NCBI GenBank assembly: GCA_025041175.1 | Contig: JAKCFJ010000001.1 | Span: forward strand, 1,054,001-1,118,000 | Source: Halobacteriales archaeon YIM A00010 | GTDB lineage: Archaea > Halobacteriota > Halobacteria > Halobacteriales > Haloarculaceae | Direction of reading: 5' to 3' | Length of the DNA: 64,000 nucleotides | Shown here: positions 1-64,000 of the stretch, one piece after another | How positions within the stretch are numbered: the first letter of the stretch is position 1 | How the letters are laid out: the number at the start of each line of letters is the position of its first letter | Notes under the pieces: generated by a model | What the model was told of the DNA's origin: nothing | The model's input: the letters and a program-made list of their open reading frames with translations, nothing else | The model's database searches: none | Position numbers and translations under genes: made by a program

Positions 1-524
1 CAGATCTCAAATTCTATATATCGATATATGATTCATCGTGTGAGACGAAGTAATTTGGCACGAATTGGGACAGTATAATTGTAGAATCTCGAGACGAGCA
101 CCTCAGCGGTTACAACCAGAGACGGGAATCCTCCGTGCGGAAACGGTTGAGACTCCACGATCGCTCGAGCGACCACAGAGCGTACTCTGGGACCGACAGC
201 AGATCCGAGGCTGTGATCGCGACGGAGAGAGACCGCCATCTGCATTGCACGGTACCGTCGAGCGAATGGGATCGCTGCGATCGATGCGCGGCGTCCCAGG
301 GATTCGGTGAGTGGTCTTCGTTCTAGAGAGAGCACCACGGATACGAACAAAGAGAACGGGGTTCCCGGGAATGATGTATATCTCATCTCATAGGGTAGTA
401 ATCCAGTGATGTAACCACATGAAGCGAGATAACCATCCACTATCTTGGGACATAGAATGGGATTAAGTCCCTTATCCCGATAGATGGGGACAGATTGATG
501 TGCCAGGCCAATCATCCCCTGATC
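1..524. other. Intergenic, no supported gene
   Basis: I see no convincing gene here. Short reading frames on both strands lack acidic haloarchaeal composition and recognisable motifs. The long minus-strand frame that covers this stretch runs on through the antisense of the next gene and is rejected. The right part serves as the upstream region of the DUF5805-like gene. The left end is cut by the window, so an element boundary could lie outside. Confidence 0.5.
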
Positions 525-914
525 ATGGCAAGAGACGACCGTGCGTCGATCAAAGTCCATCTGCCACGGTGGCAGAAACAGCGATGGGTTGCCAACGCCG
601 AACAGCTCGACATGAGTCAAAGCGAGTTCGTCCGATCGATGGTGCAGGCCGGGCGTCGCGGTGCCTCGGAGACATCGGTGGAGACCGGTTCCGACGGTGC
701 TACCCCTAGGGGTGAGGACCTCGAAGCACGCGTCCTCGACGTGCTCCGGAGTTCGGACGCCGACCACCTCGGTTGGGAGGAACTCCTCGCCGGCGTGACC
801 GACGACATCGAGGCACAACTCGAAGCGACGCTGGATTCGCTTCAGGAAGCAAACCGAATCAAATACAGCGGCCGAAACGGCGGCTACACGACGCACGATG
901 AAGGCTCGAACTGA
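525..914 (+). CDS. DUF5805-like small protein preceding an integrase
   Basis: A 129-residue protein if started at the ATG at 525; a start at 495 would add ten residues of less typical composition. The N-terminal half reads like a ribbon-helix-helix-type segment (SIKVHLPRWQKQRW, then MSQSEFVRSMVQAG), and the C-terminal half contains a predicted winged-helix-like stretch. It overlaps the integrase start by 17 nt, so the two are translationally coupled. In haloarchaea a small protein of this kind commonly sits directly before a XerC/D-like recombinase (family knowledge), which suggests an accessory or regulatory role in recombination. The family name is from memory of that arrangement; the DNA-binding role is inferred. 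Confidence 0.72.
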   Translation: MARDDRASIKVHLPRWQKQRWVANAEQLDMSQSEFVRSMVQAGRRGASETSVETGSDGATPRGEDLEARVLDVLRSSDADHLGWEELLAGVTDDIEAQLEATLDSLQEANRIKYSGRNGGYTTHDEGSN

Positions 915-1929
915 CACGGATCACGCCGATCCGATCGCGTATTTCATCGACGACCTCACCTACCACGGGAAATCCGAGCGCACGCTCGAAGCCTACGAGC
1001 GGGTGCTCCGTCGCTTCGAGCGGTTTCTGGCCGAGCGTGACGCCACTCCAGCAACCGCCGGCCAGCGCGACTGCATGGCGTTCGTCCACTCGCTCCGGGA
1101 CTCCCTCGCAGCGAGTACCGTTGCGACGTACGCCTCCTACGTTCACCGATTTTACGCCTACATGACACAGACGGAGGTGCTCGATGCGAATCCAATGACG
1201 CTCGTGATGGCCGAGATGGACGAATCCATCGAGACGGATCCGGCGCGGCGTGAGATCTCGATCGAGGAGATGCGCGCGTTTCTCGGGGACATCAGCCATC
1301 CACTGGAACGAACGGTTACGGTGTTGCTCCTGAAGACGGGCCTACGCGTCGGGGAGTGTTGTAATCTGGATCTTCGGGATCTCAATCTCGACGCGCCGGA
1401 TATCCGTGCGGAGTACGACTACACCCACCGGCCACAGTTGGACGGACGGCCGGACACACTGTTCGTCTCGAACGGCATCGCCACTGGAGAGACCGTCAAC
1501 GGCGAAGAGCGGACCGCCTCGAACAAACGAAAGCGGATAACCATGGTCCCCGTCGACGCGGAGCTAAAAGAGATGCTCACCACGTGGCTCGCGATCCGTC
1601 CGGATACGCCATCACCCGCAGATCCGTTGTTCGCCGATACCGGCCGAAAGTGGGGACACCGACTCGAACCGTCGCAAGTGCGGACATTCGTCCGAAAGCA
1701 CGCCGAGGAACGAGGGTGGTACCGCGTTGGTGGAGGAGCATCGGAGAACGTCACGCCACACTACTTCCGGCATTTTTTCACCACCTATCTCCGCGACCGG
1801 ACCGGCGATCGTGGAATCGTGAAATACCTCCGAGGCGACGTGGCACAGGATGTAATCGACACCTACACCCACGATTGGGGGAACCGTGTTCGGTCGGTGT
1901 ACGAATCAAAAATCTATTCACTTCTGTAG
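898..1929 (+). CDS. XerC/D-like tyrosine recombinase (integrase)
   Basis: A 343-residue site-specific recombinase. An N-terminal SAM-like core-binding domain (residues about 10-110) is followed by the catalytic domain. The expected residues are visible: Arg150 in LLKTGLRVGE, the HxxR box as His288-Tyr-Phe-Arg291 (PHYFRHFF), and the nucleophile Tyr323 in DTYTHDWG. The beta-hairpin Lys is likely in the NKRKRITMVP stretch (208-217). The protein is full length, so it is probably active. It lies 235 bp before a pair of convergent protease genes bounded by inverted 28-bp repeats, which makes it a candidate enzyme for that site. No tRNA or att duplication is visible next to it. It could equally be a leftover of an integrative element or a stand-alone Xer-like invertase. 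Confidence 0.93.
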   Translation: MKARTDTDHADPIAYFIDDLTYHGKSERTLEAYERVLRRFERFLAERDATPATAGQRDCMAFVHSLRDSLAASTVATYASYVHRFYAYMTQTEVLDANPMTLVMAEMDESIETDPARREISIEEMRAFLGDISHPLERTVTVLLLKTGLRVGECCNLDLRDLNLDAPDIRAEYDYTHRPQLDGRPDTLFVSNGIATGETVNGEERTASNKRKRITMVPVDAELKEMLTTWLAIRPDTPSPADPLFADTGRKWGHRLEPSQVRTFVRKHAEERGWYRVGGGASENVTPHYFRHFFTTYLRDRTGDRGIVKYLRGDVAQDVIDTYTHDWGNRVRSVYESKIYSLL

Positions 1930-2131
1930 TAGCCACAACCATACACCATATACAGCTATATGAAATCCAAGTACAGGGAAATCAGTTCTCCCGGAGTGTT
2001 CACTGGCGTTGCGGACACGGTCGTTTTGAACGCCCTGCTGATGGTTATACCGATAGAAGGCGTTCCGGACTATTCCCTGTGATATCCGCATTACTTGCCG
2101 CCCTCTTGTAAATGGCCCTACATAGCAGGCC

Positions 2132-2164
2132 ATAAATTCATTATGCATCCACAAATTTTGCGGA
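2132..2164 (+). promoter_or_regulatory. Promoter with operator-like palindrome, subtilase 1
   Basis: An AT-rich TATA-like element (ATAAATT, 2132-2138) lies about 30 nt before the ATG at 2165. Between it and the start codon sits a 17-bp imperfect palindrome at 2148-2164 (TCCACAAATTTTGCGGA, 7 of 8 base pairs). The same element at the same distance from a TATA-like ATAA precedes the convergent subtilase on the other strand. The position over the probable transcription start fits a repressor operator; a recombinase site is the alternative. Confidence 0.55.
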
Positions 2165-2174
2165 ATGGGTATGC
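2147..2174 (+). repeat. 28-bp inverted repeat, left copy
   Basis: Identical over 28 bp to the reverse complement of 5068-5095. It covers the palindrome upstream of the start and the first three codons of subtilase 1. The two copies face each other and enclose both protease genes, a 2.9-kb interval. Confidence 0.9.
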
Positions 2175-3757
2175 GAGATAGTAGTTCCCAGACACGACGA
2201 TCGTTCTTACAACTGCTCGGAATCAGCGGGTTCGTGGGTCTCACCGGTGTCACGTCAGCGACGCCCGGCCGCGCCCCTGGTCCGAAGGAAGACGAAATTC
2301 TTGTGGGGGTCTCGGCCAGTGCCAGTACCGCGAGCGCTGGTGCCATGAAATCGCACGTCGACCAGCACGTTCCTGGCAAGGCCGAGGTCGTGCATTCAAA
2401 CGAGACCCTTCGGTACGTTGCCGTGAAGCACCCGGGCAGCGAGACGGCTCGGGAGAACTTCATCGAGGCGATCACCAAGAAGGATGGCATCAAGTACGCC
2501 GAAAAGAACACGACCCACACCACGTCGCTCACTCCGAGTGACGGTCGGTTCAGCGAGCAGTACGCGCCCCAGCAGGTGAACGCGCCGGCAGCGTGGGACA
2601 CCACCCTCGGTTCGTCGGACGTGACGATCGCCGTCATCGACACCGGCGTCGATTACACCCACGCCGATCTCGAAGCCCAGTTCGGTTCGGACAAGGGCCA
2701 GGACTTCGCCGACGACGATAGCGACCCGATGCCGGTCGGGTCCGATGAGGCCCACGGCACGCACGTCGCCGGCATCGCCTCCGCCACGACCGACAACGGG
2801 ACTGGTGTTGCAGGCATCTCGAACTCGACGCTCATCTCTGGGCGGGTGCTGGGGGCTGATGGTCGCGGCTCAACCGCCGACATCGCCGATGGCGTCAAAT
2901 GGGCGACCGACCAGGGCGCAGCCATCATCAACATGTCTCTCGGTGGTGGCGGGTACAACCAGACGATGAAAAACGCCGTCTCCTACGCCGTCAACAACGG
3001 CGCGCTCCCGATCTGTGCCAACGGGAACGCCGGCAACAGCAGCGTCAGCTACCCGGCGGCCTACGACGAGTGTGTCGCCGTCGCCGCGAGTCGAGAGGGC
3101 GAGGAGTTCGTCGACGACTGGAAAGACGCCCCCGGCGGCTCGAACTACGGCCCCGAAACCGACGTCATCGCACCCGGCGAACGCGTGCTGTCGTCAGTGC
3201 CTGGGAACGGCTACGACGCGTTTTCCGGCACATCGATGGCGTGTCCGGCCGCATCGGGCGTCGCCGCGCTCGGGTTGGCCGCCGATCCGGACCTTACCGT
3301 CTCCGAACTCCGCGATCGTCTGAAAACCACGGCGGTCGACATCGGCGAATCAAGCGAAAAACAGGGCGCGGGCCGCGTCGATGCGACAACCATCGTCGAC
3401 GCTGGTGATGATGGCGGCGGTGGCGGCGGTGGTGAGGAGTCCACGACCGAAACAGCCAGTGGCACGCTGTCGGGCGGGGACGACTCCAGTAGCTACTCGT
3501 GGAACTGGGAATACGGCGATCCGAGCCAGCTCACGCTCGAACTGGCCGGCCCCTCGAACGCCGACTTCGACCTCTACGTCAACGAGGGAACGACGGCAAC
3601 TGCAGGGCCGGGTAGCTACGACTACACCTCACGGAGCCCGAACAGCCAGGAGACGTTCACGATCGACAGCCCGGACACCTCGACTGCGCTCCAGATCACG
3701 GTCGATTCCTACAGCGGGTCGGGAAGCTTCGATCTGACGGTCACTGAATTCCAGTAA
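2165..3757 (+). CDS. Tat-exported halolysin-type S8 serine protease 1
   Basis: A 530-residue subtilase. The Tat signal is QTRRSFLQLLGISGF (residues 10-24). An I9-like propeptide follows (about 45-120). The catalytic triad is Asp159 (VIDTGVD), His197 (HGTHVAG) and Ser357 (SGTSMACP), with oxyanion Asn near 288. A Gly-rich linker around 418-425 leads to a C-terminal pre-peptidase (PPC-like) beta domain of about 100 residues, as in halolysins where this extension supports activity at high salt. It is likely folded in the cytoplasm, exported by Tat and matured by propeptide removal. The ATG at 2165 is used, but an in-frame ATG at 2171 corresponds to the start preferred in the paralog at 12318. Convergent with the next gene. 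Confidence 0.93.
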   Translation: MGMRDSSSQTRRSFLQLLGISGFVGLTGVTSATPGRAPGPKEDEILVGVSASASTASAGAMKSHVDQHVPGKAEVVHSNETLRYVAVKHPGSETARENFIEAITKKDGIKYAEKNTTHTTSLTPSDGRFSEQYAPQQVNAPAAWDTTLGSSDVTIAVIDTGVDYTHADLEAQFGSDKGQDFADDDSDPMPVGSDEAHGTHVAGIASATTDNGTGVAGISNSTLISGRVLGADGRGSTADIADGVKWATDQGAAIINMSLGGGGYNQTMKNAVSYAVNNGALPICANGNAGNSSVSYPAAYDECVAVAASREGEEFVDDWKDAPGGSNYGPETDVIAPGERVLSSVPGNGYDAFSGTSMACPAASGVAALGLAADPDLTVSELRDRLKTTAVDIGESSEKQGAGRVDATTIVDAGDDGGGGGGGEESTTETASGTLSGGDDSSSYSWNWEYGDPSQLTLELAGPSNADFDLYVNEGTTATAGPGSYDYTSRSPNSQETFTIDSPDTSTALQITVDSYSGSGSFDLTVTEFQ

Positions 3758-3934
3758 CGCCACCAGTCGATTCACCCCGCCAGCCGTTCGATCCGACACT
3801 AGGTGTGTTCGGTCTGGTGTTGGTGATTGAGCAAGCCATTATGATTTCCACGTGGGGCACGGTCAGCAGATAGCGGTGCTCATTCAGTGTTTCTTTGCAG
3901 TTCGGGATCATCAGGAGGAGTAGCCGCGGGGCGG
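3758..3934. other. Convergent intergenic region between two proteases
   Basis: 177 bp between the stop codons of the convergent subtilases. No gene. It must hold both 3' ends, but I see no strong hairpin plus T-run. Confidence 0.5.
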
Positions 3935-5077
3935 TTACGAGTTCAGCCCGAGCGCAGCTGCACCGTCGAGTAGACCGGCACCCTGTTCATTGTCCGACAA
4001 ACCGATGTCCTCGGCCGTATCCGTTAGTTGCTGGCGCGCCTCCGTGTTCGCGTAGCCCTCGGACATGAGCAGACCGCCAGCTCCTGCAACGTGTGGACAC
4101 GCCATCGATGTTCCGCTGAGCGTATTGTAGCCACCACCGACGTACGTCGAGTTGATGTTGGCTCCTGGAGCGGCGATTTCGACCTCCGAACCGGTCGAGG
4201 AGAAGCTCGCAAGCCCATCGGAGTTGTTGGTTGCGCTCACTGCGATACACTCTGGCTCGGCGGCCGGGTAGCTCACACAGTCAGAGCACGGCCCGCTGTT
4301 ACCGGCAGCGGCCACCAAGAGAACACCTCGGTTATAGGCATACTGGACAGCGTCTGTGACCACGGAGGATTGGCTACCGCCGAGACTGAGACTGGCAACA
4401 TCCCACCCCTGATCGGCGACGTACTCAATCCCTGCGGCGATATCCGAATACGAACCGCTTCCGGATCCGCTGAGCACCTTTACGGCGTGTAGCGTTGCGT
4501 CGGTGCTCACGCCAACGACTCCCTCGGAGTTGTCGACCGCATCGGCGGTCCCCGCACAGTGAGTGCCGTGGCCAGCGTCGTCGTCCCAATCTTCGTTACA
4601 CGTTCCCGAACAGGTCGCAAACGCTTTTCCCGCGCCGAGATTGGCCTGCAGATCCGGATGATCGCTATCAATACCAGTGTCAAGAATGGCGATATCGGCG
4701 CCGGTACCGGTCGTTCCGCCGTCGTGAGCGTCGGTGGCATTGACCCGATCAACACCCCACGGGGTGGACTGGGCGAGCGCGTGCATCTGACCGTTCTCCT
4801 CGACGTATCGGACATCAGAACGCTGCTGGAGTTCCCTCAGCTTCCGCTTTTGAACTCGAATCGTGGCAGCATCGAACCTGTGCTCCTGAACGGTCCGATT
4901 TGCTGTCGAGACGGTCGCCCGTCGTCCACTGTCCTGAGTGTACCCGACGTTGACCTCCACAACGTCATCCGGCTGGGCCGTCGCAAGCCCGCTGAAACCG
5001 GCAAGAGCTGTGGTTCCGCCGATCGTTTGTAGTAGCTGACGCCTCGAAATGGTGCTGGTACTCTCTTGCATACCCAT
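3935..5077 (-). CDS. Tat-exported subtilisin-like S8 protease 2 (no C-terminal domain)
   Basis: A 380-residue subtilase when started at the ATG at 5077; upstream codons (hydrophobic, from an AT-rich region) are promoter DNA. The Tat signal is SRRQLLQTIGGTTALAGFSG (11-30). The propeptide spans about 40-105. The triad is Asp133 (ILDTGID), His170 (HGTHCAG) and Ser324 (SGTSMACPHV), with oxyanion Asn260 (AAAGNSG). Four Cys residues (two near 156-160, two near 264-267) may form surface disulfides. It lacks the PPC-like C-terminal domain of the three other subtilases here and is more distant in sequence, yet its first codons and upstream 18 bp are identical to those of protease 1. This points to shared control or to local recombination rather than recent gene duplication. 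Confidence 0.92.
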   Translation of the reverse strand: MGMQESTSTISRRQLLQTIGGTTALAGFSGLATAQPDDVVEVNVGYTQDSGRRATVSTANRTVQEHRFDAATIRVQKRKLRELQQRSDVRYVEENGQMHALAQSTPWGVDRVNATDAHDGGTTGTGADIAILDTGIDSDHPDLQANLGAGKAFATCSGTCNEDWDDDAGHGTHCAGTADAVDNSEGVVGVSTDATLHAVKVLSGSGSGSYSDIAAGIEYVADQGWDVASLSLGGSQSSVVTDAVQYAYNRGVLLVAAAGNSGPCSDCVSYPAAEPECIAVSATNNSDGLASFSSTGSEVEIAAPGANINSTYVGGGYNTLSGTSMACPHVAGAGGLLMSEGYANTEARQQLTDTAEDIGLSDNEQGAGLLDGAAALGLNS

Positions 5078-5095
5078 TCCGCAAAATTTGTGGAT
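5068..5095 (-). repeat. 28-bp inverted repeat, right copy
   Basis: Reverse complement of 2147-2174 with no mismatch. On the coding strand of protease 2 it spans the palindrome just upstream of the ATG and the first three codons. Sequence identity stops sharply after codon 3, while the protein signal peptides differ. Confidence 0.9.
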
Positions 5096-5110
5096 AGTAT
5101 ATAAACTTAT
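5078..5110 (-). promoter_or_regulatory. Promoter with operator-like palindrome, subtilase 2
   Basis: On the minus strand, ATAAGTTTATA (starting at 5110) acts as the TATA-like element. The 17-bp palindrome shared with the promoter of protease 1 abuts the start codon at 5078-5094. ATAA-to-palindrome spacing is 15 nt in both promoters. A repressor bound here would block both convergent genes together. Confidence 0.5.
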
Positions 5111-5902
5111 TCTAAGTATAATAAGCAATTAATGAAAATTTAACTGATGGGCACATATCGACACGGAAGATCGAAGAGACCACAGTACGAAATATGCGAG
5201 GGCAGTAGCCTCCTCAGCCACACCAGTAGTACTCCCATCGGGCGAAAAGCGTACTGATGCCTTCGATGACGGGTCGAACTCCCGGTAGCTGGATGAGTCT
5301 TTTTTGATCCCCAGAGTGCGTAAGAAATCGGTACCTCCAACGCCCGAGTGTGGTACTGTCGGACAGGGATGATTGCGTATCGGCTGCTGGTGAATCGCCG
5401 GACAGCAACTGGATAGTCCATCGCACGCCGTCCGCAGGCCCGACAGTAGAGATACGCTGATGTCACGGAGACGGATCGTGGGTGTGACGGCTGGCTTTCG
5501 CTACTATTCTCCGAAACCTGCAGTAACAGACTACATATAAAATTCCGGTAATTGGGGAAATCATTCCTTCCACAGCACAAAACACAACTGAGTCCCACTA
5601 CCACCGAGTGGCGAATGGGCATCTATGTTGAAGAATAATGATTATTGTATGCTAATAATCATAGAATTTGAAATTATACTATAATCGTCGATAGACGTGG
5701 AATGGGTTGTTTCCATATGAAGGAAACGATCACACGCCGAATTCAAGCAGGCTCGTGCGTAGATGGCGTTAGTACCGCCAGTGTCTCCCGGACCAAGGGA
5801 GTGGCACCGCGTTTCAGTTGGGAGGTCCGTGTCGGACGACGCCGTGATTAATTGCGGGAGACACCAGCCGGTGCTCCACTAACGCTGTGCATCACAAGAG
5901 CG
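5111..5902. other. Long intergenic region, possible gene debris
   Basis: About 790 bp with no gene I can support. Minus-strand frames at 5140-5622 are open but basic and Ser/Arg-rich, with one CxxC (YCRACGRR) that could be a decayed zinc-ribbon fragment. I cannot link them to a family. An AT-rich inverted repeat is listed separately. Confidence 0.45.
5638..5662. repeat. 9-bp inverted repeat with 7-nt spacer
   Basis: Arms ATGATTATT (5638-5646) and AATAATCAT (5654-5662) are perfect complements. The element lies about 270 bp before the IclR start, too far for a core promoter. It could be a regulator site or the 3' hairpin of an unseen transcript. Confidence 0.4.
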
Positions 5903-5932
5903 TTTAAGCATTTTCTCGACCGTGAACACGAC

Positions 5933-6697
5933 ATGGATTCCGGAAACAAGGGAAAACTGAGGTCGACCACTTTGACGTCGCTTCGAGTGGTCGATGCGAT
6001 CGACGAACTCGATGGCGCGCGACTCTCAGAAATAGCCGAATACATGGACCTCTCGACGAGTACGCTCTACACCCACCTCCAGACGCTGGAGGACTGTGGC
6101 TACGTCAAGAAGCTCGGTGACACGTACCACCTTGGACTCAAGCTTTTCCATCTTGGGGAAAACGCTCGGCACCGGGACAGTAGATATCAGATCGCAAAGG
6201 AGAAAGCGTTCGAACTCGCCAGCACGACGGGCGAGGAGGTCAGTTTCGCCGTGGAAGAGGGCGGCCGTAGCATCATCCTCTTCGACGAGATTAGCAACCC
6301 ATCGTCCGAGGGATACCAGGTCGGTCGCTATTTCTACATGCACAACTCCGCCAGCGGCAAAGTGATGCTCGCGAGGTTCTCGGACGACCGCGTCACCGAA
6401 ATCCTCAATCAGTGGGGACTCCCCGCAGTGACCGAGAACACCATCGTCGACCGGCAGGAGCTTTTCGATGAACTCGAACGCGTTCGAGAGCAGGGCTACG
6501 CCGTGAACGATCAGGAAGCGCTGGAGGGACTACGGTCAGTGGCCGTCGCCGTCAAGAATCCGGATGGGAGCGTGTTCGGCTCACTGGACATCTCTGGGCC
6601 ACCGTATCGGCTCCCACCGAATGAAGAACTGGCTGAACTGCTCGATCCCGTCGTTGAATCCCTCGAAGCGGAGCTCGAGCTGCACGTAGCCGAGTAG
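5933..6697 (+). CDS. IclR-family transcriptional regulator
   Basis: 254 residues from the ATG at 5933, the usual IclR length; a TTTAAG box at 5903-5908 lies 30 nt upstream, fitting a leaderless transcript, so the longer upstream frame is not used. The N-terminal winged helix covers about residues 15-75 (LSEIAEYMDLSTSTLYTHLQ recognition region), followed by an IclR effector domain to the end (SASGKVMLARFS, VKNPDGSVFGSLDISGP). IclR proteins usually repress or activate nearby catabolic operons upon binding a small metabolite. No operon is directly attached, since 760 bp without a gene follow, so the target is unknown. A second IclR is at 13966. Confidence 0.9.
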   Translation: MDSGNKGKLRSTTLTSLRVVDAIDELDGARLSEIAEYMDLSTSTLYTHLQTLEDCGYVKKLGDTYHLGLKLFHLGENARHRDSRYQIAKEKAFELASTTGEEVSFAVEEGGRSIILFDEISNPSSEGYQVGRYFYMHNSASGKVMLARFSDDRVTEILNQWGLPAVTENTIVDRQELFDELERVREQGYAVNDQEALEGLRSVAVAVKNPDGSVFGSLDISGPPYRLPPNEELAELLDPVVESLEAELELHVAE

Positions 6698-7455
6698 CTG
6701 CCACTTCCTGCGATTCAATCACACGAAAGCCGACCGCTTGATCGATTCCTCACAACAGTTCGTATGCATTTCCAACGAATGTTTGTCCGGTAGCTGTGGA
6801 CTAGGGCGTTACGATAGTACGCATGTAATTCTCATTTCCGATCGGGGCTACCAGGACAAAAGAAGAGAGTTCATCAGGTGTGAACAGACGGGACGTTCCG
6901 ACCCGTTTGGCCGTCAAGTGATAGGAAACTAGCACCCAATGAAGTATGCTAACTCACACCGCATTACTGACTTTAGTGTGTTTTCTTTGGTATTATATGC
7001 TCAATTTTCATATGGAAGACGTTCGGAGCAGCCCTCTGCCAACCGATCCGGACAGCGGGTGGAAAAGTCGGCCTGTGGATCTGAAAACAGATTATGTATT
7101 CTATTAACTCAAAACTCGATATAGATTCACACAAGTTGTACAAGTAAATATTACTATAGACACGAACGGACCGGTAGCTTCGTGATCCCTGGTTGGGGAC
7201 CGCCGAGGTCACAGTGTTGATCGGTGTCGTAGCCGTTGTAATCCCCAGAACTCCCCCACTGGGCAACCGATGAGGCCGACAGCCCGAAGGTCCACAAAAA
7301 AGAAATAAGACACAAGCGACGTTCCCACCGCCTTCAGACGCGCTCGGACACTCCACCCAGCCGCTGATCAACGCCGGCAGCTCCCAGTCGAGAGAGGGTC
7401 GTGCTCTGTCCACAGTCCCCGACAACGGGTACGATAGGTCTCCACTCGAACAGGA
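6698..7455. other. Intergenic, no supported gene
   Basis: 758 bp between the IclR gene and a minus-strand secreted protein gene. Frames here are short, basic and lack motifs. Base composition drops toward AT-rich around 6950-7160. I see nothing else. Confidence 0.5.
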
Positions 7456-7956
7456 TCACACCGTTTTCGTGGCTGTTCGTTGCTCAAACCCCTCGGTTGG
7501 GCGCTCCGTAACGGTAATGACGGCTGGAAGGCGGTCCGGAAATTCGACCACCAACCGATATGTCACTACCCCAAGCGACGGTTGACAGCTGGTTACCCAC
7601 ACCGGACGAGGGGATTCCACTACTGCAATCACAACGTCGAGCGTCTCCTCCGAATCGTTGTAGGATATCTCTGTGGGCGTTACGGTCTCACAGGAGTTCC
7701 CCCGCTCCACGTTCCCCGTAACGATCGTTTCTTTGGCGTCGCTGTCGATTGTTATATTTGGACCGTCATTGTTCGATTTGTTCTTGTTTTTTGATGATAC
7801 TGTGAAATCAGTCGACAGCTCTGAACGCGACCGATCGTTACGCGCCATCAACAGCGTGGATCCACCGGCAAACAACGCCAAATATCCGGATATGGTCCGG
7901 AACAGGGTACGTCGCCGCATACGCCACGATGTGCGTCGTTCGGTATCAATCTTCAC
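7456..7956 (-). CDS. Tat-signal haloarchaeal secreted protein, unknown function
   Basis: 166 residues. A Tat-like signal (RRRTLFRTISGYLALFAGGS, residues 14-33) precedes a Ser/Asn-rich linker and a compact beta-rich domain from about residue 75. That domain carries paired Cys residues (NSCETV and TSCQPS), which look like a conserved disulfide. Haloarchaeal genomes carry many secreted proteins of this form with the Cys pair and a VxYRxxVEFPxxLP-like strand; no function is known to me. It stands alone, with long intergenic DNA downstream. Confidence 0.7.
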   Translation of the reverse strand: MKIDTERRTSWRMRRRTLFRTISGYLALFAGGSTLLMARNDRSRSELSTDFTVSSKNKNKSNNDGPNITIDSDAKETIVTGNVERGNSCETVTPTEISYNDSEETLDVVIAVVESPRPVWVTSCQPSLGVVTYRLVVEFPDRLPAVITVTERPTEGFEQRTATKTV

Positions 7957-8209
7957 ATGGATAAAGTGGGTATGTGATATAATACGAAATCAGGTACTAC
8001 CACTGTGCGCTCCAGATCCATATAATTTTTTGTATTCGAGAAGTGCTGTCGGCCGTGGAGATGATAACTGATAGCAACACTCGCATCCAGCAACCCCGCG
8101 ATTTTCGTGGCCCCAGCCGCAAGGAGCGGTAGGCCGGGGAGGAAGTGACGATCGCGGTTATAATCCCCGGCATCGCGGGGTCGTAGTGTGATCCCTTCGA
8201 AGTAGCGGT

Positions 8210-9220
8210 ATGCGCGATACAAATCGGCGGTACGTGCTCGCAAAGCGCCCCGACGGCGTGCCGGACAGGGAGACGTTCGAACTCGAAGAGACGGCCGTGC
8301 CCGAGCCGGAAACCGGTCAGGTGCTCGTTCGCACGGTGTATCTCTCCGTGGATCCGTACATGCGCGATCGGATGAACGCAGGTGAATCCTACGCAGAGCC
8401 GTGGGCGGTCGGCGAGCCGATGAAAGCGGCCGTAGTCGGCCGCGTCGCCGAATCCCAGCACAGTCAGTGGAGCGAAGGCGACTACGTCACGAGCGAACTC
8501 GATTGGGCGGATTACACGGTCGTCGATGGGACCGAACTCCATCCGGTCGATCCCGACCTCGCGCCGCTGTCGACGAATCTCGGTGTGCTCGGAATGCCCG
8601 GTCGCACGGCGTATTTCGGGCTGCTCGAGGAGGGGCAGCCCACACCGGGTGAGACCGTCGTCGTCTCGGGCGCGGCCGGAGCGGTCGGCTCGACAGTCGT
8701 TCAGATCGCGTCGCTCGCCGGTTGTCGCGTCGTCGGATTCGCCGGAAGCGACGCCAAAATCGAGTATCTCGAAGAGATCGGTGCCGACGCCGCCATCAAC
8801 TACAAGCAGACCGACGACTACCGTGAGGCGCTCGACGACGCTGCGCCCGATGGGGTGGACGTTTACTTCGACAACGTCGGTGGTCCGATCACCGACGCCG
8901 TGTTCACCAAACTCAACACCGACGCTCGCGTCGCGGTCTGTGGGCAGATCGCCCACTACAACGAGGAAGGCGTGCCGACCGGGCCGCGAAAGCTTCCACA
9001 GCTCATCCCGACCCGCGCGACGATCAGCGCTTTCCTCGTCAGCGATTACGCCCCCCGGTTCGAGGAAGCGACTCAACGGCTCGGTCAGTGGGTCGCAGCG
9101 GGAGATCTCGCGTACCGCGAGACCGTCACGGAGGGACTCGAAAACGCACCCGACGCGTTCCTCGGGCTGTTCGAAGGCGAGAACATCGGCAAACAGCTCG
9201 TGAAAGTCGCGGACGAGTAG
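8210..9220 (+). CDS. NADP-dependent MDR oxidoreductase (CurA/LTB4DH-like)
   Basis: 336 residues, the normal length of zinc-independent medium-chain reductases that reduce the double bond of enones and enals with NADPH. An N-terminal GroES-like fold carries the family hallmark YLSVDPYMRDRM (about 44-55). The nucleotide-binding motif is VSGAAGAVGSTVVQIA (about 152-167), and DVYFDNVGG near 225 is also typical. No Zn-binding Cys cluster is seen. It is probably a quinone/enone or curcumin-type reductase; the substrate is not predictable. Convergent with the E1 alpha gene 35 bp downstream. Confidence 0.9.
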   Translation: MRDTNRRYVLAKRPDGVPDRETFELEETAVPEPETGQVLVRTVYLSVDPYMRDRMNAGESYAEPWAVGEPMKAAVVGRVAESQHSQWSEGDYVTSELDWADYTVVDGTELHPVDPDLAPLSTNLGVLGMPGRTAYFGLLEEGQPTPGETVVVSGAAGAVGSTVVQIASLAGCRVVGFAGSDAKIEYLEEIGADAAINYKQTDDYREALDDAAPDGVDVYFDNVGGPITDAVFTKLNTDARVAVCGQIAHYNEEGVPTGPRKLPQLIPTRATISAFLVSDYAPRFEEATQRLGQWVAAGDLAYRETVTEGLENAPDAFLGLFEGENIGKQLVKVADE

Positions 9221-9255
9221 GGCTGTCCAAGTAGCTCGGACCAGGGTGGTGCGCG

Positions 9256-10380
9256 TCAGTTCTCACCGGACGGGAACGCGTCGTCGTCCTGAAGCGCCTC
9301 GAGCGTTCGTCGTTGGGCCTGAAGCCGGTCCGGGGTCGTCTCGTACACGTGCTCGATCATCCGTTCGGGATCGATCGAAACCGACTGTGCCGCGTCGATG
9401 GCGGTTTGGACCCGCTGTTCGATCCGGGATCGGATTTCGTCTTCGCGTTCCGCATCCAGCACGTCCGTTCGGTACAGGTGGGTTTCGAGGCGGTCGAGGG
9501 GATCGAGCTCTTTCCACTCCTCGACGGCCGCCTCCTCGCGGTAGACGCTGGGATCGTCGGCAGTTGTGTGGGCACCGTACCGGTACTGCACCGACTCGAT
9601 GAGCGTCGGGCGTCGTTCACCGTCGCTAGGGGCTTTGGCCTTCCGGAGCGCGTTCCGGGTGATCGCGTACACAGCGAGCGGGTCGAGACCGTCGACGCGC
9701 ACCCCCTCGAATCCGTAGGCACTCGCCTTCCCGGCGAGCGTTTCGCTCGCAGTCTGGCGCTCCCGCGGAACCGATATCGCCCACTGGTTGTTGTTACAGA
9801 CGAACACCGCGGGAACGTCGAACACGCCGGCGAAGTTCAGCCCCTCGTGGAAATCCCCCTCGCTGGTCGCTCCATCCCCGAGGTGGCACAACACCGCGGT
9901 GTCGTGGTCCCCCCGTAGCCGGCAGGCCCACGCCAGCCCCACTGCGTGGGGAATCTGTGTCGCTATGGGGATGTACTCGGGCATGACGTTCGTGTCCTCA
10001 GGGACGGCGTACTCATAGCCCATAAGCGTACGGACCAACGACGAGAGATCGATCCCGTGGACGTGTTTCGCGGCGTGCTCGCGGTAGGTCGGAAACAGCC
10101 AGTCCTGCTCGTCGAGCGCGTAGCTCGTTGCGACCTGTGTTCCTTCCTGGCCCGTCATCGGCGCGTACGTTCCGATGCGTCCCCGTCTCTGGAGGCTGAG
10201 CATCCGCTGGTCGAAGTGGCGGGCGAGCCGGATGTGCTCGTACAGCGCGAGCCGGTCGTTCTCGGACAGCCCGAGCGTTTCTCCATCCACCCGGAGCCGG
10301 CCATCCCTGTCGAGAACGCGGAACGGATCGGTATCTGTCTCGAGCTGCCGTACGGTGTTGGGTTCGTCGTGCGTACTCAT
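9256..10380 (-). CDS. TPP-dependent 2-oxoacid dehydrogenase E1, alpha subunit
   Basis: 374 residues, full length for E1 alpha. The thiamine diphosphate motif runs from GDG (168-170, LGDGATSEGDFHEG) to the paired Asn at 197-198 (CNNNQWAIS). The phosphorylation-loop region and the Tyr/Arg contact YREH are present. Such subunits work as alpha2beta2 with an E1 beta, then E2 and E3, on pyruvate, branched-chain 2-oxoacids or acetoin. No E1 beta, E2 or E3 lies in this window, so this is an orphan copy that must find its partner elsewhere or be an unused paralog. It is a monocistronic minus-strand gene by spacing. Confidence 0.93.
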   Translation of the reverse strand: MSTHDEPNTVRQLETDTDPFRVLDRDGRLRVDGETLGLSENDRLALYEHIRLARHFDQRMLSLQRRGRIGTYAPMTGQEGTQVATSYALDEQDWLFPTYREHAAKHVHGIDLSSLVRTLMGYEYAVPEDTNVMPEYIPIATQIPHAVGLAWACRLRGDHDTAVLCHLGDGATSEGDFHEGLNFAGVFDVPAVFVCNNNQWAISVPRERQTASETLAGKASAYGFEGVRVDGLDPLAVYAITRNALRKAKAPSDGERRPTLIESVQYRYGAHTTADDPSVYREEAAVEEWKELDPLDRLETHLYRTDVLDAEREDEIRSRIEQRVQTAIDAAQSVSIDPERMIEHVYETTPDRLQAQRRTLEALQDDDAFPSGEN

Positions 10381-10742
10381 GATTGTGATCTTCGTTCGTG
10401 TTCGGTGTGATACTCGGGGTCAGCCAACGCCACGGGTTATGGCTCTCCGTCCGCCCAGCAACGCTCAGTGGCTAGCGCTTTCGGAGACCGGGCAGTCGTG
10501 GACGGAAGCGTCCCCCAAATCGTGACCGTTAGACCACCCCATCCAGTACCGATACGCCGGTATGGCTGAGCAGCCGCGCGAGGCGCTGAGAAATTAGCGA
10601 AAGACATGTTCCAACAATACAGGGATTGATACTTAATGATTCCGTGGCTTGAATTCACATGGAACGACAAGCGGTCAGCCGATCCCCGACTTCCCGTTCG
10701 ATTCGCGCCATTGAACGCCGACGACTGTGACAGCCGTCCCGA
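10381..10742. other. Intergenic, upstream region of E1 alpha
   Basis: 362 bp between the E1 alpha start and the end of the HD gene, both on the minus strand. It must hold the promoter of E1 alpha. I see no gene, RNA or strong repeat. Confidence 0.5.
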
Positions 10743-11348
10743 TCACTGTGTCGGGCTGTATTCGTCAACCCACTCCTGTAGGGTGATCCCCATGGTAGAC
10801 TGGATGATCGCGTTCGACGACGCCGAATTCGCGCTTTTGACGAGTTCGGCCTCCAGCGTTCGCGTGGGTATCTCCCCGTGGAAATGCGGAATCGCCCGCT
10901 GAACCGGTAGCGGACAACCGACTTCGTGGGCGAGCGCGTATCCGGAGATCGAATGGGGGATCTCGCCGGTAGCGTACCTGTTTCGGTCGGGAGTGTCGAG
11001 GAGCGACGGGTCCACGTGGTCGGTGTACTCGTAACACTTTCCGACGTCGTGCAACAGACAGGCCGCGACGACGACATCCGCATCCGGATCAGCGCCGTGG
11101 AGTGTGCGTTGGACGGCCATCGATTCGATGGCGATGTTCGTCACGCCGCGAACGTGCTCGACGGTGCTCACCTCGTGGATGTTCCACGCGTAGGGGATTG
11201 CTTCAACGTCGTGCCACCCGCCGCGCTCCAATCCGAGCACCCACGCCTCGATCACCCGTTCACGGAGCCGTTCGTCCTCGATCCGTTCGAGTTCGGGGAA
11301 GGCCTCCCGGACCTGTGTCTCGTACGCTGGATCGTTCGTTTCGGTCAT
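10743..11348 (-). CDS. HD-domain hydrolase
   Basis: 201 residues. The metal-binding HD signature is visible as VEHV (His near 62), then LLHDVGKC (about 97-104), and later HSISGYALAHEVG and IPHFHGE, which supply further His ligands. This is the layout of predicted phosphohydrolases of the HD superfamily acting on nucleotides or phospho-esters. It begins 2 nt after the upstream EthD-domain gene, so the two form an operon. The substrate is unknown. Confidence 0.85.
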   Translation of the reverse strand: MTETNDPAYETQVREAFPELERIEDERLRERVIEAWVLGLERGGWHDVEAIPYAWNIHEVSTVEHVRGVTNIAIESMAVQRTLHGADPDADVVVAACLLHDVGKCYEYTDHVDPSLLDTPDRNRYATGEIPHSISGYALAHEVGCPLPVQRAIPHFHGEIPTRTLEAELVKSANSASSNAIIQSTMGITLQEWVDEYSPTQ

Positions 11349-11350
11349 CC

Positions 11351-12070
11351 TTACTCGGTCTCGTCCGTGATGAGCCGCTCCTGACCGACAAAGCGTGGGC
11401 GATCCTCGATCGAGAGGAAGTTGTCTACGTCCTCGCGCGGGGCGGCGGCTTTCGGATGGTCCGGATCGTAGTCTCGAGACGATTCGTGTCCCAATCCGGC
11501 CCGGAGCGCGTCCAACTCCTCGAAGTACAGTTCGGCAACACCGTCGAACTCCGCGCGTTCCGGCTCGGTCGGCGTGATGCGCGCGTATCGAACCACGCCC
11601 GGTATCTCCCGGGCGAGCGGGACGTGTTCGTTCGCCCAGTGATCGAGAAACGCGTCGTGGCTCATCCCCTCCTTGCGAACAAGAAACGCCGAATGTTTGT
11701 ACAGACCGTCGGTGTCGCCATCGACCGTATCCAACTCGACGGTCTCCTCACCGATCAACCGCGGGCGACGCTCGATGTCGAGAAAACTGTCCACGTCGTC
11801 GCGGGCCTGCGCTGCCACGCTCCGCTCGGGATCGTAATCCCGCGATCCCTCGCTTCCGAGCGCGTCGTACAACGCGTCCAACTCCTCGAAATACAGCTCT
11901 GCAACCCCATCGAACTCGGCCGCCTCCGGATCGACCGGGAGAACCTGGTGGTAGCGCACGACGCCCTCGATCTCGCGGGCGATCGGTGTATGAGTGGTCT
12001 GCCAGTGGTCGAGAAACGCGTCGTGACTCATTCCTGCCTTCCGAACGAGTAACGCTGTGTGTTTGTACAT
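11351..12070 (-). CDS. Tandem EthD-domain protein
   Basis: 239 residues made of two homologous halves of about 110 residues. Each half begins YKHxAxLVRKxGMSHDAFLDHW, followed by EIxGVVRY and EFDGVAELYFEELDAL. This is the dimeric alpha+beta barrel (EthD/stress-responsive) fold, here fused so that one chain forms the pseudo-dimer. EthD domains appear in auxiliary oxidative-degradation proteins. It is first in a two-gene operon with the HD hydrolase. Exact reaction unknown. Confidence 0.85.
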   Translation of the reverse strand: MYKHTALLVRKAGMSHDAFLDHWQTTHTPIAREIEGVVRYHQVLPVDPEAAEFDGVAELYFEELDALYDALGSEGSRDYDPERSVAAQARDDVDSFLDIERRPRLIGEETVELDTVDGDTDGLYKHSAFLVRKEGMSHDAFLDHWANEHVPLAREIPGVVRYARITPTEPERAEFDGVAELYFEELDALRAGLGHESSRDYDPDHPKAAAPREDVDNFLSIEDRPRFVGQERLITDETE

Positions 12071-12283
12071 TCAGACGTGTAATCACGCACTACACAGATA
12101 AAACATGGGGCTGGGACCGTGTGGACCACGCTGTCCGGGCCGTGTGCTTCCTCTCACTTTGTGGCCCGTGACGGTCGAACAGCTACTCCGTTCGTACCGA
12201 TAGCAGACTGGTATACTCCCAACACATGATCTAACACTATTTATTAAATTAACATAATATTATAAATTCTCATAAGGAAAAGT

Positions 12284-12317
12284 TTTATATTATAGTGAGA
12301 TAACCATTGTGCTGGGT
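12284..12317 (+). promoter_or_regulatory. TATA element of subtilase 3
   Basis: TTTATATTATA at 12284-12294 is centred 29 nt before the ATG at 12318, which supports a leaderless start there rather than at the in-frame GTG at 12309. The start region shares only TGGGTATGCGAGA with the proteases at 2165 and 5077; the 17-bp palindrome is absent. Confidence 0.6.
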
Positions 12318-13883
12318 ATGCGAGAGAACCACTCAGTAGACCGACGGAGATTTTTGCAACTGTTAGGAGTTTCCGGGCTTGCGAGCGCGATGGGGCTATC
12401 AGCCGCGACGCCGAGTCGCGAGCCGGGGCCAAAAACTGACGAGTTGTTGGTGGGTGTGAGCGCGACCGCAAGCAGCCCGCGCGCGTCAGTCGAGTCTCAC
12501 CTTCCAAGCCAGGCACAGGTCGTTCACGAGAACAACACCTTGGGCTACGTCGCTGTCAAACCGGCTGCACAAGATAACGGGCAAACCCACCGGTCCTTGA
12601 AACAGGCTGTAGAGAAGCGTGGATCGGTGAAATACGTCGAACCCAACGCGACTCACCGGGCGTTCTACACGCCGAACGATCCCCAGTACGGTGATCAGTA
12701 CGCCGACCAGATGGTGAACGCTCCCGCCGCGTGGGAGGATACGCTGGGTGATTCGGGAGTGACCGTTGCGGTGGTCGATCAGGGCGTGAAGTACGACCAC
12801 CCGGATCTATCGGGGAACATGGCCAGCGATCCGGGCTACGATTTCGTCGACAACGATAGCGACCCGTATCCGGACAACCTGTCCGAGGAGATCCACGGGA
12901 CACACGTCGCCGGCATCGCGGCCGCTGGCGTCGATAACGGCACTGGCGTGACGGGCATCGGCAACTCGACGATCATTTCCGGGCGCGCACTGAGCGAGAG
13001 CGGCTCGGGATCGACCAGCGACATCGCGGACGCGATCGAGTGGGCCGCCGACCAGGGTGCGGACGTGATCAACCTCTCGCTGGGAGGCGGGGGCTACAAC
13101 CAGACGATGAAAAACGCCGTCTCCTACGCCACCGACAGCGGTTCGCTCATCGTCGCGGCTGCGGGCAATTCCGGCAGCCGAGGCGTATCCTATCCGGCGG
13201 CGTACAGCGAGTGTGTGGCGATCTCGGCGCTCGATTCCGACGGATCGCTCGCGTCGTACTCCCAGTACGGCGAAAGCATCGAACTGGCCGCTCCGGGAAC
13301 AGACGTCCTCTCGACGTGGACCGGCGACGACTACAACAGGATCTCCGGCACTTCGATGGCGACGCCGGTGGTCGCGGGGGTAGCAGGACTCACGCTCGCC
13401 AAGTGGGATCTCACCAACAGCGAACTCCGGAGTCACATCAAAAACACCGCCGCCGACATCGGTCTCTCCAGCGATAAGCAGGGGAGCGGTCGCGTGGACG
13501 CTGGCAACGCCGTCACCACCCAACCCGGTGACGGCGGCGGAGACGATCCACCTGGCGACGGTGACTCCACAACGGACAGCGTTACCGCCTCGTTGTCGGG
13601 GTACTGGGACAGCACGTGTCACTCGTGGAACTGGGAGTACAGCGATCCGACCCAGATCGTCGTCGAACTCGACGGACCGTCGAGCGCCGACTTCGATCTC
13701 TTCGCCAATGAAGGCACGGGTAGCTGTCCGTCCAGATCCAACTACACGCACAATTCGTGGTCGAACGACAGCCAGGAGACGATCACGATCGATAACCCCG
13801 ACACCTCGACAGGCTTGTACATGCTCGTCGACTCCTACAGCGGCAGCGGCGAGTACACGCTCACGGTCACCGAGTACGCGTAG
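12318..13883 (+). CDS. Tat-exported halolysin-type S8 serine protease 3
   Basis: 521 residues, a close paralog of protease 1 along its full length. Tat signal DRRRFLQLLGVSGLASAMGL near the N-terminus, then REPGPKTDELLVGVSA, which opens the propeptide shared by three paralogs. The catalytic Asp is in the altered box VVDQGVKYDHPDL (Gln replaces the usual Thr after Asp), His in HGTHVAGIAA, Ser in SGTSMATPVVAG. A C-terminal PPC-like domain follows an acidic Gly/Asp/Pro linker. The Asp-Gln variant is also found in protease 4. Likely extracellular or surface protein degradation at high salt. Confidence 0.92.
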   Translation: MRENHSVDRRRFLQLLGVSGLASAMGLSAATPSREPGPKTDELLVGVSATASSPRASVESHLPSQAQVVHENNTLGYVAVKPAAQDNGQTHRSLKQAVEKRGSVKYVEPNATHRAFYTPNDPQYGDQYADQMVNAPAAWEDTLGDSGVTVAVVDQGVKYDHPDLSGNMASDPGYDFVDNDSDPYPDNLSEEIHGTHVAGIAAAGVDNGTGVTGIGNSTIISGRALSESGSGSTSDIADAIEWAADQGADVINLSLGGGGYNQTMKNAVSYATDSGSLIVAAAGNSGSRGVSYPAAYSECVAISALDSDGSLASYSQYGESIELAAPGTDVLSTWTGDDYNRISGTSMATPVVAGVAGLTLAKWDLTNSELRSHIKNTAADIGLSSDKQGSGRVDAGNAVTTQPGDGGGDDPPGDGDSTTDSVTASLSGYWDSTCHSWNWEYSDPTQIVVELDGPSSADFDLFANEGTGSCPSRSNYTHNSWSNDSQETITIDNPDTSTGLYMLVDSYSGSGEYTLTVTEYA

Positions 13884-13888
13884 AGGAA

Positions 13889-13920
13889 CGATCCTACGAT
13901 TTTTTTCGAGAACGGATCGT
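13889..13920 (+). terminator. T-run with weak flanking inverted repeat
   Basis: A seven-T run (13900-13906) lies 17 nt past the stop of subtilase 3, flanked by ACGATCC and GGATCGT. T-rich runs terminate archaeal transcription; the convergent IclR gene ends nearby and may share the region. Confidence 0.4.
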
Positions 13921-13965
13921 CCGATCGCTGTCGTACTGCTGCGGGGGAACCACGAGCCGTCCTGT

Positions 13966-14745
13966 TTACATATCCGCAGAGTAGCGAAGGTGGATGTGGA
14001 TTTCGTCGATCACCGCGAGCAGCATCTCCGGAAGCCGTTCCTGCAGCAGGTCACCTTTGACCCGGCTCGCGGGCCCGGAGATGCTGATGCTCCCGATCGG
14101 GGAGCCGCTCGGGTCGCAGATCGCCGCACCCACAGCGTTCAACCCTTCGATCGATTCGCCGCGGTTAAAGGCGTAGCCTCGCTCTTCGATCGTCGCCAGC
14201 TCATCGAGCAGCTGATCGGGTTCGGTGACCGTGTGTGGCGTCTGTTCGGGCAGCCCCTGGCGTTCGATGATCGCCTTCCGTTCGTCGGCCGGCAGCGACG
14301 CGAGGATCGCTTTCCCGGCCGCGAGCTGGTGGAGATATCGACGCTGTCCGATCCGTGCGGAGGTTTTGAGCGGGTTGTCACCGTAGGCTTTGTACAGATG
14401 AACGCTGAAATCACCTTCCTTTGCGACCAACCAGACCTTCTCACCGCTCTTTGCCGCCAGGCGGTCGACCGGTTTGCGGGCAACGTCGAAAAACGGAACG
14501 CTATCCCGGGCGCTGATCCCGAAACCGAGAAATCGAAGCCCGATGTGGAACGTCCTATCGTTTCGGACGACGAAATCGTTGGCTTCGAGCGTGAGGAGGT
14601 GTCGGTGGATCGTGCTTCGAGCAACGTCTAACCCGTCTGCCAGTTCCTCTAGCGTGAGTCCCTCGCTCCGTTCGAGTCGTTCGAGTATCCGAAGAGAGGT
14701 TTCGGTCGTCGTAACCGCGCGATTCGGGCCGTCGGTGTTCGGCAT
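13966..14745 (-). CDS. IclR-family transcriptional regulator
   Basis: 259 residues from the ATG at 14745; the frame extends 42 codons further but a TATA-like GCTATATC lies about 30 nt before 14745. Winged helix at about 15-75 (LTLEELADGLDVARSTIHRHL), then the effector domain with AAGKAILASLPADE and SIEGLNAVGAAICDPSG. It is convergent with subtilase 3 and faces the ppc gene across a long AT-rich gap. Effector unknown. Confidence 0.9.
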   Translation of the reverse strand: MPNTDGPNRAVTTTETSLRILERLERSEGLTLEELADGLDVARSTIHRHLLTLEANDFVVRNDRTFHIGLRFLGFGISARDSVPFFDVARKPVDRLAAKSGEKVWLVAKEGDFSVHLYKAYGDNPLKTSARIGQRRYLHQLAAGKAILASLPADERKAIIERQGLPEQTPHTVTEPDQLLDELATIEERGYAFNRGESIEGLNAVGAAICDPSGSPIGSISISGPASRVKGDLLQERLPEMLLAVIDEIHIHLRYSADM

Positions 14746-15432
14746 GGTTCGTGTTGGGGGATCAATGATATAGCTCTTATCCGTAATGCGCGCGTGTATC
14801 CGAGCTACTTGGATCATGAACGATCGGCTCCGCGTATCGGCGAACAGGGCTAAGAGACGACAGTCACCCACTAGCTATCCGACCGGAAGGTGGCCGTTAC
14901 AAGAGTACCGGTGTAATCACTAGCGGTCTCACCGCTACACTGTTACCAATATAAGATTATTCGATGTATTGCCACACACAGCGAGCTGAGATCACGCAGC
15001 AAACACTAATCTTATTCGGTATAACGACATAAGTAACAATATTAATATTTGTTTCTTGATCTACATTACTAACAACTACCTATGGTTTAAAATAAATATA
15101 GGAAAAATATTCTCTAAAAATGCAGAAAAATCCTATATCGTTGATTTTACTTATAAATATTACCCTATTTGAGTAAGATTATTTGATTTTCGAATTAGGC
15201 GGATTCCGCCCATTACCCTATATTATTGAAAATACAATATATAAATATATTATTTATGCAGTGAAATAGGTGCGGTATCGTCGTGGTTCTGGACCCAACC
15301 AAACGCACCAATTATAATAGGAGCCGACTAACGGCGTGTGTCACCCGCCCGCCCGGCCGCGATCCTTCATAAATAACTACAGAAATTGTCCCCAAACGAG
15401 AACGTTTAGTATATCCGCCACAGATTGGTGGT
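14746..15432. other. AT-rich divergent intergenic region
   Basis: 687 bp between the IclR gene and ppc, with strong AT richness at about 14940-15290. It holds the divergent promoters: TTTAGTATAT at 15405-15414, about 24 nt before the ppc ATG, and a TATA-like element before IclR. A 13-bp perfect palindrome GGCGGATTCCGCC stands out at 15198-15210 within AT-rich DNA. I saw no origin-type repeated boxes and no gene. Confidence 0.5.
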
Positions 15433-18279
15433 ATGGAATTGCACAGCAGAGACGTTCGCCAAGACGTTCGTGAGCTTGGTTCGTTGCTTGGAGACGTTCT
15501 GGCAAGCCAGGCGTCGGAGGGTTCGTTCGAGGCAGTTGAATCGCTTCGGACGACAGCGATCGAGTACCGTCGTGGTGAACGCGGCTCGCGCGCAGAGTTG
15601 CACGACGATCTCACTGGGCTTTCGCCCGAACACAGGCGCAGCGTTGCTCGTGCATTCACGACGTACTTCGAGTTGATCAACCTCGCAGAGGAGCGAGAGC
15701 GGGTTCGTTCGATTCGCTCTGCGTCCCAGAACGAGGAGCTTGCGGGTGGTTTCGCGGACGTAGCCGCCGCATTAAACGATGTCGAGGAGTCGACGGTACA
15801 GGAAATCTCGGACGACGTGTTGATCGAGCCGACGTTCACTGCCCACCCGACGGAGGCCCGGCGCAAGACGATTAAATCCAAGCTCCGATCGATCGAGTCG
15901 ATTCTCGAAACGCTCGATGAACAGGCGCCGACGGACACCGAGCGGGCACACGTCGAACAGACGCTTCAGACCGAAGTCACGAGTCTCTGGCAGACGTCCC
16001 AGGTCCGCAGCCGTCAGCCGACACCGGACGACGAAGCACACAACGTTCAGTGGTATCTCGAAAACGTGCTGTTCGACGTGGTCGGTGACGTGTACACGGA
16101 GTTCGAGTCAGTGTGTGAGAACGATATCGACGCGTCGATCGACGTTCCGAAGCTGTTCGAGTTCCGCTCGTGGGCGGGTAGCGACCGGGACGGGAACCCA
16201 CACGTGACGCCCGACGTGACCACGAGAACGCTCGCCCGTCAGCGGGATATCGTTCTCGACCGGTATCGGGAAGTGCTCGATGGGTTGCTGTCGGTGTTGA
16301 GCCACGACCGCACGCGGTTGTCGCTGGGGGCGGAGTTCCGTCACTCTCTCAGCGAAGACCGGGAGGAGCTTCCCCGGGTGGCCGACGCGGCGTCGGAGGC
16401 GTACCCCGACGAGCCGTACCGACAGAAGCTCCGGCTGATGAGCGAGCGTCTCGATCGGGTCGATGACGTTCGTCCCGGTGGATACGACGACGCTGAAGCC
16501 TTCGGGGAGGACCTAGCGGTGCTGACCGAAAGCGTCCGGAACAACGGCGGCGAGTCGATCGTGGAAACCCACCTCGCCCCGCTCCAACGGCAGATCGACA
16601 CGTTCGATTTCACGCTTGCGAGCTTGGATCTGCGGGATCACCGCGAGAACCACACCGCGACCGTGGCTGAAACGCTCGAACGCGAAGGGATCGAGTACGA
16701 GACGCTCGACGAATCCGAGCGGATATCGGTCCTGACCGATGCGATCACCCAGGAGCAGCCGGTGATCGATCTCGCCGAGACCGAAGAGCTGTCGGAAACG
16801 GCAGCGCGCGTCTGTGAGCGGTTTGCCAGCCTCGCAGACTGGCAGGCTGAGTACGGGAGCCACGCGATCGACACCTACTGTATCAGCATGACCGAGCAGC
16901 CGAGCCACGTCCTCGAAGTGCTGTTTTTAGCGGATCAGGCCGACGTCGTCTCGCTCCCGGACTACGCCGGCATCGACGTGGTTCCGCTGCTCGAAACCAA
17001 ACACGCGCTCTCGAACGCCCGGGAGATCATGGGAACTCTCTTCGAAAACGAGGCCTACGCGCGCGCGCTCTCGTTGCGTGGTGACACCCAGGAGATCATG
17101 CTCGGTTACTCCGATTCCAACAAGGAAAACGGCTTTCTCGCCGCGAACTGGGCGCTGTACCGCAACCAGCGCCGGCTCGGAAACATCACCGAGGAGTTCG
17201 ACGTGGATCTGCGGCTGTTCCACGGCCGGGGCGGTTCGATCTCGCGGGGCGGCGGACCGATGAACGAGGCGCTGCTCGCACTCCCACGCGAAACGGTGAC
17301 CGGTGAGGTCAAGTTCACCGAACAGGGCGAAGCCATCGCGGAGAAGTACGCCAATCCCCAGATCGCCGAGCGCAACCTCGAACAGATGCTCACCGCCCAG
17401 CTTCGCGCCCGGTTGCGGGCACTGCAGGATCCCGAGGAGCCGGTCCAGTCGAACTGGCTGGACGCGATGGAGACGATGGCCGACACCGCCCGCGAGGCGT
17501 ACCAGGACCTCCTCACGACCGACGGGTTCGTCTCGTATTTCGAACAAGCGACGCCGATTCCGGTGATCGAAACGCTCAACCTCGGATCGCGGCCGGCATC
17601 GCGCTCGGACGAACGGTCCGTCGAAGACCTCCGGGCGATTCCGTGGGTGTTCTCGTGGACCCAATCGCGGTGCATTCTGCCGGGCTGGTACGGGCTTGCC
17701 GCGGGGATCGACGCCTACCTCGAGAACAGCGAGGCGCAACGCGCCTCGAGCAGAGAGGCACGAAGTGCCTCAAGCAGTCGGACGGAGTCCGACGACAGCG
17801 AGGAGCAAAGCTCCTCGGGCAGCCGGCCGCAGGCCGGCGACAGCGAGGAACAACGTTCCTCGAGCAACCGGACGCAGTCCGGTGACATCGAAACGCTCCA
17901 GGAGATGTACGAACACTGGCCGTTCTTCCGAACGACGCTCGACAACGCCGCGCTTGCGATCGCGCGCACTGATATGGAGATCGCCGCCGAGTACGCGGGA
18001 CTCGCCGACGAGGATCTCCGCAGCCGGATCTTCCCGCGACTGTCCGAGGAACACGAGCGCGCAGCCGAGCTCGTGTTAGCGATCACGGGGCGCGAACACC
18101 TCATCGACCGCGAGTGGTTACGAAAAAGCCTCGAACGACGCAACCCCTACGTCGATCCACTCAACCTCCTGCAGGTTCAGCTCCTCGGAATGGATCCCGA
18201 CGACCGCTCACCCGAGGAGGAACGCGCGCTCCGGCTCACGGTGAACGGGATCGCTGCTGGGATGAAAAACACCGGATAA
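15433..18279 (+). CDS. ppc: Phosphoenolpyruvate carboxylase
   Basis: 948 residues; carboxylates PEP with bicarbonate to oxaloacetate, replenishing the TCA cycle. Catalytic segments are intact: FTAHPTEARRKT (His near 138), GSDRDGNPHVTP, LGYSDSNKENGF, FHGRGGSISRGGGP, SRPASR and the canonical C-terminal MKNTG. A TATA-like box about 24 nt upstream suggests a leaderless start at 15433. The odd feature is an insert of about 51 residues (767-817) between the DAYLEN helix and DIETLQEMYEHWPFF. It is Ser/Glu/Arg/Gln-rich, repeats every 15 residues, and is encoded by seven perfect DNA hairpins. Without it the length would be about 897, normal for the family. The insert sits in a likely surface loop, so activity should be kept. 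Confidence 0.97.
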   Translation: MELHSRDVRQDVRELGSLLGDVLASQASEGSFEAVESLRTTAIEYRRGERGSRAELHDDLTGLSPEHRRSVARAFTTYFELINLAEERERVRSIRSASQNEELAGGFADVAAALNDVEESTVQEISDDVLIEPTFTAHPTEARRKTIKSKLRSIESILETLDEQAPTDTERAHVEQTLQTEVTSLWQTSQVRSRQPTPDDEAHNVQWYLENVLFDVVGDVYTEFESVCENDIDASIDVPKLFEFRSWAGSDRDGNPHVTPDVTTRTLARQRDIVLDRYREVLDGLLSVLSHDRTRLSLGAEFRHSLSEDREELPRVADAASEAYPDEPYRQKLRLMSERLDRVDDVRPGGYDDAEAFGEDLAVLTESVRNNGGESIVETHLAPLQRQIDTFDFTLASLDLRDHRENHTATVAETLEREGIEYETLDESERISVLTDAITQEQPVIDLAETEELSETAARVCERFASLADWQAEYGSHAIDTYCISMTEQPSHVLEVLFLADQADVVSLPDYAGIDVVPLLETKHALSNAREIMGTLFENEAYARALSLRGDTQEIMLGYSDSNKENGFLAANWALYRNQRRLGNITEEFDVDLRLFHGRGGSISRGGGPMNEALLALPRETVTGEVKFTEQGEAIAEKYANPQIAERNLEQMLTAQLRARLRALQDPEEPVQSNWLDAMETMADTAREAYQDLLTTDGFVSYFEQATPIPVIETLNLGSRPASRSDERSVEDLRAIPWVFSWTQSRCILPGWYGLAAGIDAYLENSEAQRASSREARSASSSRTESDDSEEQSSSGSRPQAGDSEEQRSSSNRTQSGDIETLQEMYEHWPFFRTTLDNAALAIARTDMEIAAEYAGLADEDLRSRIFPRLSEEHERAAELVLAITGREHLIDREWLRKSLERRNPYVDPLNLLQVQLLGMDPDDRSPEEERALRLTVNGIAAGMKNTG
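17731..17883 (+). repeat. In-frame array of seven 17-nt perfect hairpins
   Basis: Seven consecutive elements of 17 nt, each a perfect 7-bp stem with a 3-nt loop, begin at 17731, 17755, 17777, 17800, 17822, 17845 and 17867. Type A: GAGGCGC/GCGCCTC, GAGGCAC/GTGCCTC, GAGGAGC/GCTCCTC, GAGGAAC/GTTCCTC. Type B: GTCGGAC/GTCCGAC, GCCGGCC/GGCCGGC, ACCGGAC/GTCCGGT. From the third on, A and B alternate with a 45-nt period, exactly 15 codons. Arms differ between copies but each change is matched in the opposite arm. It lies inside ppc and is translated. Confidence 0.95.
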
Positions 18280-18893
18280 CCCGTCGAGTAGTCGAACTCC
18301 TCGCCCGTTCGATCGTTCCCCTAACTGTGTACGTCACACGTTTTCCTTGAACGAACTCTGTTGTGCTACTGATCAGTGCGGATTACAATGGTAACTATGT
18401 AATAGCCCTAACGATGCGGAAAGCGAGATCGCAGATCAACGCTCAACCCGACGAGTGGGTATCTCCGCGGTGCTCGGACTGAACCACCCTTCGTTGTGTA
18501 TAATTTATTGTACCCGTCACCTACCTATTACCTAGTGGACATGACTGTGATCATCACAGAAATCACGATGGCTCCGATCACGGTCGGACAGATCATGTGT
18601 CATAACCGGGTAGTAGAGTGAATTTAATACTGCGATAATGAGAATATACGGATGCTCCACAGATATACCACAATTATTTATTATATTAATTGCTGTCTAT
18701 ATTTTATCCGCGTGCATTCGTATTTCCTGACCGACCACTCCGCGATAGCACAAAAGTATCATCTTTCAATTACTGTTACTAGAGCTGATACAATTTGTTT
18801 TATTATCTCGCTGTGGGACTGGTCTGGAGACCGGAATGAACACAGGCGTCAGAATTTTGAATGATTCGTTGGGATACGACGGTTCGGGGAAAA
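18280..18893. other. Intergenic, no supported gene
   Basis: 614 bp between the convergent ppc and TPP-enzyme genes, AT-rich from about 18480 to 18830. Short frames have no motif support. I see no clear RNA gene or repeat. Confidence 0.5.
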
Positions 18894-20588
18894 TCAGTCG
18901 TGGACGAGTACGTCGATCACGTCGGGTCCGTCGTTCGATAACGCTGTTTCGATCGTGGATTCGATCCGTTCGGGCGTCTCGACGCGATGGCCGCTCGCGC
19001 CGTGGCTCTCGGCGTTTTGGACGATGTCCACGGGCGGCTCGAAATCCATCCCGACGAAGGTGTGATCCTCGTCGCTCCCGCCGAGGATGGCGTTGGTGTT
19101 GTCCTTGAGAATGCGGTAGTTTCGGTTGTCGGGAATCACGACCGTCAGATCGAGATCGTGTCGGGCAGCGGTGTACAGCGCGTGGGGGTAGTAGAGGTAG
19201 GACCCATCGCCCACGTAGCCGACCACATCGCGCGGGTCTGCCCGTTCCTGTTCGGCAAACGCGGCTCCGAGCGAGGCCGGAAGTCCGTAGCCCAGTCCGC
19301 CACCCTTGTTCGAGATGAACTGTCGTCGTTGCAGCGGCCACCGGGTCAACAGGGGATACTTGGCAGTAACGCCCTCGTCAACGAGGAAACAGTCGGGGGC
19401 AACCGCACGCAGCGCGTCGACGAGTTCGGCCTTGGAGGCGCGCGTCTCCTCGGGCGGCGTCTCGTCTTCACCCATCGATTCGATCATCCCGGACAGGGAT
19501 TGCTTCAGCGCCCGCACGGATTCGAGCCGCTGGGAGCGCGTCTCCGTCGAAATCCGATTTCGAACGCTCGTCGTGAGATCGTCCATCACGAGACCGGGAT
19601 CTCCGATGACGGCCACATCGGCGGGCTGACGCTTCCCGATCTCCCGGGGAGCGTTGCTAACGTGAACACACGTGGTTTGGTCACCGATGAGGTCGTTTTC
19701 GTGGCGCAACAGCGTCGTGTTGGTCGAACAGCCTACGAAGACGATGGTGTCCGTGTCCATGAGCATCGAGGCGACGCCTTCGTTCGGTGGGATGTGGGAG
19801 ATCCACTGCTCGTGGTCGCCAGGGAAGTTCACCTCACAGGCGAGGATCTCGCCGTGGACGCGCGCGCCGGTCGCTTCGGCCAACTCGACGGCCGCATCGA
19901 CAGCGCCAGCACGGGCGACGTGGTCGCCCATAACGAACACCGGATCGTCGGCGTCGATCAACGCGTCGGCCGCCGCGGTGATCTGGGTGGGATCCCCCCG
20001 CCCGGCGTTCGGGATCGCTCCGAGCCGCTGGGGCGTTCCGTCGGTTTCGGTCAGCATCACGTCCATCGGCAGTCCGAGGAAGACCGGCCCAGTCGGTGGG
20101 GTGAGCGCGGTCCGGAACGCCCGTCTGAGCAGCAACGGGAATGCGTTCACGTCGGTCACTTCCGCGCTGAACTTCGTGAACTGCTCGACCATCGCCTCGA
20201 GATCGCCCGTCAACAGCGGCTCCTCGTGGCGGAAATCCAGCTCGTGGTTCCCGGCGGTGACGACGACGGGCGCGCCCGCCCAGTGTGCCGCGTACAGATT
20301 CCCGAGACCGTGGGCCACGCCCGGCGTGATGTGAAGGTTCACGACGCCAACCGGTGCGCCACCTGGATCGTCGTCAGCGTGGTGATGATAGCGGCGCGTG
20401 CTCGCGTAACCGGCGGCCATCCCGACCGCGATGTCCTCGTGGAGACCGAGGACGTACTCGACGTCGCTGTCGGCGATCGCGCTCAGCACAGGCAGCTCGG
20501 TGGTCCCGGGATTGCCGAAGACGCGAGAGACGCCGTATTCCGCGAGCGCGTCCACAAACAGGTCCGCGCCGGTGTACGATTCGCTCAT
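18894..20588 (-). CDS. TPP-dependent 2-oxoacid decarboxylase (benzoylformate decarboxylase-like)
   Basis: 564 residues with three TPP-enzyme domains. The N-terminal Pyr domain has the cofactor-activating Glu in LGLHEDIAVGMAAGYA (about residue 50). A central DHS-like domain follows (VFVMGDHVARAGAVDAAVELA, about 214-234). The C-terminal PP domain carries VGYVGDGSYLYYPHAL through PDNRNYRIL. The order and NPGTTELPVL near the N-terminus fit benzoylformate decarboxylase/acetolactate synthase-like enzymes; no ALS small subunit is adjacent, so a non-anabolic decarboxylase or carboligase is more likely. Last gene of a minus-strand operon with an SDR and an LLM-class oxidoreductase, suggesting breakdown of a 2-hydroxy or 2-oxo acid. 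Substrate inferred only. Confidence 0.9.
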   Translation of the reverse strand: MSESYTGADLFVDALAEYGVSRVFGNPGTTELPVLSAIADSDVEYVLGLHEDIAVGMAAGYASTRRYHHHADDDPGGAPVGVVNLHITPGVAHGLGNLYAAHWAGAPVVVTAGNHELDFRHEEPLLTGDLEAMVEQFTKFSAEVTDVNAFPLLLRRAFRTALTPPTGPVFLGLPMDVMLTETDGTPQRLGAIPNAGRGDPTQITAAADALIDADDPVFVMGDHVARAGAVDAAVELAEATGARVHGEILACEVNFPGDHEQWISHIPPNEGVASMLMDTDTIVFVGCSTNTTLLRHENDLIGDQTTCVHVSNAPREIGKRQPADVAVIGDPGLVMDDLTTSVRNRISTETRSQRLESVRALKQSLSGMIESMGEDETPPEETRASKAELVDALRAVAPDCFLVDEGVTAKYPLLTRWPLQRRQFISNKGGGLGYGLPASLGAAFAEQERADPRDVVGYVGDGSYLYYPHALYTAARHDLDLTVVIPDNRNYRILKDNTNAILGGSDEDHTFVGMDFEPPVDIVQNAESHGASGHRVETPERIESTIETALSNDGPDVIDVLVHD

Positions 20589-20662
20589 GGGAGAGGCCCC
20601 TTAGTGTCGATCGGATTCGGATTGGTTCTCATGGTTTCGTTAGGTTCGGAAACGCGTAGCGA

Positions 20663-21661
20663 TCACGGCGCGAGCGCGTCGAGCGTGGCGTCGACGTCAG
20701 CCGGCTCTGCCGCCCGGGGGAACGAGACGGCAAGCGCATCGACGCCGTCGATCGCCGCGAACTCCTCGAGTCGGTTGCGGGCCTGCTCGGGGGTGCCAGC
20801 CACAGCGAGCCGATCTATCAGCTCCTCGGAGATCGCGTTCATCGCCCGCTCCCGGTCGCCGGCGTTCCACTGCTCGTAGACCTCGCGGGCGACCGCCTCG
20901 TACCCCTGCCGGGCGACCGCGTCGCGGTAGAAGGTGCCCATTCCACCGATGTAAAAGGCGAGGTGTTGTCTGATGAGCCGTCTGGCCCGGTTGCCGTCGG
21001 GAGCCACACAGCAGGTGAGCGACAGCGTCGTTCGCAGCTCGTTGGGGTCGCGGCCGGCGAGATCGGCACCCCGATGAAGATCATCCAACCGGCTCTCTAC
21101 GCCCTGGGGCGTCAGCATGAGCGCGTGCCAACCGTCGGCGAACCGACCGGCGAGTTCCACCGCTTTGGGACCCATTCCGGCCGCATCGACTGGTGGTCGC
21201 GGCTCCGGCGGCTCACACCGGAGTCGGAACCCGGACAGCTCGAAGAACTCGCCGTCGTAGGCCACTGATTCGCCCGAAAGCACGCGCGTTACGATCTCGA
21301 TCGTCTCTCTCGTCCGACGGAGCGGGCGGTCGAAGGAAACGCCGTGCCAGTTCTCGATGACGACCGGGCCGCTCGGCCCGAGACCGAGCCGAAACCGCCC
21401 GCCAGAAACCTCCTGGAGCGTGGCCGCGGTCTGGCCGATGAGCGCGGGCGAACGGGAGTACACCGGCATGACGGAGGCCCCGATGCCGATGTCATCGGTC
21501 CGGGTCGCGATGGAAGCGAGCACCGTCACCACGTCCCGTCCCCACGTTTCGGGCACCCAGACGCGGTCGTACCCCAGCGATTCGGCGCGGATTGCCTGCT
21601 CGCTGAGTGTCTCGACGCTCGGTTGGGACGCGACGGGAAGCGAGACGTCGATGCGAGTCAT
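20663..21661 (-). CDS. LLM-class (F420-type) oxidoreductase
   Basis: 332 residues from the ATG at 21661, which overlaps the stop of the upstream SDR by 4 nt (ATGA), showing translational coupling. The luciferase-like TIM barrel is evident from AIRAESLGYDRVWVPETWG near residue 25, then GIGASVMPVYSRSPALIGQTAATLQEVSGGRFRLGLG and a C-terminal VAGTPEQARNRLEEF. In haloarchaea such enzymes normally use coenzyme F420 rather than FMN (family knowledge). Second gene of the SDR-LLM-TPP operon. Substrate unknown. Confidence 0.9.
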   Translation of the reverse strand: MTRIDVSLPVASQPSVETLSEQAIRAESLGYDRVWVPETWGRDVVTVLASIATRTDDIGIGASVMPVYSRSPALIGQTAATLQEVSGGRFRLGLGPSGPVVIENWHGVSFDRPLRRTRETIEIVTRVLSGESVAYDGEFFELSGFRLRCEPPEPRPPVDAAGMGPKAVELAGRFADGWHALMLTPQGVESRLDDLHRGADLAGRDPNELRTTLSLTCCVAPDGNRARRLIRQHLAFYIGGMGTFYRDAVARQGYEAVAREVYEQWNAGDRERAMNAISEELIDRLAVAGTPEQARNRLEEFAAIDGVDALAVSFPRAAEPADVDATLDALAP

Positions 21662-22428
21662 GCGTCGGGAGATTCCATGATGTCGGGAACGCCACGGGCC
21701 ATGATGGTCTCGCCGGTGATGTAGGAGGACGCGGGGGACGCGAGGAACTGGATGGTGTCGGCGATTTCCTCGCTCACCCCGATCCGCCGGTCGACGGTTT
21801 CCCGGTCGATCTCCTCGGCGGTCACTCCCATCTGTGACTCGACGCCCGGTGTCGCCACAAAGCCCGGCGCGATGCAGTTCACTCGGACGTCGTCGCCCGC
21901 CCACTCGAACGCCAGCGTCCGGGTGAGATTGACGACCGCTGCTTTTGCCGCCGCGTAGTGGCTCATGTACGGCGCTCCCTCGGTCCCGGCGACGCTAGCG
22001 AGGTTGATGATGTTCCCATGGCCCTGCTCGCGCATCTCCTCGCCGGCGATCTGCGAACAGTGGTACGTCCCGTGCAGATTGATGTCGACGATCGTTTTCC
22101 AGCCGTTTTCGGAAATCCCTTCGAAGTTCGCCATGAAGCTCGCGCCCGCGTTGTTCACGAGCACGTCGACGCCACCGAACTCTTCGACAGTCGCCTCAAT
22201 CAGCGCCTCGACAGCCTCGCGCTCGCGAACGTCACACTCCACGGCGAGCGCCTCGCCGGGCCCATCGATCTCGGCTACCACGTCGTCTATCTTCTCTTGG
22301 GACCGCGAAGAGACCACCACGTTCGCCCCGTCAGCCGCAAAGCGCTCTGCGGTTACTTTCCCGATTCCTTGCGAAGAGCCGGTGATGACGACGGTCTTTC
22401 CCTCGACACTGAACTGATCGATCGTCAC
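21658..22428 (-). CDS. Short-chain dehydrogenase/reductase
   Basis: 256 residues. Cofactor motif TGSSQGIG (about 16-23), NNAG (about 92), and the catalytic Ser/YxxxK pair with SHYAAAK near 159. Classical FabG/glucose-dehydrogenase-like SDR. A ring- or hydroxy-acid dehydrogenase role would fit the operon with the LLM oxidoreductase and TPP decarboxylase. First gene of the operon; the intergenic region upstream carries a hairpin-rich repeat and the divergent MBL promoter. Confidence 0.9.
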   Translation of the reverse strand: MTIDQFSVEGKTVVITGSSQGIGKVTAERFAADGANVVVSSRSQEKIDDVVAEIDGPGEALAVECDVREREAVEALIEATVEEFGGVDVLVNNAGASFMANFEGISENGWKTIVDINLHGTYHCSQIAGEEMREQGHGNIINLASVAGTEGAPYMSHYAAAKAAVVNLTRTLAFEWAGDDVRVNCIAPGFVATPGVESQMGVTAEEIDRETVDRRIGVSEEIADTIQFLASPASSYITGETIMARGVPDIMESPDA

Positions 22429-22510
22429 GCGACAGTCACCTCATCCATCGTTATTCTCCATTGTCCATTAAGAAACGTGTTATATAAATAGTCGTGGTTC
22501 CGGTACCGAT

Positions 22511-22563
22511 CCACCTTTTTGTGCGAGTGGTGGCCTTCGGCCATCCGAGCGGAAAAAAGGTGG
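22511..22563. repeat. Nested inverted repeat with 17-nt hairpin
   Basis: CCACCTTTTT (22511-22520) and AAAAAGGTGG (22554-22563) are perfect complements. They enclose a 17-nt hairpin at 22529-22545 (GGTGGCC, loop TTC, GGCCATC). The segment from the hairpin through CGAGCGGAAAAAAGGTGG recurs with small changes at 25617-25652. It lies between divergent genes, so a plain terminator role is unlikely. Confidence 0.7.
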
Positions 22564-22606
22564 TCCAACGCCAGTCTTATTCGCGTGCCCCGGAGATGTG
22601 TCGGTA

Positions 22607-23602
22607 ATGGAGTCGCGTGAGCGGACCGTTCCGATCCACCGGATCGAATACGACGTTAACTGGTCACCGGGCCACGTCGCCAGCTATCTGATCGAGTGCG
22701 AGCAGCCGGTGTTGATCGACGCCGGGATGCCGGATTCGGAGAGCCAAACGAAACTGCGCGAGACGCTCGCTGCCCACGGATACGAACTGGGCGACATCGA
22801 GCACCTCGTTCTCACCCACCCCCACATCGATCACATCGGACAGGTGACGGAGATTGTCGGCGCGGCGTCGCCCACAGTGTACGCGCCGGCGAGGGTCCGA
22901 ACGCGGTTCGGCCGCGATCTCGACAGCCTCGAAGCCACCGTGCGGGAGAACGCGCGCACAGCTGGGTTTTCCGGCTCGGAGCTGGACGTGCTGGTCAGCA
23001 AAGCCGTCGAGTCGCTCCGGCGCAACCGCGAGCTGCTCCCCCGGGAGTCCGTCGACGTGTGGGTAGAGGGTGGTGACACCGTCGAAGTCGGTGAAACGGC
23101 CGTCGACGTTCTCCACACGCCGGGTCATCAGGCGGATCACTGTTGTTACCGCGTCGAACTGAACGGGGAGAACGTCCTCGTCTCCGGCGACATGGTCATC
23201 GACCCGTTTCGTCCGGTGATCCTCCACGCCGGGCTGGATCGGGGCGTCGAACAGGCAGTCGATGGGTTCTATACGGCCCTCGATCGGCTCGCGGCGCTCG
23301 ACATCGACCGGGTGTACCCCGGCCACGGGCCGATCCACACCGACTTCGAGGAAACACTCGAGCGCGACCGCAACAGCCTCAACCGAACCCTCGACAAAAC
23401 CGTGGGCACAGTACGCGACGGTCACGGGGACGGATCAGAGCCACCGACGCCGGTGACGGCAGCAGATGTCGCCACAGAGCGCACCGGGAGTCGCGATACC
23501 ACCTACATCGCTGTGGAGGTGGTGGCAGCGCTTTCGTACCTCCGTTCGACCGGGCGGGTTCGCGCCACCGACACCGACGGGGTGCGACAGTACACCCCCT
23601 AA
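22607..23602 (+). CDS. Metallo-beta-lactamase-fold hydrolase
   Basis: 331 residues from the ATG at 22607, with CTTATTC about 28 nt upstream; a GTG at 22598 is a poorer start. Metal motif LTHPHIDHIG (about 68-77), then HTPGHQADHC (about 172-181), SGDMVID and YPGHGPIHTD supply the remaining ligands. A C-terminal extension of about 70 residues looks like a small winged-helix-like tail, as in MBL proteins of the LACTB2/glyoxalase-II-like group. Thioester or phosphodiester substrate unknown. Divergent from the SDR operon, 55 bp before the HAD gene, so a two-gene transcript is possible. Confidence 0.9.
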   Translation: MESRERTVPIHRIEYDVNWSPGHVASYLIECEQPVLIDAGMPDSESQTKLRETLAAHGYELGDIEHLVLTHPHIDHIGQVTEIVGAASPTVYAPARVRTRFGRDLDSLEATVRENARTAGFSGSELDVLVSKAVESLRRNRELLPRESVDVWVEGGDTVEVGETAVDVLHTPGHQADHCCYRVELNGENVLVSGDMVIDPFRPVILHAGLDRGVEQAVDGFYTALDRLAALDIDRVYPGHGPIHTDFEETLERDRNSLNRTLDKTVGTVRDGHGDGSEPPTPVTAADVATERTGSRDTTYIAVEVVAALSYLRSTGRVRATDTDGVRQYTP

Positions 23603-23657
23603 TCATGAGGAATGGACACAGTAACACCACCACACGGAAGACACGACACAATCACCA

Positions 23658-24356
23658 ATGATGACCGAATACGACGGGATATTCTTCGACATCGGCGGCG
23701 TCATCCTCGATCTCGCCTCGGTGCAGGAGGGCCACGTCGACTTTCTGACCCGGCTGGCCGAACAGGAGGGGATCGAAAACGTGGAGGCGTTCATCGACGA
23801 GTGGCAGGCGGCGCTGGGAACGTACTTCCGCGAGCGCGAGGGCACGGAATACCGGCGGGCGAAGGTCGGCTATCAGCGCGCCGTCGACGCTGCGATCGGA
23901 TACGAGCTGCCGGAATCAGCGTGGATGCCGGCGTTCGAGGCGGCGAGCACCGCGTGTTTACAGCCCAATCCCAACGCAACCGAGACGATCCGGACGCTCG
24001 ATCGCGCGGGGCTGTATCTCGGGATCATCTCCGACATCGACACGTGGGAGGCCGAATCGATGCTCGCACAGTTCGACACCGCCGATCGGTTCGATCACAT
24101 CACCACCTCCGAGGAGGTCGGACGGACGAAACCCGATCGAGCGATCTTCGAGGCGGCGCTCGAAAAGGCACCCGTCGACCCCGAGCAGTGTCTGTACGTC
24201 GGTGATCGCTACGAACACGACATGGAGGGCGGGACTCGGGTCGGATTGGTCACGGTCGCCTACGGCGGTAGTGCCACGGAGCGTGCCGACAGCGCAGCTG
24301 TCGATCACGTCATCGACGATCTCGACGAGCTAGGCGAACTCGCCGGCGTTCGATAA
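23658..24356 (+). CDS. HAD-superfamily hydrolase
   Basis: 232 residues, subfamily IA type. Motif I reads FFDIGGVILDL: the nucleophile Asp is present but the usual general acid Asp two residues later is Gly, as seen in the X-ray-type 'DxGGV' members. Motif II IISDID, motif III EVGRTKPDRAIF with the Lys, motif IV YVGDRYEHDMEGG. A helical cap lies between residues 17 and 100. Probable small phosphatase or dehalogenase-type enzyme. The first ATG is doubled (23658, 23661). Confidence 0.88.
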   Translation: MMTEYDGIFFDIGGVILDLASVQEGHVDFLTRLAEQEGIENVEAFIDEWQAALGTYFREREGTEYRRAKVGYQRAVDAAIGYELPESAWMPAFEAASTACLQPNPNATETIRTLDRAGLYLGIISDIDTWEAESMLAQFDTADRFDHITTSEEVGRTKPDRAIFEAALEKAPVDPEQCLYVGDRYEHDMEGGTRVGLVTVAYGGSATERADSAAVDHVIDDLDELGELAGVR

Positions 24357-24423
24357 AAGAGCGAGCGGTGTTGCTGGGAGAAGCCCTCGAGCGGTTATTC
24401 CGCCGGATATTCTGGGTGGAAGG

Positions 24424-24429
24424 TATATA
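24424..24429 (+). promoter_or_regulatory. TATA box of the HTH-10 regulator
   Basis: TATATA is 26 nt before the ATG at 24455 (edge to edge). It fixes the start at 24455 rather than at the upstream in-frame codon at 24368. Confidence 0.6.
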
Positions 24430-24454
24430 CGTCTCGCCAGCAGTATCCTGTGCT

Positions 24455-25105
24455 ATGAGGTACATCACCTTCGTCATTATTCCGCCGGATGGAGGGTTGA
24501 CCGACACGGACCGGTCGTTTGGAACCGCCCCCAACATCACGCGGTACTCGATCCAACACATCAATCTTCTCGCGGACGGGACGGCGGTGGTCATCTTCGA
24601 ACTGGATGGGGAGATCGAGGCGGTCGAAAAGATCCTCGACACCGAATCGGAGGTGTTGGAGTACAATTTCACCGAGACGAGGGAGAACCACCACGTGTAC
24701 ATCCACCTGGAGGCGAACGAGACCATCGAGGAGCTGCTCACCATCCCGAACGAACACGAAGTGGTCGTCGACACGCCAATGGTGTACACCCACCGCGGCG
24801 GGCTTCGAGTAACGGCCATCGGAGAGGAAGAAGTGTTTCGGGAAGCAATGCCCGACGTTCCCGCCTCGCTTCGGTTCAAACTCGAACAATTGGGAGAGTA
24901 CGAGCCGACCACCGAGCGGCTGTTCTCGCTGCTCACGGAACGCCAACAGGAAATCCTCCAGGAAGCTATCCGTCAGGGATATTACGAGGTTCCGCGGAAG
25001 GTCACCCACCAGGACGTCGCCGAATCGCTCGACTGCTCGGGCGGGACGGTCGGGGAACACCTCCGGAAGATCGAAGCCAAACTCCTCAACGAGATTACAC
25101 CCTGA
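24455..25105 (+). CDS. HTH-10 (Bat-type) transcriptional regulator
   Basis: 216 residues. The N-terminal 150 residues form a Bat-like sensor of alpha/beta type with no visible cofactor motif. The C-terminal HTH_10 domain is unmistakable: LTERQQEILQEAIRQGYYEVPRKVTHQDVAESLDCSGGTVGEHLRKIEAKLL (about 160-212; only its landmarks are ERQQEIL and SGGTVGEHLRK). Haloarchaeal proteins of this class resemble bacterio-opsin activator and respond to redox or metabolic cues. Target genes not evident; the next gene is 70 bp downstream. Confidence 0.9.
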   Translation: MRYITFVIIPPDGGLTDTDRSFGTAPNITRYSIQHINLLADGTAVVIFELDGEIEAVEKILDTESEVLEYNFTETRENHHVYIHLEANETIEELLTIPNEHEVVVDTPMVYTHRGGLRVTAIGEEEVFREAMPDVPASLRFKLEQLGEYEPTTERLFSLLTERQQEILQEAIRQGYYEVPRKVTHQDVAESLDCSGGTVGEHLRKIEAKLLNEITP

Positions 25106-25174
25106 ACGTTACTTAATACCACGAGTATGGAAGGCAGCAGGATTACACGTTGCGATTCAGTACGAACGGTCGCA

Positions 25175-25432
25175 ATGGTCGACAGAAACGACCTCAGACA
25201 GCAGCTCACCGACGCGTTCGAAGGCGCTGATTACCCCGTCAACGGTCCCATGGACCTCGTTCCGGCGTTACCGAACGGCCCCGCAACGACGTTTGAATCC
25301 GGCGACGTAAGCTTCACGGCGATGGAACTCAACGCGCAGGCCGGCGGCTCCCAGTCGTTCCCCTACGACAGCGTCGACAATCTCGTCGACGACATTATGG
25401 ACGGGCTCGAAGACGAAGGCTACCTCGATTAA
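25175..25432 (+). CDS. MTH865-like small protein
   Basis: 85 residues from the ATG at 25175 (the longer frame adds a basic N-terminus). The sequence LRQQLTDAFEGADYPVNGPM and DLVPALPNGPATTFESGD match the archaeal MTH865 family, a small EF-hand-like helical protein of unknown role. Acidic C-terminus. No operon partner is clear. Confidence 0.8.
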   Translation: MVDRNDLRQQLTDAFEGADYPVNGPMDLVPALPNGPATTFESGDVSFTAMELNAQAGGSQSFPYDSVDNLVDDIMDGLEDEGYLD

Positions 25433-25616
25433 CGCCGAGCAGTTCGGTGTCTTTGATCCTCATACGTACTGATACAATTAAGAGACGGCGGTGGTGGAGC
25501 GGTCGCGGTGGCTGTGCGGGGAGTACGCTCACCGCGAACGAAGTTCCCGCGAGCGAAGCGAGTGGGAGCCGGCGAGTCGCAGCGCGAACGAAGTGAGCGA
25601 CCGTCTCGCCAAGTGA

Positions 25617-25652
25617 GGGTGGCCTTCGGTCACCCGAGCGGAAAAAGGTGGG
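25617..25652. repeat. Hairpin-bearing repeat, second copy
   Basis: A 17-nt hairpin (GGTGGCC, loop TTC, GGTCACC; one G-T pair) followed by CGAGCGGAAAAAGGTGG, closely matching the copy at 22529-22563. It lies just past the convergent gene ends. The 100 bp before it is also rich in short GAGCGAAGCGAG-type words typical of haloarchaeal intergenic DNA. Confidence 0.65.
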
Positions 25653-25657
25653 GGGGG

Positions 25658-26188
25658 TTAGAACCGCTCGTCAGCGAACTCCGCGTCGATGCTGGAAGCC
25701 AGCTCGGTGAGTTGGACGGCAGCGTCGGAGTACTGGAGAACCTTCTGCATGTCCCCGTCCAGCTCGAACTTCCCACCCATCAGGCCGTCGATGACGCCCA
25801 GCTCCTGGCGCAACAGCGCTTTCCACGTGTCGGTGTCGGCGCTGAGATGGAACCCGTTTTCGACCTCGTCCTCGCTCTCAATGAGATAACACTCCGAACA
25901 GCCGCCGTCTTCGAGGGCTATATACGCCTGTCCGACGTGCCCTTTGCCGTCGGTCTCCGTGACGTACGTGTCGAGCTCCTCCTGAAGATACCCCGGCATC
26001 GCGTCGATATCCATCTCCTCGATCGGCATGTCCGTCATCTCGAAGATGAAGTCGCCGTTGAAATCGACGCCCCATCCCTCGCTCGCTTCTTTATACTCCT
26101 CGTCCTCGTCGACGCGCGCTCCGTACTCGGCAAACCACGCCTGGCTCGGAAAGAGCATCGGGTCTGGATCGTAATCCACATCGACCAT
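25658..26188 (-). CDS. SCP2-like sterol-carrier-domain protein
   Basis: 176 residues from the ATG at 26188. It is homologous to the 198-residue protein at 30774: both share a start with FPSQAWFAEYG/YPTEQWLTEYK, WGVDFNGDFIFEMTD, a GGC motif, and GGKFELDGDMQKVLQYSDAAVQLTELAS at the end. The last segment is the SCP2 signature, a hydrophobic pocket binding lipid or acyl-CoA. In this neighbourhood with an acyl-CoA dehydrogenase it may present acyl substrates. It has no catalytic motif. Confidence 0.82.
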   Translation of the reverse strand: MVDVDYDPDPMLFPSQAWFAEYGARVDEDEEYKEASEGWGVDFNGDFIFEMTDMPIEEMDIDAMPGYLQEELDTYVTETDGKGHVGQAYIALEDGGCSECYLIESEDEVENGFHLSADTDTWKALLRQELGVIDGLMGGKFELDGDMQKVLQYSDAAVQLTELASSIDAEFADERF

Positions 26189-26399
26189 TGCGTCCGACAG
26201 GAACCTCGCGGGTGATATAAATCTACTTCGGGGCATTCACGTCGATTTAAATCCCAGGCAGAACCGAGACGCGAGCAAAAACGGACGCGAGCAGAGCGAC
26301 GGCACCCCCAGCGGCGTCGAGAGGCGGGACAGCTGGTATAAGCGACCGCGTATTCGGCAGGGAAAGTATTAGTCAGTCATCCCCCAATCGTTCGCCGTA

Positions 26400-27182
26400 A
26401 TGGATTTCGGATTCGACAACAAGACGGCCATGGTGACGGGCGGTGCCGGACGGATCGGGAGCGAGGACTGTCGGGTGCTCGCAGAGGAGGGCGCAGAAGT
26501 GGTCGTTCTGGATATAGCGGACAAACGAGACCAAGCCCAAAACGTTGTAAGCGAGATCGAAGAGGACGGTGGGACCGCCCACGCGGTCGAGTGTGACCTC
26601 ACCGATCGAGAGGACGTACGCACGACGGTCGAGGCGCTCCGGGAAGAAACCGGCGGCATCGACATTCTCATCAACAACGCGGGGCTGGTCGACGCCCGCT
26701 CTCAGATGAAAGATTACGATGAGGAAAAGTGGGACAAGGACATGTCGGTCAACATCACCGGCGCGTACAACATCACCCGCGAGGTGTTCCCGGGAATGTG
26801 TGAGCGCGAGTGGGGACGGATCATCAACATGTCCTCGATAACCGGCATGCAAGGCGGCTTCGGCCAGGCGTCGTACGCCACCACGAAGGCAGCGCTGATC
26901 GGCTTCGGGAAAACGCTCGCGCTCGAAGGCGCACAGGACGGCGTCACCTGCAACGTCGTGGCACCGAACATCGTCGTCGGCGCGCTCGCTGACATGTCCC
27001 CCGAAGAGCTCGAACCGGTCGACGAACACTTCGCTCGCATCGCAAAGGCGACCCCGATGCGGAAGCTCGGCCGGGAAAAAGACGTTTCGAACCTCATCGC
27101 ATTTCTGTGCAGCGAACAGGCCGAATACATCACTGGACAGGTCGTCGGCGTCACCGGCGGCGTCGATCTGTTCAGCTTCTGA
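26400..27182 (+). CDS. Short-chain dehydrogenase/reductase
   Basis: 260 residues. Rossmann motif TGGAGRIG (about 14-21), acidic VLDIAD typical of NAD preference, INNAG near 91, MSSITGMQGG and the catalytic SYATTK near 161. FabG/3-hydroxyacyl-CoA dehydrogenase-like. The glycine motif has Arg-Ile-Gly where Gly-Ile-Gly is commoner. Likely takes part in the acyl-CoA cluster that follows. Confidence 0.9.
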   Translation: MDFGFDNKTAMVTGGAGRIGSEDCRVLAEEGAEVVVLDIADKRDQAQNVVSEIEEDGGTAHAVECDLTDREDVRTTVEALREETGGIDILINNAGLVDARSQMKDYDEEKWDKDMSVNITGAYNITREVFPGMCEREWGRIINMSSITGMQGGFGQASYATTKAALIGFGKTLALEGAQDGVTCNVVAPNIVVGALADMSPEELEPVDEHFARIAKATPMRKLGREKDVSNLIAFLCSEQAEYITGQVVGVTGGVDLFSF

Positions 27183-27223
27183 TCCCCATAGTCCTTTATC
27201 CGCTTCGATAGTATTTGTAACTA

Positions 27224-27667
27224 ATGAGTGTTGATTCATCGTTGCAGGACACACTCGGTAGCGACCAGATCGCGTTCACCGACACGCTCGGCGAGGAGAT
27301 CGAGACCATAATCGACGGCGCAAGTCGTCTCCAACGGTATGAGTACGTGGTTGGTGAGATCGTCAACTATCGTGTGCCCGACGATCACGTTCACTTCGAC
27401 CTCATCCACGAGGGATCGCCACTTCACTGCGTGATCTTTGCCTCCCGCCGGCCGGCCATCCCCACAGAGATCGACAACGGGATGCAGGTCGCCGTCGCCG
27501 GCGATCTCACGTTTCACCAACCCAAAAACCACTGTTCGATCGAGGTCGAAGCGGTCGTCCTCCTCGAAGTGGACAACTCTCGTCAGATTCCGACGCGTCG
27601 CCAGCTCACCCTTGTGGCGTTGCTCCTGATTGTGCTGGTGCTCGTTGGCTATCTCATGCTGGGCTGA
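27224..27667 (+). CDS. Membrane-anchored OB-fold-like protein
   Basis: 147 residues. The region 38-115 (YEYVVGEIVNYRVPDDHVHFDL, HCVIFASRR, GMQVAVAGDLTFHQPKNHCSIEVEAV) resembles the OB fold of exonuclease VII large subunits and of nucleic-acid-binding OB proteins. It is followed by a basic QIPTRRQL and a single C-terminal membrane helix (LVALLLIVLVLVGYLML). That topology would place the OB domain in the cytoplasm under the membrane. Function unknown; the OB assignment is by pattern only. Confidence 0.65.
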   Translation: MSVDSSLQDTLGSDQIAFTDTLGEEIETIIDGASRLQRYEYVVGEIVNYRVPDDHVHFDLIHEGSPLHCVIFASRRPAIPTEIDNGMQVAVAGDLTFHQPKNHCSIEVEAVVLLEVDNSRQIPTRRQLTLVALLLIVLVLVGYLMLG

Positions 27668-27677
27668 GCACCATCTT

Positions 27678-28140
27678 GACATCCTCCTCCGCGTAACCGC
27701 GGAGGAATCCCACGGCACCGCACCGCTGGTTTGAGATCTTAGGGTTTGCAGTCCACCACTACGGTCGGAGTCAGAATCTCCGAGCGTAGTCCTGTGAAGG
27801 CACGGATGGACTACTGGGAGTGTCGCCGGACTACGTCCGGCTGCTAGCCAAAACCTTCGGTTTTGGCGATGTCGCCGAGCGAAGCTCGGCTGCTAACCAG
27901 AACGCTATGCGTTCTGGTGATGCCAAGCCCCCGGTACTCCTATCCTCTCCGTGAGGACTCGGAGTTACTTTTGTACCGCAAGAGGGCCCACCGCTTGTTG
28001 TTTCGTTCCCACGAAGGGCACAGCTCGTTTCCGAGATGGGCGGACACTCGAACCGCCAGTTTCGGGCCGTCAAAGACCGGACTCTGTGAGTATCCGGCTC
28101 GACAAGTAAAAGACGTACGGAAGGAGTATCAACATGTCGG
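27678..28140 (-). mobile_element. Decayed IS200/IS605-type element end with TnpB debris
   Basis: A 9-bp stem at 27685-27706 (TCCTCCGCG, loop TAAC, CGCGGAGGA) followed by AATCCC looks like the subterminal hairpin of IS200/IS605-group elements in haloarchaea. On the minus strand, about 27831-28090 encodes LTARNWRFECP and later Cys residues reminiscent of the C-terminal zinc ribbon of TnpB, but the Cys spacing is broken and the frame does not continue. No complete transposase is present. Tentative. Confidence 0.35.
27825..27917. repeat. Second hairpin array, 49-nt period
   Basis: Four hairpins in a row: 27825-27841 (GCCGGAC, loop TAC, GTCCGGC), 27848-27866 (CCAAAACC, loop TTC, GGTTTTGG), 27874-27890 (GCCGAGC, loop GAA, GCTCGGC), 27897-27917 (CCAGAACGC, loop TAT, GCGTTCTGG). 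Spacers alternate TGCTAR and GATGTC-like words. First to third and second to fourth are each 49 nt apart. Same design as the array in ppc, but not in a coding frame. Confidence 0.9.
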
Positions 28141-28208
28141 ATTCATCCTGACCCTAAAGGGCCAGGTATTCTCCTTGATATTGTATAACAGGGTTGTTTT
28201 TCGGGACA

Positions 28209-28577
28209 GTGATGGAGTACGTCGTTGGATTTGCCACCGTCCTTTTCATGGGCGGGCGGCTGTTGCTCCCGGTGTTTGTCGCGTTGAGTGTGCACGACGC
28301 CATCCTTGGTGTGGTTCCACGGCGACTCTCCATCTACCGGGAGTACGCAGCCGACCGAGGCGCAGCGCTGTTGACCGGTGCTCCTGGGGCCGTTGGGAAC
28401 GCACTCGAAACGTTGGCGAACGCGACCGACCGGCCAACGACCGACCTCAGGTAAACGACGGACATACAGGCGCTCTGTCTCGTCCCCGACGGGATCAGCG
28501 ACGACGTCGAAGTCGGGCCGACCCGTCAACACATCACTGATACCCATCCTCCGATCGAAGCCGTCCTCCAGCGCATC
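28209..28577 (+). pseudogene. HtpX/Ste24-like M48 protease fragment
   Basis: The C-terminal part of an M48 membrane protease. REYAADRGAALLTGAPGAVGNALETLA is the family segment around the third zinc ligand (Glu of the REYAAD region). The frame is broken by an in-frame TAA at 28452-28454, after which homology resumes without a shift (TTDIQALCLVPDG, then HPPIEAVLQRI). The HExxH-bearing N-terminal half is absent. It lies beside insertion-sequence debris, which may have caused the truncation. Confidence 0.75.
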
Positions 28578-28629
28578 CCGACCGGAATCGTTGCCCATCC
28601 ACCGAAGACCGGATCGACCGGTACGGGAA

Positions 28630-28743
28630 CTATACACCCGGACACGAATAGATCAACATGCAGGAGACCACATCCATGACAACAGGATTGGTCCCGGCCA
28701 ATCAGGCGACGTATCGGTACATGAATCGTGTCCGGGTGTATAG
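28630..28743. repeat. 114-bp element with perfect 18-bp terminal inverted repeats
   Basis: CTATACACCCGGACACGA (28630-28647) and its exact reverse complement (28726-28743) enclose 78 bp without a gene. No target-site duplication is obvious. The structure suits a MITE-like element or a long-stem RNA. Confidence 0.8.
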
Positions 28744-28889
28744 ACAGAACGCAGTAGCTGCGACACAACCCATCGGCCGGACGTAATATAAACACCCTCC
28801 CATCCGATGAGACAGATCCATTCTGGTTTCGGTGGTACACTGAGGCACAGAGACTCACAGCAGGTGAGTCGACCCAACGGATAACAACC

Positions 28890-29462
28890 ATGGTAGACGA
28901 CGAACTCATCCAGCGGATCGAGGAATCGTTCGAGAAAGACGACGACGCGCTCGAGGCCGAGCTTCCGGATCTCCTCGCGGACATCGAGGGGCAGTCGGAC
29001 GAGCTGGTGCGCGAACGCCCCGAGATCGTCTCGAAGATCCTGAACCGCATGAGTGAGATGGAGATCGCGTCGTTCGTCTCGGAGAATCCCGAAACCGCCG
29101 ACCAGTTCCAGGATCTGCTCTGGTCGGGCGTGCGGGTCGTCGCGGAGGGCAACGAGGAGGTCCAGCAGCAGATCAACGAGGACATCACCGTCAACTTCGA
29201 GGCCGACGACTGCCCGATGACCGGCCACGTGGAGGTCAACGAGGCAGAATCGGCCGTGACGGGCGGCGCGGGAGAGCTCGACGATCCGGACATCGCGATC
29301 ACCGGCCCCGCGGACGTGCTCGTCGGACTCATCACCGGGAACGTCGATCCTATCCAAGGGTTCATGCAACAGCAGTACCAGATGGACGGACCGGTCCAGA
29401 AGGGTACTCGGCTGGCACCGATCATGAACACGCTCTCCGAACAGGCCCAAGCCGCCCAGTGA
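28890..29462 (+). CDS. SCP2-like lipid/acyl-binding protein
   Basis: 190 residues, strongly acidic. The C-terminal half (DITVNFEADDCPMTGHVEVN, ITGPADVLVGLITGNVDPIQGFM, DGPVQKGTRLAPIMNTL) follows the SCP2 pattern of beta sheet and helix with a hydrophobic pocket. The N-terminal 75 residues are helical. It ends 1 nt before the acyl-CoA dehydrogenase start, so the two are co-transcribed; it may carry acyl-CoA or another lipid to that enzyme. Confidence 0.82.
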   Translation: MVDDELIQRIEESFEKDDDALEAELPDLLADIEGQSDELVRERPEIVSKILNRMSEMEIASFVSENPETADQFQDLLWSGVRVVAEGNEEVQQQINEDITVNFEADDCPMTGHVEVNEAESAVTGGAGELDDPDIAITGPADVLVGLITGNVDPIQGFMQQQYQMDGPVQKGTRLAPIMNTLSEQAQAAQ

Positions 29463-29463
29463 A

Positions 29464-30672
29464 ATGCGCCTAACCGACGAACAAAAGGCGTTCCGGGCCG
29501 ATCTCCGCGGATACCTCGAGGAGAACGTCGATCCGGTCGTCGACGAACTGGATCGAAACGGGCCGATGGACCGTGACACGCTGATGGGCTTCGTCACCGA
29601 CCTCCGGGAGCTTGGCATCGGGTTCGACCCGGAGACAGCCCCCGGCTTTTTCGGTGACGTGTGGAAGTTCATGCTCACCGCGGAGGAGATCAGCTACGTC
29701 TGGCCCAGCCTGAACGTCGGCCTGATGATGTCGTTTCCCTCCGTATTCGTGCGCTTTGCCGCCGAGGAGACCCGCGAGGCAATGCTCCCGAAGCTCGAAA
29801 CCGGTGAGTGTCTGGGGAGCCTCGCGGTCACCGAACCCAGCGGCGGCAGCGACACCGCCCGGCCGCGCACGACCGCCCGCAAGGACGGCGACGAGTTCGT
29901 GATCGACGGCCAGAAGATCTGGGTCGGAAACGCCCACTACGCGGACGTGTGTCTGGTGGTCGCTCACGACGAATCGACCGGTGCACAGGACATGTTCCTC
30001 GTCGACCGGGAGAACGCCTCCTTCGAAACCGAGGAACTCGATAAGCTCGGCTGGAAAGGGGTCTCGAACGCGAAGATAACGTTCGACTCGGTGCGCGTCC
30101 CCGAGGGCAACCGGCTATCGAACATCTTCAGCAACGCCATCATGGAGGGATACGACATGAACGAGATCGTTCCGTTCCCCGAGAGCGTTACACAGCTGTT
30201 CTTCGAACAGAAACCGCTCAACGCGACGTTCTCGTTCATGCGAACCGGAATGTCGTTCATGGCCGTCGGCATCATGCAGGCAGCCATGGACGAAGCACTC
30301 GCCTACGCGACCGACCGAGAGACGTTCGAGAAACCGATCGCCCAACACCAACTCGTCCAAGAGAAGCTGTACGATATGAAAGTGGGACTGGAAACGTCCC
30401 GGCAGCTCTCCCGGCGTGCGGCCGAGCTGCTCGAATCGGGCGATCCCGACGCTAGGCTCATGTCGTCGCTGGCGAAAGGCTACACGTCAGAAACCAGCAA
30501 GCAGGTGGCCGACGACGCGCTCCAAGTGTTCGGAGCCGAGGGACTCAAACCCGAGAACCGCCTCGAACGCTACTACCGGGACGCACGGGTCATGACCATT
30601 CCCGACGGCACGACCGAAATCCAAAAGCTCATCGTCGGATCGGAGCTCACCGACATGAGCGCGTACAAGTAA
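29464..30672 (+). CDS. Acyl-CoA dehydrogenase
   Basis: 402 residues. The flavoprotein fold is clear: LGSLAVTEPSGGSDTARPRTTA (FAD/substrate loop, about 118-139), KIWVGNAHYADVCLVVA, and the C-terminal helical domain with QVFGAEGLKPENRLERYYRDARVMTIPDGTTEIQKLIVG. In medium-chain enzymes the catalytic Glu lies in the box YEGT; here the equivalent position is Asp (PDGTTEIQ), so the base is either Asp or located elsewhere, as in long-chain and isovaleryl enzymes. Coupled to the SCP2-like gene just upstream; electrons would go to ETF. Confidence 0.92.
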   Translation: MRLTDEQKAFRADLRGYLEENVDPVVDELDRNGPMDRDTLMGFVTDLRELGIGFDPETAPGFFGDVWKFMLTAEEISYVWPSLNVGLMMSFPSVFVRFAAEETREAMLPKLETGECLGSLAVTEPSGGSDTARPRTTARKDGDEFVIDGQKIWVGNAHYADVCLVVAHDESTGAQDMFLVDRENASFETEELDKLGWKGVSNAKITFDSVRVPEGNRLSNIFSNAIMEGYDMNEIVPFPESVTQLFFEQKPLNATFSFMRTGMSFMAVGIMQAAMDEALAYATDRETFEKPIAQHQLVQEKLYDMKVGLETSRQLSRRAAELLESGDPDARLMSSLAKGYTSETSKQVADDALQVFGAEGLKPENRLERYYRDARVMTIPDGTTEIQKLIVGSELTDMSAYK

Positions 30673-30773
30673 TCGACGACGCTACCCTGTGTTGATAGGT
30701 TGATGAATGGCCTTGTATCGGGCGCACAATTCCTTTCTGTGCATTCTGTCTGTGTTGGTTCGGTCGATCGCAT

Positions 30774-31370
30774 ATGGTGCTGTATCCTACAGAACAGTGG
30801 TTGACGGAGTACAAACGGCGGATGAACGCGAACGAGCGGCTCGATGCGGCCGGGACGGGATGGGGGGTCGATTTCGACGGTTCGTTTCGCTTCGAGATCA
30901 CCGACGTGCCGATCGAACGGAAGGCGATCGGGGACCTACCGGAAGCGGCGCTCAAAGGGGTTCCGGACCACCTCCGAGAGCAGTTATCGGACATCCCCCT
31001 CGATGAGGCCCCATCGCTCATCGATGAGAGCGTCAGACGACACCTTCCAGACCGGAGCCGAGATCTGCTCGAACAGCTCGATGCGCACATCGTGGACGGA
31101 AACGTGTACGCGCTGGTCGGGCTGTACGATGGGGGCTGTGAGGAGGTGGATATTCTGAGCGGACGCGACGAGCGAGACGTCGGATTCGTGCTCCGTGGAA
31201 CCTATCCGACGTGGCAACGGATCGTCGACGGCGAACTAGCACCGATCCCCGCCGTGATGAGCGGGGATCTCGAAATAGATGGGGATATGCAGCAGGTGCT
31301 CGCGTATTCCGATGCAACACAGCTCCTCGGGGAGATCGCAAGCGACATCGAAACCACACACCTGTTCTGA
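30774..31370 (+). CDS. SCP2-like protein, paralog of the 25658 gene
   Basis: 198 residues. Shares WGVDFDGSFRFEITDVPIE, the GGCEEVDIL Cys motif, PTWQRIVDGELAPIPAVMSG and DLEIDGDMQQVLAYSDATQLL with the gene at 25658-26188, plus an insert around 60-100. Third SCP2-like protein within 6 kb, on the same strand as the acyl-CoA dehydrogenase and 100 bp after it. Likely lipid or acyl-CoA binding. Confidence 0.8.
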   Translation: MVLYPTEQWLTEYKRRMNANERLDAAGTGWGVDFDGSFRFEITDVPIERKAIGDLPEAALKGVPDHLREQLSDIPLDEAPSLIDESVRRHLPDRSRDLLEQLDAHIVDGNVYALVGLYDGGCEEVDILSGRDERDVGFVLRGTYPTWQRIVDGELAPIPAVMSGDLEIDGDMQQVLAYSDATQLLGEIASDIETTHLF

Positions 31371-31512
31371 TCCGAACGGACCAGCAGCCCGGACAGACGC
31401 GACGATCGGCGACATCACCATCCCAAGAGAGTAGCTCTTGAAACTGGACAATCAACTATTATTTGATATTCCATCCTCAAGATTTAACAGCCCTCCCGTA
31501 GATGGTTGCGCC

Positions 31513-31519
31513 GAGGTGA
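31513..31519 (+). promoter_or_regulatory. Shine-Dalgarno site of sod
   Basis: GAGGTGA lies 6 nt before the ATG at 31526, a good complement to the 16S 3' end. Unlike most genes here, this mRNA has a leader. Confidence 0.55.
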
Positions 31520-31525
31520 GAGACA

Positions 31526-32137
31526 ATGGCTGAACACTCGAATCCGGAACTGCCACCGCTACCCTACGACTACACCGCACTCGAACCACACATCTCCGGT
31601 CAGGTGCTCACGTGGCACCACGACACCCACCACCAGGGGTACGTGAACGGTCTCGAAAGCGCCGAGGAGGAACTGGCCGAAAACCGTGCAAGCGGTGATT
31701 TCTCCACGACTGGGGGAGCACTGGCCAACGTCACCCACAACGGCTGTGGTCACTACCTTCACACGCTGTTTTGGGAGAACATGTCGCCGGACGGCGGGGG
31801 AACCCCTGACGGCGAGTTGGCCGCGCGCATCGAATCCGATTTCGGCTCGTATGAGGGCTGGGAAGGCGAGTTCCAGGCCGCAGCGAGCGCTGCCAGCGGC
31901 TGGGCGCTGTTGGTGTACGATCCCGTCGCAAAGCAACTGCGAAACGTCAAGGTAGACAGGCACGATCAGGGCGCGCTGTGGGGTGCCCATCCGGTCCTCG
32001 CGCTCGACGTGTGGGAACACTCCTACTACTACGATTACGGTCCGGACCGTGGCTCGTTCATCGACGCCTTCTTCGAAGTGATCGACTGGAACAACGTCGC
32101 AGAACAGTACACGCAGGTCGTATCCTCATACGAGTAA
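31526..32137 (+). CDS. sod: Superoxide dismutase [Mn/Fe]
   Basis: 203 residues, normal for the family. Dismutates superoxide to oxygen and peroxide in the cytoplasm. Metal ligands are visible: His in LTWHHDTHHQGYV (about 30), His in NGCGHYLHTLFW (about 77), and Asp/His in ALDVWEHSYYYDYG (about 161/165). The dimer/tetramer interface EHSYY is intact. A Shine-Dalgarno sequence precedes it. Monocistronic by spacing. Confidence 0.97.
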   Translation: MAEHSNPELPPLPYDYTALEPHISGQVLTWHHDTHHQGYVNGLESAEEELAENRASGDFSTTGGALANVTHNGCGHYLHTLFWENMSPDGGGTPDGELAARIESDFGSYEGWEGEFQAAASAASGWALLVYDPVAKQLRNVKVDRHDQGALWGAHPVLALDVWEHSYYYDYGPDRGSFIDAFFEVIDWNNVAEQYTQVVSSYE

Positions 32138-32211
32138 CTACCCGCTACATTTTACACATTCGTTGGGAGTGGATCAAACAGTTTTAGTTTCGGGAGGGTA
32201 TCTGGATCGAT

Positions 32212-32475
32212 ATGCCCCGTCCGAAAGAAGCGTTCGAGCGCACACAGCCGCTCGCGTTCAAATCGCCCGAAGAGGTGCTCGAAGCGGAGATGATGTACAC
32301 CACCTACGAGATCGCCCGTTTGCTCCAGGGGCTCGATCCCGGGCGGGATCTCGACGCCGAGACGGAGTCCGTGCTGTTGGATTGGGCCATCCCGTGGATG
32401 ATGATCAACGCTGAATCGTTCGTCTTCGCCGCCCCGGCGGCCGACGACGAACCGGGCTACTACGGACTCGAGTAA
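32212..32475 (+). CDS. Small conserved haloarchaeal protein
   Basis: 87 acidic residues (MPRPKEAFERTQPL, EVLEAEMMYTTYEIARLLQG, ESVLLDWAIPWMMIN). It is predicted mostly helical with no catalytic motif. A GGGAGG-type ribosome site is upstream. It ends 1 nt before the next ATPase gene, implying co-translation. The composition and coupling make it a real gene; function unknown. Confidence 0.7.
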   Translation: MPRPKEAFERTQPLAFKSPEEVLEAEMMYTTYEIARLLQGLDPGRDLDAETESVLLDWAIPWMMINAESFVFAAPAADDEPGYYGLE

Positions 32476-32476
32476 T

Positions 32477-33292
32477 ATGCAGTTGCTCGTCGCGGGAAAC
32501 ACGGATGTTGACGCGGGGAAAACGACGTTTTCGGTCGGGCTGCTCGACCACGTCGGCGGAGCCGGGTTCAAGCCCCGTGCTGGCAACGATTACTGGTTCG
32601 ATCACGACGACTACCACCACGCCACGACGGCGGGTCGCCTGTACGGAAAGGATGCTCGTCGGCTCGCGGCCGCGGGCGCCACCGACCGGCGACCCGAGGC
32701 GATCAATCCGATCCACCGGCTGTGGCAGCCGTCCCCGGGTCCAAACGAGGGGCTGCTCGGTCGCACCGACCGGGAGTTCGTGGTCGACCGGATCGGTGCG
32801 GACGATCCTACCTACGTCGTGAACGATACCGTCGAGCTGCCGGATTCGGTCACCACCCGGCTGCCCGTGGAATCGGCCACCCGGGTCGCGTCGCTCGAGG
32901 GGTTCAACGAAGTAATGAGCCGTCTCCACCTCCCGGCGTTGGAGCGGATCAGCGACCGGATCGAGGCGGCCGATCGGGCCGTAGTCGAGTCCTACGGTGC
33001 CATCGCCCGCCCGCTCACGGGGCTCGAACCCGACGCGGTTGCGGTCGTCGAGCCGGGACTCGTGCGGATCTACGGCGGGACGCGGTACGCAAAGGCGTGT
33101 GCGGTTGCGAGCGGGAGCGCGCGGGAGGGACAGCTCGAAGTGCCGGTTGACCGGGTACTCGATCTCATCGAGCCGAAAGCGACGATGGAGCTACCAGCCC
33201 TCGACAGCGAGGCGCGATCCCAACCGGAAACGATCAAAACGGCGTACGCACCGGCGTACGACGCGCTGTGCACGACAGCGCTAAAAGAGTGA
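32477..33292 (+). CDS. P-loop ATPase, dethiobiotin-synthetase-like fold
   Basis: 271 residues. The N-terminus carries an unusual Walker A, GNTDVDAGKTT (residues 7-17), of the SIMIBI/deviant type used by dethiobiotin synthetase, cobyrinic-acid synthetase and MinD-like ATPases. KPRAGNDYWFDHDDY follows and may contact substrate. A later segment ADRAVVESYGAIARPL resembles the Walker B/switch region, and AVAVVEPGLVRIYGG a late strand. Coupled to the small acidic protein before it. Substrate unknown. Confidence 0.8.
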   Translation: MQLLVAGNTDVDAGKTTFSVGLLDHVGGAGFKPRAGNDYWFDHDDYHHATTAGRLYGKDARRLAAAGATDRRPEAINPIHRLWQPSPGPNEGLLGRTDREFVVDRIGADDPTYVVNDTVELPDSVTTRLPVESATRVASLEGFNEVMSRLHLPALERISDRIEAADRAVVESYGAIARPLTGLEPDAVAVVEPGLVRIYGGTRYAKACAVASGSAREGQLEVPVDRVLDLIEPKATMELPALDSEARSQPETIKTAYAPAYDALCTTALKE

Positions 33293-33370
33293 ACGACGGC
33301 CCCGTGTTCGGTATCGAGCCGACGGGAAAGCGGATCGAGTACTCGGCCGCCGAGAACGATCAGTAGCGCC

Positions 33371-33952
33371 TCACCGAACCGCCGCCTGTCGCGCCAGTTC
33401 GATGTCGCGGTACGGATCCGAGCGCACGCTCTGGCCGTGGCCGGTGTGCATCTCCGACAGCGAACGCTCGACCGCGTCGAGAACGTGGTCGATGCTCCGG
33501 ACGAGCTGCTCTCGATCGCCCTCTTCGAGATCCGTCCGTCCGAAGCTTCCGTTCGCAAAGACGAGATCGCCCGCAAACAGGATCCCTGGCTCGGCCGCGT
33601 GAAAACAGAGGTGGTCGTTTTTGTGACCCGGCGTGTGCAGCGCGGTGTAGGTGTGATCCCCCAGCTGAACCCGTTTCCCGTCAACGATCGGATTGTCGAC
33701 CCCGGGCTGGTCGGTGTCAAAGCCCCACGCCTCGGCGTCGAACGCCGATTTCACGGCCGACAGGTTGCCGACGTGATCGGAGTGGGTGTGGGTAAGCACG
33801 ACCGCATCAACGTCACCAACGTGTTCACGAATCCGGCCGGGCGCGTCGAATCCGCTGCCCGGATCGACGACGACCGTCCGCGTCCCCGTCACGAGAAACG
33901 CGTTGCTCGTAAACCCCTGGACCCCCCGCGCGAAATTCGTGATTTCCGTCAT
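33371..33952 (-). CDS. Metallo-beta-lactamase-fold hydrolase
   Basis: 193 residues from the ATG at 33952. Metal motif LTHTHSDHVG (about 54-63), HTPGHKNDHLCF, FAGDLVF and the terminal HTGHG complete the glyoxalase-II-like ligand set; length matches short thioesterase/persulfide-dioxygenase-like members. The C-terminal substrate domain of true glyoxalase II is missing. Convergent with the ATPase gene. Substrate unknown. Confidence 0.9.
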   Translation of the reverse strand: MTEITNFARGVQGFTSNAFLVTGTRTVVVDPGSGFDAPGRIREHVGDVDAVVLTHTHSDHVGNLSAVKSAFDAEAWGFDTDQPGVDNPIVDGKRVQLGDHTYTALHTPGHKNDHLCFHAAEPGILFAGDLVFANGSFGRTDLEEGDREQLVRSIDHVLDAVERSLSEMHTGHGQSVRSDPYRDIELARQAAVR

Positions 33953-34122
33953 ACTCCGTGTACAGCCGGCGGGCGTTTGTGTATGTCGGCTCCGGGCACT
34001 ACCAACGCGTTCGCAGACGGCTCTGTACTCGCCGCTCCGTCGAACGGACGATCCGGTCGATCGAACAAGACCACACTGCAAGATAAAAATGTGAGCGATC
34101 GCGCGAAATCAGCGCGTTGTCG

Positions 34123-35775
34123 TTACTTGTACTGGTTACCACTGGTTGCGACGTTCGAGCCAGAGACGCCCTGGTAGAGGGTGTTGTTAACCAGCTCGGC
34201 AGCACCGTCGACGACCTCGACGGCAACGTCACCGTTGTAGGCACCGGCAGTGATCTCACGAACGCTGACACCGCTGCCTTCGATGGTGAGCGGCCGGCCG
34301 CTCGAGGCGTACTCACCGCCCTTGACGAGAACGTCGTCCGCGAAGATCCCGAGCGCACGACGATGGCTGCCGCTTGGCAGATCGACGTCGAGACCGCGGA
34401 ACTCACACCCATCGCGGGCACAGTAGATGGCGTTGCGGCCGCCCGTTTCACCAGTCGATTCACCTTTGACAGTGAGACCTTTGACGACGACGGGAGCACT
34501 CCCGTCTTTGATATGGAGCGCTTGACCGGCATGGTTCTGCGTGATGGAACAGTCCTCAACGAGAATCTTGCCGGCACCCTTGCGGACGGAAAGTGCGTCG
34601 ATGCTGTTTCTAGCGTTGTTGTCCCCAGCGATGATCTCGGTGTTCTTGATCACCGCCGATTCGACCGGCTCGCGGGCGAAAATCCCGTTACCGTTCGGCC
34701 GGGCCATCTCGATGACCGTGTCGGAGATCGTCATGTTGCTCCCGCCATCGAGACGGATACCGTGTTGCCCCTCATCGAGCGAACGGTTCTGGTCGATGAC
34801 GACGTGGGCGCCGAACACCCCGCTGTTATCCCCGGTGATGCGGATGCTTCCGGAGTTGCAGTTCTGGTATCGGCCGCCTTCGACGACGACCTGACCGGGA
34901 CTGTTGGAGTCGTACAACCCGTTGTCGGGGAATGCACCGATAACGGTGTCGACGACATCGAGACGACCGCTGTGGTAGGGGGACACGAGGAATCCAGTCG
35001 GACCCCATTCGACGGTCGGCATGGCATCCTGTTTGGTTTTCTTCGTGAACACACCCCCTTCGGGCATTTCGATGTTTTTGACGACGCCGTACCCGCCGGA
35101 ACCGACGATGTCGACGTGCATCGGTCCCCACGTTCCCGCGTCGTGGACCCCCTCGAACGCGATGTTCTCAGCAATTAGCCCGTCGGAAACCGTCAGATCG
35201 AACGCCCGGAGTCCGGTGTTGGGCGCGGAGTAATCGACCGTAAAGTTCCTGACTTCGAGGTTCCGTCCCGGTTGGTAGTACACCCCGAGCTTGAACATTC
35301 GGGCTTCGCTCTTGTACTGGTCCGCGGGAGCCGGCACGAGCGTCGCGTTGTCGCCGATCATCCCGAAGTTTTCGAACCCAGTGAGACGAACCATCTCGTC
35401 GACGTAGTACCGTCCCTCGGGGAACTTGAGCAGCGTGTTATCAGCGACAAGCTCCTGAATGACGGCAGAAATCGACTCCCCACCGGTGTTGTCCGCCCCC
35501 GCTTCGACGACGTTAATAACTTCGTCGTACTCGATATCCGGTTCCGACTCGGACTCCGGCGCCTCGGTCTGAAGCTCGACCTCCTCCGTGGAAGCCTTTT
35601 TCAGCTCCACATCCTGGTCGAGATCACCCGTATCCTGTCGCGAACAGGACGACGCAGCGGCCGTCCCTGACACCGAAAGCGATGCTGCTGCAGCACCGGT
35701 CGTTCCGAGGAACGAACGGCGACTGACGCCTGGTGACAGACGCGACAGTGTACTGGCCTCTTCTCTCTCTGGCAT
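34123..35775 (-). CDS. Tat-exported right-handed beta-helix protein
   Basis: 550 residues from the ATG at 35775. A Tat signal SRRSFLGTTGAAAASLSVSG (about 18-37) is followed by a Cys and acidic linker, then from about residue 85 a long run of beta-helix coils (repeated NGIxxxxxxVVIxNxxI-like rungs, e.g. GSIRITGDNSGVFG, NMTISDTVIEM, ILVEDCSITQNHAG). This fold is shared by pectate lyases, polysaccharide lyases and surface adhesins. No catalytic trio can be assigned. Located beside the polysaccharide operon, it may act on or bind the surface glycan. Confidence 0.85.
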   Translation of the reverse strand: MPEREEASTLSRLSPGVSRRSFLGTTGAAAASLSVSGTAAASSCSRQDTGDLDQDVELKKASTEEVELQTEAPESESEPDIEYDEVINVVEAGADNTGGESISAVIQELVADNTLLKFPEGRYYVDEMVRLTGFENFGMIGDNATLVPAPADQYKSEARMFKLGVYYQPGRNLEVRNFTVDYSAPNTGLRAFDLTVSDGLIAENIAFEGVHDAGTWGPMHVDIVGSGGYGVVKNIEMPEGGVFTKKTKQDAMPTVEWGPTGFLVSPYHSGRLDVVDTVIGAFPDNGLYDSNSPGQVVVEGGRYQNCNSGSIRITGDNSGVFGAHVVIDQNRSLDEGQHGIRLDGGSNMTISDTVIEMARPNGNGIFAREPVESAVIKNTEIIAGDNNARNSIDALSVRKGAGKILVEDCSITQNHAGQALHIKDGSAPVVVKGLTVKGESTGETGGRNAIYCARDGCEFRGLDVDLPSGSHRRALGIFADDVLVKGGEYASSGRPLTIEGSGVSVREITAGAYNGDVAVEVVDGAAELVNNTLYQGVSGSNVATSGNQYK

Positions 35776-36049
35776 AGTCCATTGGGACCACGGGAGTACT
35801 GTACAAAATAACTTACTATATCGATCAGGCAGCTGCCAGACAAATACGGTCAACAGCCGAAAAGAATATAACACTGTACATGCTTATTGGTTTGGTTCGT
35901 GGCGAATCACGTCCTTATATTCCACCGACGTGTATGTGTAATATATATTTGGTATTGACTTATTCATTATATTTATCACCTCAATTGTTGTTTTTATCCC
36001 CGGTTGTTTCGGATGACATCCCGGACGGATCCCCGGTAGTGGCGCGTAG
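35776..36049. other. AT-rich intergenic region upstream of beta-helix gene
   Basis: 274 bp, AT-rich at about 35935-36005, with no gene. It carries the promoter of the beta-helix protein and the 3' end of the DUF457 gene. Confidence 0.5.
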
Positions 36050-36631
36050 TCAGCCGTTCGGCGTTGTGAGGCGACGGAGCTCTGCGACGCCTGGTGCGCC
36101 ATCGACGAGCCAGACGATGAAGGCGAACAGAACTGGACCGAAATACACCGCGAGAAGAACCACCACAGCAATCAACCCTTCGTCCGCGAAGAAGTTGATG
36201 AAGGAGATGACGTAGGCTTGCACGCGCGCGAGTCCGCTGAGATCCGTGGAGTACGGCGGGAGCGTGACGACCGGCCACAACACGCGCGCGAACGTATAGG
36301 GGTTTCCCGAGAGCAGTCCGAAGACGACGTCCCCGACGACGTGGGACCAGTAGCCGACGAGGAAGGCCAGCCCGTACTCGGCACGGCGTCGCCACACGGC
36401 GAGCGCGAGCACGATAATCCCCAGCGGCACCGCAACGAACACCGAGTGAGCGACCGAATACCCCTGTGGAAACAGCTCGAACACCCACGAAAGCGTTTTG
36501 TCGACGAGATCGGGGAGTTGGGTGGCAATCCCGAGGACGATCACGGGGTAGCCGTTCGGCGTCCGCCCGAACAGCCGCGCGCCAAAGGAGTACAGCAGAT
36601 AGCCGAACGCGGCGTGACCCCACGGCCACAT
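36050..36631 (-). CDS. DUF457/YdjM-type membrane-bound metal-dependent hydrolase
   Basis: 193 residues with about four membrane helices. The family motif is seen as MWPWGHAAFGYLLYS (first His), then ATQLPDLVDK (Asp), GYSVAHSVFVAVPLG (His) and GYWSHVVGDVVFG (His/Asp), giving the set of buried metal ligands typical of YdjM/DUF457 hydrolases. Starts 2 nt after the DUF1616 stop, so the two are co-transcribed. Probably acts on lipid or surface components. Confidence 0.85.
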   Translation of the reverse strand: MWPWGHAAFGYLLYSFGARLFGRTPNGYPVIVLGIATQLPDLVDKTLSWVFELFPQGYSVAHSVFVAVPLGIIVLALAVWRRRAEYGLAFLVGYWSHVVGDVVFGLLSGNPYTFARVLWPVVTLPPYSTDLSGLARVQAYVISFINFFADEGLIAVVVLLAVYFGPVLFAFIVWLVDGAPGVAELRRLTTPNG

Positions 36632-36633
36632 TG

Positions 36634-37608
36634 TTATTGACTCCCTAGCGCAGGTGGTGATCGGTCGAGAAACGCCGGAGCGGCGAGCGATTCCTGCTCA
36701 CCGCCCTCACCGGATGAGAGGCTGTAGCGAAGGACGTGGTCGGTGGAGTTGAGCGAGTGCTGGTCCGGGGCATCGCCCCTGTACATGTAGAACGTGAGCT
36801 GCTCGCCGTCGTCGGGTGGATCGTAATCGATTCGCTCTTCCTCACCGGCGTTGACGGTCGGCGTGAACTGTTCGATTTCCTCGCCGTCGTGGGTGACGAC
36901 GACCGTGTAGTCCTGTTGTTCCGTCTCGTTGTTCTGGACCAGCAGCGTCACCTCCCGTCCGTCCGGGATCGCGGCCTCGCCTCCCTCCATCGACACGTTG
37001 CCGGAGCTCTGGTTCTGTGCGACGACGAACAATCCGGAGTTGGGATCTTGTGCCGGATCCATGAGCACGAATCCAGCGGTGCTGGCACCCAACACGAGCA
37101 GACTGATGCCGAACAGCCCGAGAAACGAGGCGTCCATTGGGATCCCATCGGTGGTGATCTCGACGGTGTAGCGCTCTTCTGGTGGGAGCACGATCCGCCG
37201 GGCGATAGCGAAGATGATCATCGATCCAGTAAAACCAAACAGCATGACTGCGATCGGTCGAACGTCGAAGCCCACCGTGAAGTTCAGTCCGAAAACGATG
37301 AACGCGACGATGGCGAGGCTGAGCGCGATCGACAGCACGAACCGCTCGATGTTGCCCAGCAGGAACTCGTTCTCGGAGTCCTGTTGTGTGTGCCGATTGG
37401 GCGACCCCCACGGCGTTCGGCCGCGACGCGAGCGCGAGAGTTCACTTTCCTCGGGAAACAGCGCCGAGAGAAACGCGTATCCGGGGATGAACACGATGAG
37501 CGGGAAGACGAGGGCGACCCGCGCCGGCCCATCGAGCATAAACAGGGCCGCACCCGCCACGGCCGTCAAGAGCGCGACAGCAACGAGATCAAGCAGCCAA
37601 CGAACCAT
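36634..37608 (-). CDS. DUF1616 membrane protein
   Basis: 324 residues. Four membrane helices (about 5-27, 31-50, 90-112, 120-138), a fifth near 160-182, then an extracellular beta-rich domain (ETEQQDYTVVVTHDGEEIEQF). This is the DUF1616 architecture, often found with archaeal S-layer or polysaccharide genes. First gene of a two-gene operon with DUF457, divergent from the glycan operon. Function unknown. Confidence 0.82.
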   Translation of the reverse strand: MVRWLLDLVAVALLTAVAGAALFMLDGPARVALVFPLIVFIPGYAFLSALFPEESELSRSRRGRTPWGSPNRHTQQDSENEFLLGNIERFVLSIALSLAIVAFIVFGLNFTVGFDVRPIAVMLFGFTGSMIIFAIARRIVLPPEERYTVEITTDGIPMDASFLGLFGISLLVLGASTAGFVLMDPAQDPNSGLFVVAQNQSSGNVSMEGGEAAIPDGREVTLLVQNNETEQQDYTVVVTHDGEEIEQFTPTVNAGEEERIDYDPPDDGEQLTFYMYRGDAPDQHSLNSTDHVLRYSLSSGEGGEQESLAAPAFLDRSPPALGSQ

Positions 37609-37944
37609 TTAGGCGCTGTAGCGGTTGCAAGAGGTTAAAGTTCACTAGACTGTTTCCATCGTTGCAGTTCGAGTTCCGATCGAAGACGCGCTGTGTAACC
37701 CGTCGTACGACGAGAAACGTCCTGAGAGCAGATCCAGTTGTGGTGCTCGCTGGAAACGGGCCACAACAGTGACACCGACTGTCTCGGCGGGAGCATTAGA
37801 CAACCTATAATAAAGAGCACCGAGTTCGTGGTAAGCGAAAATGCACAGGTTGAGGCACTGGAACCAGAAGCGCCGTCTCGGTTCCGAACGCACCAAACAG
37901 TGGGATGTCAGTCGTCGCGCCGTGTCGCGGAGGGTGAGACAGCC
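37609..37944. other. Divergent promoter region of the glycan operon
   Basis: 336 bp between DUF1616 (minus) and the aminotransferase (plus). CCTATAATAAAG at about 37804-37815 is a good TATA-type element for the rightward operon, placing the transcript start near 37835-37840 and leaving about 100 nt of leader before the GTG at 37945. In-frame codons upstream (to 37738) are less likely to be translated. Confidence 0.5.
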
Positions 37945-39048
37945 GTGACCGACATACCGATCGCCGATCCACAGATGGGGAAGGCCGAACGAACCGCGGT
38001 GCTCGACGTGCTCGATTCGGGCAATCTCGCAGCCGGAGCGGAGGTTGCCGCGTTCGAGGAGGCGTTCGCGGAGTTCTGTGGCACCGAGCACGCGGTCGCA
38101 ACCACGAACGGGACGACCGCGCTCCACACGGCGCTCGTCGCCGCCGGAATCGGACCCGGAGACACCGTCGTCACGACGCCGTTCTCGTTCGTCGCAACCG
38201 CGAACGTGATCCGGCTCGCGGGAGCCGAGCCCGTGTTCGCGGACATCGATCCCTCGACGTACGCGCTCGATCCCGAGGCGGTCGAAACGCGCATTCAGGA
38301 GTTGGACGGGGACGTCGACGCGATCATGCCGGTCCAACTGTACGCGCTTTCGGCCGACATGGACCGGTTTACCGAGTTGAGCGAGCGCTACGACGCGACG
38401 CTCATCGAGGACGCGGCCCAGGCCCACGGGGCGAGATACCACGGTGAACCGGCCGGTTCGCTCGGTGACGTGGCGTGTTTCTCCTTTTATGCCACCAAAA
38501 ACATCACCTCCGGGGAGGGAGGGATGATAACGACCGACGACGAATCGATCGCCTCGGCCGCCAGGCAGTTCATCAACCACGGACGGACCGACGGAGGATA
38601 CGGCTACGAACACGAGTCCCTCGGGCACAACTTCCGGATGACGAACATCGCGGGTGCCATCGGCCGCAACCAGCTCTCCCGGCTGCCCGACTACGTCGAG
38701 CGCCGTCGGGAGAACGCGGCCCAGCTGACCGAGTATCTCGAAGCGACGCCCGCGGTGACGCCGACCGAGCCGGACGGGCGGCACCACGCCTACAACCAGT
38801 ACACGATCCGGTGTGGCAACCGGGACGCGGTACAGGAGGCGCTGTCGGACGCCGGAATCGGATCGAGCATCTACTACCCCACGCCGATCCACCAGCTGCC
38901 GGTGTACGACGGGTACGACGCGTCAGTGCCGGTCGCCGAACGATGCGCGGAGCAAGTGCTCTCGGTGCCCGTCCACCCGTCGCTTTCGGACGCAGACGTG
39001 GATCGAATCGGTGAAACGATGCGAGACATTGAGATCGAACATGTCTGA
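37945..39048 (+). CDS. DegT/DnrJ/EryC1-type sugar aminotransferase (WbpE-like)
   Basis: 367 residues from a GTG at 37945 (MTDIPIADPQMGKAERTAVL), the usual length; an upstream start at 37828 or 37738 cannot be excluded. PLP fold type I: GTEHAVATTNGTTALH (phosphate loop), EDAAQAHGARY (Asp contacting the pyridine N), FSFYATKNITSGEGG with the Schiff-base Lys (about 180), and the sugar-site GHNFRMTNIAGAIG. Transfers an amino group to a 3-keto nucleotide sugar. Opens a seven-gene operon; the next gene overlaps its stop by 8 nt. Partner of the Gfo/Idh oxidase in the Wbp route. Confidence 0.92.
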   Translation: MTDIPIADPQMGKAERTAVLDVLDSGNLAAGAEVAAFEEAFAEFCGTEHAVATTNGTTALHTALVAAGIGPGDTVVTTPFSFVATANVIRLAGAEPVFADIDPSTYALDPEAVETRIQELDGDVDAIMPVQLYALSADMDRFTELSERYDATLIEDAAQAHGARYHGEPAGSLGDVACFSFYATKNITSGEGGMITTDDESIASAARQFINHGRTDGGYGYEHESLGHNFRMTNIAGAIGRNQLSRLPDYVERRRENAAQLTEYLEATPAVTPTEPDGRHHAYNQYTIRCGNRDAVQEALSDAGIGSSIYYPTPIHQLPVYDGYDASVPVAERCAEQVLSVPVHPSLSDADVDRIGETMRDIEIEHV

Positions 39049-40036
39049 TGAGTTGCTTCGCGCGGGGGTAATCGGCGTTGGGAGCATGGGACAGAACCAC
39101 GCCCGCGTGTACAACGAGCTGTGTGATACAGAACTCGTGGGCGTCGCGGACGCCGACACATCCCGCGCGCGGGCGATCGCGTCGGAGTACGACACCGATG
39201 CCCACGAGATAGCCGGACTGCTCGACCGCGTGGACATGGTGTCCGTCGCCGTTCCGACCCAGTATCACAGCGCTATCGCGCGCGACTGTATCGCTGCTGA
39301 CGTGGATCTCCTCATCGAGAAGCCGTTCGTCGGGAACCCCGCAGAGGGACGCGATCTCATCGAGCGCGCAGACGAGCGCGATGTCATCCTGCAGGTCGGG
39401 CACATCGAGCGGTTCAACCCGGCGGTCAGGGCGCTCATGGGGATGGTCGGCGATCTCGACATCATCGGGATCAACGTCGAGCGGTTGGGGCCACCGCCGA
39501 GTCGGCCCATCGAAGACACCGCCGTCATGGACCTCATGATCCACGACGTGGAGATCATGCTGGCAATCGTCGGTGAGCCGGTGACATCGGTCCAGGCCGC
39601 TGGAAACCACGAGGGGCGATACGCCGAGTCAGTGCTCGAATTCGAGTCGGGGATCATCGGACAGATGAGCGCGAGCCGGGTGACACAGCGCAAAATCCGG
39701 CGGCTCACGATCTCCGCGGAGAGCTGTTGGGTCGAACTCGATTACATCAACCAATCGGTCGAGATCCACCGACAGTCGTCGTCGGAGTTCGTCAACAAAG
39801 GCGACATCCACCACCGCCACTCGAACGTCGTCGAGCGGCTTTCGATCGACCAAACCGAGCCGCTGAAAAACGAACTGACGTCGTTTGCGGCGGCGGTTCG
39901 TGGCCACGAGGAGCCAGTAGTGACCGGCGAAGACGGGCTTCGAGCGCTCGAACTGACCCAGACGATCGACGCGAAAGTGAACGACGAGGAAACGAACCCA
40001 CAACCCAGCCCGTTCTCTTACTCCGCCGTCGAATGA
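39041..40036 (+). CDS. Gfo/Idh/MocA oxidoreductase (WbpB-like)
   Basis: 331 residues from the ATG at 39041, overlapping the aminotransferase by 8 nt. Rossmann motif GVIGVGSMGQNH (about 8-19) and the hallmark LLIEKPFVGNPAEG with the EKP triad (Lys near 94). The substrate domain has MDLMIHDVEIMLAI and the typical HDxxI pattern. In the Wbp pathway this enzyme oxidises C3 of UDP-GlcNAcA using NAD+ to give the keto substrate of the aminotransferase. Position next to WbpE-like and acyltransferase genes supports this. Confidence 0.92.
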   Translation: MSDELLRAGVIGVGSMGQNHARVYNELCDTELVGVADADTSRARAIASEYDTDAHEIAGLLDRVDMVSVAVPTQYHSAIARDCIAADVDLLIEKPFVGNPAEGRDLIERADERDVILQVGHIERFNPAVRALMGMVGDLDIIGINVERLGPPPSRPIEDTAVMDLMIHDVEIMLAIVGEPVTSVQAAGNHEGRYAESVLEFESGIIGQMSASRVTQRKIRRLTISAESCWVELDYINQSVEIHRQSSSEFVNKGDIHHRHSNVVERLSIDQTEPLKNELTSFAAAVRGHEEPVVTGEDGLRALELTQTIDAKVNDEETNPQPSPFSYSAVE

Positions 40037-40196
40037 ACCACAAAAATGGCAGAATATAAATGATGTACAGCCGACATTCACCGAGGACCACGACGCGACG
40101 AACGAACACACAGCAGCCGAGCGCGGGATCGAAGACGAACGAGACCGGCATGGCTGACGAGCCAGTGATGGACGCGACAGTCGTGGGGGTCGTTCG

Positions 40197-40781
40197 ATGA
40201 CCGCCTACGACGCGGGAACCGACGCCGACATCGACGATCGGGCGACCGTCGGCTACCGACACGCAGACGACGCGTCGGCCACTGTTTTGGGCGACGGAGC
40301 CCGGATTCGAGCCGGCACGATCATCTACACGGACGTACAGATCGGGGACGATTTCACCACCGGGCACCGCGCGCTCGTGCGCGAGGAGACGACAATCGGC
40401 GACTCGGTAGTGGTCGGAACGGACACGGTAATCGACGGCGACACGAGTATCGGCTCTGACGTGAGTCTCCAAACCGGAGTGTACGTGCCACGGGACACGG
40501 AAATCGGCGACAACGTGTTCATCGGACCGCGGGCCGTACTGACGAACGATCCCTACCCCGTTCGACGAGACGTCGGTCTCGTCGGGCCAGTGGTCGAAGA
40601 CGGCGTTTCGATCGGGGCGAACGCGACGCTCCTTCCGGACGTGAGCGTCGGACGGGGATCGTTCGTCGCGGCCGGCGCGGTCGTCACGCGGGACGTACCA
40701 CCGGAAACGCTCGCGGTCGGCACGCCCGCCGTTCACAAACAGCTTCCCGAAGAACTGACGCCGGAGAACGCGTTACGATGA
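40197..40781 (+). CDS. Hexapeptide-repeat sugar acetyltransferase (WbpD-like)
   Basis: 194 residues of left-handed beta-helix built from hexapeptide steps ([IV]GD..., e.g. VQIGDD, TTIGDSVVVGTDTVIDG, TEIGDNVFIGPRAVL). The loop LTNDPYPVRRD and the C-terminal VAAGAVVTRDVPPETLAVGTPA are typical of trimeric acetyl-CoA:amino-sugar N-acetyltransferases. It would acetylate the new 3-amino group. A 160-bp gap precedes it, and its stop overlaps the next start by 4 nt. Confidence 0.92.
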   Translation: MTAYDAGTDADIDDRATVGYRHADDASATVLGDGARIRAGTIIYTDVQIGDDFTTGHRALVREETTIGDSVVVGTDTVIDGDTSIGSDVSLQTGVYVPRDTEIGDNVFIGPRAVLTNDPYPVRRDVGLVGPVVEDGVSIGANATLLPDVSVGRGSFVAAGAVVTRDVPPETLAVGTPAVHKQLPEELTPENALR

Positions 40782-42169
40782 GTGATTCACGAACCAAAAG
40801 CGTCGGTCTCTACGACTCGAACGCACCGGTGGACGAGCAACGGACCGCCCTGACGAGCGGGGACGTTCCGGTGTCGGTCACCGGACTCGGAAAGATGGGG
40901 TTGCCTCTCGCGGCCGTCTACGCCGAGGTGACCGGCAACGTCACCGGCGTCGACATCGACCGATCGGTCGCCGATCGGGTCAGAAACGGAGAGTGTCACA
41001 TCACCGGCGAACCGGAGCTTCCCGAACTCGTGTCGGAGCTGGTTCGTGATGGTAAGCTCACCGCAACTACCGACGGCAGGGCTGCCGCCACCAACGCGCG
41101 GATTCACGTTGTGATCGTTCCGACGCTCATCGACGAGTACGACCAGCCGGATCTGTCGGCGATGGAGGCGGCCGTGCGCACTGTCGCTGCCGGACTCGAT
41201 CCGGGCGACATCGTGATTGCGGAATCGACGCTGCCACCACGGAGCTGTGTCGACCGGCTGCTCCCGCTGCTCGAACGCGAAAGCGGGCTGTCACTCGGGG
41301 AGTTCGGGATGGCGTTCTGTCCCGAGCGAACGGCGAGCGGCCGCGCGCTCGAAGACATCCGGGGCGCGTACCCGAAGATCGTCGGCGGGCTCGACGAGGA
41401 AAGCACGCGGGTGGCCGAACTCATCTACGGAGAGATCAACGACAACGAGATCGTTCCCGTCTCGGACGCGACGACGGCGGAAGCGGTGAAGGTGTTCGAA
41501 GGCGTCTACCGCGATGTCAACATCGGGTTGGCGAACGAGCTCGCCCGGCAGACCGAGGATCTCGGCATCGACGTGACCGAGGCGATCGAGGCGGCGAACA
41601 CCCAACCGTTCTGTGAGATTCACCGGCCGGGTGCCGGCGTGGGCGGTCACTGCATTCCGTACTACCCTCGCTTTGTGATGGATGCCGTCGAGAGGGAAAC
41701 GCCGGTGATGCAGCGCGCACGGGAAACGAACGAAAAAATGCCCCGCTACACGGCGAATCACGCGCTCGATGGACTCCGCGCGGAGGGGATCGATCCGGCG
41801 GACGCGAGCGTGCTGGTGCTCGGACTGACCTACCGGCCGGGCGTCGACGAGATCCGGGCCGCACCGGCGTTGCCGATCGTCGAGGAACTACACGAAGCGG
41901 GCACGAGCGTGACCGCCGTCGATCCGGTGAACAGCCACACCGAACCGTTCGAGGTGGCGGGGGCAACGATCGTTTCGATGGAGGAACTCGGAGACGGCTA
42001 CGACGCGGTGGTGCTCGTGACGCCACAGCCGGCGTTCGAGGATCTCGACGTTCCCGAACTCGCGGCGGACACTGACCGGCGGCTCGTGCTCGTCGACGGT
42101 CGCCAAGAACTGAAAGGCCTACGTGGGCACGACTCGATTCACTACCGAGGAATTGGAATCAATGTCTGA
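40778..42169 (+). CDS. Nucleotide-sugar dehydrogenase (WecC/WbpA type)
   Basis: 463 residues. NAD-binding VTGLGKMGLPLAAVYAE (about 25-41), the family FCPERTASGRALED, Lys in AEAVKVFEGVYRDVN and the catalytic Cys in PGAGVGGHCIPYYP (about 288). C-terminal UDP-binding Rossmann domain with LGLTYRPGVDEIRAAPALPIV. Oxidises C6 of UDP-GlcNAc or UDP-ManNAc to a uronic acid in two NAD+ steps. One of two adjacent dehydrogenases; this is the likelier source of UDP-GlcNAcA for the Wbp route, though the assignment between the two copies is open. Confidence 0.93.
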   Translation: MSDSRTKSVGLYDSNAPVDEQRTALTSGDVPVSVTGLGKMGLPLAAVYAEVTGNVTGVDIDRSVADRVRNGECHITGEPELPELVSELVRDGKLTATTDGRAAATNARIHVVIVPTLIDEYDQPDLSAMEAAVRTVAAGLDPGDIVIAESTLPPRSCVDRLLPLLERESGLSLGEFGMAFCPERTASGRALEDIRGAYPKIVGGLDEESTRVAELIYGEINDNEIVPVSDATTAEAVKVFEGVYRDVNIGLANELARQTEDLGIDVTEAIEAANTQPFCEIHRPGAGVGGHCIPYYPRFVMDAVERETPVMQRARETNEKMPRYTANHALDGLRAEGIDPADASVLVLGLTYRPGVDEIRAAPALPIVEELHEAGTSVTAVDPVNSHTEPFEVAGATIVSMEELGDGYDAVVLVTPQPAFEDLDVPELAADTDRRLVLVDGRQELKGLRGHDSIHYRGIGINV

Positions 42170-43451
42170 AACAGCGACGATCTGTGTTATCGGTCAAGGG
42201 TACGTGGGGCTGCCACTCGCGTTGGCGTTCGACGAGGAAGGCTACGACGTGGTCGGCTACGACATCAGCGAGCAAAAGATCGACGCGCTCGCGTCGGGCA
42301 CCGATCCGACGGGCGACCACGGCGACGATGCGATCGCCGAAAGCGACGTTGCGTTCACCACCGACGCGAGCACGCTCGAACGTGCCTCGTACATTATCGT
42401 AACGGTTCCGACGCCGGTCGACGATTCGAAGGACCCGGACCTATCGTTCATCGAGGCGGCGGGAGCAACGATCGGCGAGCACGTTTCCGAGGGTGCGACG
42501 GTGGTGCTCGAATCGACCGTCTATCCCGGCGTGACACGGGACGTACTCGGTCCCACCATCGAAGAGCATTCCGGACTGAGCGCGGGCGAGGGGCTGTCGC
42601 TGGGGTATTCCCCCGAGCGGCTGTCGCCCGGCGACGCCGGCCACGGACTGCGCGAGGTGACGAAGATCGTCAGCGGATCGGACGAGGAAACCTTAGAGCG
42701 ACTCGCCGAGCTGTACGGGTCGGTCGTCGACGCCGGCATCTACCGCGCGCCCACGATCGAGACCGCAGAGGCCGCGAAGGTGACCGAGAACGTCCAGCGG
42801 GACATCAACATCGCGCTGATGAACGAGCTGTCGATCGTCTGTGACCACATGGATCTCGACACCCAGGAGGTGCTCGACGCCGCTGGCTCGAAATGGAACT
42901 TCCACCAGTACCGGCCTGGACTCGTCGGGGGCCACTGCATCCCGATCGATCCGTTGTACCTCGCTCACGGCGCGGAGCGGGTGGGCTACCGTCCCCAGCT
43001 CATCATGCAGGGCCGAGAAATCAACGAGTACATGCCCAAACACACCGCGGAGCTGGCGCTACAGGCGCTCAACCGGAGCGGCAAGGTGCTCAAAGAGTCG
43101 CGGATCCTCGCGCTCGGTCTCTCCTACAAACCCAACGTCGGCGACATCCGCACCTCCCAGGTCACCGGCGTGATCCGTGCGCTGGCCGAGTACGGCGTCG
43201 AGGTAGTCGGCTACGATCCACACGTCGACACCGACGCCGCGCGCGAGTCGTTCGGCATTGAGATCCAATCGGAGCTGTCGTTCGCGGACTTCGACGGCGT
43301 GGTGCTCGCAACCGGACACGAGGAATTCACGACGCTGTCGCCGTCAACGATGGCCGCCGAACTCAACGAGAACCCGATCCTCGTCGACGTGGCGGGCGGG
43401 TGTGAGAAAGACCGGGCGATCGAAGCGGGCTTCGATTACAACCGGCTGTGA
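42162..43451 (+). CDS. Second nucleotide-sugar dehydrogenase
   Basis: 429 residues from the ATG at 42162, overlapping the previous gene by 8 nt. CVIGQGYVGLPLALAFDEEG (about 6-25), IVTVPTPVDDSKDPDL, LGYSPERLSPGD, the Lys in TAEAAKVTENVQRDIN and the catalytic Cys in PGLVGGHCIPIDPLY (about 260). LSYKPNVGDIRTSQV is the UDP-domain. TviB/WbpO-like in appearance. Two dehydrogenases in tandem imply two different uronic acids, or the copies have distinct substrate stereochemistry. Confidence 0.93.
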   Translation: MSETATICVIGQGYVGLPLALAFDEEGYDVVGYDISEQKIDALASGTDPTGDHGDDAIAESDVAFTTDASTLERASYIIVTVPTPVDDSKDPDLSFIEAAGATIGEHVSEGATVVLESTVYPGVTRDVLGPTIEEHSGLSAGEGLSLGYSPERLSPGDAGHGLREVTKIVSGSDEETLERLAELYGSVVDAGIYRAPTIETAEAAKVTENVQRDINIALMNELSIVCDHMDLDTQEVLDAAGSKWNFHQYRPGLVGGHCIPIDPLYLAHGAERVGYRPQLIMQGREINEYMPKHTAELALQALNRSGKVLKESRILALGLSYKPNVGDIRTSQVTGVIRALAEYGVEVVGYDPHVDTDAARESFGIEIQSELSFADFDGVVLATGHEEFTTLSPSTMAAELNENPILVDVAGGCEKDRAIEAGFDYNRL

Positions 43452-43461
43452 TCGAGGACCC

Positions 43462-44484
43462 ATGCACTACTGTATCACGATCCAGCACCCGGCGCACGTC
43501 CACTTCTTCAAACACGCGATCCGAGAGTTACAGGCCGATGGCCACGACGTGTCGGTGTTCGCGCGCGACAAAGAGGTCGCCGTCGATCTCTTAGCGGCGT
43601 ACGACATCGACCACGAGGTGCTCGTTGACGGGCAGTCGAACGGAATTCAGGGGCTGCTCGTGGATCAGCCCCGGTGGGAGTACCGGCTGCTCCGGCGCGC
43701 CCGCGAGTTGCGACCGGACGTGATGGCCGCGATCGGCGGAACGGCCGCGGCCCACGTTGGAACGCTCACCGGAGCCAAAAGCGTCGTGTTCACCGACACC
43801 GAGCACGCGCCGGGGAACACGATCACGTTTCCCTTCGCGGATGAGATCTGGACCCCGGCGTGTTTCACTGATGAGGCGGGCGCGAACCACGAACGATACC
43901 GCGGCTACCACGAACTCGCCTACCTCCATCCCGACCGGTTCGATCCGGATCCGAGCGTCCTCGACAGTGTGGATCTCGATCCCGAGGATCGGTTCGTGGT
44001 CCTCCGGTTGGTCTCGTGGGACGCCTCCCACGACGTCGGTGAAAGCGGGTTCGACGACGTGACCGACGTGGTCGACCGGCTGGAGGCGACCGGCGCGCGC
44101 GTGCTCATCACCTCCGAGGCGGAACTACCGAGCAACCTCGAAGAAAACCGCGCGACTGTCGCACCCCACCGGATTCACGACCTGCTCGCGTACTCGGATC
44201 TCTTCGTCGGGGAAGGCGCGACGATGGCGGTCGAAAGCGCGGTGCTGGGCACGCCAGCGGTGTACGCGAGCACGCTTCGGATGGGGTACACCGACGAGAT
44301 CGAGGCCAAATACGGCCTGCTGTACAACTGCCAGGGTTCCTACCGCCACCACAACGCGCTCGAAACTGCCGTCGACATCCTCACCGACGACACCGATTGG
44401 GACGAGCGCCGAAAACAGCTGCTCGAGGACACGGTCGACACGACCGATGTGATACTGAACGCACTCGATGACACCCGACACTGA
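43462..44484 (+). CDS. DUF354 family protein (glycosyltransferase-like)
   Basis: 340 residues from the ATG at 43462, 10 nt after the previous stop. GT-B-like organisation: MHYCITIQHPAHVHFFKHAI at the start, IGGTAAAHVGTLTGAKSVVF, FTDTEHAP, and late EGATMAVESAVLGTPAVYAS as in the nucleotide-sugar pocket of MurG/DUF354 relatives. DUF354 proteins occur in archaeal glycan clusters and are thought to be sugar transferases or related; no activity proven to my knowledge. Overlaps the next gene by 17 nt. Confidence 0.88.
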   Translation: MHYCITIQHPAHVHFFKHAIRELQADGHDVSVFARDKEVAVDLLAAYDIDHEVLVDGQSNGIQGLLVDQPRWEYRLLRRARELRPDVMAAIGGTAAAHVGTLTGAKSVVFTDTEHAPGNTITFPFADEIWTPACFTDEAGANHERYRGYHELAYLHPDRFDPDPSVLDSVDLDPEDRFVVLRLVSWDASHDVGESGFDDVTDVVDRLEATGARVLITSEAELPSNLEENRATVAPHRIHDLLAYSDLFVGEGATMAVESAVLGTPAVYASTLRMGYTDEIEAKYGLLYNCQGSYRHHNALETAVDILTDDTDWDERRKQLLEDTVDTTDVILNALDDTRH

Positions 44485-45394
44485 GCCGACCGATCTCCGC
44501 GTGTTGCAGGTTGCGACCTCGAACCGGCCGTTCTTCCAACAGCAGGTGCAGGTCTTAGAACAGCGAGGGGTCGAGTGTGAAACGCTCGTCGTCCCCCGAC
44601 CCCGGTCGGGCGGACGCGGTCCCCAGGAGTATCTGAGCGCGTATCTCCGACTGCTCGGGCAGGGGCTGGCGGATTTCGATCTCGTCCACGCGAACTACGG
44701 GCTGATCGGTCCGCTCGCGCTCTGTCAACCGACCCGTCCGGTCGTGTTGACGCTCTGGGGATCTGACGTCATGGGACCAGGGTGGCTCCGGCGGGTGAGC
44801 GAGACCGCCGCCCAGTGGAGCGACGCCGTCATCGCGCCGACGAGGCCGCTTGCCCGAAGGCTCGACGTTCCCCACGAGTACGTGCCGTTCGGCGTGGACA
44901 CAGAGCTGTTCGAGCCGACCGACCGTGACGCGGCTCGTGAGCGCGTGGGCTGGCCGACCGACGAGCGCATTGTTCTCTTCCCGTACGATCCCGATCGACC
45001 AGTAAAGAACCACGGCCTCGCCGAACGCGTCGTCGCGCGCGTCCCCGACGCAACGCTCGAGACCGTCTCGGGCGTGGACTACGAGACGATGCCCGCGTAC
45101 ATGAACGCGAGCGACGCGTTGCTCGTGACCTCCGAGCACGAGAGCGGCCCGATGACCGTTTGTGAGGCCACAGCGTGCAACCTCCCCGTCGTCTCGCGAG
45201 ACGTGGGGTTCGTTTCCGACGTGCTGGAGGGCATCGAGCCGACCCGGATCGCAAACACCGAAGACGAGCTCGTCGACGCGCTCACAGGGGTGCTCGACGC
45301 CGACGAGCGGTCGAACGGGCGCGATACCACCGACCGCAGCCTCGACCGGCTCGGACGGGATCTCGTTCGCGTCTATCAGAAGGTTCTTAACTGA
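44468..45394 (+). CDS. GT-B glycosyltransferase (GT4-like)
   Basis: 308 residues. The C-terminal half shows PYDPDRPVKNHGLAERVVAR, the donor-site SEHESGPMTVCEATACNLPVVSRDVG with the Glu that binds the nucleotide ribose (EA near 230), and a terminal helix. N-terminal acceptor domain has DFDLVHANYGLIGPLAL and LTLWGSDVMGPGWLRR. Typical retaining GT4 enzyme transferring a sugar to a lipid-linked glycan. Ends the operon apart from the following wHTH gene. Confidence 0.92.
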   Translation: MTPDTEPTDLRVLQVATSNRPFFQQQVQVLEQRGVECETLVVPRPRSGGRGPQEYLSAYLRLLGQGLADFDLVHANYGLIGPLALCQPTRPVVLTLWGSDVMGPGWLRRVSETAAQWSDAVIAPTRPLARRLDVPHEYVPFGVDTELFEPTDRDAARERVGWPTDERIVLFPYDPDRPVKNHGLAERVVARVPDATLETVSGVDYETMPAYMNASDALLVTSEHESGPMTVCEATACNLPVVSRDVGFVSDVLEGIEPTRIANTEDELVDALTGVLDADERSNGRDTTDRSLDRLGRDLVRVYQKVLN

Positions 45395-45442
45395 ATCGTA
45401 CACTTACCCACACTGAAGGCACCCTTTCCCTGGCACATAGGG

Positions 45443-46129
45443 ATGACTACTATGAACGCAGTGGCGAACACAGACACTGGTGCAGATACGAATCCAGAAC
45501 CGACGGCAGGTGACGACCCACGTGAGAGTGGGTCCGAGGAGCAGCCGACCGAACTCTCGAAGGACGAGCTGTTTCATCTGCTGCAAAACCAACGGCGACG
45601 GCAGGTGTTGGTGTTTCTCCAAGACACGGAGGGCGAGATCAACATGCGCGACATCGCAGAGCAGGTTGCGGCGTGGGAAAACGACACGACGATCGACGCG
45701 CTCGACTCCAACGAGCGCCAGCGGGTGTACATCGCGTTGTACCAATCACACCTCCCGAAGCTCGACGACGCCGGTGTACTCACTTACAACCAACAGCGAG
45801 GCATCGTCTCACGAACCAAACTCGCTGACCAGCTCGACGCCTACCTCAACATCGAGCCAGCCGCGTCCGACGCCACGCCTCCAACGCGCTCATCGAGCGC
45901 CAACGAGCCGGAGACGGACGACATCGACCCGCCGACAACGGCGACACGCTCCGCTCGTTTCCTCCGGTACTACGGCGTGGCGACGGTCGGGAGCGTCTTG
46001 TCGATCGCTGCCTCCATGGCTGGCGTCGTTGCGCTGTCCGAGGGAGTCCTGGCGATGCTCGTCACGGCGCTGTTCGTCGCGGTAACCGCCGGAATCGCGG
46101 CACAACAGCGCAACTTACTCGCAGGCTGA
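45443..46129 (+). CDS. DUF7344-type winged-helix membrane protein
   Basis: 228 residues. A winged helix covers about 38-140 (LSKDELFHLLQNQRRRQVLVFL, MRDIAEQVAAWEND, ALYQSHLPKLDDAGVLTYNQQRGIV), the pattern of haloarchaeal DUF7344 regulators. Two membrane helices follow at about 180-222, so the DNA-binding domain is tethered. Located 49 bp after the glycosyltransferase; it may regulate the surface-glycan genes, an inference from position. Start could be the second Met (45452). Confidence 0.82.
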   Translation: MTTMNAVANTDTGADTNPEPTAGDDPRESGSEEQPTELSKDELFHLLQNQRRRQVLVFLQDTEGEINMRDIAEQVAAWENDTTIDALDSNERQRVYIALYQSHLPKLDDAGVLTYNQQRGIVSRTKLADQLDAYLNIEPAASDATPPTRSSSANEPETDDIDPPTTATRSARFLRYYGVATVGSVLSIAASMAGVVALSEGVLAMLVTALFVAVTAGIAAQQRNLLAG

Positions 46130-46399
46130 ACGAAACCCGCCCATCAAGCAACACCGAGAGCGATCTCGGCTCTAACCGATCTCGAACTGGACAGCCGCTG
46201 CTCCGACGCTCGGATCCCCGTTCGCCCCGTGATGAGGGTAGTACTCCGCATCAAACGCCCACGAACGCAGCCAGCGACGGCTATCCTCCGTGGACTGATA
46301 GGGACGTTGTGAGTAGCGGCACGGTCGTTAACTGCCGACTGCTCTGGAGTTTCACGAACCGTTCTGTGTCGCCACAGCGGGACGGAATCACAACAGTCC
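46130..46399. other. Convergent intergenic region
   Basis: 270 bp between the wHTH gene and the flippase stop. A minus-strand open frame of about 50 codons (stop at 46172, ending QFEIG) reads protein-like but has no start or match; it may be debris. Confidence 0.4.
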
Positions 46400-48538
46400 C
46401 TATGAGGAAGCCGACAGCTGGAACTGGAAAATCCCGTCGTCCGGTTCCGTCGTAGTCGTGGTCGTTCCATCTGCGGGCGGTGGAGCGGTAGTCGTCTCCT
46501 CCGTCGGTGGTTGGTCGGTGGGCGTCTCTTCCGTCGGTGGTTGGTCGGTGGGCGTCTCTTCCGTCGGTGGTTGGTCGGTGGGCGTCTCCTCCGTCGGTGG
46601 TTGGTCGGTGGGCGTCTCCTCCGTCGGTGGTTGGTCGGTGGGCGTCTCCTCCGTCGGTGGTTGGTCGGGAGGCGTCTCCTCCGTCGGTGGTTGGTCGGGA
46701 GGATCGGTGACAGTCGACGTCGGCGTGGACGACGGCGTCGGCTCGGGTGTGCCTCCAACAGTCTCCGTGTAGCTCGGACCGTCTGGTGACGGCGGGGCCG
46801 GTGGCTGATCCACGATCGACCCGAGCACACCGTCGTCCGCCGATCCGAACGGCGTCATGGCCAGCAGTGGGAACCCGGCGGCTATGACGGCACCGCTGAC
46901 GAGCACGATCACCGCCGCGATCCCGATGATCAGTTTGATCGCGGACGCCCGGCTCTGTTCGTTCCCGAACTGATCGGACGCCTCGAACCGGCGTTTGATC
47001 GGGCGAACAGTCGATCCCACCGGATCGGGGATTTTCACGAGGATTTCGAAGATCTCCCCGAGATCGATCGCCCCCGTGGAGATGGCGATCAGCGAGTAGA
47101 GCAGAAAGCCCAGCGGCGGGACGACCACGACCGAGACCGGTATCGTCCCGAGAATACCGAGCCACGGGGCACCCAGATCCGCGAACGTTATCGATCCGAA
47201 CGACATCGACATGATGGCGATGACGCTGGCGCTGAGGATCGCCGTCGCGCTGATCCGTCCCAGGCGAGCGTGCTTGAACGGCTGATACCCCAACACCCGC
47301 GCGCCCCACACCTGGAGGAGCGGCAGTGAACCGTATCCCAGCGAGGTTGACAACGCCGCCCCGAGCATTCCATACTGGGGAATGAGCAGGAAGTTGAGAG
47401 AGAAATTTATCGCGGCTGCGGCCCCCGTTGCCACGATCAGGGTCCGCATGTTCCCACTCGCCTGGTTGATCGTCAACAGCGGACGCGCAACCGCAAACCC
47501 AACCGTTCCGGGAAGCAAAATGAGCAGCGGCGTCACTGCCGGTTCCATCGCAGTCCCGAGGTACATCGGCACGAACACAGGCGCGAGTGCCCCGAGACCG
47601 ATCGCCAGCAGCAACATCAACAACAGGACGTATCGGGTCGATCGCGTCGCGAGATCCTCTATTTTCCTGATGCGCCCCTTCGCCCAATGATCCGACGTGG
47701 ACTGGATCATGAGCCCCTGCAGCGCTGTCGGGAGCAGCCAAAGGAACTGCGCCAGGGTGAGCGCACCCTTGTAATATCCCGTCAACGTGCTGCTGGTGAA
47801 CGCAGTGAGCATGAGAATGTCGAACTCGTACATCGTCTTCAGCAAGAAGAAATATACAATTGAATTATGGTTAAAATAAAACATCTCTTTCCGTGGGAAG
47901 TCGGGTGGGGTGGATCGGAACAGGGACTTGAGCGAGATCGACTTCGAGATGTAGATGAACCCGATGACGAACCCGATCATGCTCGCCAAGATCTGTCCGA
48001 CGAAGACGCCAGCAACCCCGAACCCAAGGTATGCAAGCCCGATCGCCGCGATGTAGTAGAGGATCTTGTACACCACGTTCAACATCCCGCCGATGTGCTC
48101 GAGTTTCAGCCCCATCAGCGCCCGACGAACGTACTCGCGGAACTGCGCCGCGAACACGAGCAGTGCCAGTATGTAGAGGTACGGGGTGTATCTGGGGTCG
48201 AAGATCGTCCCGACGATGCCGAGCTCGGCAGCGAGCACCAACCCGACAGCCGCGATGATCGCAAAGACGAATGCGAGCCGGAAGTAGTACGCAAACACAT
48301 TGCTTTTCCACGTTGCCGCCGCGTGTTCTTCTGCGATATACTTGCGGACGCCTCCGTTGATGCCCGAGCTAACCAGGATCATCAGTATACCGAACCCTGC
48401 GGACAGGGTCGCAAACTCCCCGTAGATGGTGGGACCGAGGATGCGGATGAGGAGAGGAGAAAACACCGACTGTGCGACCAGGATCAACACCTGTGAGCCA
48501 GCAATCGCGGCAAACGCAGTAACGAGATTCCGTTTCAC
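46400..48538 (-). CDS. Oligosaccharide flippase with Pro/Thr repeat tail
   Basis: 712 residues. The N-terminal 440 residues are a MATE/Wzx-type flippase with about 12-14 membrane helices (starts MKRNLVTAFAAIAGSQVLIL; landmarks ILGPTIYGEFATLS, GINGGVRKYIAEEH). After a cytoplasmic stretch near 505-550 comes an extra helix (IKLIIGIAAVIVLVSGAVIAAGFP, about 555-575) and then an outside tail: a low-complexity Pro/Thr/Glu stalk of about 130 residues containing about seven copies of a 10-residue unit (TPTDQPPTEE). The tail is unusual for a flippase and looks like a heavily O-glycosylatable surface spacer. Located next to the glycan operon it probably exports its lipid-linked product. Confidence 0.88.
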   Translation of the reverse strand: MKRNLVTAFAAIAGSQVLILVAQSVFSPLLIRILGPTIYGEFATLSAGFGILMILVSSGINGGVRKYIAEEHAAATWKSNVFAYYFRLAFVFAIIAAVGLVLAAELGIVGTIFDPRYTPYLYILALLVFAAQFREYVRRALMGLKLEHIGGMLNVVYKILYYIAAIGLAYLGFGVAGVFVGQILASMIGFVIGFIYISKSISLKSLFRSTPPDFPRKEMFYFNHNSIVYFFLLKTMYEFDILMLTAFTSSTLTGYYKGALTLAQFLWLLPTALQGLMIQSTSDHWAKGRIRKIEDLATRSTRYVLLLMLLLAIGLGALAPVFVPMYLGTAMEPAVTPLLILLPGTVGFAVARPLLTINQASGNMRTLIVATGAAAAINFSLNFLLIPQYGMLGAALSTSLGYGSLPLLQVWGARVLGYQPFKHARLGRISATAILSASVIAIMSMSFGSITFADLGAPWLGILGTIPVSVVVVPPLGFLLYSLIAISTGAIDLGEIFEILVKIPDPVGSTVRPIKRRFEASDQFGNEQSRASAIKLIIGIAAVIVLVSGAVIAAGFPLLAMTPFGSADDGVLGSIVDQPPAPPSPDGPSYTETVGGTPEPTPSSTPTSTVTDPPDQPPTEETPPDQPPTEETPTDQPPTEETPTDQPPTEETPTDQPPTEETPTDQPPTEETPTDQPPTEETTTAPPPADGTTTTTTEPDDGIFQFQLSASS
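46501..46710 (-). repeat. 30-bp tandem repeat in the flippase tail
   Basis: About 6.7 nearly identical 30-bp copies (unit CCGTCGGTGGTTGGTCGG plus GGGCGTCTC on the plus strand), encoding TPTDQPPTEE. Copies differ by one or two bases; the seventh is partial. Such arrays can vary in copy number by slippage or recombination. Confidence 0.95.
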
Positions 48539-48948
48539 GCGTTGTCCACACGAATGTGTGGGGGGTGGTTCTCTTTATCGGTTCGCTTCGAAGGACCACA
48601 GAACAGCATCGATTCCGATGGCCAACAACTATTCGAACGGATGGGGTGTAACAATGAATGTGAGCGTGAGGGCATAGCGATATCGTTGGGCGTGTCGTTG
48701 CTACACATTTGAAACACATTATTATAGACTATCTAATGGCTCTCTGTCGGCGGAACCGCGAAACGAAGTTGCGGTGGGGGGATCATCCTGTCGGCAACAG
48801 CCCGAGCAACGTTTGTGAGGAATCTGTCCCCTCCGGGAGGTAATCGGAAGAAAGGGGGAGGACAACTGTTTCAATCGTTGAGAAACAGTTGTCGTTCGAT
48901 TTATGTGGCGGATAGTAATATCGATAGAACACACAGTAGTCATAGACC
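48539..48948. other. Divergent intergenic region with hairpin
   Basis: 410 bp between the flippase (minus) and the lipoprotein gene (plus). No gene seen. It includes the flippase promoter and the hairpin at 48861-48893. Confidence 0.5.
48861..48893. promoter_or_regulatory. Perfect 12-bp inverted repeat
   Basis: GACAACTGTTTC and GAAACAGTTGTC flank a 9-nt loop, ending 55 nt before the lipoprotein ATG. It could be an operator upstream of the TATA region or an RNA hairpin. AT content of the surroundings is ordinary. Confidence 0.55.
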
Positions 48949-49788
48949 ATGGATCAATCAATCAGCAGACGTCGGGCCATGAAGCTGTGCTGTGGATTGG
49001 CCGTTACGGGCAGCCTTGCCGGGTGTACAGAGGATGAGAACGCTGAGAATCCGAACGAGAACGGTAATCAGACGACGACCACGGAGACACAAACCCAATC
49101 CCCAGCGACGGAGACGCCACAACAGACGGCCACCACAGAGCCAACCACCACTGAAGCGACCGAGGAACCCACCGAAGAGACCACCGAAGAGCCCACCGAG
49201 CAAGCGAGCGGAGAGCAAGTGTCCTTCTCGGCGGGCGGCAGCCAAGTGGAAGGGTTCCTGTATGGAGACGGCTCCTGCGCGGTCGTCCTCGTTCCTGGGC
49301 AGGAGTCCGACGGATCCGACTGGGAACCCCAGGCAAGCGCCATTGCCGAGGGAGGCCACACAGCACTCGCCGTGTCACCTGGGAACAGCGCGGCTTCCCC
49401 CAAGACGGTCGCCGGAGCCGTCTCGTATCTACGCGAAAAACAGGGCGCAGAGACCGTCATTGCCGTCGGGGCAAGCGCTGGTGCCAACGCCGTCGTGAAA
49501 GCAAACACGATCTCCGGGACGGAGATCGACGGCTCGGTCGTCATCTCACCCGGCGAGGCGGCGAGCTACGCGCCCGAGCTCTCCGGGCGGCTGTTGTTCG
49601 TCGTCGGGAAAGAGGACAAGGACCGATACGTCCAAACCACCAAAATGATGCACCAGCAAGCGTCGGATCCAAAACAGCTCGAGGAACTCCCGACGGGCGA
49701 ACACGGACAGGCGATCTTCGACTCGGACCAGGGCAACGCGCTCGAAAACATGCTCGTCGAATTCTCGAACACCGTCTGTTCGGGGTAA
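48949..49788 (+). CDS. Tat lipoprotein alpha/beta hydrolase (dienelactone-hydrolase-like)
   Basis: 279 residues. Twin-Arg SRRRAMKLCCGLAVTGSLAGC (about 5-25) ends in a lipobox Cys, so it should be a membrane-attached lipoprotein outside the cell. A Thr/Glu/Pro stalk (26-88) leads to a small alpha/beta hydrolase: LVPGQESDGSDWEPQA, nucleophile elbow GASAGAN, and the His in LPTGEHGQAIF. These resemble DLH/PHB-depolymerase-like esterases. Substrate unknown. Confidence 0.82.
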   Translation: MDQSISRRRAMKLCCGLAVTGSLAGCTEDENAENPNENGNQTTTTETQTQSPATETPQQTATTEPTTTEATEEPTEETTEEPTEQASGEQVSFSAGGSQVEGFLYGDGSCAVVLVPGQESDGSDWEPQASAIAEGGHTALAVSPGNSAASPKTVAGAVSYLREKQGAETVIAVGASAGANAVVKANTISGTEIDGSVVISPGEAASYAPELSGRLLFVVGKEDKDRYVQTTKMMHQQASDPKQLEELPTGEHGQAIFDSDQGNALENMLVEFSNTVCSG

Positions 49789-50149
49789 CAACCGATCCGG
49801 CCGGAGAGGTTCTTCAGAACGAACCCAGCACTGTATCGCCCAGCCCGGTTGTTCGGACGAACGGTGCCGAATGGAACCGGTCATCCGACGGAAACGGTTA
49901 TGGGGAAGATAACTAAGGGTCTGTAAGAACTACGGGAAACTGCGCCTCCTTTGGAGGTGTCTGACTGCACGAGTCATAACGGGATACCGATACCCTATGT
50001 GCCATCGCCACTACCAGCCATCCTCGGTATCCCGTTGGTAGCGTGCTTGTGTCTCCCGACGGAGGCATTCACACAGTATAGTACTATCTCCACCGTATAT
50101 TAGAACCGATGAGATAAAATAATTAAGCACCCCCGATCCTAAATAACAC
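49789..50149. other. Intergenic region with stable stems
   Basis: 361 bp without a gene. Two stem-loops at 49942-50036 are described separately. Confidence 0.5.
49942..50036 (+). ncRNA. Candidate structured RNA (two stems)
   Basis: Stem 1: GCGCCTCC (49942-49949) pairs with GGAGGTGT (49953-49960) using two G-U pairs around loop TTT. Stem 2: AACGGGATACCGA (49978-49990) pairs perfectly over 13 bp with TCGGTATCCCGTT (50024-50036). Strand and expression are unknown; an operator or transcription-end structure is the alternative. Confidence 0.3.
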
Positions 50150-50680
50150 ATGGGAAATCGCGATAGTCGGCGGGCGCGATCACGACGGGGAAATCGAGGA
50201 TCGTCTCGGAAACGGGACCGATCGATCGAGAAACAGCGCCTAGTTCAGGGTGGATTGGTCCTCGCCGGAATCGGACTGTTCGCCGTCGGCGTTCTCATCA
50301 CGCTCCTCGGTGGTTTCCCGTCACCACCGGGACTCAACGACACGGCTACTCCGAGTCCATCGTCACCGTCAGTAGAACCGACGGACACGCCAGCAGACGA
50401 GCCGACTACCGAGGAGCCAGTGGACACCCCGACGCCCATCCCAGACCCGAATCCGACGGACACGCCAGCAGATGAGCCGACTGCCACACCCACGACGGAA
50501 GCCACACCACCGCCGACGGACACCGCTCCACCGACGACCACCACGGAACCCACACCACCGACAACGACCACCACAGAACCCGCGCCGACGACCACCACGG
50601 AATCCCCATCTCCGCCAATGGACACTCCAACGGTTCCCGCTACGCCTCCTGACATCGGAACAGACAACGAGTCAGAATAG
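50150..50680 (+). CDS. Single-pass membrane protein with Pro/Thr stalk
   Basis: 176 residues. A strongly basic cytoplasmic tail (residues 1-30, many Arg), one membrane helix (LVQGGLVLAGIGLFAVGVLITLL, about 31-53), then an external stalk of Pro, Thr, Glu and Ser with repeats of TDTPADEPT, TTTTEP and PTPP. Composition is like the flippase tail and the lipoprotein linker nearby. No domain; likely a surface spacer or glycosylated scaffold. Convergent with subtilase 4. Confidence 0.65.
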   Translation: MGNRDSRRARSRRGNRGSSRKRDRSIEKQRLVQGGLVLAGIGLFAVGVLITLLGGFPSPPGLNDTATPSPSSPSVEPTDTPADEPTTEEPVDTPTPIPDPNPTDTPADEPTATPTTEATPPPTDTAPPTTTTEPTPPTTTTTEPAPTTTTESPSPPMDTPTVPATPPDIGTDNESE

Positions 50681-50717
50681 TCACAGGTTCCAGCTGTCCG
50701 CCGAGGAACGGGTCCGC

Positions 50718-52349
50718 TCAGGCGAATTCTTCGAACGAGAGCGTGTACTCCCCGTTACCGCTGAAGGAATCGATGGTTACGTACAGGGGGACTGACGCTT
50801 CGGGCGGTTCGATCGTGATCCGTTCGTCGCTGTTGCTCGACCGACCGGAGTAGTCGTGTCGGTCGATCGTCGGGAGAAGCTCTCGGCCATCGATGATGTA
50901 CAGATCGAAATCGGCGTCCGACGGACCGGAAAGAGTGAGCACGACCTTGCTCGGTTCTTTGTATCCCCACGTGTAGGAGTAGTAATTTTCGGGTTTAGAT
51001 TCCGAAAGCGCTCCGTCCAGCTCGGTTGTAGTCGATTCGATACCACCGCCGCCGTCGTTCTGGTCCGGGTCCGAGGAATCGGAGCCGGAGTCGGGCTGAG
51101 TATCCGAATCGGAGCCGGAGTCGGGCTTTTCGCCGGGAGGCGTCGTGAGCGCCGCGCCAGCATCGATTCGACCAACGCCTTGTTTCGTCTCGGAAAGGCC
51201 GACATCGACGGCGGTGTTTCTGAGGTGGGTTCGCAGTTCCTCGTTCGTCATGTCGTACTTCGCGAGGGCGAGACCCGCAACCCCCGAGACCACGGGCGCT
51301 GCCATCGACGTGCCGGACGCGGACTTGTACCCGTCCTCCGGCCACGTCGAGACGACGTTCGTCCCGGGAGCGGTCAGTTCGATCGCGTCACCGTGGTTCG
51401 AATAGGACGCAAACGATTCGTCGGGATCGAGCGCTGACACCGCGATACACTCGTCATACGCTGCGGGATAGGTCGTCTCGTTGGTGCCGCTGTTGCCAGC
51501 AGCGACGACGACGAGCGCGCCGTTAGAACTCGCGTACGTGACGGCGTTTTGCATCGTCTGCGAGCGGCCACCACCACCGAGCGAGAGGTTGATGACGTCT
51601 GCACCCTGATCGACCGCCCATTCGACCGCGTCCGCGATGTCGGACACCGATCCCCAGCCGGAACCGTTCAGCACCCGTGCCGACAACAACGTCGAATCGC
51701 TGATGCCGGAGATACCCTGTGCGTTATCAGTGCGCGCGCCCGCGATGCCCGACACGTGCGTTCCGTGGGGTTCGTTCGATAGATCCTCCGGATACGGATC
51801 ACTGTCCCCGTCGACGAAATCCTTCCCAGGAGACGACGCCACGTTCGGCTCCAAATCCGGATGGTCGTACTGTACACCCTGGTCGATCGTGGCGATCGTC
51901 ACGTCGGAGCTTCCGAGCGTCTCCTCCCACGCTGTCGATGCATCGATCGCCTCCGCTACGTACTGGTCCTCGCGCTGAGGGTCGTTTGGAAGGAACTGAG
52001 CGCGGTACGTCTCATTTTTTTCCACATATTTGACAGGTCCAGTGTCCGCGATCGCCTGTGACAACGATTCGTGGGTTTGCGTGGTGACTTCCTCCTCATC
52101 CGGAAGCTCGACAGCAGCGTAGCCGATCGTGTCGTTTTCGTGAACCACGCTGGCCGATCCCGGAAGATACGGTTCGACCTCGCGTTGTGGACGATTCTTC
52201 CCGACCCCGACGCCCACGATCCACTCGGCCGGCTTCGGTCCTGGCTCGCGCCCCGGATTCGCTGACGCAACGCCTGAGAAGCCCGCTACGCCGGCGAATC
52301 CGCTCAATCGGAGAAACATTCGTCGGTCAAGTCCCGAACGGCCCATCAT
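50718..52349 (-). CDS. Tat-exported halolysin-type S8 serine protease 4
   Basis: 543 residues. Tat-like signal DRRMFLRLSGFAGVAGFSGV (8-27) then REPGPKPAEWIVGVGVG. Catalytic Asp in IDQGVQYDHPDL (same Asp-Gln variant as protease 3), His in HGTHVSGIAG, Ser in SGTSMAAPVVSG. An Asp/Ser-rich linker with two GSDSDTQPDSG-like copies precedes a PPC-like C-terminal domain. Closest to proteases 1 and 3, yet located 37 kb away in the surface-protein region. Lacks the shared 28-bp 5' module. Confidence 0.92.
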   Translation of the reverse strand: MMGRSGLDRRMFLRLSGFAGVAGFSGVASANPGREPGPKPAEWIVGVGVGKNRPQREVEPYLPGSASVVHENDTIGYAAVELPDEEEVTTQTHESLSQAIADTGPVKYVEKNETYRAQFLPNDPQREDQYVAEAIDASTAWEETLGSSDVTIATIDQGVQYDHPDLEPNVASSPGKDFVDGDSDPYPEDLSNEPHGTHVSGIAGARTDNAQGISGISDSTLLSARVLNGSGWGSVSDIADAVEWAVDQGADVINLSLGGGGRSQTMQNAVTYASSNGALVVVAAGNSGTNETTYPAAYDECIAVSALDPDESFASYSNHGDAIELTAPGTNVVSTWPEDGYKSASGTSMAAPVVSGVAGLALAKYDMTNEELRTHLRNTAVDVGLSETKQGVGRIDAGAALTTPPGEKPDSGSDSDTQPDSGSDSSDPDQNDGGGGIESTTTELDGALSESKPENYYSYTWGYKEPSKVVLTLSGPSDADFDLYIIDGRELLPTIDRHDYSGRSSNSDERITIEPPEASVPLYVTIDSFSGNGEYTLSFEEFA

Positions 52350-52540
52350 GTTCTGGTTAACAGAATTAGCAATGATACGTTAAAGCTTACTATATCGGTG
52401 TACTAATCGCCAATCATTCGGCGCTTATTTGTTACTGTAATAACATTATAACGGTATACGATGAGTGATGTGGTGTGTCATGTCGACCCACACCGATTCT
52501 CCCCAGTAACGGCTTTCAGGGGTGAGGAGTTGTGATACGC

Positions 52541-52981
52541 ATGAAGCGGTTGTTTAGCCGGTTTTCCGGTGGATCCCGAATAGGGGTGTTCGTGGACGGA
52601 CCGAACGTGCTCCGGTCGGAGTTCGACGTGGATCTCGACGACGTGCGGTCGGCCACCCTGGAGTACGGACGGCCGGTCGTAACCCGGTTGTACGTCGACG
52701 AGCACGCGACGCCCGGGTTGATCCAGGCCGGCGAGGCCCACGGGTTCGAGATCGTGGTAACGAGTGGTGACGTCGACGTGAAACTCGCGGTGGACGCCGC
52801 GTCGGCCGCTGTCCGTGGCGAGTTCGATACGCTCTCGATCGTTTCCCGGGACATGGATTTCAAGCCCGTTCTCGAAACCGCAGCAAGACACGGGGTAGAG
52901 ACGCTGGCCGTCGCTCCTGGTGAGCACGGCCGATCGGACGGGTTACAGAACGCGGCCCACACCGCGATCACGCTCGATTGA
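52541..52981 (+). CDS. NYN-domain protein (PIN-like RNase fold)
   Basis: 146 residues from the ATG at 52541, with GAGGAG about 10 nt upstream. The NYN pattern is clear: GVFVDGPNVL (first acidic strand, about 16-25), TSGDVDVKLAVDA (Asp ligands, about 76-88) and IVSRDMDFKPVLETAARHG (about 101-119). These acidic residues would bind divalent metal as in PIN/LabA-like nucleases. RNA processing or turnover role inferred. The next gene is 34 bp downstream. Confidence 0.88.
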   Translation: MKRLFSRFSGGSRIGVFVDGPNVLRSEFDVDLDDVRSATLEYGRPVVTRLYVDEHATPGLIQAGEAHGFEIVVTSGDVDVKLAVDAASAAVRGEFDTLSIVSRDMDFKPVLETAARHGVETLAVAPGEHGRSDGLQNAAHTAITLD

Positions 52982-52984
52982 CAA

Positions 52985-52998
52985 CGGATTTTTTTCCG
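52985..52998 (+). terminator. T-run terminator candidate
   Basis: CGGA, seven T and CCG lie just after the NYN stop. The T-run is a plausible archaeal stop signal, though the TatD-like gene begins only 18 nt later. Confidence 0.3.
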
Positions 52999-53015
52999 GG
53001 GGACCAACACCGACC

Positions 53016-53861
53016 ATGGGAAACGCACCACCAACGCCGATACTCGACGATCATCTCCACCTCGATCCGGTGAACGGCCGTGGTGTCGAGGCAGCCGAGG
53101 ATTTCGCCGCTGTGGGTGGCACGCACCTACTTGCGTTGAACAAACCGTCGTGGCACTACGGTGTCGACGTTGCCGATGCAGACGATTTTCGCGTGGCGTT
53201 CGAGCACGCGCTCGATGTGACGCGCGGGGCTACAGCAGTGTTGCCGGGCCGCGCGTGGGCGGTGCTCGGCGTTCATCCGGCGCTCGTTTCGCGGCTCACA
53301 GAGCGGGGGTTTTCCCCGGAAGAAGCGCGCGATCTCATGCAGAAAGGCCTCAATGTGGCCGCCGAGTACGTCGCCTCGGGCGAGGCGCTCGCGCTCAAAT
53401 CCGGCCGTCCGCATTACGAGGTGAGTGACCCAGTCTGGGAGGCCTCGAACGGCGTGATGCGACACGCGTTCTCGCTCGGGGCGGACCACGACTGTGCCGT
53501 CCAGCTCCACACCGAGGGGGGCGAAGAGTTCACCGACGTTGCACAGTGGGCAGCCGACGCCGGCATGGCCCGCCACCGCGTGGTGAAACACTACGCCGCG
53601 GGGCGGGTAGCCGGACCGACGCCCAGCGTTCTCGCCGACAAGGACGAACTGCTCCGCGCTGTGGAGGCGGGCGAGCCGTTCATGATGGAAACGGATTTCA
53701 TCGATGATCCGGAACGCCCAGGAGCCGTGCTCGGGCCGAAAACCGTTCCGCGGAGAAGCGCCTGGCTCCACGAACAGGGCCACGAGACGGCCCTCGAAAC
53801 CGCTCACGTCGACACGCCACACCACGTCTACGGCATCGATACGAAAGCGACGCTCGAGTGA
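53016..53861 (+). CDS. TatD-related metal-dependent hydrolase
   Basis: 281 residues from the ATG at 53016. Amidohydrolase TIM barrel: ILDDHLHLDP (first two His, about 9-18), LGVHPALVSRL (about 86), LKSGRPHYEV, CAVQLHTEGGEEF (His near 165), VVKHYAAGR (His near 191) and METDFIDDP (Asp near 229). This is the archaeal TatD-like group; proteins of the wider family act as nucleases or hydrolases of unknown substrate. Next to a NYN nuclease. Confidence 0.85.
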   Translation: MGNAPPTPILDDHLHLDPVNGRGVEAAEDFAAVGGTHLLALNKPSWHYGVDVADADDFRVAFEHALDVTRGATAVLPGRAWAVLGVHPALVSRLTERGFSPEEARDLMQKGLNVAAEYVASGEALALKSGRPHYEVSDPVWEASNGVMRHAFSLGADHDCAVQLHTEGGEEFTDVAQWAADAGMARHRVVKHYAAGRVAGPTPSVLADKDELLRAVEAGEPFMMETDFIDDPERPGAVLGPKTVPRRSAWLHEQGHETALETAHVDTPHHVYGIDTKATLE

Positions 53862-53951
53862 GGCGGGAGTAGCCCGATCCGTCGGGGCATTTGGCCGAAA
53901 ACCGATGGTGAGTGAGAAAGGCATATCATCGACTGGCTGTTGTAACGTGAT

Positions 53952-54536
53952 ATGAGTGCTCCCGAGGGAGAGTATTACACCGAAGAGCGTTGGCAGAACT
54001 GGATCGACCGATTAACGGCAGAAGAGATCGACCTCGAAAACGAGGAATCAGGGCGTTTACTCCAGAACTTTCAGGACGACACCGTCATCGCGATCGCAAA
54101 GATCGTCTCCGACTACGACGACGAGATACTCGACGAGGAGACGGCGTTGTCGGAGCTTGCTGGCGTCCGCGAAATCGTGCTCACGGAGGTCGAACTCGGT
54201 GAGGAAAACGAGAACACGCTCATGTTGGTGAACGCCGTCCAGACGGCGCTCGTCTGTGTGTTTTACGCCGCAGAAGAGTACATCGTCGACGATGAAGCCG
54301 GCACGGACGTCGAACAGTGTATTCACGCCGCGCGCGACGCAGAAGCAGAAGAGGAGTTCGAAACGGCGCTTGGCTACTGCGCACAGGCAGGTTCGGCCAT
54401 CATCGACGGAGGCGAACTCCCACCGAGCGCCGGCGAGGAGATCGAGTACGGACCGGTCGCCGATTGGATCACCGGCCTTCGGAGCCTCCAAGGAGCCATG
54501 GCCGACCCCGAAGTGGTCGAACCCGAAGACAGCTGA
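53952..54536 (+). CDS. DUF2150 family protein
   Basis: 194 acidic residues, mostly helical, matching the archaeal DUF2150 family in length and in EERWQNWIDRL, FQDDTVIAIAKIV, LVNAVQTALVCVFYAAEEYI and EFETALGYCAQAG. Function unknown; widely conserved in haloarchaea. Convergent with the AAA ATPase, 130 bp apart. Confidence 0.88.
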   Translation: MSAPEGEYYTEERWQNWIDRLTAEEIDLENEESGRLLQNFQDDTVIAIAKIVSDYDDEILDEETALSELAGVREIVLTEVELGEENENTLMLVNAVQTALVCVFYAAEEYIVDDEAGTDVEQCIHAARDAEAEEEFETALGYCAQAGSAIIDGGELPPSAGEEIEYGPVADWITGLRSLQGAMADPEVVEPEDS

Positions 54537-54664
54537 GGACCACCTCGTGGCCACAGTCGACAGTCGCGTGCTCATCCCCAGTGTCGACCGTATCACTTCG
54601 GCCGGTGTGCAGCCGTTGCGCACGGGCGACGGCCCACGCCGGAAAGTCGGTGCGAGCTTCCGAG

Positions 54665-57091
54665 TCATCGTTCGCTCAAGCTGGCCCGGATCTCCGCGAT
54701 GGATTCGATTACGTCTCGTTGCGTGACTTCTTCCGGACCTGTTCCAGTCCGCGCGCGCTGCATAGCCTTGCGTGCGGCCCGTTCGGCGGCGTGTTCTACG
54801 TCGCTCGCAACGAATCCCTCGGTCATATCACCGATCTCTTCGAACGAGAGTCCATCGGTCGGAGCCGTGAGGGAGCTATCGAACAGCGCGGCTCGGGTGT
54901 TTGCATCCGGCGGTGGAACTTCGATCAGCTCGCTGAACCGACCGGTTCTCAACATCGCCGGATCGATCTCATCAACCCGGTTGGTCGCTCCGATCACCAC
55001 GACGTTCTCACCGCTATCGTCGAGCTGTGACAGTTCGGCGAGGAGCTGGTTGACCATCTGCCGTTCGCTTTTGGTCTGGCGAGCGCTTCGGTCGGTGGCA
55101 AGGGCATCGATCTCGTCGATGAAAACCAGACACGGCTGGTTCTGCCGTGCCTCCTCGAACATCGCCTCGACGTTTTTCGCTCCTTGACCGATCCACTTGC
55201 TGACGAGATCGCTCGCTTTGGCGCTGATGAACGCACAACCAAGTTCACCAGCAAGACACTTCGAAACGTGCGTTTTTCCGGTGCCAGGAGGACCGTACAG
55301 GAGCACCCCATTCTCCACGCCCAGTCCGTACTCCTCGTGAAACTCCGGCTGTGTGAGTGGATTAACGATCGTTTGTCGGAGCTGGTCTTTCAGTTCCTCT
55401 GCACCGACCACGTCCGAGAAGTCCATAGCCGGGGGGCGCTGGATGAACGACCCGGTCATCTCCTGTTGAGTGGTGATCGCCTCGATGGCGTCGAACACGT
55501 CCGTCTCGGTGACGACGCTCTCACGGCCGGTTTCTTGCTCCCGGCTCGCGGCTTTGACACCGGCCCGTCGGGCGAGTTCGACCACGTCCGACGACACGAG
55601 TCCCTCCGTTTCGCGTTCGAATCGGTCCGTATCGATCGACGTGGTTGGAGCGGTCATATGCTGGTCGAAGATCGCAATGCGCGCTTCCGCGTCGGGCGCT
55701 GGGACGTGTATCTTCGAGTCGAACCGACCTGTTCGAAGCATGGCGTCATCGATGCTCTCGGGGGCGTTCGTCGCACCGATCACGATAACGTCGTCGGTCC
55801 CATCGATGGCCGATAGCTCACTGAGCAGCTGGGAAACCAGCTTCGTGTCTGCCGGGCGCTGATTAGCCGCTGACCGATCGGTAGCGATCGCATCGATCTC
55901 GTCGATGAAAATCAGACACGGCTGGTTCTGCCGTGCCTCCTCGAACAGCTGCGTCATCACGTCGCCTCGCTGGCGGTCGATGCTCCCCCCGTCGATGCTG
56001 ACGTAATTACAGCCGAGCTCACCGGCCAAACACTTCGAGATGTGGGTCTTACCGGTCCCAGGCGGGCCGTGAAAGAGCACGCCGCTGTCCGAGGCCACGC
56101 CGTATTTTTCGTACACGTCGTTACCCGCAAACGGCTCGATGATCTGTCGTCGCAGGGTGTCTTTCAACGAATCCATCCCGGCCACGTCGTCGAAATCGAG
56201 GTCTGGCGGGCTGTCGACGAACTCCCCGTCCGTTGTGGCCCGACTGCCAGCCACGCCGGCGAAGAGTTGGTCAGCGGCGTGCGGGTCGCCGTTCGCCATC
56301 GCCCGTGCCGCAGAAACCGCGTTCGTGACGAGGGGACTCGGGTCGTCGGACAGTTCTCGAAGCCGTTCGGTATCCGGGTCGGGAAAGTGTCCGAGCGCAA
56401 CACACGCAGCCGCACGGACCTCCGGGTCCTCGTCGGAACACAGCTCGGCAAGCGGCTCTGTGAACTGCTCGGCGCGGTCGGGAAACGCGGCTCCGAGGTT
56501 CCCGGCCGCGATAGCAGCGTCGGTTTGCACCGACGAATCCGACCCGGTGAGCGCGCTACGCACCGCGTCCGCGTGCTCGATCACGGTGTCGGGATAATCG
56601 CGCGCGAAAAATTTCAGTGACGCAGCCGCGTTGGAGCGGACGTCGTCCACGGAATCGGTGAGGCGACCGACGAGCCGATCGACGATCGCTCCGACGTCCT
56701 TCGAAGACTGCTTTACGACCTTACCGGGCGCACCGCGACATCCATCAGCGACGACCGCGGCAGCAACAGTTCGCACGCGCTTGTCCCGACGATCGAGCAA
56801 CGAAAGCGCCTCCGCCGCGGCCTTCGGGGTCGAACGCTCTTGTAACTCTTGGGCGTGTTTGCGCGATCTCCTCCTTATATATACATATACATATAATATA
56901 ATCAATAATAAACCAGATAATAAAATTATAACTATATAAGAATATTCCCCCAGATTATATTGTAAGATAGAAGATGAGGAGATGAATCTCAATATATATC
57001 CAATAATAAATGAAATAATAAGAAATGATATAATAATCCTGCCGAGCTGCATCGTTTTCTGATCGATCCAGTTCACGCCCATCGTGACCAT
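54665..57091 (-). CDS. Membrane-anchored HEAT-repeat double-AAA ATPase
   Basis: 808 residues. Two membrane helices (about 17-37 and 50-71), a basic turn, then HEAT-like repeats (about 90-265; VDDVRSNAAASLKFFA, DPEVRAAACVALG). AAA1: Walker A GPPGTGKT (342-349), Walker B IFIDEID (394-400), RTGRF (453-457). AAA2: Walker A 600-607, Walker B FIDEID (657-662). AAA2 has the substrate-gripping pore loop KWIG (632-635) while AAA1 has a non-aromatic GSIDRQRG there. The AAA pair resembles Cdc48/VAT, but the VAT double-psi barrel N-domain is replaced by HEAT repeats and a membrane anchor. Likely unfolds or extracts membrane or client proteins. The codons of the membrane part are extremely AT-rich. The ATG at 57082, preceded by GGAG, may be the real start. 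Confidence 0.9.
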   Translation of the reverse strand: MVTMGVNWIDQKTMQLGRIIISFLIISFIIGYILRFISSSSILQYNLGEYSYIVIILLSGLLLIILYVYVYIRRRSRKHAQELQERSTPKAAAEALSLLDRRDKRVRTVAAAVVADGCRGAPGKVVKQSSKDVGAIVDRLVGRLTDSVDDVRSNAAASLKFFARDYPDTVIEHADAVRSALTGSDSSVQTDAAIAAGNLGAAFPDRAEQFTEPLAELCSDEDPEVRAAACVALGHFPDPDTERLRELSDDPSPLVTNAVSAARAMANGDPHAADQLFAGVAGSRATTDGEFVDSPPDLDFDDVAGMDSLKDTLRRQIIEPFAGNDVYEKYGVASDSGVLFHGPPGTGKTHISKCLAGELGCNYVSIDGGSIDRQRGDVMTQLFEEARQNQPCLIFIDEIDAIATDRSAANQRPADTKLVSQLLSELSAIDGTDDVIVIGATNAPESIDDAMLRTGRFDSKIHVPAPDAEARIAIFDQHMTAPTTSIDTDRFERETEGLVSSDVVELARRAGVKAASREQETGRESVVTETDVFDAIEAITTQQEMTGSFIQRPPAMDFSDVVGAEELKDQLRQTIVNPLTQPEFHEEYGLGVENGVLLYGPPGTGKTHVSKCLAGELGCAFISAKASDLVSKWIGQGAKNVEAMFEEARQNQPCLVFIDEIDALATDRSARQTKSERQMVNQLLAELSQLDDSGENVVVIGATNRVDEIDPAMLRTGRFSELIEVPPPDANTRAALFDSSLTAPTDGLSFEEIGDMTEGFVASDVEHAAERAARKAMQRARTGTGPEEVTQRDVIESIAEIRASLSER

Positions 57092-57432
57092 CTCCGAGAG
57101 ACGGTCGATTGACAGTGCGAGCGCTGTGACAAGAGGACAGCAATGTACGACAGTGTGGAACGCGGATTCATCGTTCTATATTTTGTCTGGGACACCAGTT
57201 GGTATTAATACCGATGGTGTACAGGGACTTCATTCATACGATGAAAGCCACCGATTCACAACAGCCATAAACCGATACCGACAGCCGTCGATACGATAAA
57301 CCGACCCAGCTAGTATTCAAAACACGCGTATAAGTGATCATCGAAGGTTCCACTAGAATGAAACGTACGATACGGGTATGATTCGACCGCCGGTATCTTT
57401 TTTGTCCAACGAAGTAGTGTAATAGTTATCGC
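57092..57432. other. Divergent intergenic region
   Basis: 341 bp between the AAA ATPase (minus) and a membrane protein (plus). No gene. A TATA-like GTATCTTT/AGTAGTGTAATAG stretch before 57433 is weak. Confidence 0.5.
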
Positions 57433-57921
57433 ATGCGACGGATTTCAGAACGTGTTCCTGTGTCGGTATCGTCGCCGGTCGGACGAGTGAAGAGTGGGTG
57501 CCGTCGCGTCAGCCATCTGTGTCGGAGAAGTTGGGGCGGAGTCCTCGGACTCGTAACGCAGTCCGGATGGGAGGATCTTCGCACATCGACGATCGTGACC
57601 ATCGGACTCGTCGGTCCGCTCTGGGTCGTTCTCACGGGGACGCACGAACTCGGTCTCAACGTGGTTGTAGGAGCGCTCTGTGGCAGTGGATGGATGGGCC
57701 TGGGAGTCTCACCGGTGATAGCGTTTGTGCTGCGGCTCACCATGATCGTTTTCTTCACGAAATTCCTAGTCCGTTCGATGATTGCGCTCGCACGGGCGGG
57801 CAGCCAGACGCCCGATATCAGAAATCCGGCGTTCTCACTCGCAGGCGCACTCCTTCCGGCCGTTGCAACCGGAGTCCTTCGGGTCGGTGATAGCAGCATC
57901 GCAGTCTGTCTGTTCCCGTGA
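57433..57921 (+). CDS. Small multi-pass membrane protein
   Basis: 162 residues with a basic N-terminus (1-45) and about three membrane helices (TIVTIGLVGPLWVVLTG, LGLNVVVGALCG/SPVIAFVLRLTMIVFFT, and AFSLAGALLPAVATGVL). No known family. The opposite strand is also open but Arg/Pro/Thr-rich as expected for an antisense shadow. Divergent from the membrane-bound AAA ATPase, which makes it a possible partner by position only. Confidence 0.5.
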   Translation: MRRISERVPVSVSSPVGRVKSGCRRVSHLCRRSWGGVLGLVTQSGWEDLRTSTIVTIGLVGPLWVVLTGTHELGLNVVVGALCGSGWMGLGVSPVIAFVLRLTMIVFFTKFLVRSMIALARAGSQTPDIRNPAFSLAGALLPAVATGVLRVGDSSIAVCLFP

Positions 57922-58131
57922 GTCCCTTCTTCGTTCGTGGTAGCGGCTTGCGGGCCCTCCAAACCCGGAGATCACCGACGAAATCCGCACACCACCTCGT
58001 ATGCGTTCGGTCAGGATCAAGTTGCTCGAGGGTAGGTGTGCAGTCGAACGCCGTAGCAAGTTGGCACAGTTCGGGGTCTGAAAATCAAATAACTATACAG
58101 GGGTGAAGCGAGAAGACGTACACATCGCTCC

Positions 58132-58500
58132 ATGACAACACGCTCGACACTAGTTGACACAGTACTAATGGGATCGGAGGACGGCAGCGGAATGAAACGC
58201 AAGCTAGCGATCGCCCTGCTGGCGATCGTTGGGGTGTCCATCCTGTTGCGGACGCGAAAGGGCGACACCGAAGCAAACGAAACGGAGGAACGATCGACCG
58301 GGGACGACGAGAGCGAATCGACGAGCGAGAGCACAGCCACAGACGAGAGTGGTGCTAGCGAACCGACCGCCAGTGGCGAGAGCCCCACAGAATCAGCAAC
58401 TGAGAGACAGCGCGAGCTGGACATGTTCGACATGCTCGCTATCTTCGCTGCTGCGATCACCTCCGCGAGAGACGAGTACCGTAAACGCGCCGGGAATTAA
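58132..58500 (+). CDS. Single-pass membrane protein with acidic stalk
   Basis: 122 residues; a start at 58192 (MKRKLAIALLAIVGVSILL) would give 102 and a signal-anchor at the very N-terminus. After the helix comes a Ser/Thr/Glu/Asp-rich region (RKGDTEANETEERSTGDD onward) and a short C-terminal amphipathic helix (LDMFDMLAIFAAAITSARDEY). Composition is typical of haloarchaeal surface proteins. Function unknown. Confidence 0.55.
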   Translation: MTTRSTLVDTVLMGSEDGSGMKRKLAIALLAIVGVSILLRTRKGDTEANETEERSTGDDESESTSESTATDESGASEPTASGESPTESATERQRELDMFDMLAIFAAAITSARDEYRKRAGN

Positions 58501-58605
58501 GGAGCAGCGCACTGAAACCGAGCGACGAGTCCGAATTCAGTACGCATCGGCCGTTACCCTGTGATTGGCAAAAGCACTTTATTCGCTCAGCAACTACAGT
58601 GAGAC

Positions 58606-58848
58606 ATGAACAGGCACTTCAAAGACGCGTGGTACTACCTCAAGCGAGCGGGCGAAGAGGGCCGCTTGGGCGTTGTCGAGACGGTTTCGCCGCTCGAACA
58701 GGACCTTCGAACCCGGTTCGGACTAGAAGTGACCGAGCCGGAGTCCGAACAGGCTCCGAGCGAACGGCTGAAAGCGGAGTTCGAAACGCTCCGCGGACGG
58801 GCCGAACGAATGCGCAGTCGAGCGCAAACCCGGATCAAAAACGTATAG
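58606..58848 (+). CDS. DUF7553-like small helical protein
   Basis: 80 residues (MNRHFKDAWYYLKRAGEEGR, then PLEQDLRTRFGLE and a coiled-coil-like C-terminus). This opening and length match a conserved haloarchaeal family often named DUF7553, of unknown function. It ends 68 bp before tRNA-Val. Confidence 0.75.
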   Translation: MNRHFKDAWYYLKRAGEEGRLGVVETVSPLEQDLRTRFGLEVTEPESEQAPSERLKAEFETLRGRAERMRSRAQTRIKNV

Positions 58849-58916
58849 AACCCAACGAAACGAACGGCGTAGTCGAAAGGAATCCTTAAGTTACCGCGCT
58901 TGTTTCTCCCAACTGT

Positions 58917-58991
58917 GGGTTGGTGATCTAGGCTGGTTATGATACCTCCTTCACACGGAGGAAGTCGGCGGTTCAAATCCGCCCCAACCCA
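58917..58991 (+). tRNA. tRNA-Val (anticodon CAC)
   Basis: Acceptor GGGTTGG (58917-58923) pairs with CCAACCC (58984-58990), discriminator A at 58991. D arm ATC...GAT, anticodon stem CCTCC/GGAGG with loop TTCACAC (anticodon CAC, reads GUG), T arm GGCGG/CCGCC with loop TTCAAAT. CCA is not encoded. The 3' end is duplicated 104 bp downstream. Confidence 0.97.
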
Positions 58992-59073
58992 TGTTCTGGC
59001 GCGAACGAACGTGAGCGACTGTACTGGGTTGGGAAGGATTTGAATCAAGGAGTGGAGCGTGCGGAACGACCGA

Positions 59074-59096
59074 GGTTCAAATCCGCCCTAACCCAT
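59074..59096 (+). repeat. Duplicated tRNA-Val 3' end (att scar candidate)
   Basis: 23 bp matching 58970-58992 with a single C-to-T change, covering the T arm and acceptor 3' side. A duplicated tRNA 3' end is the classic mark left by an integrase using the tRNA as attB. The nearby GGATTTGAA at 59036-59044 is complementary to TTCAAATCC inside the repeat. Confidence 0.75.
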
Positions 59097-59252
59097 CCTT
59101 ATCGAATAGCGGCGGGCGTTTTTCCAATATCTGGTAGACCCACCAATTCTTGGAGGTGATCGCGGTAAGCCGGACCGTGAAGCTTGTGCCGCCGGTCTGT
59201 GAATGACGCTCCCCCGACCGAATCGACCGCTCCGGAACATCGACCCCAGCGA

Positions 59253-60575
59253 TCACTCCCAGAACTTCGGCACCGTCGCGTCGACCTGATACCCCTCCTG
59301 TTGGTTACTATCAGAGACGATCGTTCGGCGGGTTCCATCTATCGACAGCGGCCCCATGACGTTCGTGAGCAAGGTCTCTCGGGTTTCAGTGCGGTAGAGT
59401 TCGTACCACACCTCCCCGTCGACGCTTGCGAGCACGACTGAATCGGACGCAGGCTTGTCCATGGGGGAGTAGCCGAACGGCATGAGACAGAGTTCGCGCC
59501 CATCGTCTTCACGGATGTGCCAACGGCGACGCGCGTACATCTCCATCGTACCGTTGTCTGGATGATCGGTCTCGATCTGCACGTGTGGGCGGACGAGGTC
59601 ATCCACCCCATCTGGTTCGTCGTCAGGTCCCTCGCGCTCCCAACGGATGATCCCCTCCGGAAAGCCATCGGTGCCGAACGCGACGCAGTCTTGGAAGGCA
59701 GCGACCTGGGTCATCATTGTGACTTCGCCTTGTGCTGCGATCGTCTTCCACGAAGTGCCGAGATCGTCACTCCAATACAGCTGTGCGTTGCCATTATCAC
59801 CAACAACAACCCAGATTCGTTCGGCGTACGGGTCGTACTCGACGTCGTGGATATGGAGGTTCCTCGCGTCTTTGGTCTTGAGGGGGACTTCGAGAATACG
59901 CTCGAACGACTTGCCGCCGTCGGTCGAAAGAATCACCTCGTTTGCGTACTGGTCCGCCTCGAAATCCGAGAGTGCATAACACGAAAGAACGATGATGTCT
60001 TCGTAGGCGACGTGGCCCATACCGTTCAGGACGCGGCCGTACTCGAACTGGTACAGCTTCTCGGCCCCGTTGAGATCGTCGTGGAGGCGGTAGATTGTCC
60101 CTCCAGTGTCGCTCCGTCCACCAACCGCAACGATGATGTTTCCACTATCAGGAACGATGACCATTTGGACGTTCCCATCACGGATATCCGGAAATGAGTA
60201 CAGCACCTCAGTCGTTTGCCACCAATCGTCGCTGACTGTTACTTGTGGCCCGTACCGTCCGTACATACGCCCGTTCTGATCGATCCAAAGTGGGAACCCT
60301 TGCGAACGGATGTCGTTGACGTTGAGCTGGTACTTCGTAATTGGATGATCACCAGGCTCTACATCCGTTTCTTGCTCCTCCTCGCTGGCTGTCTGCTCCT
60401 GGTCGTGGGTCGCCGTCGCTGTCGGCGCGAGCGTCCCAGTGGCTGCCTCAGTCGTGTCCCTGGCCGTCTCCGCGGGCGGGCTGTCAGCGCCACAGCCCGC
60501 AAGCGCCATACTCGTGCCTGTTGTGACCGTGAGTGTGACAAACCGGCGTCTCGTCAGTGATCCATTAGGTGCCAT
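59253..60575 (-). CDS. Tat lipoprotein beta-propeller protein (BNR/sialidase-like)
   Basis: 440 residues from the ATG at 60575 (GGTGGG lies 6 nt upstream); a start at 60593 is possible. TatLipo signal TRRRFVTLTVTTGTSMALAGC with lipobox Cys, a Thr/Glu/Ala linker to about 75, then propeller blades with BNR-type Asp boxes (LSTDGGKSFERI, WSDDLGTSWKTI, VSDDWWQTTEVL). It resembles sialidase-like and exo-alpha-type propellers; the catalytic residues of true sialidases are not evident, so a binding or structural role is likely. First gene after the tRNA scar. Confidence 0.82.
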   Translation of the reverse strand: MAPNGSLTRRRFVTLTVTTGTSMALAGCGADSPPAETARDTTEAATGTLAPTATATHDQEQTASEEEQETDVEPGDHPITKYQLNVNDIRSQGFPLWIDQNGRMYGRYGPQVTVSDDWWQTTEVLYSFPDIRDGNVQMVIVPDSGNIIVAVGGRSDTGGTIYRLHDDLNGAEKLYQFEYGRVLNGMGHVAYEDIIVLSCYALSDFEADQYANEVILSTDGGKSFERILEVPLKTKDARNLHIHDVEYDPYAERIWVVVGDNGNAQLYWSDDLGTSWKTIAAQGEVTMMTQVAAFQDCVAFGTDGFPEGIIRWEREGPDDEPDGVDDLVRPHVQIETDHPDNGTMEMYARRRWHIREDDGRELCLMPFGYSPMDKPASDSVVLASVDGEVWYELYRTETRETLLTNVMGPLSIDGTRRTIVSDSNQQEGYQVDATVPKFWE

Positions 60576-60919
60576 TGATTTCCCACCGCTCATCGGCCTG
60601 CGTCTCACGGGGGACGAGCCACCATCCGCCGGAGCACCTCGTCGCACTATTTATTATATGTTTTTCATCATACGACACATCAACACCGTCGTCCAACATG
60701 CGAATCGTCGTCATTCCAATGACCACGTTCAATCCTCTATAGTAGTAGATGCTTATAGTTTCTTTCATCTATTTTATTAATTAAAAAATTCTACTAGTCC
60801 GAGTAATTGATTTTTATCTTCAATTTAGATTCAACCAGGAACTACCATGCTCCGCCAATCATGCTTCCTCCTCCGCGATCTCGGCCTGCGTGTGCTCCTC
60901 GCGAGGTTCGTCACAGGCG
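60576..60919. other. Intergenic, AT-rich
   Basis: 344 bp between two minus-strand genes, AT-rich at 60650-60800. It holds the promoter of the propeller lipoprotein. No gene or repeat stands out. Confidence 0.5.
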
Positions 60920-62224
60920 TCAAAAAGATGCGCTGCAGCGGGTTGGATCCAACGGCTCTCGAAGTTTCCACACATCAGTCGCTGGATCAAGCCGATTCGG
61001 CTCGGCCCCACGGTCGGTGAGAACGCCCGCGTGGTAGAGTATTGCCTTCAGCTGAAAGACAGTGGGAGAATGAAAGACGCGGCCGTCTTCGAGTGCGTCG
61101 ACGCAGAGCCCGCCGTTCTCATCGAGCACTCGACCGCGGACATCTTCAGTCCCGCGGAGAAACAGCTCGACAGTAAACGTCGGATGGTGGACGTGTAACC
61201 ACTCGACAAGCTCTATCAAGGATGGTGTCGTGACCGCATCCTCGTGCATCGTCTGGAGCTCCGTAACGAGGAGTTGTGTTGCCGGGTACGCCCACACGAC
61301 CCGTTTCGTCACCAGTCCCCACTTGGGAGCCAGTTCACAAAACCGACGTCTAGATCCTTTCCACTCCTCGAATTCGGTCAGCGCAGCGTGGACAGAGCCG
61401 TACCGATTCACGGCGAATCGGATCACTTCCTCCCCGAGCGGCGTGAGGACGACGTTGTTGGGTTGTTCGTCGACGAGTCCGAGGAAGGCCGCACCCATTC
61501 GCGCGCTCTCGACGGCGCGAACGACGTGCGCAGCGAGCACGGTCTCGGTGTCGTCAGGATGATACAGTGCGAGTGGATACCCGAGGTAGTTTTTCGGATG
61601 ATTCAGACCGAAGGACTTGCCAGCAACGCCGTGTGCGGTCGCTTGAAAGCGAACTGCAGTCGCATCGTCGGAGGTTCGGTTACCGACGAGACGGGGAACT
61701 TCGAGCGGTGTAACGGTGCCGTCGGTACCAACGCCGAGCACGCCGACGTTGAGCTCGCGGGCGAGCGTCCGGTCTGTTTGAGAAACGGTCTCGATGGGGG
61801 CTGCGACGTACGCGGCGTTTGCCTCGTGAAGCCGGTCGTACGCCTGGATGACACCCCGTTCAACATCGGCTGTTTCGGCATCGGTGTCTCCCTTTGCTTC
61901 GACAGCGATCAACGGCGGTTGATCTCCAAAGCGCTCGACTGCGAGCAAATCCGATTCGAGAGGACGGACCCCGACGAGATCCGGAAAGCCCGAACCGAGT
62001 TTGACGTGGTTGAAGGGTGCCAGCTGCTCGCGAACAGCCGAGGGGATCTGTCGGCCCGAGAGCCACTCGTCCATTGCAAACTGCGTGTCCACCACGGCGT
62101 ACGTGTTCGACGCCGCGGCGTCGGGAAAGAGACGGCGCTTGGCGTGGGCGAGAACCATGGGTTCCGAAAGCGATGCTGCGCTTGCCATACGAACCCAGTA
62201 TCCGTCGGTTTCGTATGAATTCAT
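60920..62224 (-). CDS. PD-(D/E)XK nuclease-like haloarchaeal protein
   Basis: 434 residues. The nuclease core motif is visible as GFPDLVGV (Pro81-Asp82) followed by PLIAVEAKGDTD (Glu109 and Lys111), and GVIQAYDRLHEANAAYVAAP gives the next helix/strand of the fold. The C-terminal 250 residues are unassigned, helical, with WLHVHHP and SPTVFQLKAILYHAGVLT near the end. DNA or RNA cleavage is inferred; a defence or repair role is possible. An iron-box-like palindrome lies 66-85 nt upstream, an unusual setting. The first Met might be replaced by Met13 (62188). Confidence 0.75.
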   Translation of the reverse strand: MNSYETDGYWVRMASAASLSEPMVLAHAKRRLFPDAAASNTYAVVDTQFAMDEWLSGRQIPSAVREQLAPFNHVKLGSGFPDLVGVRPLESDLLAVERFGDQPPLIAVEAKGDTDAETADVERGVIQAYDRLHEANAAYVAAPIETVSQTDRTLARELNVGVLGVGTDGTVTPLEVPRLVGNRTSDDATAVRFQATAHGVAGKSFGLNHPKNYLGYPLALYHPDDTETVLAAHVVRAVESARMGAAFLGLVDEQPNNVVLTPLGEEVIRFAVNRYGSVHAALTEFEEWKGSRRRFCELAPKWGLVTKRVVWAYPATQLLVTELQTMHEDAVTTPSLIELVEWLHVHHPTFTVELFLRGTEDVRGRVLDENGGLCVDALEDGRVFHSPTVFQLKAILYHAGVLTDRGAEPNRLDPATDVWKLREPLDPTRCSASF

Positions 62225-62289
62225 TGATCACGGGCACGAAATCACTCGGGGTAGTCGCTTCACACCACCGTAGCCAAAACACTTATTGT

Positions 62290-62309
62290 TTTTTAGGCCA
62301 ACCTAAAAA
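62290..62309 (-). promoter_or_regulatory. DtxR/Idr-type iron box
   Basis: TTTTTAGGCCAACCTAAAAA: 8-bp perfect arms (TTTTTAGG/CCTAAAAA) around CCAA. The TTAGG..CCTAA core is the known target pattern of DtxR/SirR/Idr metal-dependent repressors. It is placed before the minus-strand nuclease-like gene; no plus-strand gene follows it, so that gene is the only plausible target. Confidence 0.7.
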
Positions 62310-62418
62310 GTACGGCTCGGAGGAGAACCGGGCTGTGTGCATCGTTTGAAAACGACAGTGGGCGAAAAGTGCTGTCGGTTCGTGGTTCCATTCCGCCGGC
62401 AGTGCGCGTCTGTCCTTC

Positions 62419-62952
62419 CTAGTACGTGGGAGACTCTTCGGTGACATCGTCGCGTTCGTTCACGACCCGTGCGAAGACGAACAGCGCGTCAGAGAGCCGG
62501 TTGAGGTACGTGATCGCCGTTTCGTTTACGGGTTCGTTCGTGCCGAGCGCGACGGCCCTTCGTTCGGCGCGGCGGACGACGGCCCGCGCGTGGTGGAGCT
62601 TCGCGCCCGTCGTGCTCCCACCCGGTAGGATGAACGATTCGAGCGGATCGAGTTCCTCCTCGTAGCCGTCGATCCACGATTCGAGGCGGTCGATCTCCGA
62701 TTCGTCGAGGCGTGGTCCGTCGCTGTCCTCGTCGGGATCGGCGAAATCGGCCTGAACGATGTGGAGGTGGTTCTGGATCTCTCGAAGATATTCATCGATG
62801 TCGTCGTGGCCGGAGGGAACGACGACGCCGATGAGCGCGTTCGCCTCGTCCACGGTGCCGTAGGCCTCGATTCGCGGGTTCGTCTTCGAGACGCGGGACA
62901 TGTTCCGGAGATCGGTCTGGCCTTCATCACCACGGCCCGTGTAGATCTTCAT
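62419..62952 (-). CDS. pduO: ATP:cob(I)alamin adenosyltransferase (PduO type)
   Basis: 177 residues. MKIYTGRGDEGQTDL (ATP loop), AYGTVDEANALIGVV, FILPGGSTTGAKLHHARAVVRRAERRAV and AITYLNRLSDALFVFARVVN are the conserved PduO segments (Arg/Glu of the RRAER site near 133). Attaches the adenosyl group of ATP to cobalamin to form coenzyme B12. Follows deoC by 33 bp on the same strand, likely co-transcribed. Confidence 0.95.
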   Translation of the reverse strand: MKIYTGRGDEGQTDLRNMSRVSKTNPRIEAYGTVDEANALIGVVVPSGHDDIDEYLREIQNHLHIVQADFADPDEDSDGPRLDESEIDRLESWIDGYEEELDPLESFILPGGSTTGAKLHHARAVVRRAERRAVALGTNEPVNETAITYLNRLSDALFVFARVVNERDDVTEESPTY

Positions 62953-62985
62953 GCGTTGTTTCTCGGTCGCTGTGCCCTTATACTC

Positions 62986-63609
62986 TCACCTCCGGTCGTA
63001 CTCCTCGACGAGCTGAACACCGCTCGAGGCACCGAGGCGTTCGGCACCGGCGTCGAGGAGCGCTTTCGCTTGCTCGTAGGAGCCGATCCCGCCGCTTGCT
63101 TTCACTGGTAAATGCTCGCTCATGAGCGCCACATCGTCGACTGTCGCGCCTTCGTCCGCGAACCCTGTCGAGGTTTTCACGAACTCCGCGCCCGCAGCGG
63201 CCGCAGCTTCGCAGGCCCGGTGTTTCTCCTCGGTTTGGAGCACCGCCGTTTCGATGATTGCTTTCACGGGGATCGGGACCGCGTCGGTGACAGCTTCGAT
63301 ATCCGTTCGGACGGTCTCGATTTCGCCCGCTTTGAGTCGGCCGACGTTGATGACCATATCGAGTTCGTCACAGCCGTTCCGGTAGGCCTGCGCGGCTTCG
63401 ACGCGTTTGGTTTCGGGCGTATGATGGCCGTGGGGAAAGCCAATAACCGTCGTGAGGAGCGCGTCAGTCTCGATATCTCCAACATAACACGGCGGGATAC
63501 AGGCGTTCATCCCGTACCGCTCGGCGTCTCGAACGACGCGTTCGGCGTCGGTTTGCGTCGTCTCCACGCCGAGAACCGTGTGATCGATGCGTTCGGGAAA
63601 TGCGTCCAT
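62986..63609 (-). CDS. deoC: Deoxyribose-phosphate aldolase
   Basis: 207 residues, near the short end of the family. TIM barrel with IDHTVLG at the start, the Schiff-base Lys in FVKTSTGF (about 143), and VKASGGIGS with the second catalytic Lys. Cleaves 2-deoxyribose-5-phosphate to glyceraldehyde-3-phosphate and acetaldehyde in nucleoside salvage. The C-terminus [12 protein letters not shown] is complete. Confidence 0.95.
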
Positions 63610-63695
63610 ACCGGGTGGTGTCCACGAAGCGGAATACGTCCATTGGTCATCGGATGTCGGTAGGGCTTTGCCGCCGGCGTGGGACTCTCCGTTCG

Positions 63696-64000
63696 ATGCA
63701 AGGGCTGCTGTTACCCGAGGGGTTCGTGCTCCCGCCGCTTCCGTATCTGGTGGGCGTTCTCGTCGTGACTCTCGTGATCGTGGGCGTTCTGTACCGGCAG
63801 GCGCCGAGAATCACCGAACAGATCGTCGTCGCGCTCGCGCCGTGGATGGCGGTCGGCGCTGGCCTGTACGCGCTCGAACAGGCCCGCGCGATTCCGGAGG
63901 TGGTCGCTCCGTTTGCGAGTTCGCCCACCGTCTATCTCACGACGTTCGTCGTGGTGGGGACGATCGTCGCCGTGCTCGGGGATCGCCAGTCCGATCGGTT
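63696..64000 (+). CDS. DUF63 family membrane protein, 5' part
   Basis: Runs off the window end. The frame from the ATG at 63696 encodes [20 protein letters not shown], a membrane helix ([16 protein letters not shown]), then [20 protein letters not shown] and [20 protein letters not shown], the opening pattern of archaeal DUF63 multi-pass proteins. Divergent from deoC. Function unknown. Confidence 0.75.

Follow-up and report, generated by a model that had tools for sequence, protein, structure and literature searches.

Among described palindromic repeats, two groups are closest to the element considered here. REP/BIME and REPIN sequences are characterized as high-copy, short DNA hairpins that alternate in clusters and are mostly extragenic, with some genic copies (PMC3733652; PMC2817692). 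Rickettsia palindromic elements (RPEs) are presented as selfish palindromic repeats that occur both between genes and, in frame, within numerous unrelated housekeeping genes (PMC10969869; PMC3733652). Template switching, described for RNA genes, leaves footprints in which a loop inversion and a multi-base compensatory change arise in one event (PMC8794818), and DNA mini-hairpins with a GNA triloop on a G–C stem are extraordinarily stable and resist nucleases (PMC4686876). No archaeal REP family is named in the retrieved passages of the survey of GTAG- and CGTC-type REPs, in which "archaea" appears only in the reference list (PMC3733652), and no earlier description of the present haloarchaeal repeat was found in the open-access literature.

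The repeat was encountered as an array inside ppc, the gene for phosphoenolpyruvate carboxylase, in a window (the whole stretch of DNA analyzed, 64,000 nucleotides) from a 5.97-Mb genome whose genus is probably Halocatena. A preliminary description had placed seven hairpins with perfect 7-bp stems and 3-nt loops in the ppc reading frame, and its coordinates are exact (Table 1); all seven have seven Watson–Crick pairs and lie in frame within the PEPcase open reading frame in the order A, A, B, A, B, A, B. They had been termed back to back, which is not strictly correct, being separated by spacers of 7, 5, 6, 5, 6, and 5 nt (start-to-start distances of 24, 22, 23, 22, 23, and 22 nt). One A+B period spans 45 nt, i.e., 15 codons, by which the frame is kept, and the protein comprises 948 amino acids versus 897 in a congener, corresponding to an insert of 51 residues, as had been estimated. 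The insert, to judge from its reading frame, is presumably translated, and its site maps to residues 744–746 of Escherichia coli PEPcase (1fiy), between two aligned stretches. The window contains 26 perfect 7/3 hairpins versus 8.05 ± 3.1 in Markov sequences, and arrays of at least two hairpins numbered zero in 20 simulated windows. Furthermore, 2000 synonymous codon shuffles of ppc yielded 0.13 hairpins in the insert on average and two at most, versus the seven observed; hence, base composition and the encoded peptide both fail to explain the hairpins. Elsewhere in the window, a 30-nt tandem repeat of seven copies, 96% identical, occupies positions 46486–46698.

Table 1. Coordinates of ppc, its palindromic array, and the second array in the window (R1, covariance model of the 45-nt unit)
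Feature	Position	Strand	Sequence or evidence
ppc, phosphoenolpyruvate carboxylase, host gene, 948 aa	15433..18279	+	Pfam PEPcase E=1e-262, two stretches flanking the insert
Whole palindromic array, 7 hairpins	17731..17883	+	~51 extra residues, SEAQRASSREARSASSSRTESDDSEEQSSSGSRPQAGDSEEQRSSSNRTQSG
Hairpin A1	17731..17747	+	GAGGCGC-AAC-GCGCCTC
Hairpin A2	17755..17771	+	GAGGCAC-GAA-GTGCCTC
Hairpin B1	17777..17793	+	GTCGGAC-GGA-GTCCGAC
Hairpin A3	17800..17816	+	GAGGAGC-AAA-GCTCCTC
Hairpin B2	17822..17838	+	GCCGGCC-GCA-GGCCGGC
Hairpin A4	17845..17861	+	GAGGAAC-AAC-GTTCCTC
Hairpin B3	17867..17883	+	ACCGGAC-GCA-GTCCGGT
A+B unit 1, 45 nt	17755..17799	+	R1, 68.1 bits
A+B unit 2, 45 nt	17800..17844	+	R1, 72.6 bits, E=2.5e-16; best R1 match of the genome
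A+B unit 3, 45 nt	17845..17889	+	R1, 67.9 bits
Second window array, 4 perfect hairpins, spacing 24/25/25	27825..27915		GCCGGAC-TAC-GTCCGGC, CAAAACC-TTC-GGTTTTG, GCCGAGC-GAA-GCTCGGC, AGAACGC-TAT-GCGTTCT

The ppc array is one copy of a dispersed haloarchaeal palindromic repeat and is not specific to ppc. The unit of this repeat is 45 bp in length and consists of hairpin A (GAGGxxC), RGCA, hairpin B (xxCGGxC), and GAC; the covariance model R1 was built from ten 45-nt units aligned without gaps. A search of the ppc protein against its own genome recovered further copies with stop codons, i.e., outside genes, and the second window array, whose flanks carry no coding score, has an R1 match at 27819–27865 on the minus strand (E=1.4e-6). 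This genome contains at least 100 R1 matches, and the other genomes of the genus 3–32 apiece. The element is present in most genomes of the family (127 of 146, in 22 of 22 genera), and R1 found no match outside the order Halobacteriales in a 295-genome sample of the phylum. The exact A+B pattern, searched in one genome for each of 84,980 species, was confined to haloarchaea, namely Halorubrum, Haloferax, Halolamina, and one Halobacteriales MAG. The pattern was not found in viral contigs, and a tblastn search of plasmids with the consensus peptide returned nothing, a result to which the low-complexity filter may contribute. Two contigs listed under two species (G002:C1 and G003:C1) agree in length and in match coordinates and are probably the same chromosome.

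The stems are perfect over 7 bp, reaching 11 bp in some hairpins, the loops comprise 3 nt, and short conserved spacers join the hairpins. In 79 arrays comprising 226 modules, 49 first-arm sequences occur, nearly all closed by a C–G pair, and the loops are mostly GAA, GTA, GCA, GGA, or their complements. Loops of the GNA/TNC type are found in 149 of 213 array hairpins versus 33 of 87 isolated hairpins (p=5e-7), and the B loop, read on the A-to-B strand of 72 units, is GNA in 52 and TNC in 7. The arrays are mosaics, since several stem types occur besides A and B (CCAGAnnn, CAAAACC, CAAGAGC, GCGGAGG, and GAGACGC). Many Halocatena arrays are adjoined by a repeat of approximately 1 kb (approximately 68–84% identical) with a conserved open reading frame lacking a Pfam match (e.g., L051:721-1389); its copies include L033:480-1430, L051:540-1485, L068, L049, L065, L110, L060, L063, L077, L116, L124, and L025.

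Several sites at which the unit resides are empty in relatives. The ppc flanks are contiguous in 48 of the 48 other family genomes in which both were found, so the ppc insert is private to this genome. Comparison with congeners revealed clean insertions in four other genes: those for an MR/MLE enolase and a P-type ATPase have gained 45 nt each, ppsA (phosphoenolpyruvate synthase) 51 nt, and an amine oxidase gene 90 nt. With slashes marking the junctions, the units read GAY/AGM-A-RGCA-B-GAY/, the motifs being GAC or GAT and AGC or AGA. Among the few isolated copies flanked by GAY left and right, the two trinucleotides agree in 14 of 15, and the right one is GAT in 3 of 3 copies with GAT on the left versus 1 of 12 otherwise (p=0.009); in so few copies, this agreement hints, thinly, at a short target repeat.

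Of 78 arrays classified by codon likelihood, approximately 14 are contained in a single open coding frame, whereas the flanks of 53 are noncoding on both sides. Haloarchaeal genomes of this kind are mostly coding; genic insertions are therefore strongly under-represented, i.e., selected against. The consensus unit has no stop codon in any of its six frames; 18 of 20 genic A+B copies nevertheless use the same one of the six (binomial p = 4e-11, computed for 17 of 20), yielding hydrophilic SEEQRSSGSRTQSGD-like peptides, and loci outside the genus contribute 7 of the 18. In genes, the insert would form a hydrophilic, probably disordered linker. Empty congener or family sites are known for the copies in ppc, ppsA, amine oxidase, MR/MLE, and P-type ATPase genes, and further hosts include genes for V-ATPase subunit I, an AMP-binding enzyme, an ABC ATPase, GH3, cofC, valS, and PolX, among others. 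In ValS, the unit lies at about the same loop in a probable Halocatena salina, in Halolamina, and in Haloferax prahovense. A different kind of repeat, a long Lys/Asp/His tandem repeat (KDHDKDHGKD), is found in an open reading frame at L016:1815-2909 on the minus strand.

The paired arm changes noted in the preliminary description are real and act at the level of DNA, not RNA. Among 576 variable pairs, 562 are Watson–Crick, 7 are A–C, and 2 are G–U, in a search that fixed the conserved cores only and did not require pairing; shuffled arms would pair in 45% of cases at the five most variable pairs. A larger alignment, which unlike the 576-pair count was fitted to the model, contains 374 cells with two-sided changes and has a covariation score of 0.496 versus 0.169 ± 0.007 when shuffled; the covariation collapses in slid controls. 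The encoded residues vary with these paired changes (EAQRAS, EEQRSS), so it is not the peptide that is preserved.

Arrays also change in place. At one site in three congeners with near-identical flanks (L107, L119, and L131), the first hairpin is common, and later modules and array lengths differ; in another pair of loci (L014 and L132), the differences are paired stem changes. Loop inversion was seen directly in two cases only: TGC/GCA in two related copies of one genome (L122 and L127), within the stem GACGGTC, which is unique among the fetched loci, and TAC/GTA (L054 and L128). Old copies decay: at a site in the V-ATPase subunit I gene that holds an intact unit in G000, congener G004 (L182) retains only a decayed, unpaired relic, and L124 is a decayed form of L060. 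Pairing thus marks young or active copies and does not reflect site-level selection.

These observations probably, though not conclusively, indicate a haloarchaea-wide, non-coding, dispersed mosaic palindromic element that is rewritten in place by fold-back template switching and kept in genes as a linker. The element spreads to new sites as whole 45-bp units beside GAY trinucleotides, as the empty sites show, presumably by non-autonomous transposition, and at each site the array then grows, shrinks, and is rewritten. Hairpins may extrude as single strands from an ssDNA intermediate, and one arm may template the other through fold-back template switching, which would give rise to stem changes in both arms and to flipped loops. 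Persistence in genes might be favored by the unit length of 15 codons and by the one frame encoding the hydrophilic linker. The dispersed copies, empty sites, and loop inversions lend direct support to two suggestions of the preliminary description, that of a selfish palindromic repeat adapted to coding DNA and that of template switching at hairpins. Against this explanation, recombination swapping whole modules between arrays would likewise yield paired changes, and no transposase is tied to the element. A bolder formulation, an archaeal "self-perfecting" palindrome, i.e., a 45-bp repeat with no enzyme of its own that is actively rewritten by fold-back DNA synthesis, evolves through jumps of entire hairpins and flipped loops, needs no transposase to spread, and introduces hydrophilic linkers into haloarchaeal proteins, is rather unlikely.

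Mobilization by an IS200/IS605-type Y1 HUH transposase, a REP/RAYT-like system in which the enzyme would recognize ssDNA hairpins and cut after GAC, and in which the arms would stay perfect since only foldable copies move, is a possible but less likely alternative. The junctions, in the form GAC/AGC-A-RGCA-B-GAC/, would be self-targeting and would yield tandem 45-nt arrays. Moreover, paired perfect mini-hairpins of this style lie within or beside Y1 (IS200-type) genes of the genus (L144:1460-1503, L148:1318-1356, L150:1405-1451, and L150:1828-1868). Two other genera have an IS605-type tnpB element whose terminal hairpin carries an A+B unit in its loop (L136:1501-1545 and L137:1501-1545; TGACATCCTCCGCGC...GCGCGG). 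However, Y1 genes occur in 95 of 146 family genomes, the unit count correlates only weakly with the Y1 count (rho 0.20, p=0.014), and Y1 genes are missing from several unit-rich, near-complete genomes, which leaves strict IS200/IS605 dependence unsupported. No dedicated RAYT was found for the element, archaea are reported to have IS200-type TnpA only and no RAYTs (Y1 classification, PMC6006769), and selection for foldability alone leaves loop inversion unexplained.

It is doubtful that the family is purely a product of replication and recombination, i.e., that it was seeded once and then spread without transposition, as arrays exchanged sequence through ectopic gene conversion and template switching. 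Module swaps at conserved sites, loop inversions, differences in array length, and the location of some copies within larger duplicated contexts accord with such a history; clean single 45-nt units in unrelated unique genes, with no flank homology beyond GAY, argue against it.

A selected RNA or DNA structure regulating ppc is highly improbable and is contradicted by the data. Seven stable mRNA hairpins are indeed predicted (approximately -92 kcal/mol for 175 nt), but none of the 48 other ppc genes compared has the array, the unit resides in many unrelated genes and intergenic regions, which also leaves the suggestion of something special to PEP carboxylase unsupported, and the near absence of G–U pairs and the decayed V-ATPase relic speak against a conserved RNA structure. 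The notion that the hairpins merely follow from biased codon use in an amino-acid repeat, for which the low-complexity Ser/Glu/Arg/Gln peptide speaks, is refuted by the synonymous shuffles, by peptide-altering paired changes, and by the intergenic location of most copies.

The element shows how in-frame linkers arise in essential enzymes, among them PEP carboxylase, ValS, and subunit I of the V-ATPase. Its natural record of inverted loops and of stem changes on both sides is also unusually rich, so that the template-switch model for the evolution of palindromes can be tested directly in Haloferax, a tractable archaeon.

Among known systems, the footprints of template-switch mutations are shared in the perfect arms, multi-base compensatory changes, and loop inversions (PMC8794818), although those were described for RNA genes and the present ones belong to a dispersed repeat family. 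Non-autonomous elements derived from IS200/IS605 resemble the repeat in their subterminal ssDNA hairpins and in that units lie in or beside IS605/Y1 loci, whereas the haloarchaeal units lack IS ends and a firm transposase link. A MITE was rejected, as terminal inverted repeats are missing and the unit ends, A and B, are different palindromes. REPs of the GTAG class differ in that the haloarchaeal unit has no terminal GTAG and its junctions are GAC/GAT and AGC/AGA; the haloarchaeal spacer on the B-to-A strand is TGTC/TGCYY, with 7-bp stems and 3-nt GNA loops. CGTC-tagged REPs have a CGTC (or TGTC) tag, an 8–9 bp stem starting with A/T pairs, a 4–5 nt loop, and a CCA tail; this class was likewise rejected, for TGTC precedes B on one strand, yet the stems are of 7 bp with mostly G/C outer pairs and the loops of 3 nt. 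With REP/BIME in general, the element shares clustered, high-copy, short palindromes that are mainly extragenic, and, like RPEs, it has inserted in frame into unrelated genes, at sites that relatives leave unoccupied. Compared by description, RPEs are bacterial and approximately 150 bp in length, whereas the archaeal element consists of 45-bp units of two 7/3 hairpins in tandem mosaics of many stem types. By analogy, the element appears to work like REP/BIME and Rickettsia palindromic elements and to be their archaeal counterpart.

Follow-up and report, generated by a model that had tools for sequence, protein, structure and literature searches.

The hairpin array and its host remnant

The stretch of DNA analysed here, called the window, is 64,000 nt long and corresponds to positions 1054001-1118000 of contig C1 in genome G000 (5.97 Mb, seven contigs), whose genus is probably Halocatena, as judged from matching loci in named records of that genus. 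It carries a non-coding remnant of an IS605-like (PATE-like) element that hosts an array of four perfect hairpins with arms of 7-10 bp and loops of 3 nt (Table 1). The successive hairpins (27825-27918) have arms of 7, 9, 7 and 10 bp separated by TGCTA, GATGTC and TGCTA, and the whole reads TGTC-(GCCGGAC tac)-TGCTA-(GCCAAAACC ttc)-GATGTC-(GCCGAGC gaa)-TGCTA-(ACCAGAACGC tat)-GATG, each bracket being followed by the reverse complement of its arm. The direct repeat inside the array has a spacing of 49 nt, equal to one copy of a two-hairpin unit. Folding of the array as single-stranded DNA gives z-scores of -6.9 and -8.1, and none of 200 shuffles folds as well on either strand. Two arrays of at least three hairpins are present in the window, this one and another in ppc, and none is found in any of 20 dinucleotide-shuffled windows. 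The initial annotation of this DNA had reported four perfectly paired hairpins with 3-nt loops and a 49-nt period in non-coding sequence, and had proposed such a shuffling control; it is borne out on all these points. The interval that it gave, 27825-27917, does hold the array, the unit ends lying slightly outside at 27821-27922.

Table 1. Positions in the window of the array, its parts, the host remnant and the related array in ppc
Feature	Position	Strand	Basis or remark
Whole array, two tandem two-hairpin units, 102 nt, flanked TG...GATG	27821-27922	+	100% identical copy at C2:834769-834870
Unit 1 hairpin A, GCCGGAC-tac-GTCCGGC	27825-27841	+	Hairpin search
Unit 1 hairpin B, GCCAAAACC-ttc-GGTTTTGGC	27847-27867	+	Hairpin search
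Inter-unit linker GATGTC, unit 1 end GATG plus unit 2 start TC	27868-27873	+	
Unit 2 hairpin A, GCCGAGC-gaa-GCTCGGC	27874-27890	+	Hairpin search
Unit 2 hairpin B, ACCAGAACGC-tat-GCGTTCTGGT	27896-27918	+	Hairpin search
Right end of array, GATG	27919-27922	+	
Non-coding IS605-like (PATE-like) remnant hosting the array	27677-28189	-	Homologous to L004, L003 and L002
Near-terminal palindrome of the host remnant, CCTCCGCG-taac-CGCGGAGG	27686-27705	.	Read from sequence
Related seven-hairpin array in ppc (ORF 15433-18279)	17730-17883	-	In frame, about 153 nt

Homologues of the host remnant lie at C1:1582376 (L004), C4:214849 (L003) and C2:834739 (L002). L003 has no array: it is uninterrupted at the array site, where it reads CTGGCAGTGCCACACTACCGG against CTGGGAG-(array)-CCAAGCCCCCGG in the window. 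L002, a diverged remnant, carries the same 102-nt array, 100% identical to that of the window and in the same position. Since the right flanks of these two arrays are also identical over 24 nt, the pair could result from duplication or conversion. A different hairpin pair occupies the homologous remnant site in L007. In L004, a remnant of the same family, a different hairpin pair lies further along (L004:1639-1690), near CCTATCCTC. Rfam searches gave only matches below gathering scores, among them a weak one to sot0042 on the minus strand of the remnant (E 1.8e-4, 28.6 bits versus a gathering score of 88). HgcC also matches weakly over the remnant end (window 27663-27778, minus strand; E 0.032, below gathering).

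A family of two-hairpin units

The repeated unit is about 50 nt long and has the grammar TC-(hairpin A)-TGCTA-(hairpin B)-GATG. This grammar is common to the ppc array, in agreement with the first impression that both arrays are of one design. G000 contains 32 matches to the pattern TGTCGCC..GGCTGCTANCC and none to the same pattern read backwards. A covariance model of the two-hairpin unit, built from 30 units, gives 155 matches in G000 (E up to 0.01), a figure that includes both strands and often counts one place twice; further arrays, for which a genome-wide search had been suggested, are thus present. At E up to 1e-6 the model has matches in 33 of 39 related genomes, and the exact pattern occurs in 19 of the 293 genomes of the order. 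A pattern search over all genome contigs finds at least 99 stretches; among the matches listed, the haloarchaeal ones are paired inside and the bacterial ones have no paired middle, with one short exception (L170). The same search in viral contigs finds six stretches, none of them paired.

The loci collected from G000, which include arrays of several linker classes, yielded 281 hairpins. Their arms are mostly 7-10 in length and the loop has 3 nt in 244 of the 281. The hairpins come from a limited set in which conserved outer bases recur, mostly [GA]CC; stems vary among copies, though single subtypes are identical. The arms of the window array had been taken to be unrelated between copies, a view that is not upheld, as the outer bases are common (GCC..GGC, ACC..GGT) and the inner words belong to a limited set. 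A sister class of hairpin arrays, with linkers GACGTT and GCCA (equivalently AACGTC and TGGC), is found at L012, L253, L259, L262 and L265.

Insertions in ordinary genes and in a multicopy gene family

An insert of about 153 nt (about 51 codons) in ppc is absent from five of five aligned congeners, and the site of an in-frame purL insert of about 51 nt, which follows CTATC, is empty in five of five as well; a sixth genome, G296, was left unaligned in this comparison, its match coordinates being those of G283. The gene of an AMP-binding ligase contains an exact insert of 57 nt, also in frame, at a site that is empty in seven of seven aligned homologs, four of them from congeners. The empty sites show that copies were inserted into pre-existing sequence. 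Short junction repeats are present at inserts, copies inside coding genes occur in either orientation, and the units at L028, L036 and L037 carry stops or shift the frame. An ORF of glycoside hydrolase family 3 (L027:9-2099, 697 aa) reads through at least eight hairpins. Beside purL there is a separate repeat of about 210 bp (L256:810-1018, contig C1 of G000) that recurs tens of times in the genome, in full or in part.

Units are also found in a genus-restricted multicopy gene family present in 7 of the 59 relatives searched, with 1-35 matches per genome and 35 in G000. The family, represented by L014:717-959 and 1012-1434, has a CxPC..GCAH motif; Pfam has no family for its two pieces, nor for L016, L250 and L226. 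In G000 five copies of the gene contain a unit, 51 nt long; in G295 the unit has 55 nt and is present in 5 of 10 sampled copies. G295 is probably Halocatena pleomorpha, since its copies equal loci recorded under that name. In all ten filled copies the unit stands directly after a TGG codon and before TGY, a site that is empty in 24 G000 copies, as counted without L371, L383 and L396, whose anchor motif was not found (L393, too short, was kept out of the tree). Within species the units differ by 0-10 of 51 nt (G000) and 0-4 of 55 nt (G295), several pairs by an inverted loop alone. The 60-nt flanks of filled copies differ by 4-15 nt per side and in most cases begin to do so 3-6 nt from the junction, the exceptions being a right-hand first difference 9-27 nt away in 5 of 20 pairs and a left-hand one at 7 nt in one pair. 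The AU test rejects a single clade of filled copies for G295 with G293 (12 rows, p=0.0021); for G000 (29 rows, three changes) such a clade is not rejected (p=0.196). TGYCG is present at the site in 5 of 5 filled and 6 of 24 empty copies of G000, and in 0 of 5 filled copies of G295.

Copies of the unit therefore recur at one site in diverged members of the gene family. This recurrence between TGG and TGY within differing flanks points to site-specific insertion. The pattern is most simply read as repeated insertion at one site; alternatively, it may reflect conversion confined to the unit. Ribosomal bypass or splicing of the unit was considered, since the gene-family units carry stops or shift the frame, and was dropped because the same genomes contain many intact, empty paralogs. 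Close copies show mainly synonymous differences in the codons that directly follow the unit; selection acting while copies were intact, with the unit arriving recently, accounts for stops and frameshifts combined with synonymous downstream codons.

A different explanation is that hairpins spread passively, by template switching during replication or by gene conversion between the short identical ends TGTC and GATG, the same events copying one arm onto the other and flipping loops with no dedicated enzyme. Flipped loops and the exchange of whole hairpins at one site are outcomes expected of cruciform or template-switch events, and the short junction repeats are in line with them. We nevertheless find this explanation rather unlikely in view of the exact unit boundaries and of the recurrence after the same codon in diverged copies whose flanks differ mostly from 3-6 nt onwards, as a microhomology of 2-4 nt alone does not explain the choice of site.

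Target site and proposed growth of arrays

Insertion, the reading that we retain, occurred mostly 3' of GRTG. This motif forms the left flank of 11 of 13 standalone units in G000 (13 of 37 units were kept as standalone, L014 being left out as "tandem") and of 5 of 5 units in G295, in a count where the gene-family copies amount to one site and which is biased towards TG because most G000 loci were collected with the TGTCGCC pattern, so that the information lies in the two bases that precede TG. The left flank of the window array is AGTG and that of the purL insert CTATC, neither of which fits GRTG. An inserted unit ends in GATG and would in this way recreate a new target each time, arrays growing by repeated insertion at the recreated target. 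If so, the GATGTC linkers inside arrays would correspond to the end of one unit followed by the start of the next.

Search for a mobilising enzyme

The Y1 family (PF01797) has matches in 21 of the 39 relatives and G000 itself has four Y1 genes. Element and Y1 counts are weakly correlated over 39 genomes (Spearman 0.41, p 0.0096). PF01797 has no match in 13 of the 33 element-bearing genomes, and four Y1-less genomes have 14-26 matches to the unit model, for example G227 (26) and G204 (21); some Y1-less genomes are incomplete (G227, 94%), making loss of the enzyme possible there. A resident Y1 transposase is thus not required, contrary to what an association with TnpA, put forward for checking in the initial annotation, would imply. 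No mobilising enzyme was found, which counts against an explanation by a mobile element. The link to IS200/IS605 elements suggested at the outset is sound for the window, where the host remnant of the array has an IS605-like end hairpin, and fails as a general rule because many copies reside in ordinary genes.

These data bear on the possibility that an IS200-type Y1 transposase moves the units as its non-autonomous, REP/REPIN-like partners. The hairpins come in pairs, each with a short tag on its 5' side, and the units insert 3' of a short motif without clear target duplication; the four Y1 genes of G000 and the weak correlation of counts agree with such a partnership. It is made improbable by the 13 element-bearing genomes devoid of PF01797, four of which have 14-26 model matches, and by the repertoire of Y1 subclasses, of which the IS200-type alone is placed in archaea in the available part of the source (PMC6006769).

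Evidence for pairing in DNA rather than RNA

In the covariation analysis 98.5% of 600 cells are paired, and both sides have changed in 63 cases, compared with 19.2 (sd 2.7) after shuffling. A set of 149 distinct hairpins contains single mismatches of the GT/TG type in 8 cases, of the AC/CA type in 10 and of other types in 3. This lack of a G-U excess argues against RNA, as selection for RNA pairing on one strand would favour GT. The three-nt loops comprise 89 GNA and 93 TNC (182 of 244), compared with 5 of 42 among background hairpins of the window outside arrays, and a C-G pair closes 262 of 281 array hairpins and 13 of 42 background ones. Units from other genomes have GNA or TNC loops in 53 of 85 hairpins and C-G closing pairs in 80 of 85. 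The loops are near-symmetric under reverse complement, the C-GNA-G form, which is a very stable DNA triloop, being favoured on one strand or the other. Among clustered units that share a site, 32 loop pairs differ by at least two bases, and in 24 of them one loop is the exact reverse complement of the other; the pairs are not phylogenetically independent.

Loop flips, C-GNA-G triloops and the missing preference for G-U speak for DNA and not for RNA. Together with the clean empty sites they favour a DNA-level process that spreads paired arms, as had been proposed; the further idea that arms are newly made and unrelated each time is not supported, the hairpins being drawn from a limited set. A role of the hairpins in RNA, be it as terminators, as processing signals or within TnpB guide RNAs, with selection acting on RNA pairing, is very unlikely: the array does fall in the region of the weak sot0042 match (below gathering) and selected RNA stems likewise show strong covariation, but G-U mismatches (8) are not in excess over A-C ones (10), loops are near-symmetric under reverse complement with C-GNA-G on one strand or the other, copies sit inside coding genes in either orientation, and L003, a related remnant, lacks the array.

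A probable miniature mobile DNA element

We favour the hypothesis, which we consider probable, that a miniature mobile DNA element of about 50 nt, composed of a hairpin pair and fixed linkers, makes up the window array as two copies in tandem. A single DNA strand folding into hairpins would be moved, cut and rejoined by a putative enzyme acting in trans, in a manner that would resemble IS200/IS605 or REP systems. The inner arms would change as whole hairpins, by replacement from other copies and by loop inversion, and so stay perfectly paired. More tentatively, and as a possibility to which we give less weight, the units could be archaeal transposable hairpins of a class not recognised so far: a DNA triloop pair of about 50 nt inserting site-specifically after GRTG without a resident Y1 enzyme, building arrays by regenerating its target, exchanging or inverting whole hairpins that yet stay perfectly paired, and contributing in-frame segments to housekeeping proteins.

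In at least two species a gene family in tens of copies serves as a natural trap for insertions, where site choice, unit boundaries and hairpin change are directly readable. The in-frame inserts in ppc and purL indicate a way in which essential proteins may gain length from such elements, and loop flips allow hairpin dynamics to be read directly in a living genome.

Comparison with known systems

Hairpin elements like REP, RPE and SMR are common and, for several groups, the mover is not known. The nearest description is that of SMR-A of Haloquadratum walsbyi (HqIRS42, 43 and 55), non-coding, high-copy elements of about 110 bp without target duplication; in the accessible text their insertion sites lie inside near-terminal palindromes of PATE and IS605-type elements, and their mobilisation is called enigmatic (PMC3119063). 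Compared by description, the window array belongs to the same size class and has the same kind of target, its 102 nt lying in such a remnant; the window, L002 and L007 arrays occupy homologous remnant sites that fit a near-terminal target, and L003 is empty. Differences are the many unit copies found elsewhere, ordinary genes included, and a mobile unit of about 50-60 nt. SMR copies, according to the same partial text, are commonly more than 95% identical and have prominent terminal inverted repeats, whereas stems vary widely here; the array ends TGTCGCC and GGTGATG are only partly complementary. In the haloarchaeal literature covered, mostly open journals, the units are undescribed apart from the SMR/PATE paper (PMC3119063).

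Bacterial REP, BIME and REPIN sequences with their RAYT transposases are likewise short, tagged hairpins that form pairs and arrays and are dispersed in high copy. The TC/TGTC and TGCTA tags located 5' of paired hairpins correspond to this organisation. REP stems are conserved within a family, whereas the array stems vary, and the absence of the Y1 family PF01797 from 13 of 33 element-bearing genomes is a further difference. IS200/IS605 elements similarly have hairpins near their ends, cause no target duplication and insert 3' of a short motif. Fixed-motif insertion is shared (GRTG at 11 of 13 standalone units in G000 and 5 of 5 in G295, from a TG-biased collection), but the unit is made of hairpins and linkers alone, with no gene inside.

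Rickettsia palindromic elements and CGTC/TGTC-tagged palindromes are inserted in frame in unrelated genes and have no known transposase, as described in the available portion of PMC3733652. A TGTC or CGTC tag likewise precedes the hairpin, and in-frame coding insertion is also seen here in ppc, purL and the AMP-binding ligase. Stems of 8-9 bp starting with A-T and loops of 4-5, as given in that portion, differ from the arms of mostly 7-10 with outer pairs mostly [GA]CC and the loops of 3 in a haloarchaeal host, and the term "Halo" does not occur in that paper. Since no known system agrees with the units in all its defining features, we place them as a variant of miniature palindromic mobile elements.

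Follow-up and report, generated by a model that had tools for sequence, protein, structure and literature searches.

The window, a 64,000-nucleotide stretch of the genome of Halobacteriales archaeon YIM A00010 (assembly of 7 contigs, 5,969,888 bp), carries at 54665–57091 on the minus strand one unbroken ORF of 808 codons, an orthologue of ORF_0238 of Actinarchaeum halophilum YIM 93972. The initial annotation had described its product as two membrane helices, HEAT-like repeats and two AAA modules in one chain, and hydropathy, Pfam (AAA twice, E=2e-79; HEAT_2, E=3e-15) and AlphaFold2 agree on this arrangement, referred to hereafter as TM-HEAT-AAA-AAA. Its plus-strand neighbours are a convergent DUF2150 gene identified by Pfam (53952–54536), a divergent gene for a small membrane protein, MP1 (57433–57921), and a second small membrane protein gene, MP2 (58132–58500).

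Hydropathy places the transmembrane helices of the 808-aa ATPase at residues 19–37 (56981–57037, minus strand, as for all features of this gene) and 52–70 (56882–56938), the latter followed by a basic cytoplasmic stretch; the full-length model has helices at residues 6–40 and 50–86. In the orthologues, too, hydropathy shows basic residues at the cytoplasmic ends of the helices. The transmembrane sequences drift rapidly, and the second helix of the Halococcus copy falls under the hydropathy threshold.

Residues 89–278 (56258–56827) form a HEAT/ARM solenoid according to Pfam HEAT_2, AlphaFold2 and Foldseek. When residues 75–290 were modelled alone, AlphaFold2 returned a 13-helix solenoid (pLDDT 89, pTM 0.85), for which Armadillo/HEAT/alphaRep-type solenoids predominate among the PDB matches listed by Foldseek. 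Thus the part of the layout that the initial annotation had held open to refutation, by models lacking HEAT repeats, stands as an alpha-solenoid of the HEAT-repeat kind. The full-length model, built from six sequences, is good in the HEAT part and too weak overall (pTM 0.37) to establish the relative placement of the domains or a hexamer. Its AAA part matched p97/Cdc48 folds in the PDB, as expected of any tandem AAA protein. Low dN/dS across HEAT, AAA1 and AAA2 (about 0.11–0.17), together with conservation in all seven members of the genus, indicates a real, constrained gene.

Both AAA modules, recognised by Pfam and by their catalytic residues, retain Walker A and B, sensor 1 and the arginine fingers, invariant among the seven sequences aligned. 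In AAA1 (about residues 290–545; 55457–56224) these residues are K348, D397, E398, N442, R453 and R456, with the Walker A motif GPPGTGKT at residues 342–349 (56045–56068); in AAA2 (about residues 546–805; 54677–55456) they are K606, D659, E660, N704, R715 and R718. AAA2 has an aromatic pore loop, SKWIG in the 808-aa ATPase (KWIG, residues 632–635; 55187–55198), of which K632, W633 and G635 are invariant across the family. The corresponding region of AAA1 (residues 368–377; 55961–55990) is degenerate and 4 residues shorter than in Halocatena marina and Halococcus morrhuae, the deletion being present in five of the seven proteins compared. H. marina keeps ESRWVGES (RWVG) and Halococcus morrhuae VSKLVGEG (KLVG), so the claim that only AAA2 keeps an aromatic pore loop is right for the 808-aa ATPase but not for the whole family. 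The five loop-deleted modules form one clade in the AAA1 tree (86/92), in which the YIM lineage has a long branch, and hence a single deletion suffices. Judged from these sequences, the shortened AAA1 loop is the derived state. A decaying relic was rejected on the basis of dN/dS, which is close in AAA1 (0.08–0.15) and AAA2 (0.09–0.12); given this and the invariant catalytic residues, AAA1 is probably a working ATPase which has lost its grip on the substrate. This supports the regulatory role first proposed for AAA1, as a derived state with the loop lost and the catalytic residues intact.

Distribution of the layout and the bald-mutant allele

A search for the TM-HEAT-AAA-AAA architecture recovered full-length proteins in 7/7 members of the Halocatena genus group and in 0/139 other genomes of the family. 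This agrees with presence in all morphogenetic haloarchaea and absence from other members of the family; the one exception, in 1/10 Halococcus species, lies outside the family. The named full-length carriers are H. marina, Halocatena pleomorpha, YIM A00013, A. halophilum YIM 93972 and Halococcus morrhuae. Since the last of these is a coccus, having the gene is not enough to produce hyphae. In two genomes listed as separate species (G002 and G006), the contig coordinates of the AAA and MP1 copies coincide; G006, the larger and more contaminated of the two, is possibly a mixed assembly.

No full-length copy covering the N-terminus was found in the other sampled genomes of the order or phylum. 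Stand-alone TM-HEAT proteins of 295–334 aa occur in a few other haloarchaea. These are homologous to about residues 16–263 of the 808-aa ATPase, helices included, but have no AAA modules, and at the loci read no AAA relative lay beside them as a split form of the fusion. In each of two genomes from different genera, two such genes are adjacent (G120:C6:10601-12490 and G031:C12:12109-13826). The simplest history is the fusion of a TM-HEAT protein to a duplicated AAA module, followed by transfer to or from Halococcus morrhuae. A viral or mobile origin was rejected, as a scan with two short peptide patterns found no relatives in viral contigs.

The main text of PMC10067837 (Nat Commun 2023) counts 61 genes that are strictly conserved among seven morphogenetic haloarchaea and missing from the rest of its set, one of them being ORF_0238 (halo.06695) of A. 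halophilum YIM 93972, described there as "a distinct homolog of Cdc48" and as limited to hypha- and spore-forming haloarchaea. According to the same text, all three bald mutants (3/3) carry a change called non-synonymous, G1067A, in this gene, and its protein is 3.9-fold lower in them. The transcriptomes in that study also show the change in nearly all transitional mutants, strains that still form weak aerial hyphae.

The YIM 93972 orthologue of the 808-aa ATPase lies at 229,418–231,823 of CP071306.1, near gene 238 of chromosome I: gene density (2803 genes in 2,676,592 bp) gives an expected ordinal of about 240, and a crude gene count, which misses short genes, gave 183–216 depending on the threshold, 216 being the most permissive. 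A search for the M6 peptidase family PF05547 to anchor the ORF numbering gave no match, controls included. The other AAA genes found on CP071306.1 are at 458 kb or beyond, and of all these only the orthologue is lineage-restricted, in agreement with the description in PMC10067837. Its sole usable start is an ATG; counted from there, base 1067 falls on the G of a TGG at codon 356, which a change to A turns into TAG. Among six further AAA genes tested on CP071306.1, only Cdc48b (about 602 kb), a canonical Cdc48, has G at base 1067. Agreement in position, in lineage restriction and at base 1067 makes the 808-aa ATPase the orthologue of ORF_0238, and hence of an already-known gene. The layout that the initial annotation presented as new therefore belongs to a reported gene, but the main text of PMC10067837 does not describe the layout itself, nor the TM-HEAT anchor, separate origin, Halococcus copy or stop.

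If this identification holds, G1067A reads as a nonsense mutation, W356 to stop, aligned with codon 361 of the 808-aa ATPase (56009–56011). The stop would fall within AAA1 shortly after Walker A, so that anchor and HEAT solenoid would remain along with the beginning of AAA1, and it fits the 3.9-fold fall in protein; the supplementary data of the authors may already record it. By inference, G1067A would be the cause of the bald phenotype. Bald and transitional mutants may instead be siblings with G1067A as a passenger, as the same allele occurs in all bald mutants and in nearly all transitional transcriptomes.

On that supposition the protein could be a housekeeping membrane quality-control unfoldase with an Msp1- or FtsH-like role and no link to differentiation. 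We consider this unlikely, although it is the alternative that fares best. Its combination of membrane anchor and AAA, its presence in the non-filamentous Halococcus morrhuae and the single allele common to all mutants, none of them complemented, are in keeping with such a role. Against it are the lack of a full-length copy in the 139 other family genomes and in nearly all other sampled haloarchaea, conservation in 7/7 members of the genus, the drop in protein level in bald mutants and the lack of an FtsH-type protease domain. Thus, of the "membrane-protein extraction or quality-control machine" proposed initially, the remodelling activity is plausible, but a role specific to the lineage is more likely than generic quality control, because the protein is nearly confined to hypha-forming haloarchaea and its orthologue is mutated in bald strains.

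Relation to Cdc48 and other AAA proteins

Like Cdc48/p97/VAT, the 808-aa ATPase has tandem AAA modules, and VAT and p97 are its best PDB matches in sequence and fold. In p97, the aromatic pore loop likewise lies in the second module. A true Cdc48/VAT paralogue which lost its N-domain, gained a membrane anchor and passes substrates to the proteasome would agree with these features and with its filing under Cdc48 in PMC10067837. However, the curated cut-off of the Cdc48 model TIGR01243 is 802.65 bits, and it scored only 381.7 bits with the 808-aa ATPase, 339.3 with the YIM 93972 orthologue and 400.3 with the Halococcus copy, whereas the canonical Cdc48 proteins of YIM 93972, used as controls, scored 1007 and 1020. 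The absence of the VAT N-domain was borne out: the 25 listed Pfam families of the 808-aa ATPase include neither CDC48_N nor CDC48_2, both are present in a control (L111), and TM-HEAT takes the place of the Cdc48 N-domains. No HbYX-like motif was found at the C-termini of the family. Without Cdc48 N-domain and HbYX-like tail, proteasome feeding or direct docking is not favoured.

In single-module trees, AAA1 and AAA2 of the family group in one clade (97/91.5; 98/92.6 once VATs from outside the order were added). The AU test rejected grouping of AAA1 with Cdc48 D1 (p=5e-7) and of AAA2 with D2 (p=8e-6), so AAA1 is not orthologous to D1, nor AAA2 to D2. The family and other haloarchaeal AAA proteins were split from Cdc48 and PAN with 100/100 support; an earlier, broader AAA tree, with two very long branches, gave this split weaker support. 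Cdc48 membership is therefore rejected by score, missing N-domains and phylogeny, and descent from a Cdc48/VAT paralogue is improbable. On this sequence evidence the 808-aa ATPase is not Cdc48 by descent. The single clade and the AU rejections indicate that its double-ring plan came from a separate tandem duplication, so that "Cdc48-like" is apt for the general double-ring plan but not for ancestry.

The same AAA group includes other haloarchaeal double-AAA proteins (L099 and L102–L106; 100/100 from Cdc48 and PAN for the members tested) and, only in the earlier tree with weaker support, a 2TM-AAA-AAA protein (L100). All of these differ from the 808-aa ATPase in their N-terminal regions and have no HEAT repeats. 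The L100 protein (L100:3588-5483), a HEAT-less cousin of 631 aa with two N-terminal transmembrane helices and two AAA modules, has a degenerate AAA2 (Walker A GPPGCGKAA, no DE box), so that its decayed ring is the opposite one.

FtsH shares the two N-terminal transmembrane helices followed by AAA, but the 808-aa ATPase has two AAA modules and HEAT repeats and no zinc protease domain: the protein ends after AAA2, no peptidase (M41) is among the 25 Pfam matches listed, and the FtsH model scored 353 against a cut-off of 600. Msp1 combines a single AAA module with a single transmembrane helix. The 808-aa ATPase does not have this plan of an N-terminal helix and a single AAA module, its own being two AAA modules, a two-helix anchor and a predicted HEAT collar, so that the resemblance is functional only. 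It lies in the N-terminal membrane anchor joined to an AAA motor with an aromatic pore loop, and Msp1/ATAD1 provides a one-ring precedent for membrane-tethered AAA extraction (PMC7018516).

Neighbouring genes

The region around the ATPase gene is collinear over most of the genus and over many genes. A probably secreted Peptidase_S8 subtilisin-like protease with a Tat-signal-like N-terminal RRMFLRLSG, encoded at 50718–52349 on the minus strand, is likewise syntenic across the genus. In H. marina, the AAA-MP1-MP2-DUF7553 block is intact and DUF2150 is elsewhere. DUF2150, suggested initially as a partner and adjacent to the ATPase gene in most genus members, was rejected on that account and is probably no partner. 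MP1, from a genus-restricted multi-copy family, lies divergently next to the ATPase gene throughout the genus, including where DUF2150 has moved away, and MP2 is syntenic within the genus. Both had been named as possible partners and are still candidates, but they are kept in the genus as many genes are, and neither they nor DUF2150 or DUF7553 were found in the flanks of the Halococcus copy. With synteny this broad and none of these neighbours around the Halococcus copy, partner claims are weak. That the neighbours are conserved mostly reflects synteny alone, with MP1 the best candidate among them.

MP1 paralogues were seen at L071:6421-6948, L068, L072, L073, L074 and L076. Several of them adjoin a 7-TM protein of ~480 aa and a TraG/HerA-like ATPase of ~1060 aa, which suggests a VirB2/VirB6/VirB4-like conjugation or secretion locus. 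In two species (L067:4302-7142 and L070:3793-6637), a paralogue lies directly downstream of a gene that by sequence encodes a 767 aa phosphoenolpyruvate synthase-like protein.

From these loci one might suppose a dislocase dedicated to MP1 as a possible T4SS-pilin relative, acting as VirB4 does on VirB2. The constant divergent position of MP1, the TraG/HerA-like and 7-TM neighbours of its paralogues and a weak T4SS_pilin match of one paralogue would accord with it. We give this reading little chance, as the block is syntenic across many genes, MP1 is not beside the Halococcus copy and has no Pfam match, the T4SS_pilin match is below cut-off, and the other MP1 paralogues lack an AAA neighbour of this kind. 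Matches of the PADLOC IetA and NCBIfam CdvC models to AAA2 suggested an ATPase for defence (IetA-like) or for membrane remodelling of the ESCRT/Vps4-CdvC type; this identity is most improbable and was rejected, since these generic AAA matches are far below the curated cut-offs (NCBIfam IteA 214 against 510, CdvC 269 against 650), no IetS-type partner lies directly beside the gene, no viral relatives were found, and the nearest single-AAA relatives have no Pfam MIT domain. By eye, the N-terminal helices of those relatives had looked MIT-like.

Proposed function

On balance, we favour the 808-aa ATPase as a membrane-anchored double-ring AAA+ unfoldase or dislocase of hypha- and spore-forming haloarchaea, carrying out remodelling needed for aerial hyphae. 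For a tethered motor that combines a protein-binding solenoid with an aromatic pore in AAA2, the simplest function would be the extraction or remodelling of membrane or envelope proteins. The two-helix hairpin would tether a hexamer to the cytoplasmic face of the membrane, and the six HEAT solenoids would form a collar to which a membrane or envelope client is recruited. AAA1, which retains its ATPase residues but in most of the genus no longer has its pore loop, would mainly hold or time the hexamer, while AAA2 would pull the client by its KWIG loop, leading to the extraction or remodelling on which aerial-hypha formation would depend. That the protein forms hexamers, binds clients through HEAT, uses AAA1 as a regulator and acts in the membrane is inferred throughout. 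Weighing against this reading are the weak full-length model, the allele shared with transitional mutants, the full-length copy in a coccus and the fast drift of the transmembrane sequences.

Reports of Streptomyces-like hyphae and spores in archaea date only from 2023, and none of the genes has yet been proven to be responsible. The one that mutation links most directly to this phenotype would encode a membrane-anchored HEAT-double-AAA machine and not a Cdc48, with a Cdc48-like two-ring plan that arose separately, and the published bald-mutant mutation reads as a nonsense allele. New here are this W356-stop reading, the non-Cdc48 descent, the distribution of the TM-HEAT-AAA-AAA layout, the derived loss of the AAA1 loop and the assignment of neighbour conservation mostly to synteny. 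More tentatively, TM-HEAT joined to a Cdc48-independent AAA pair may represent an unrecognised class of membrane dislocases, possibly an essential switch for hyphae and spores, in which the W356 stop would abolish aerial hyphae.
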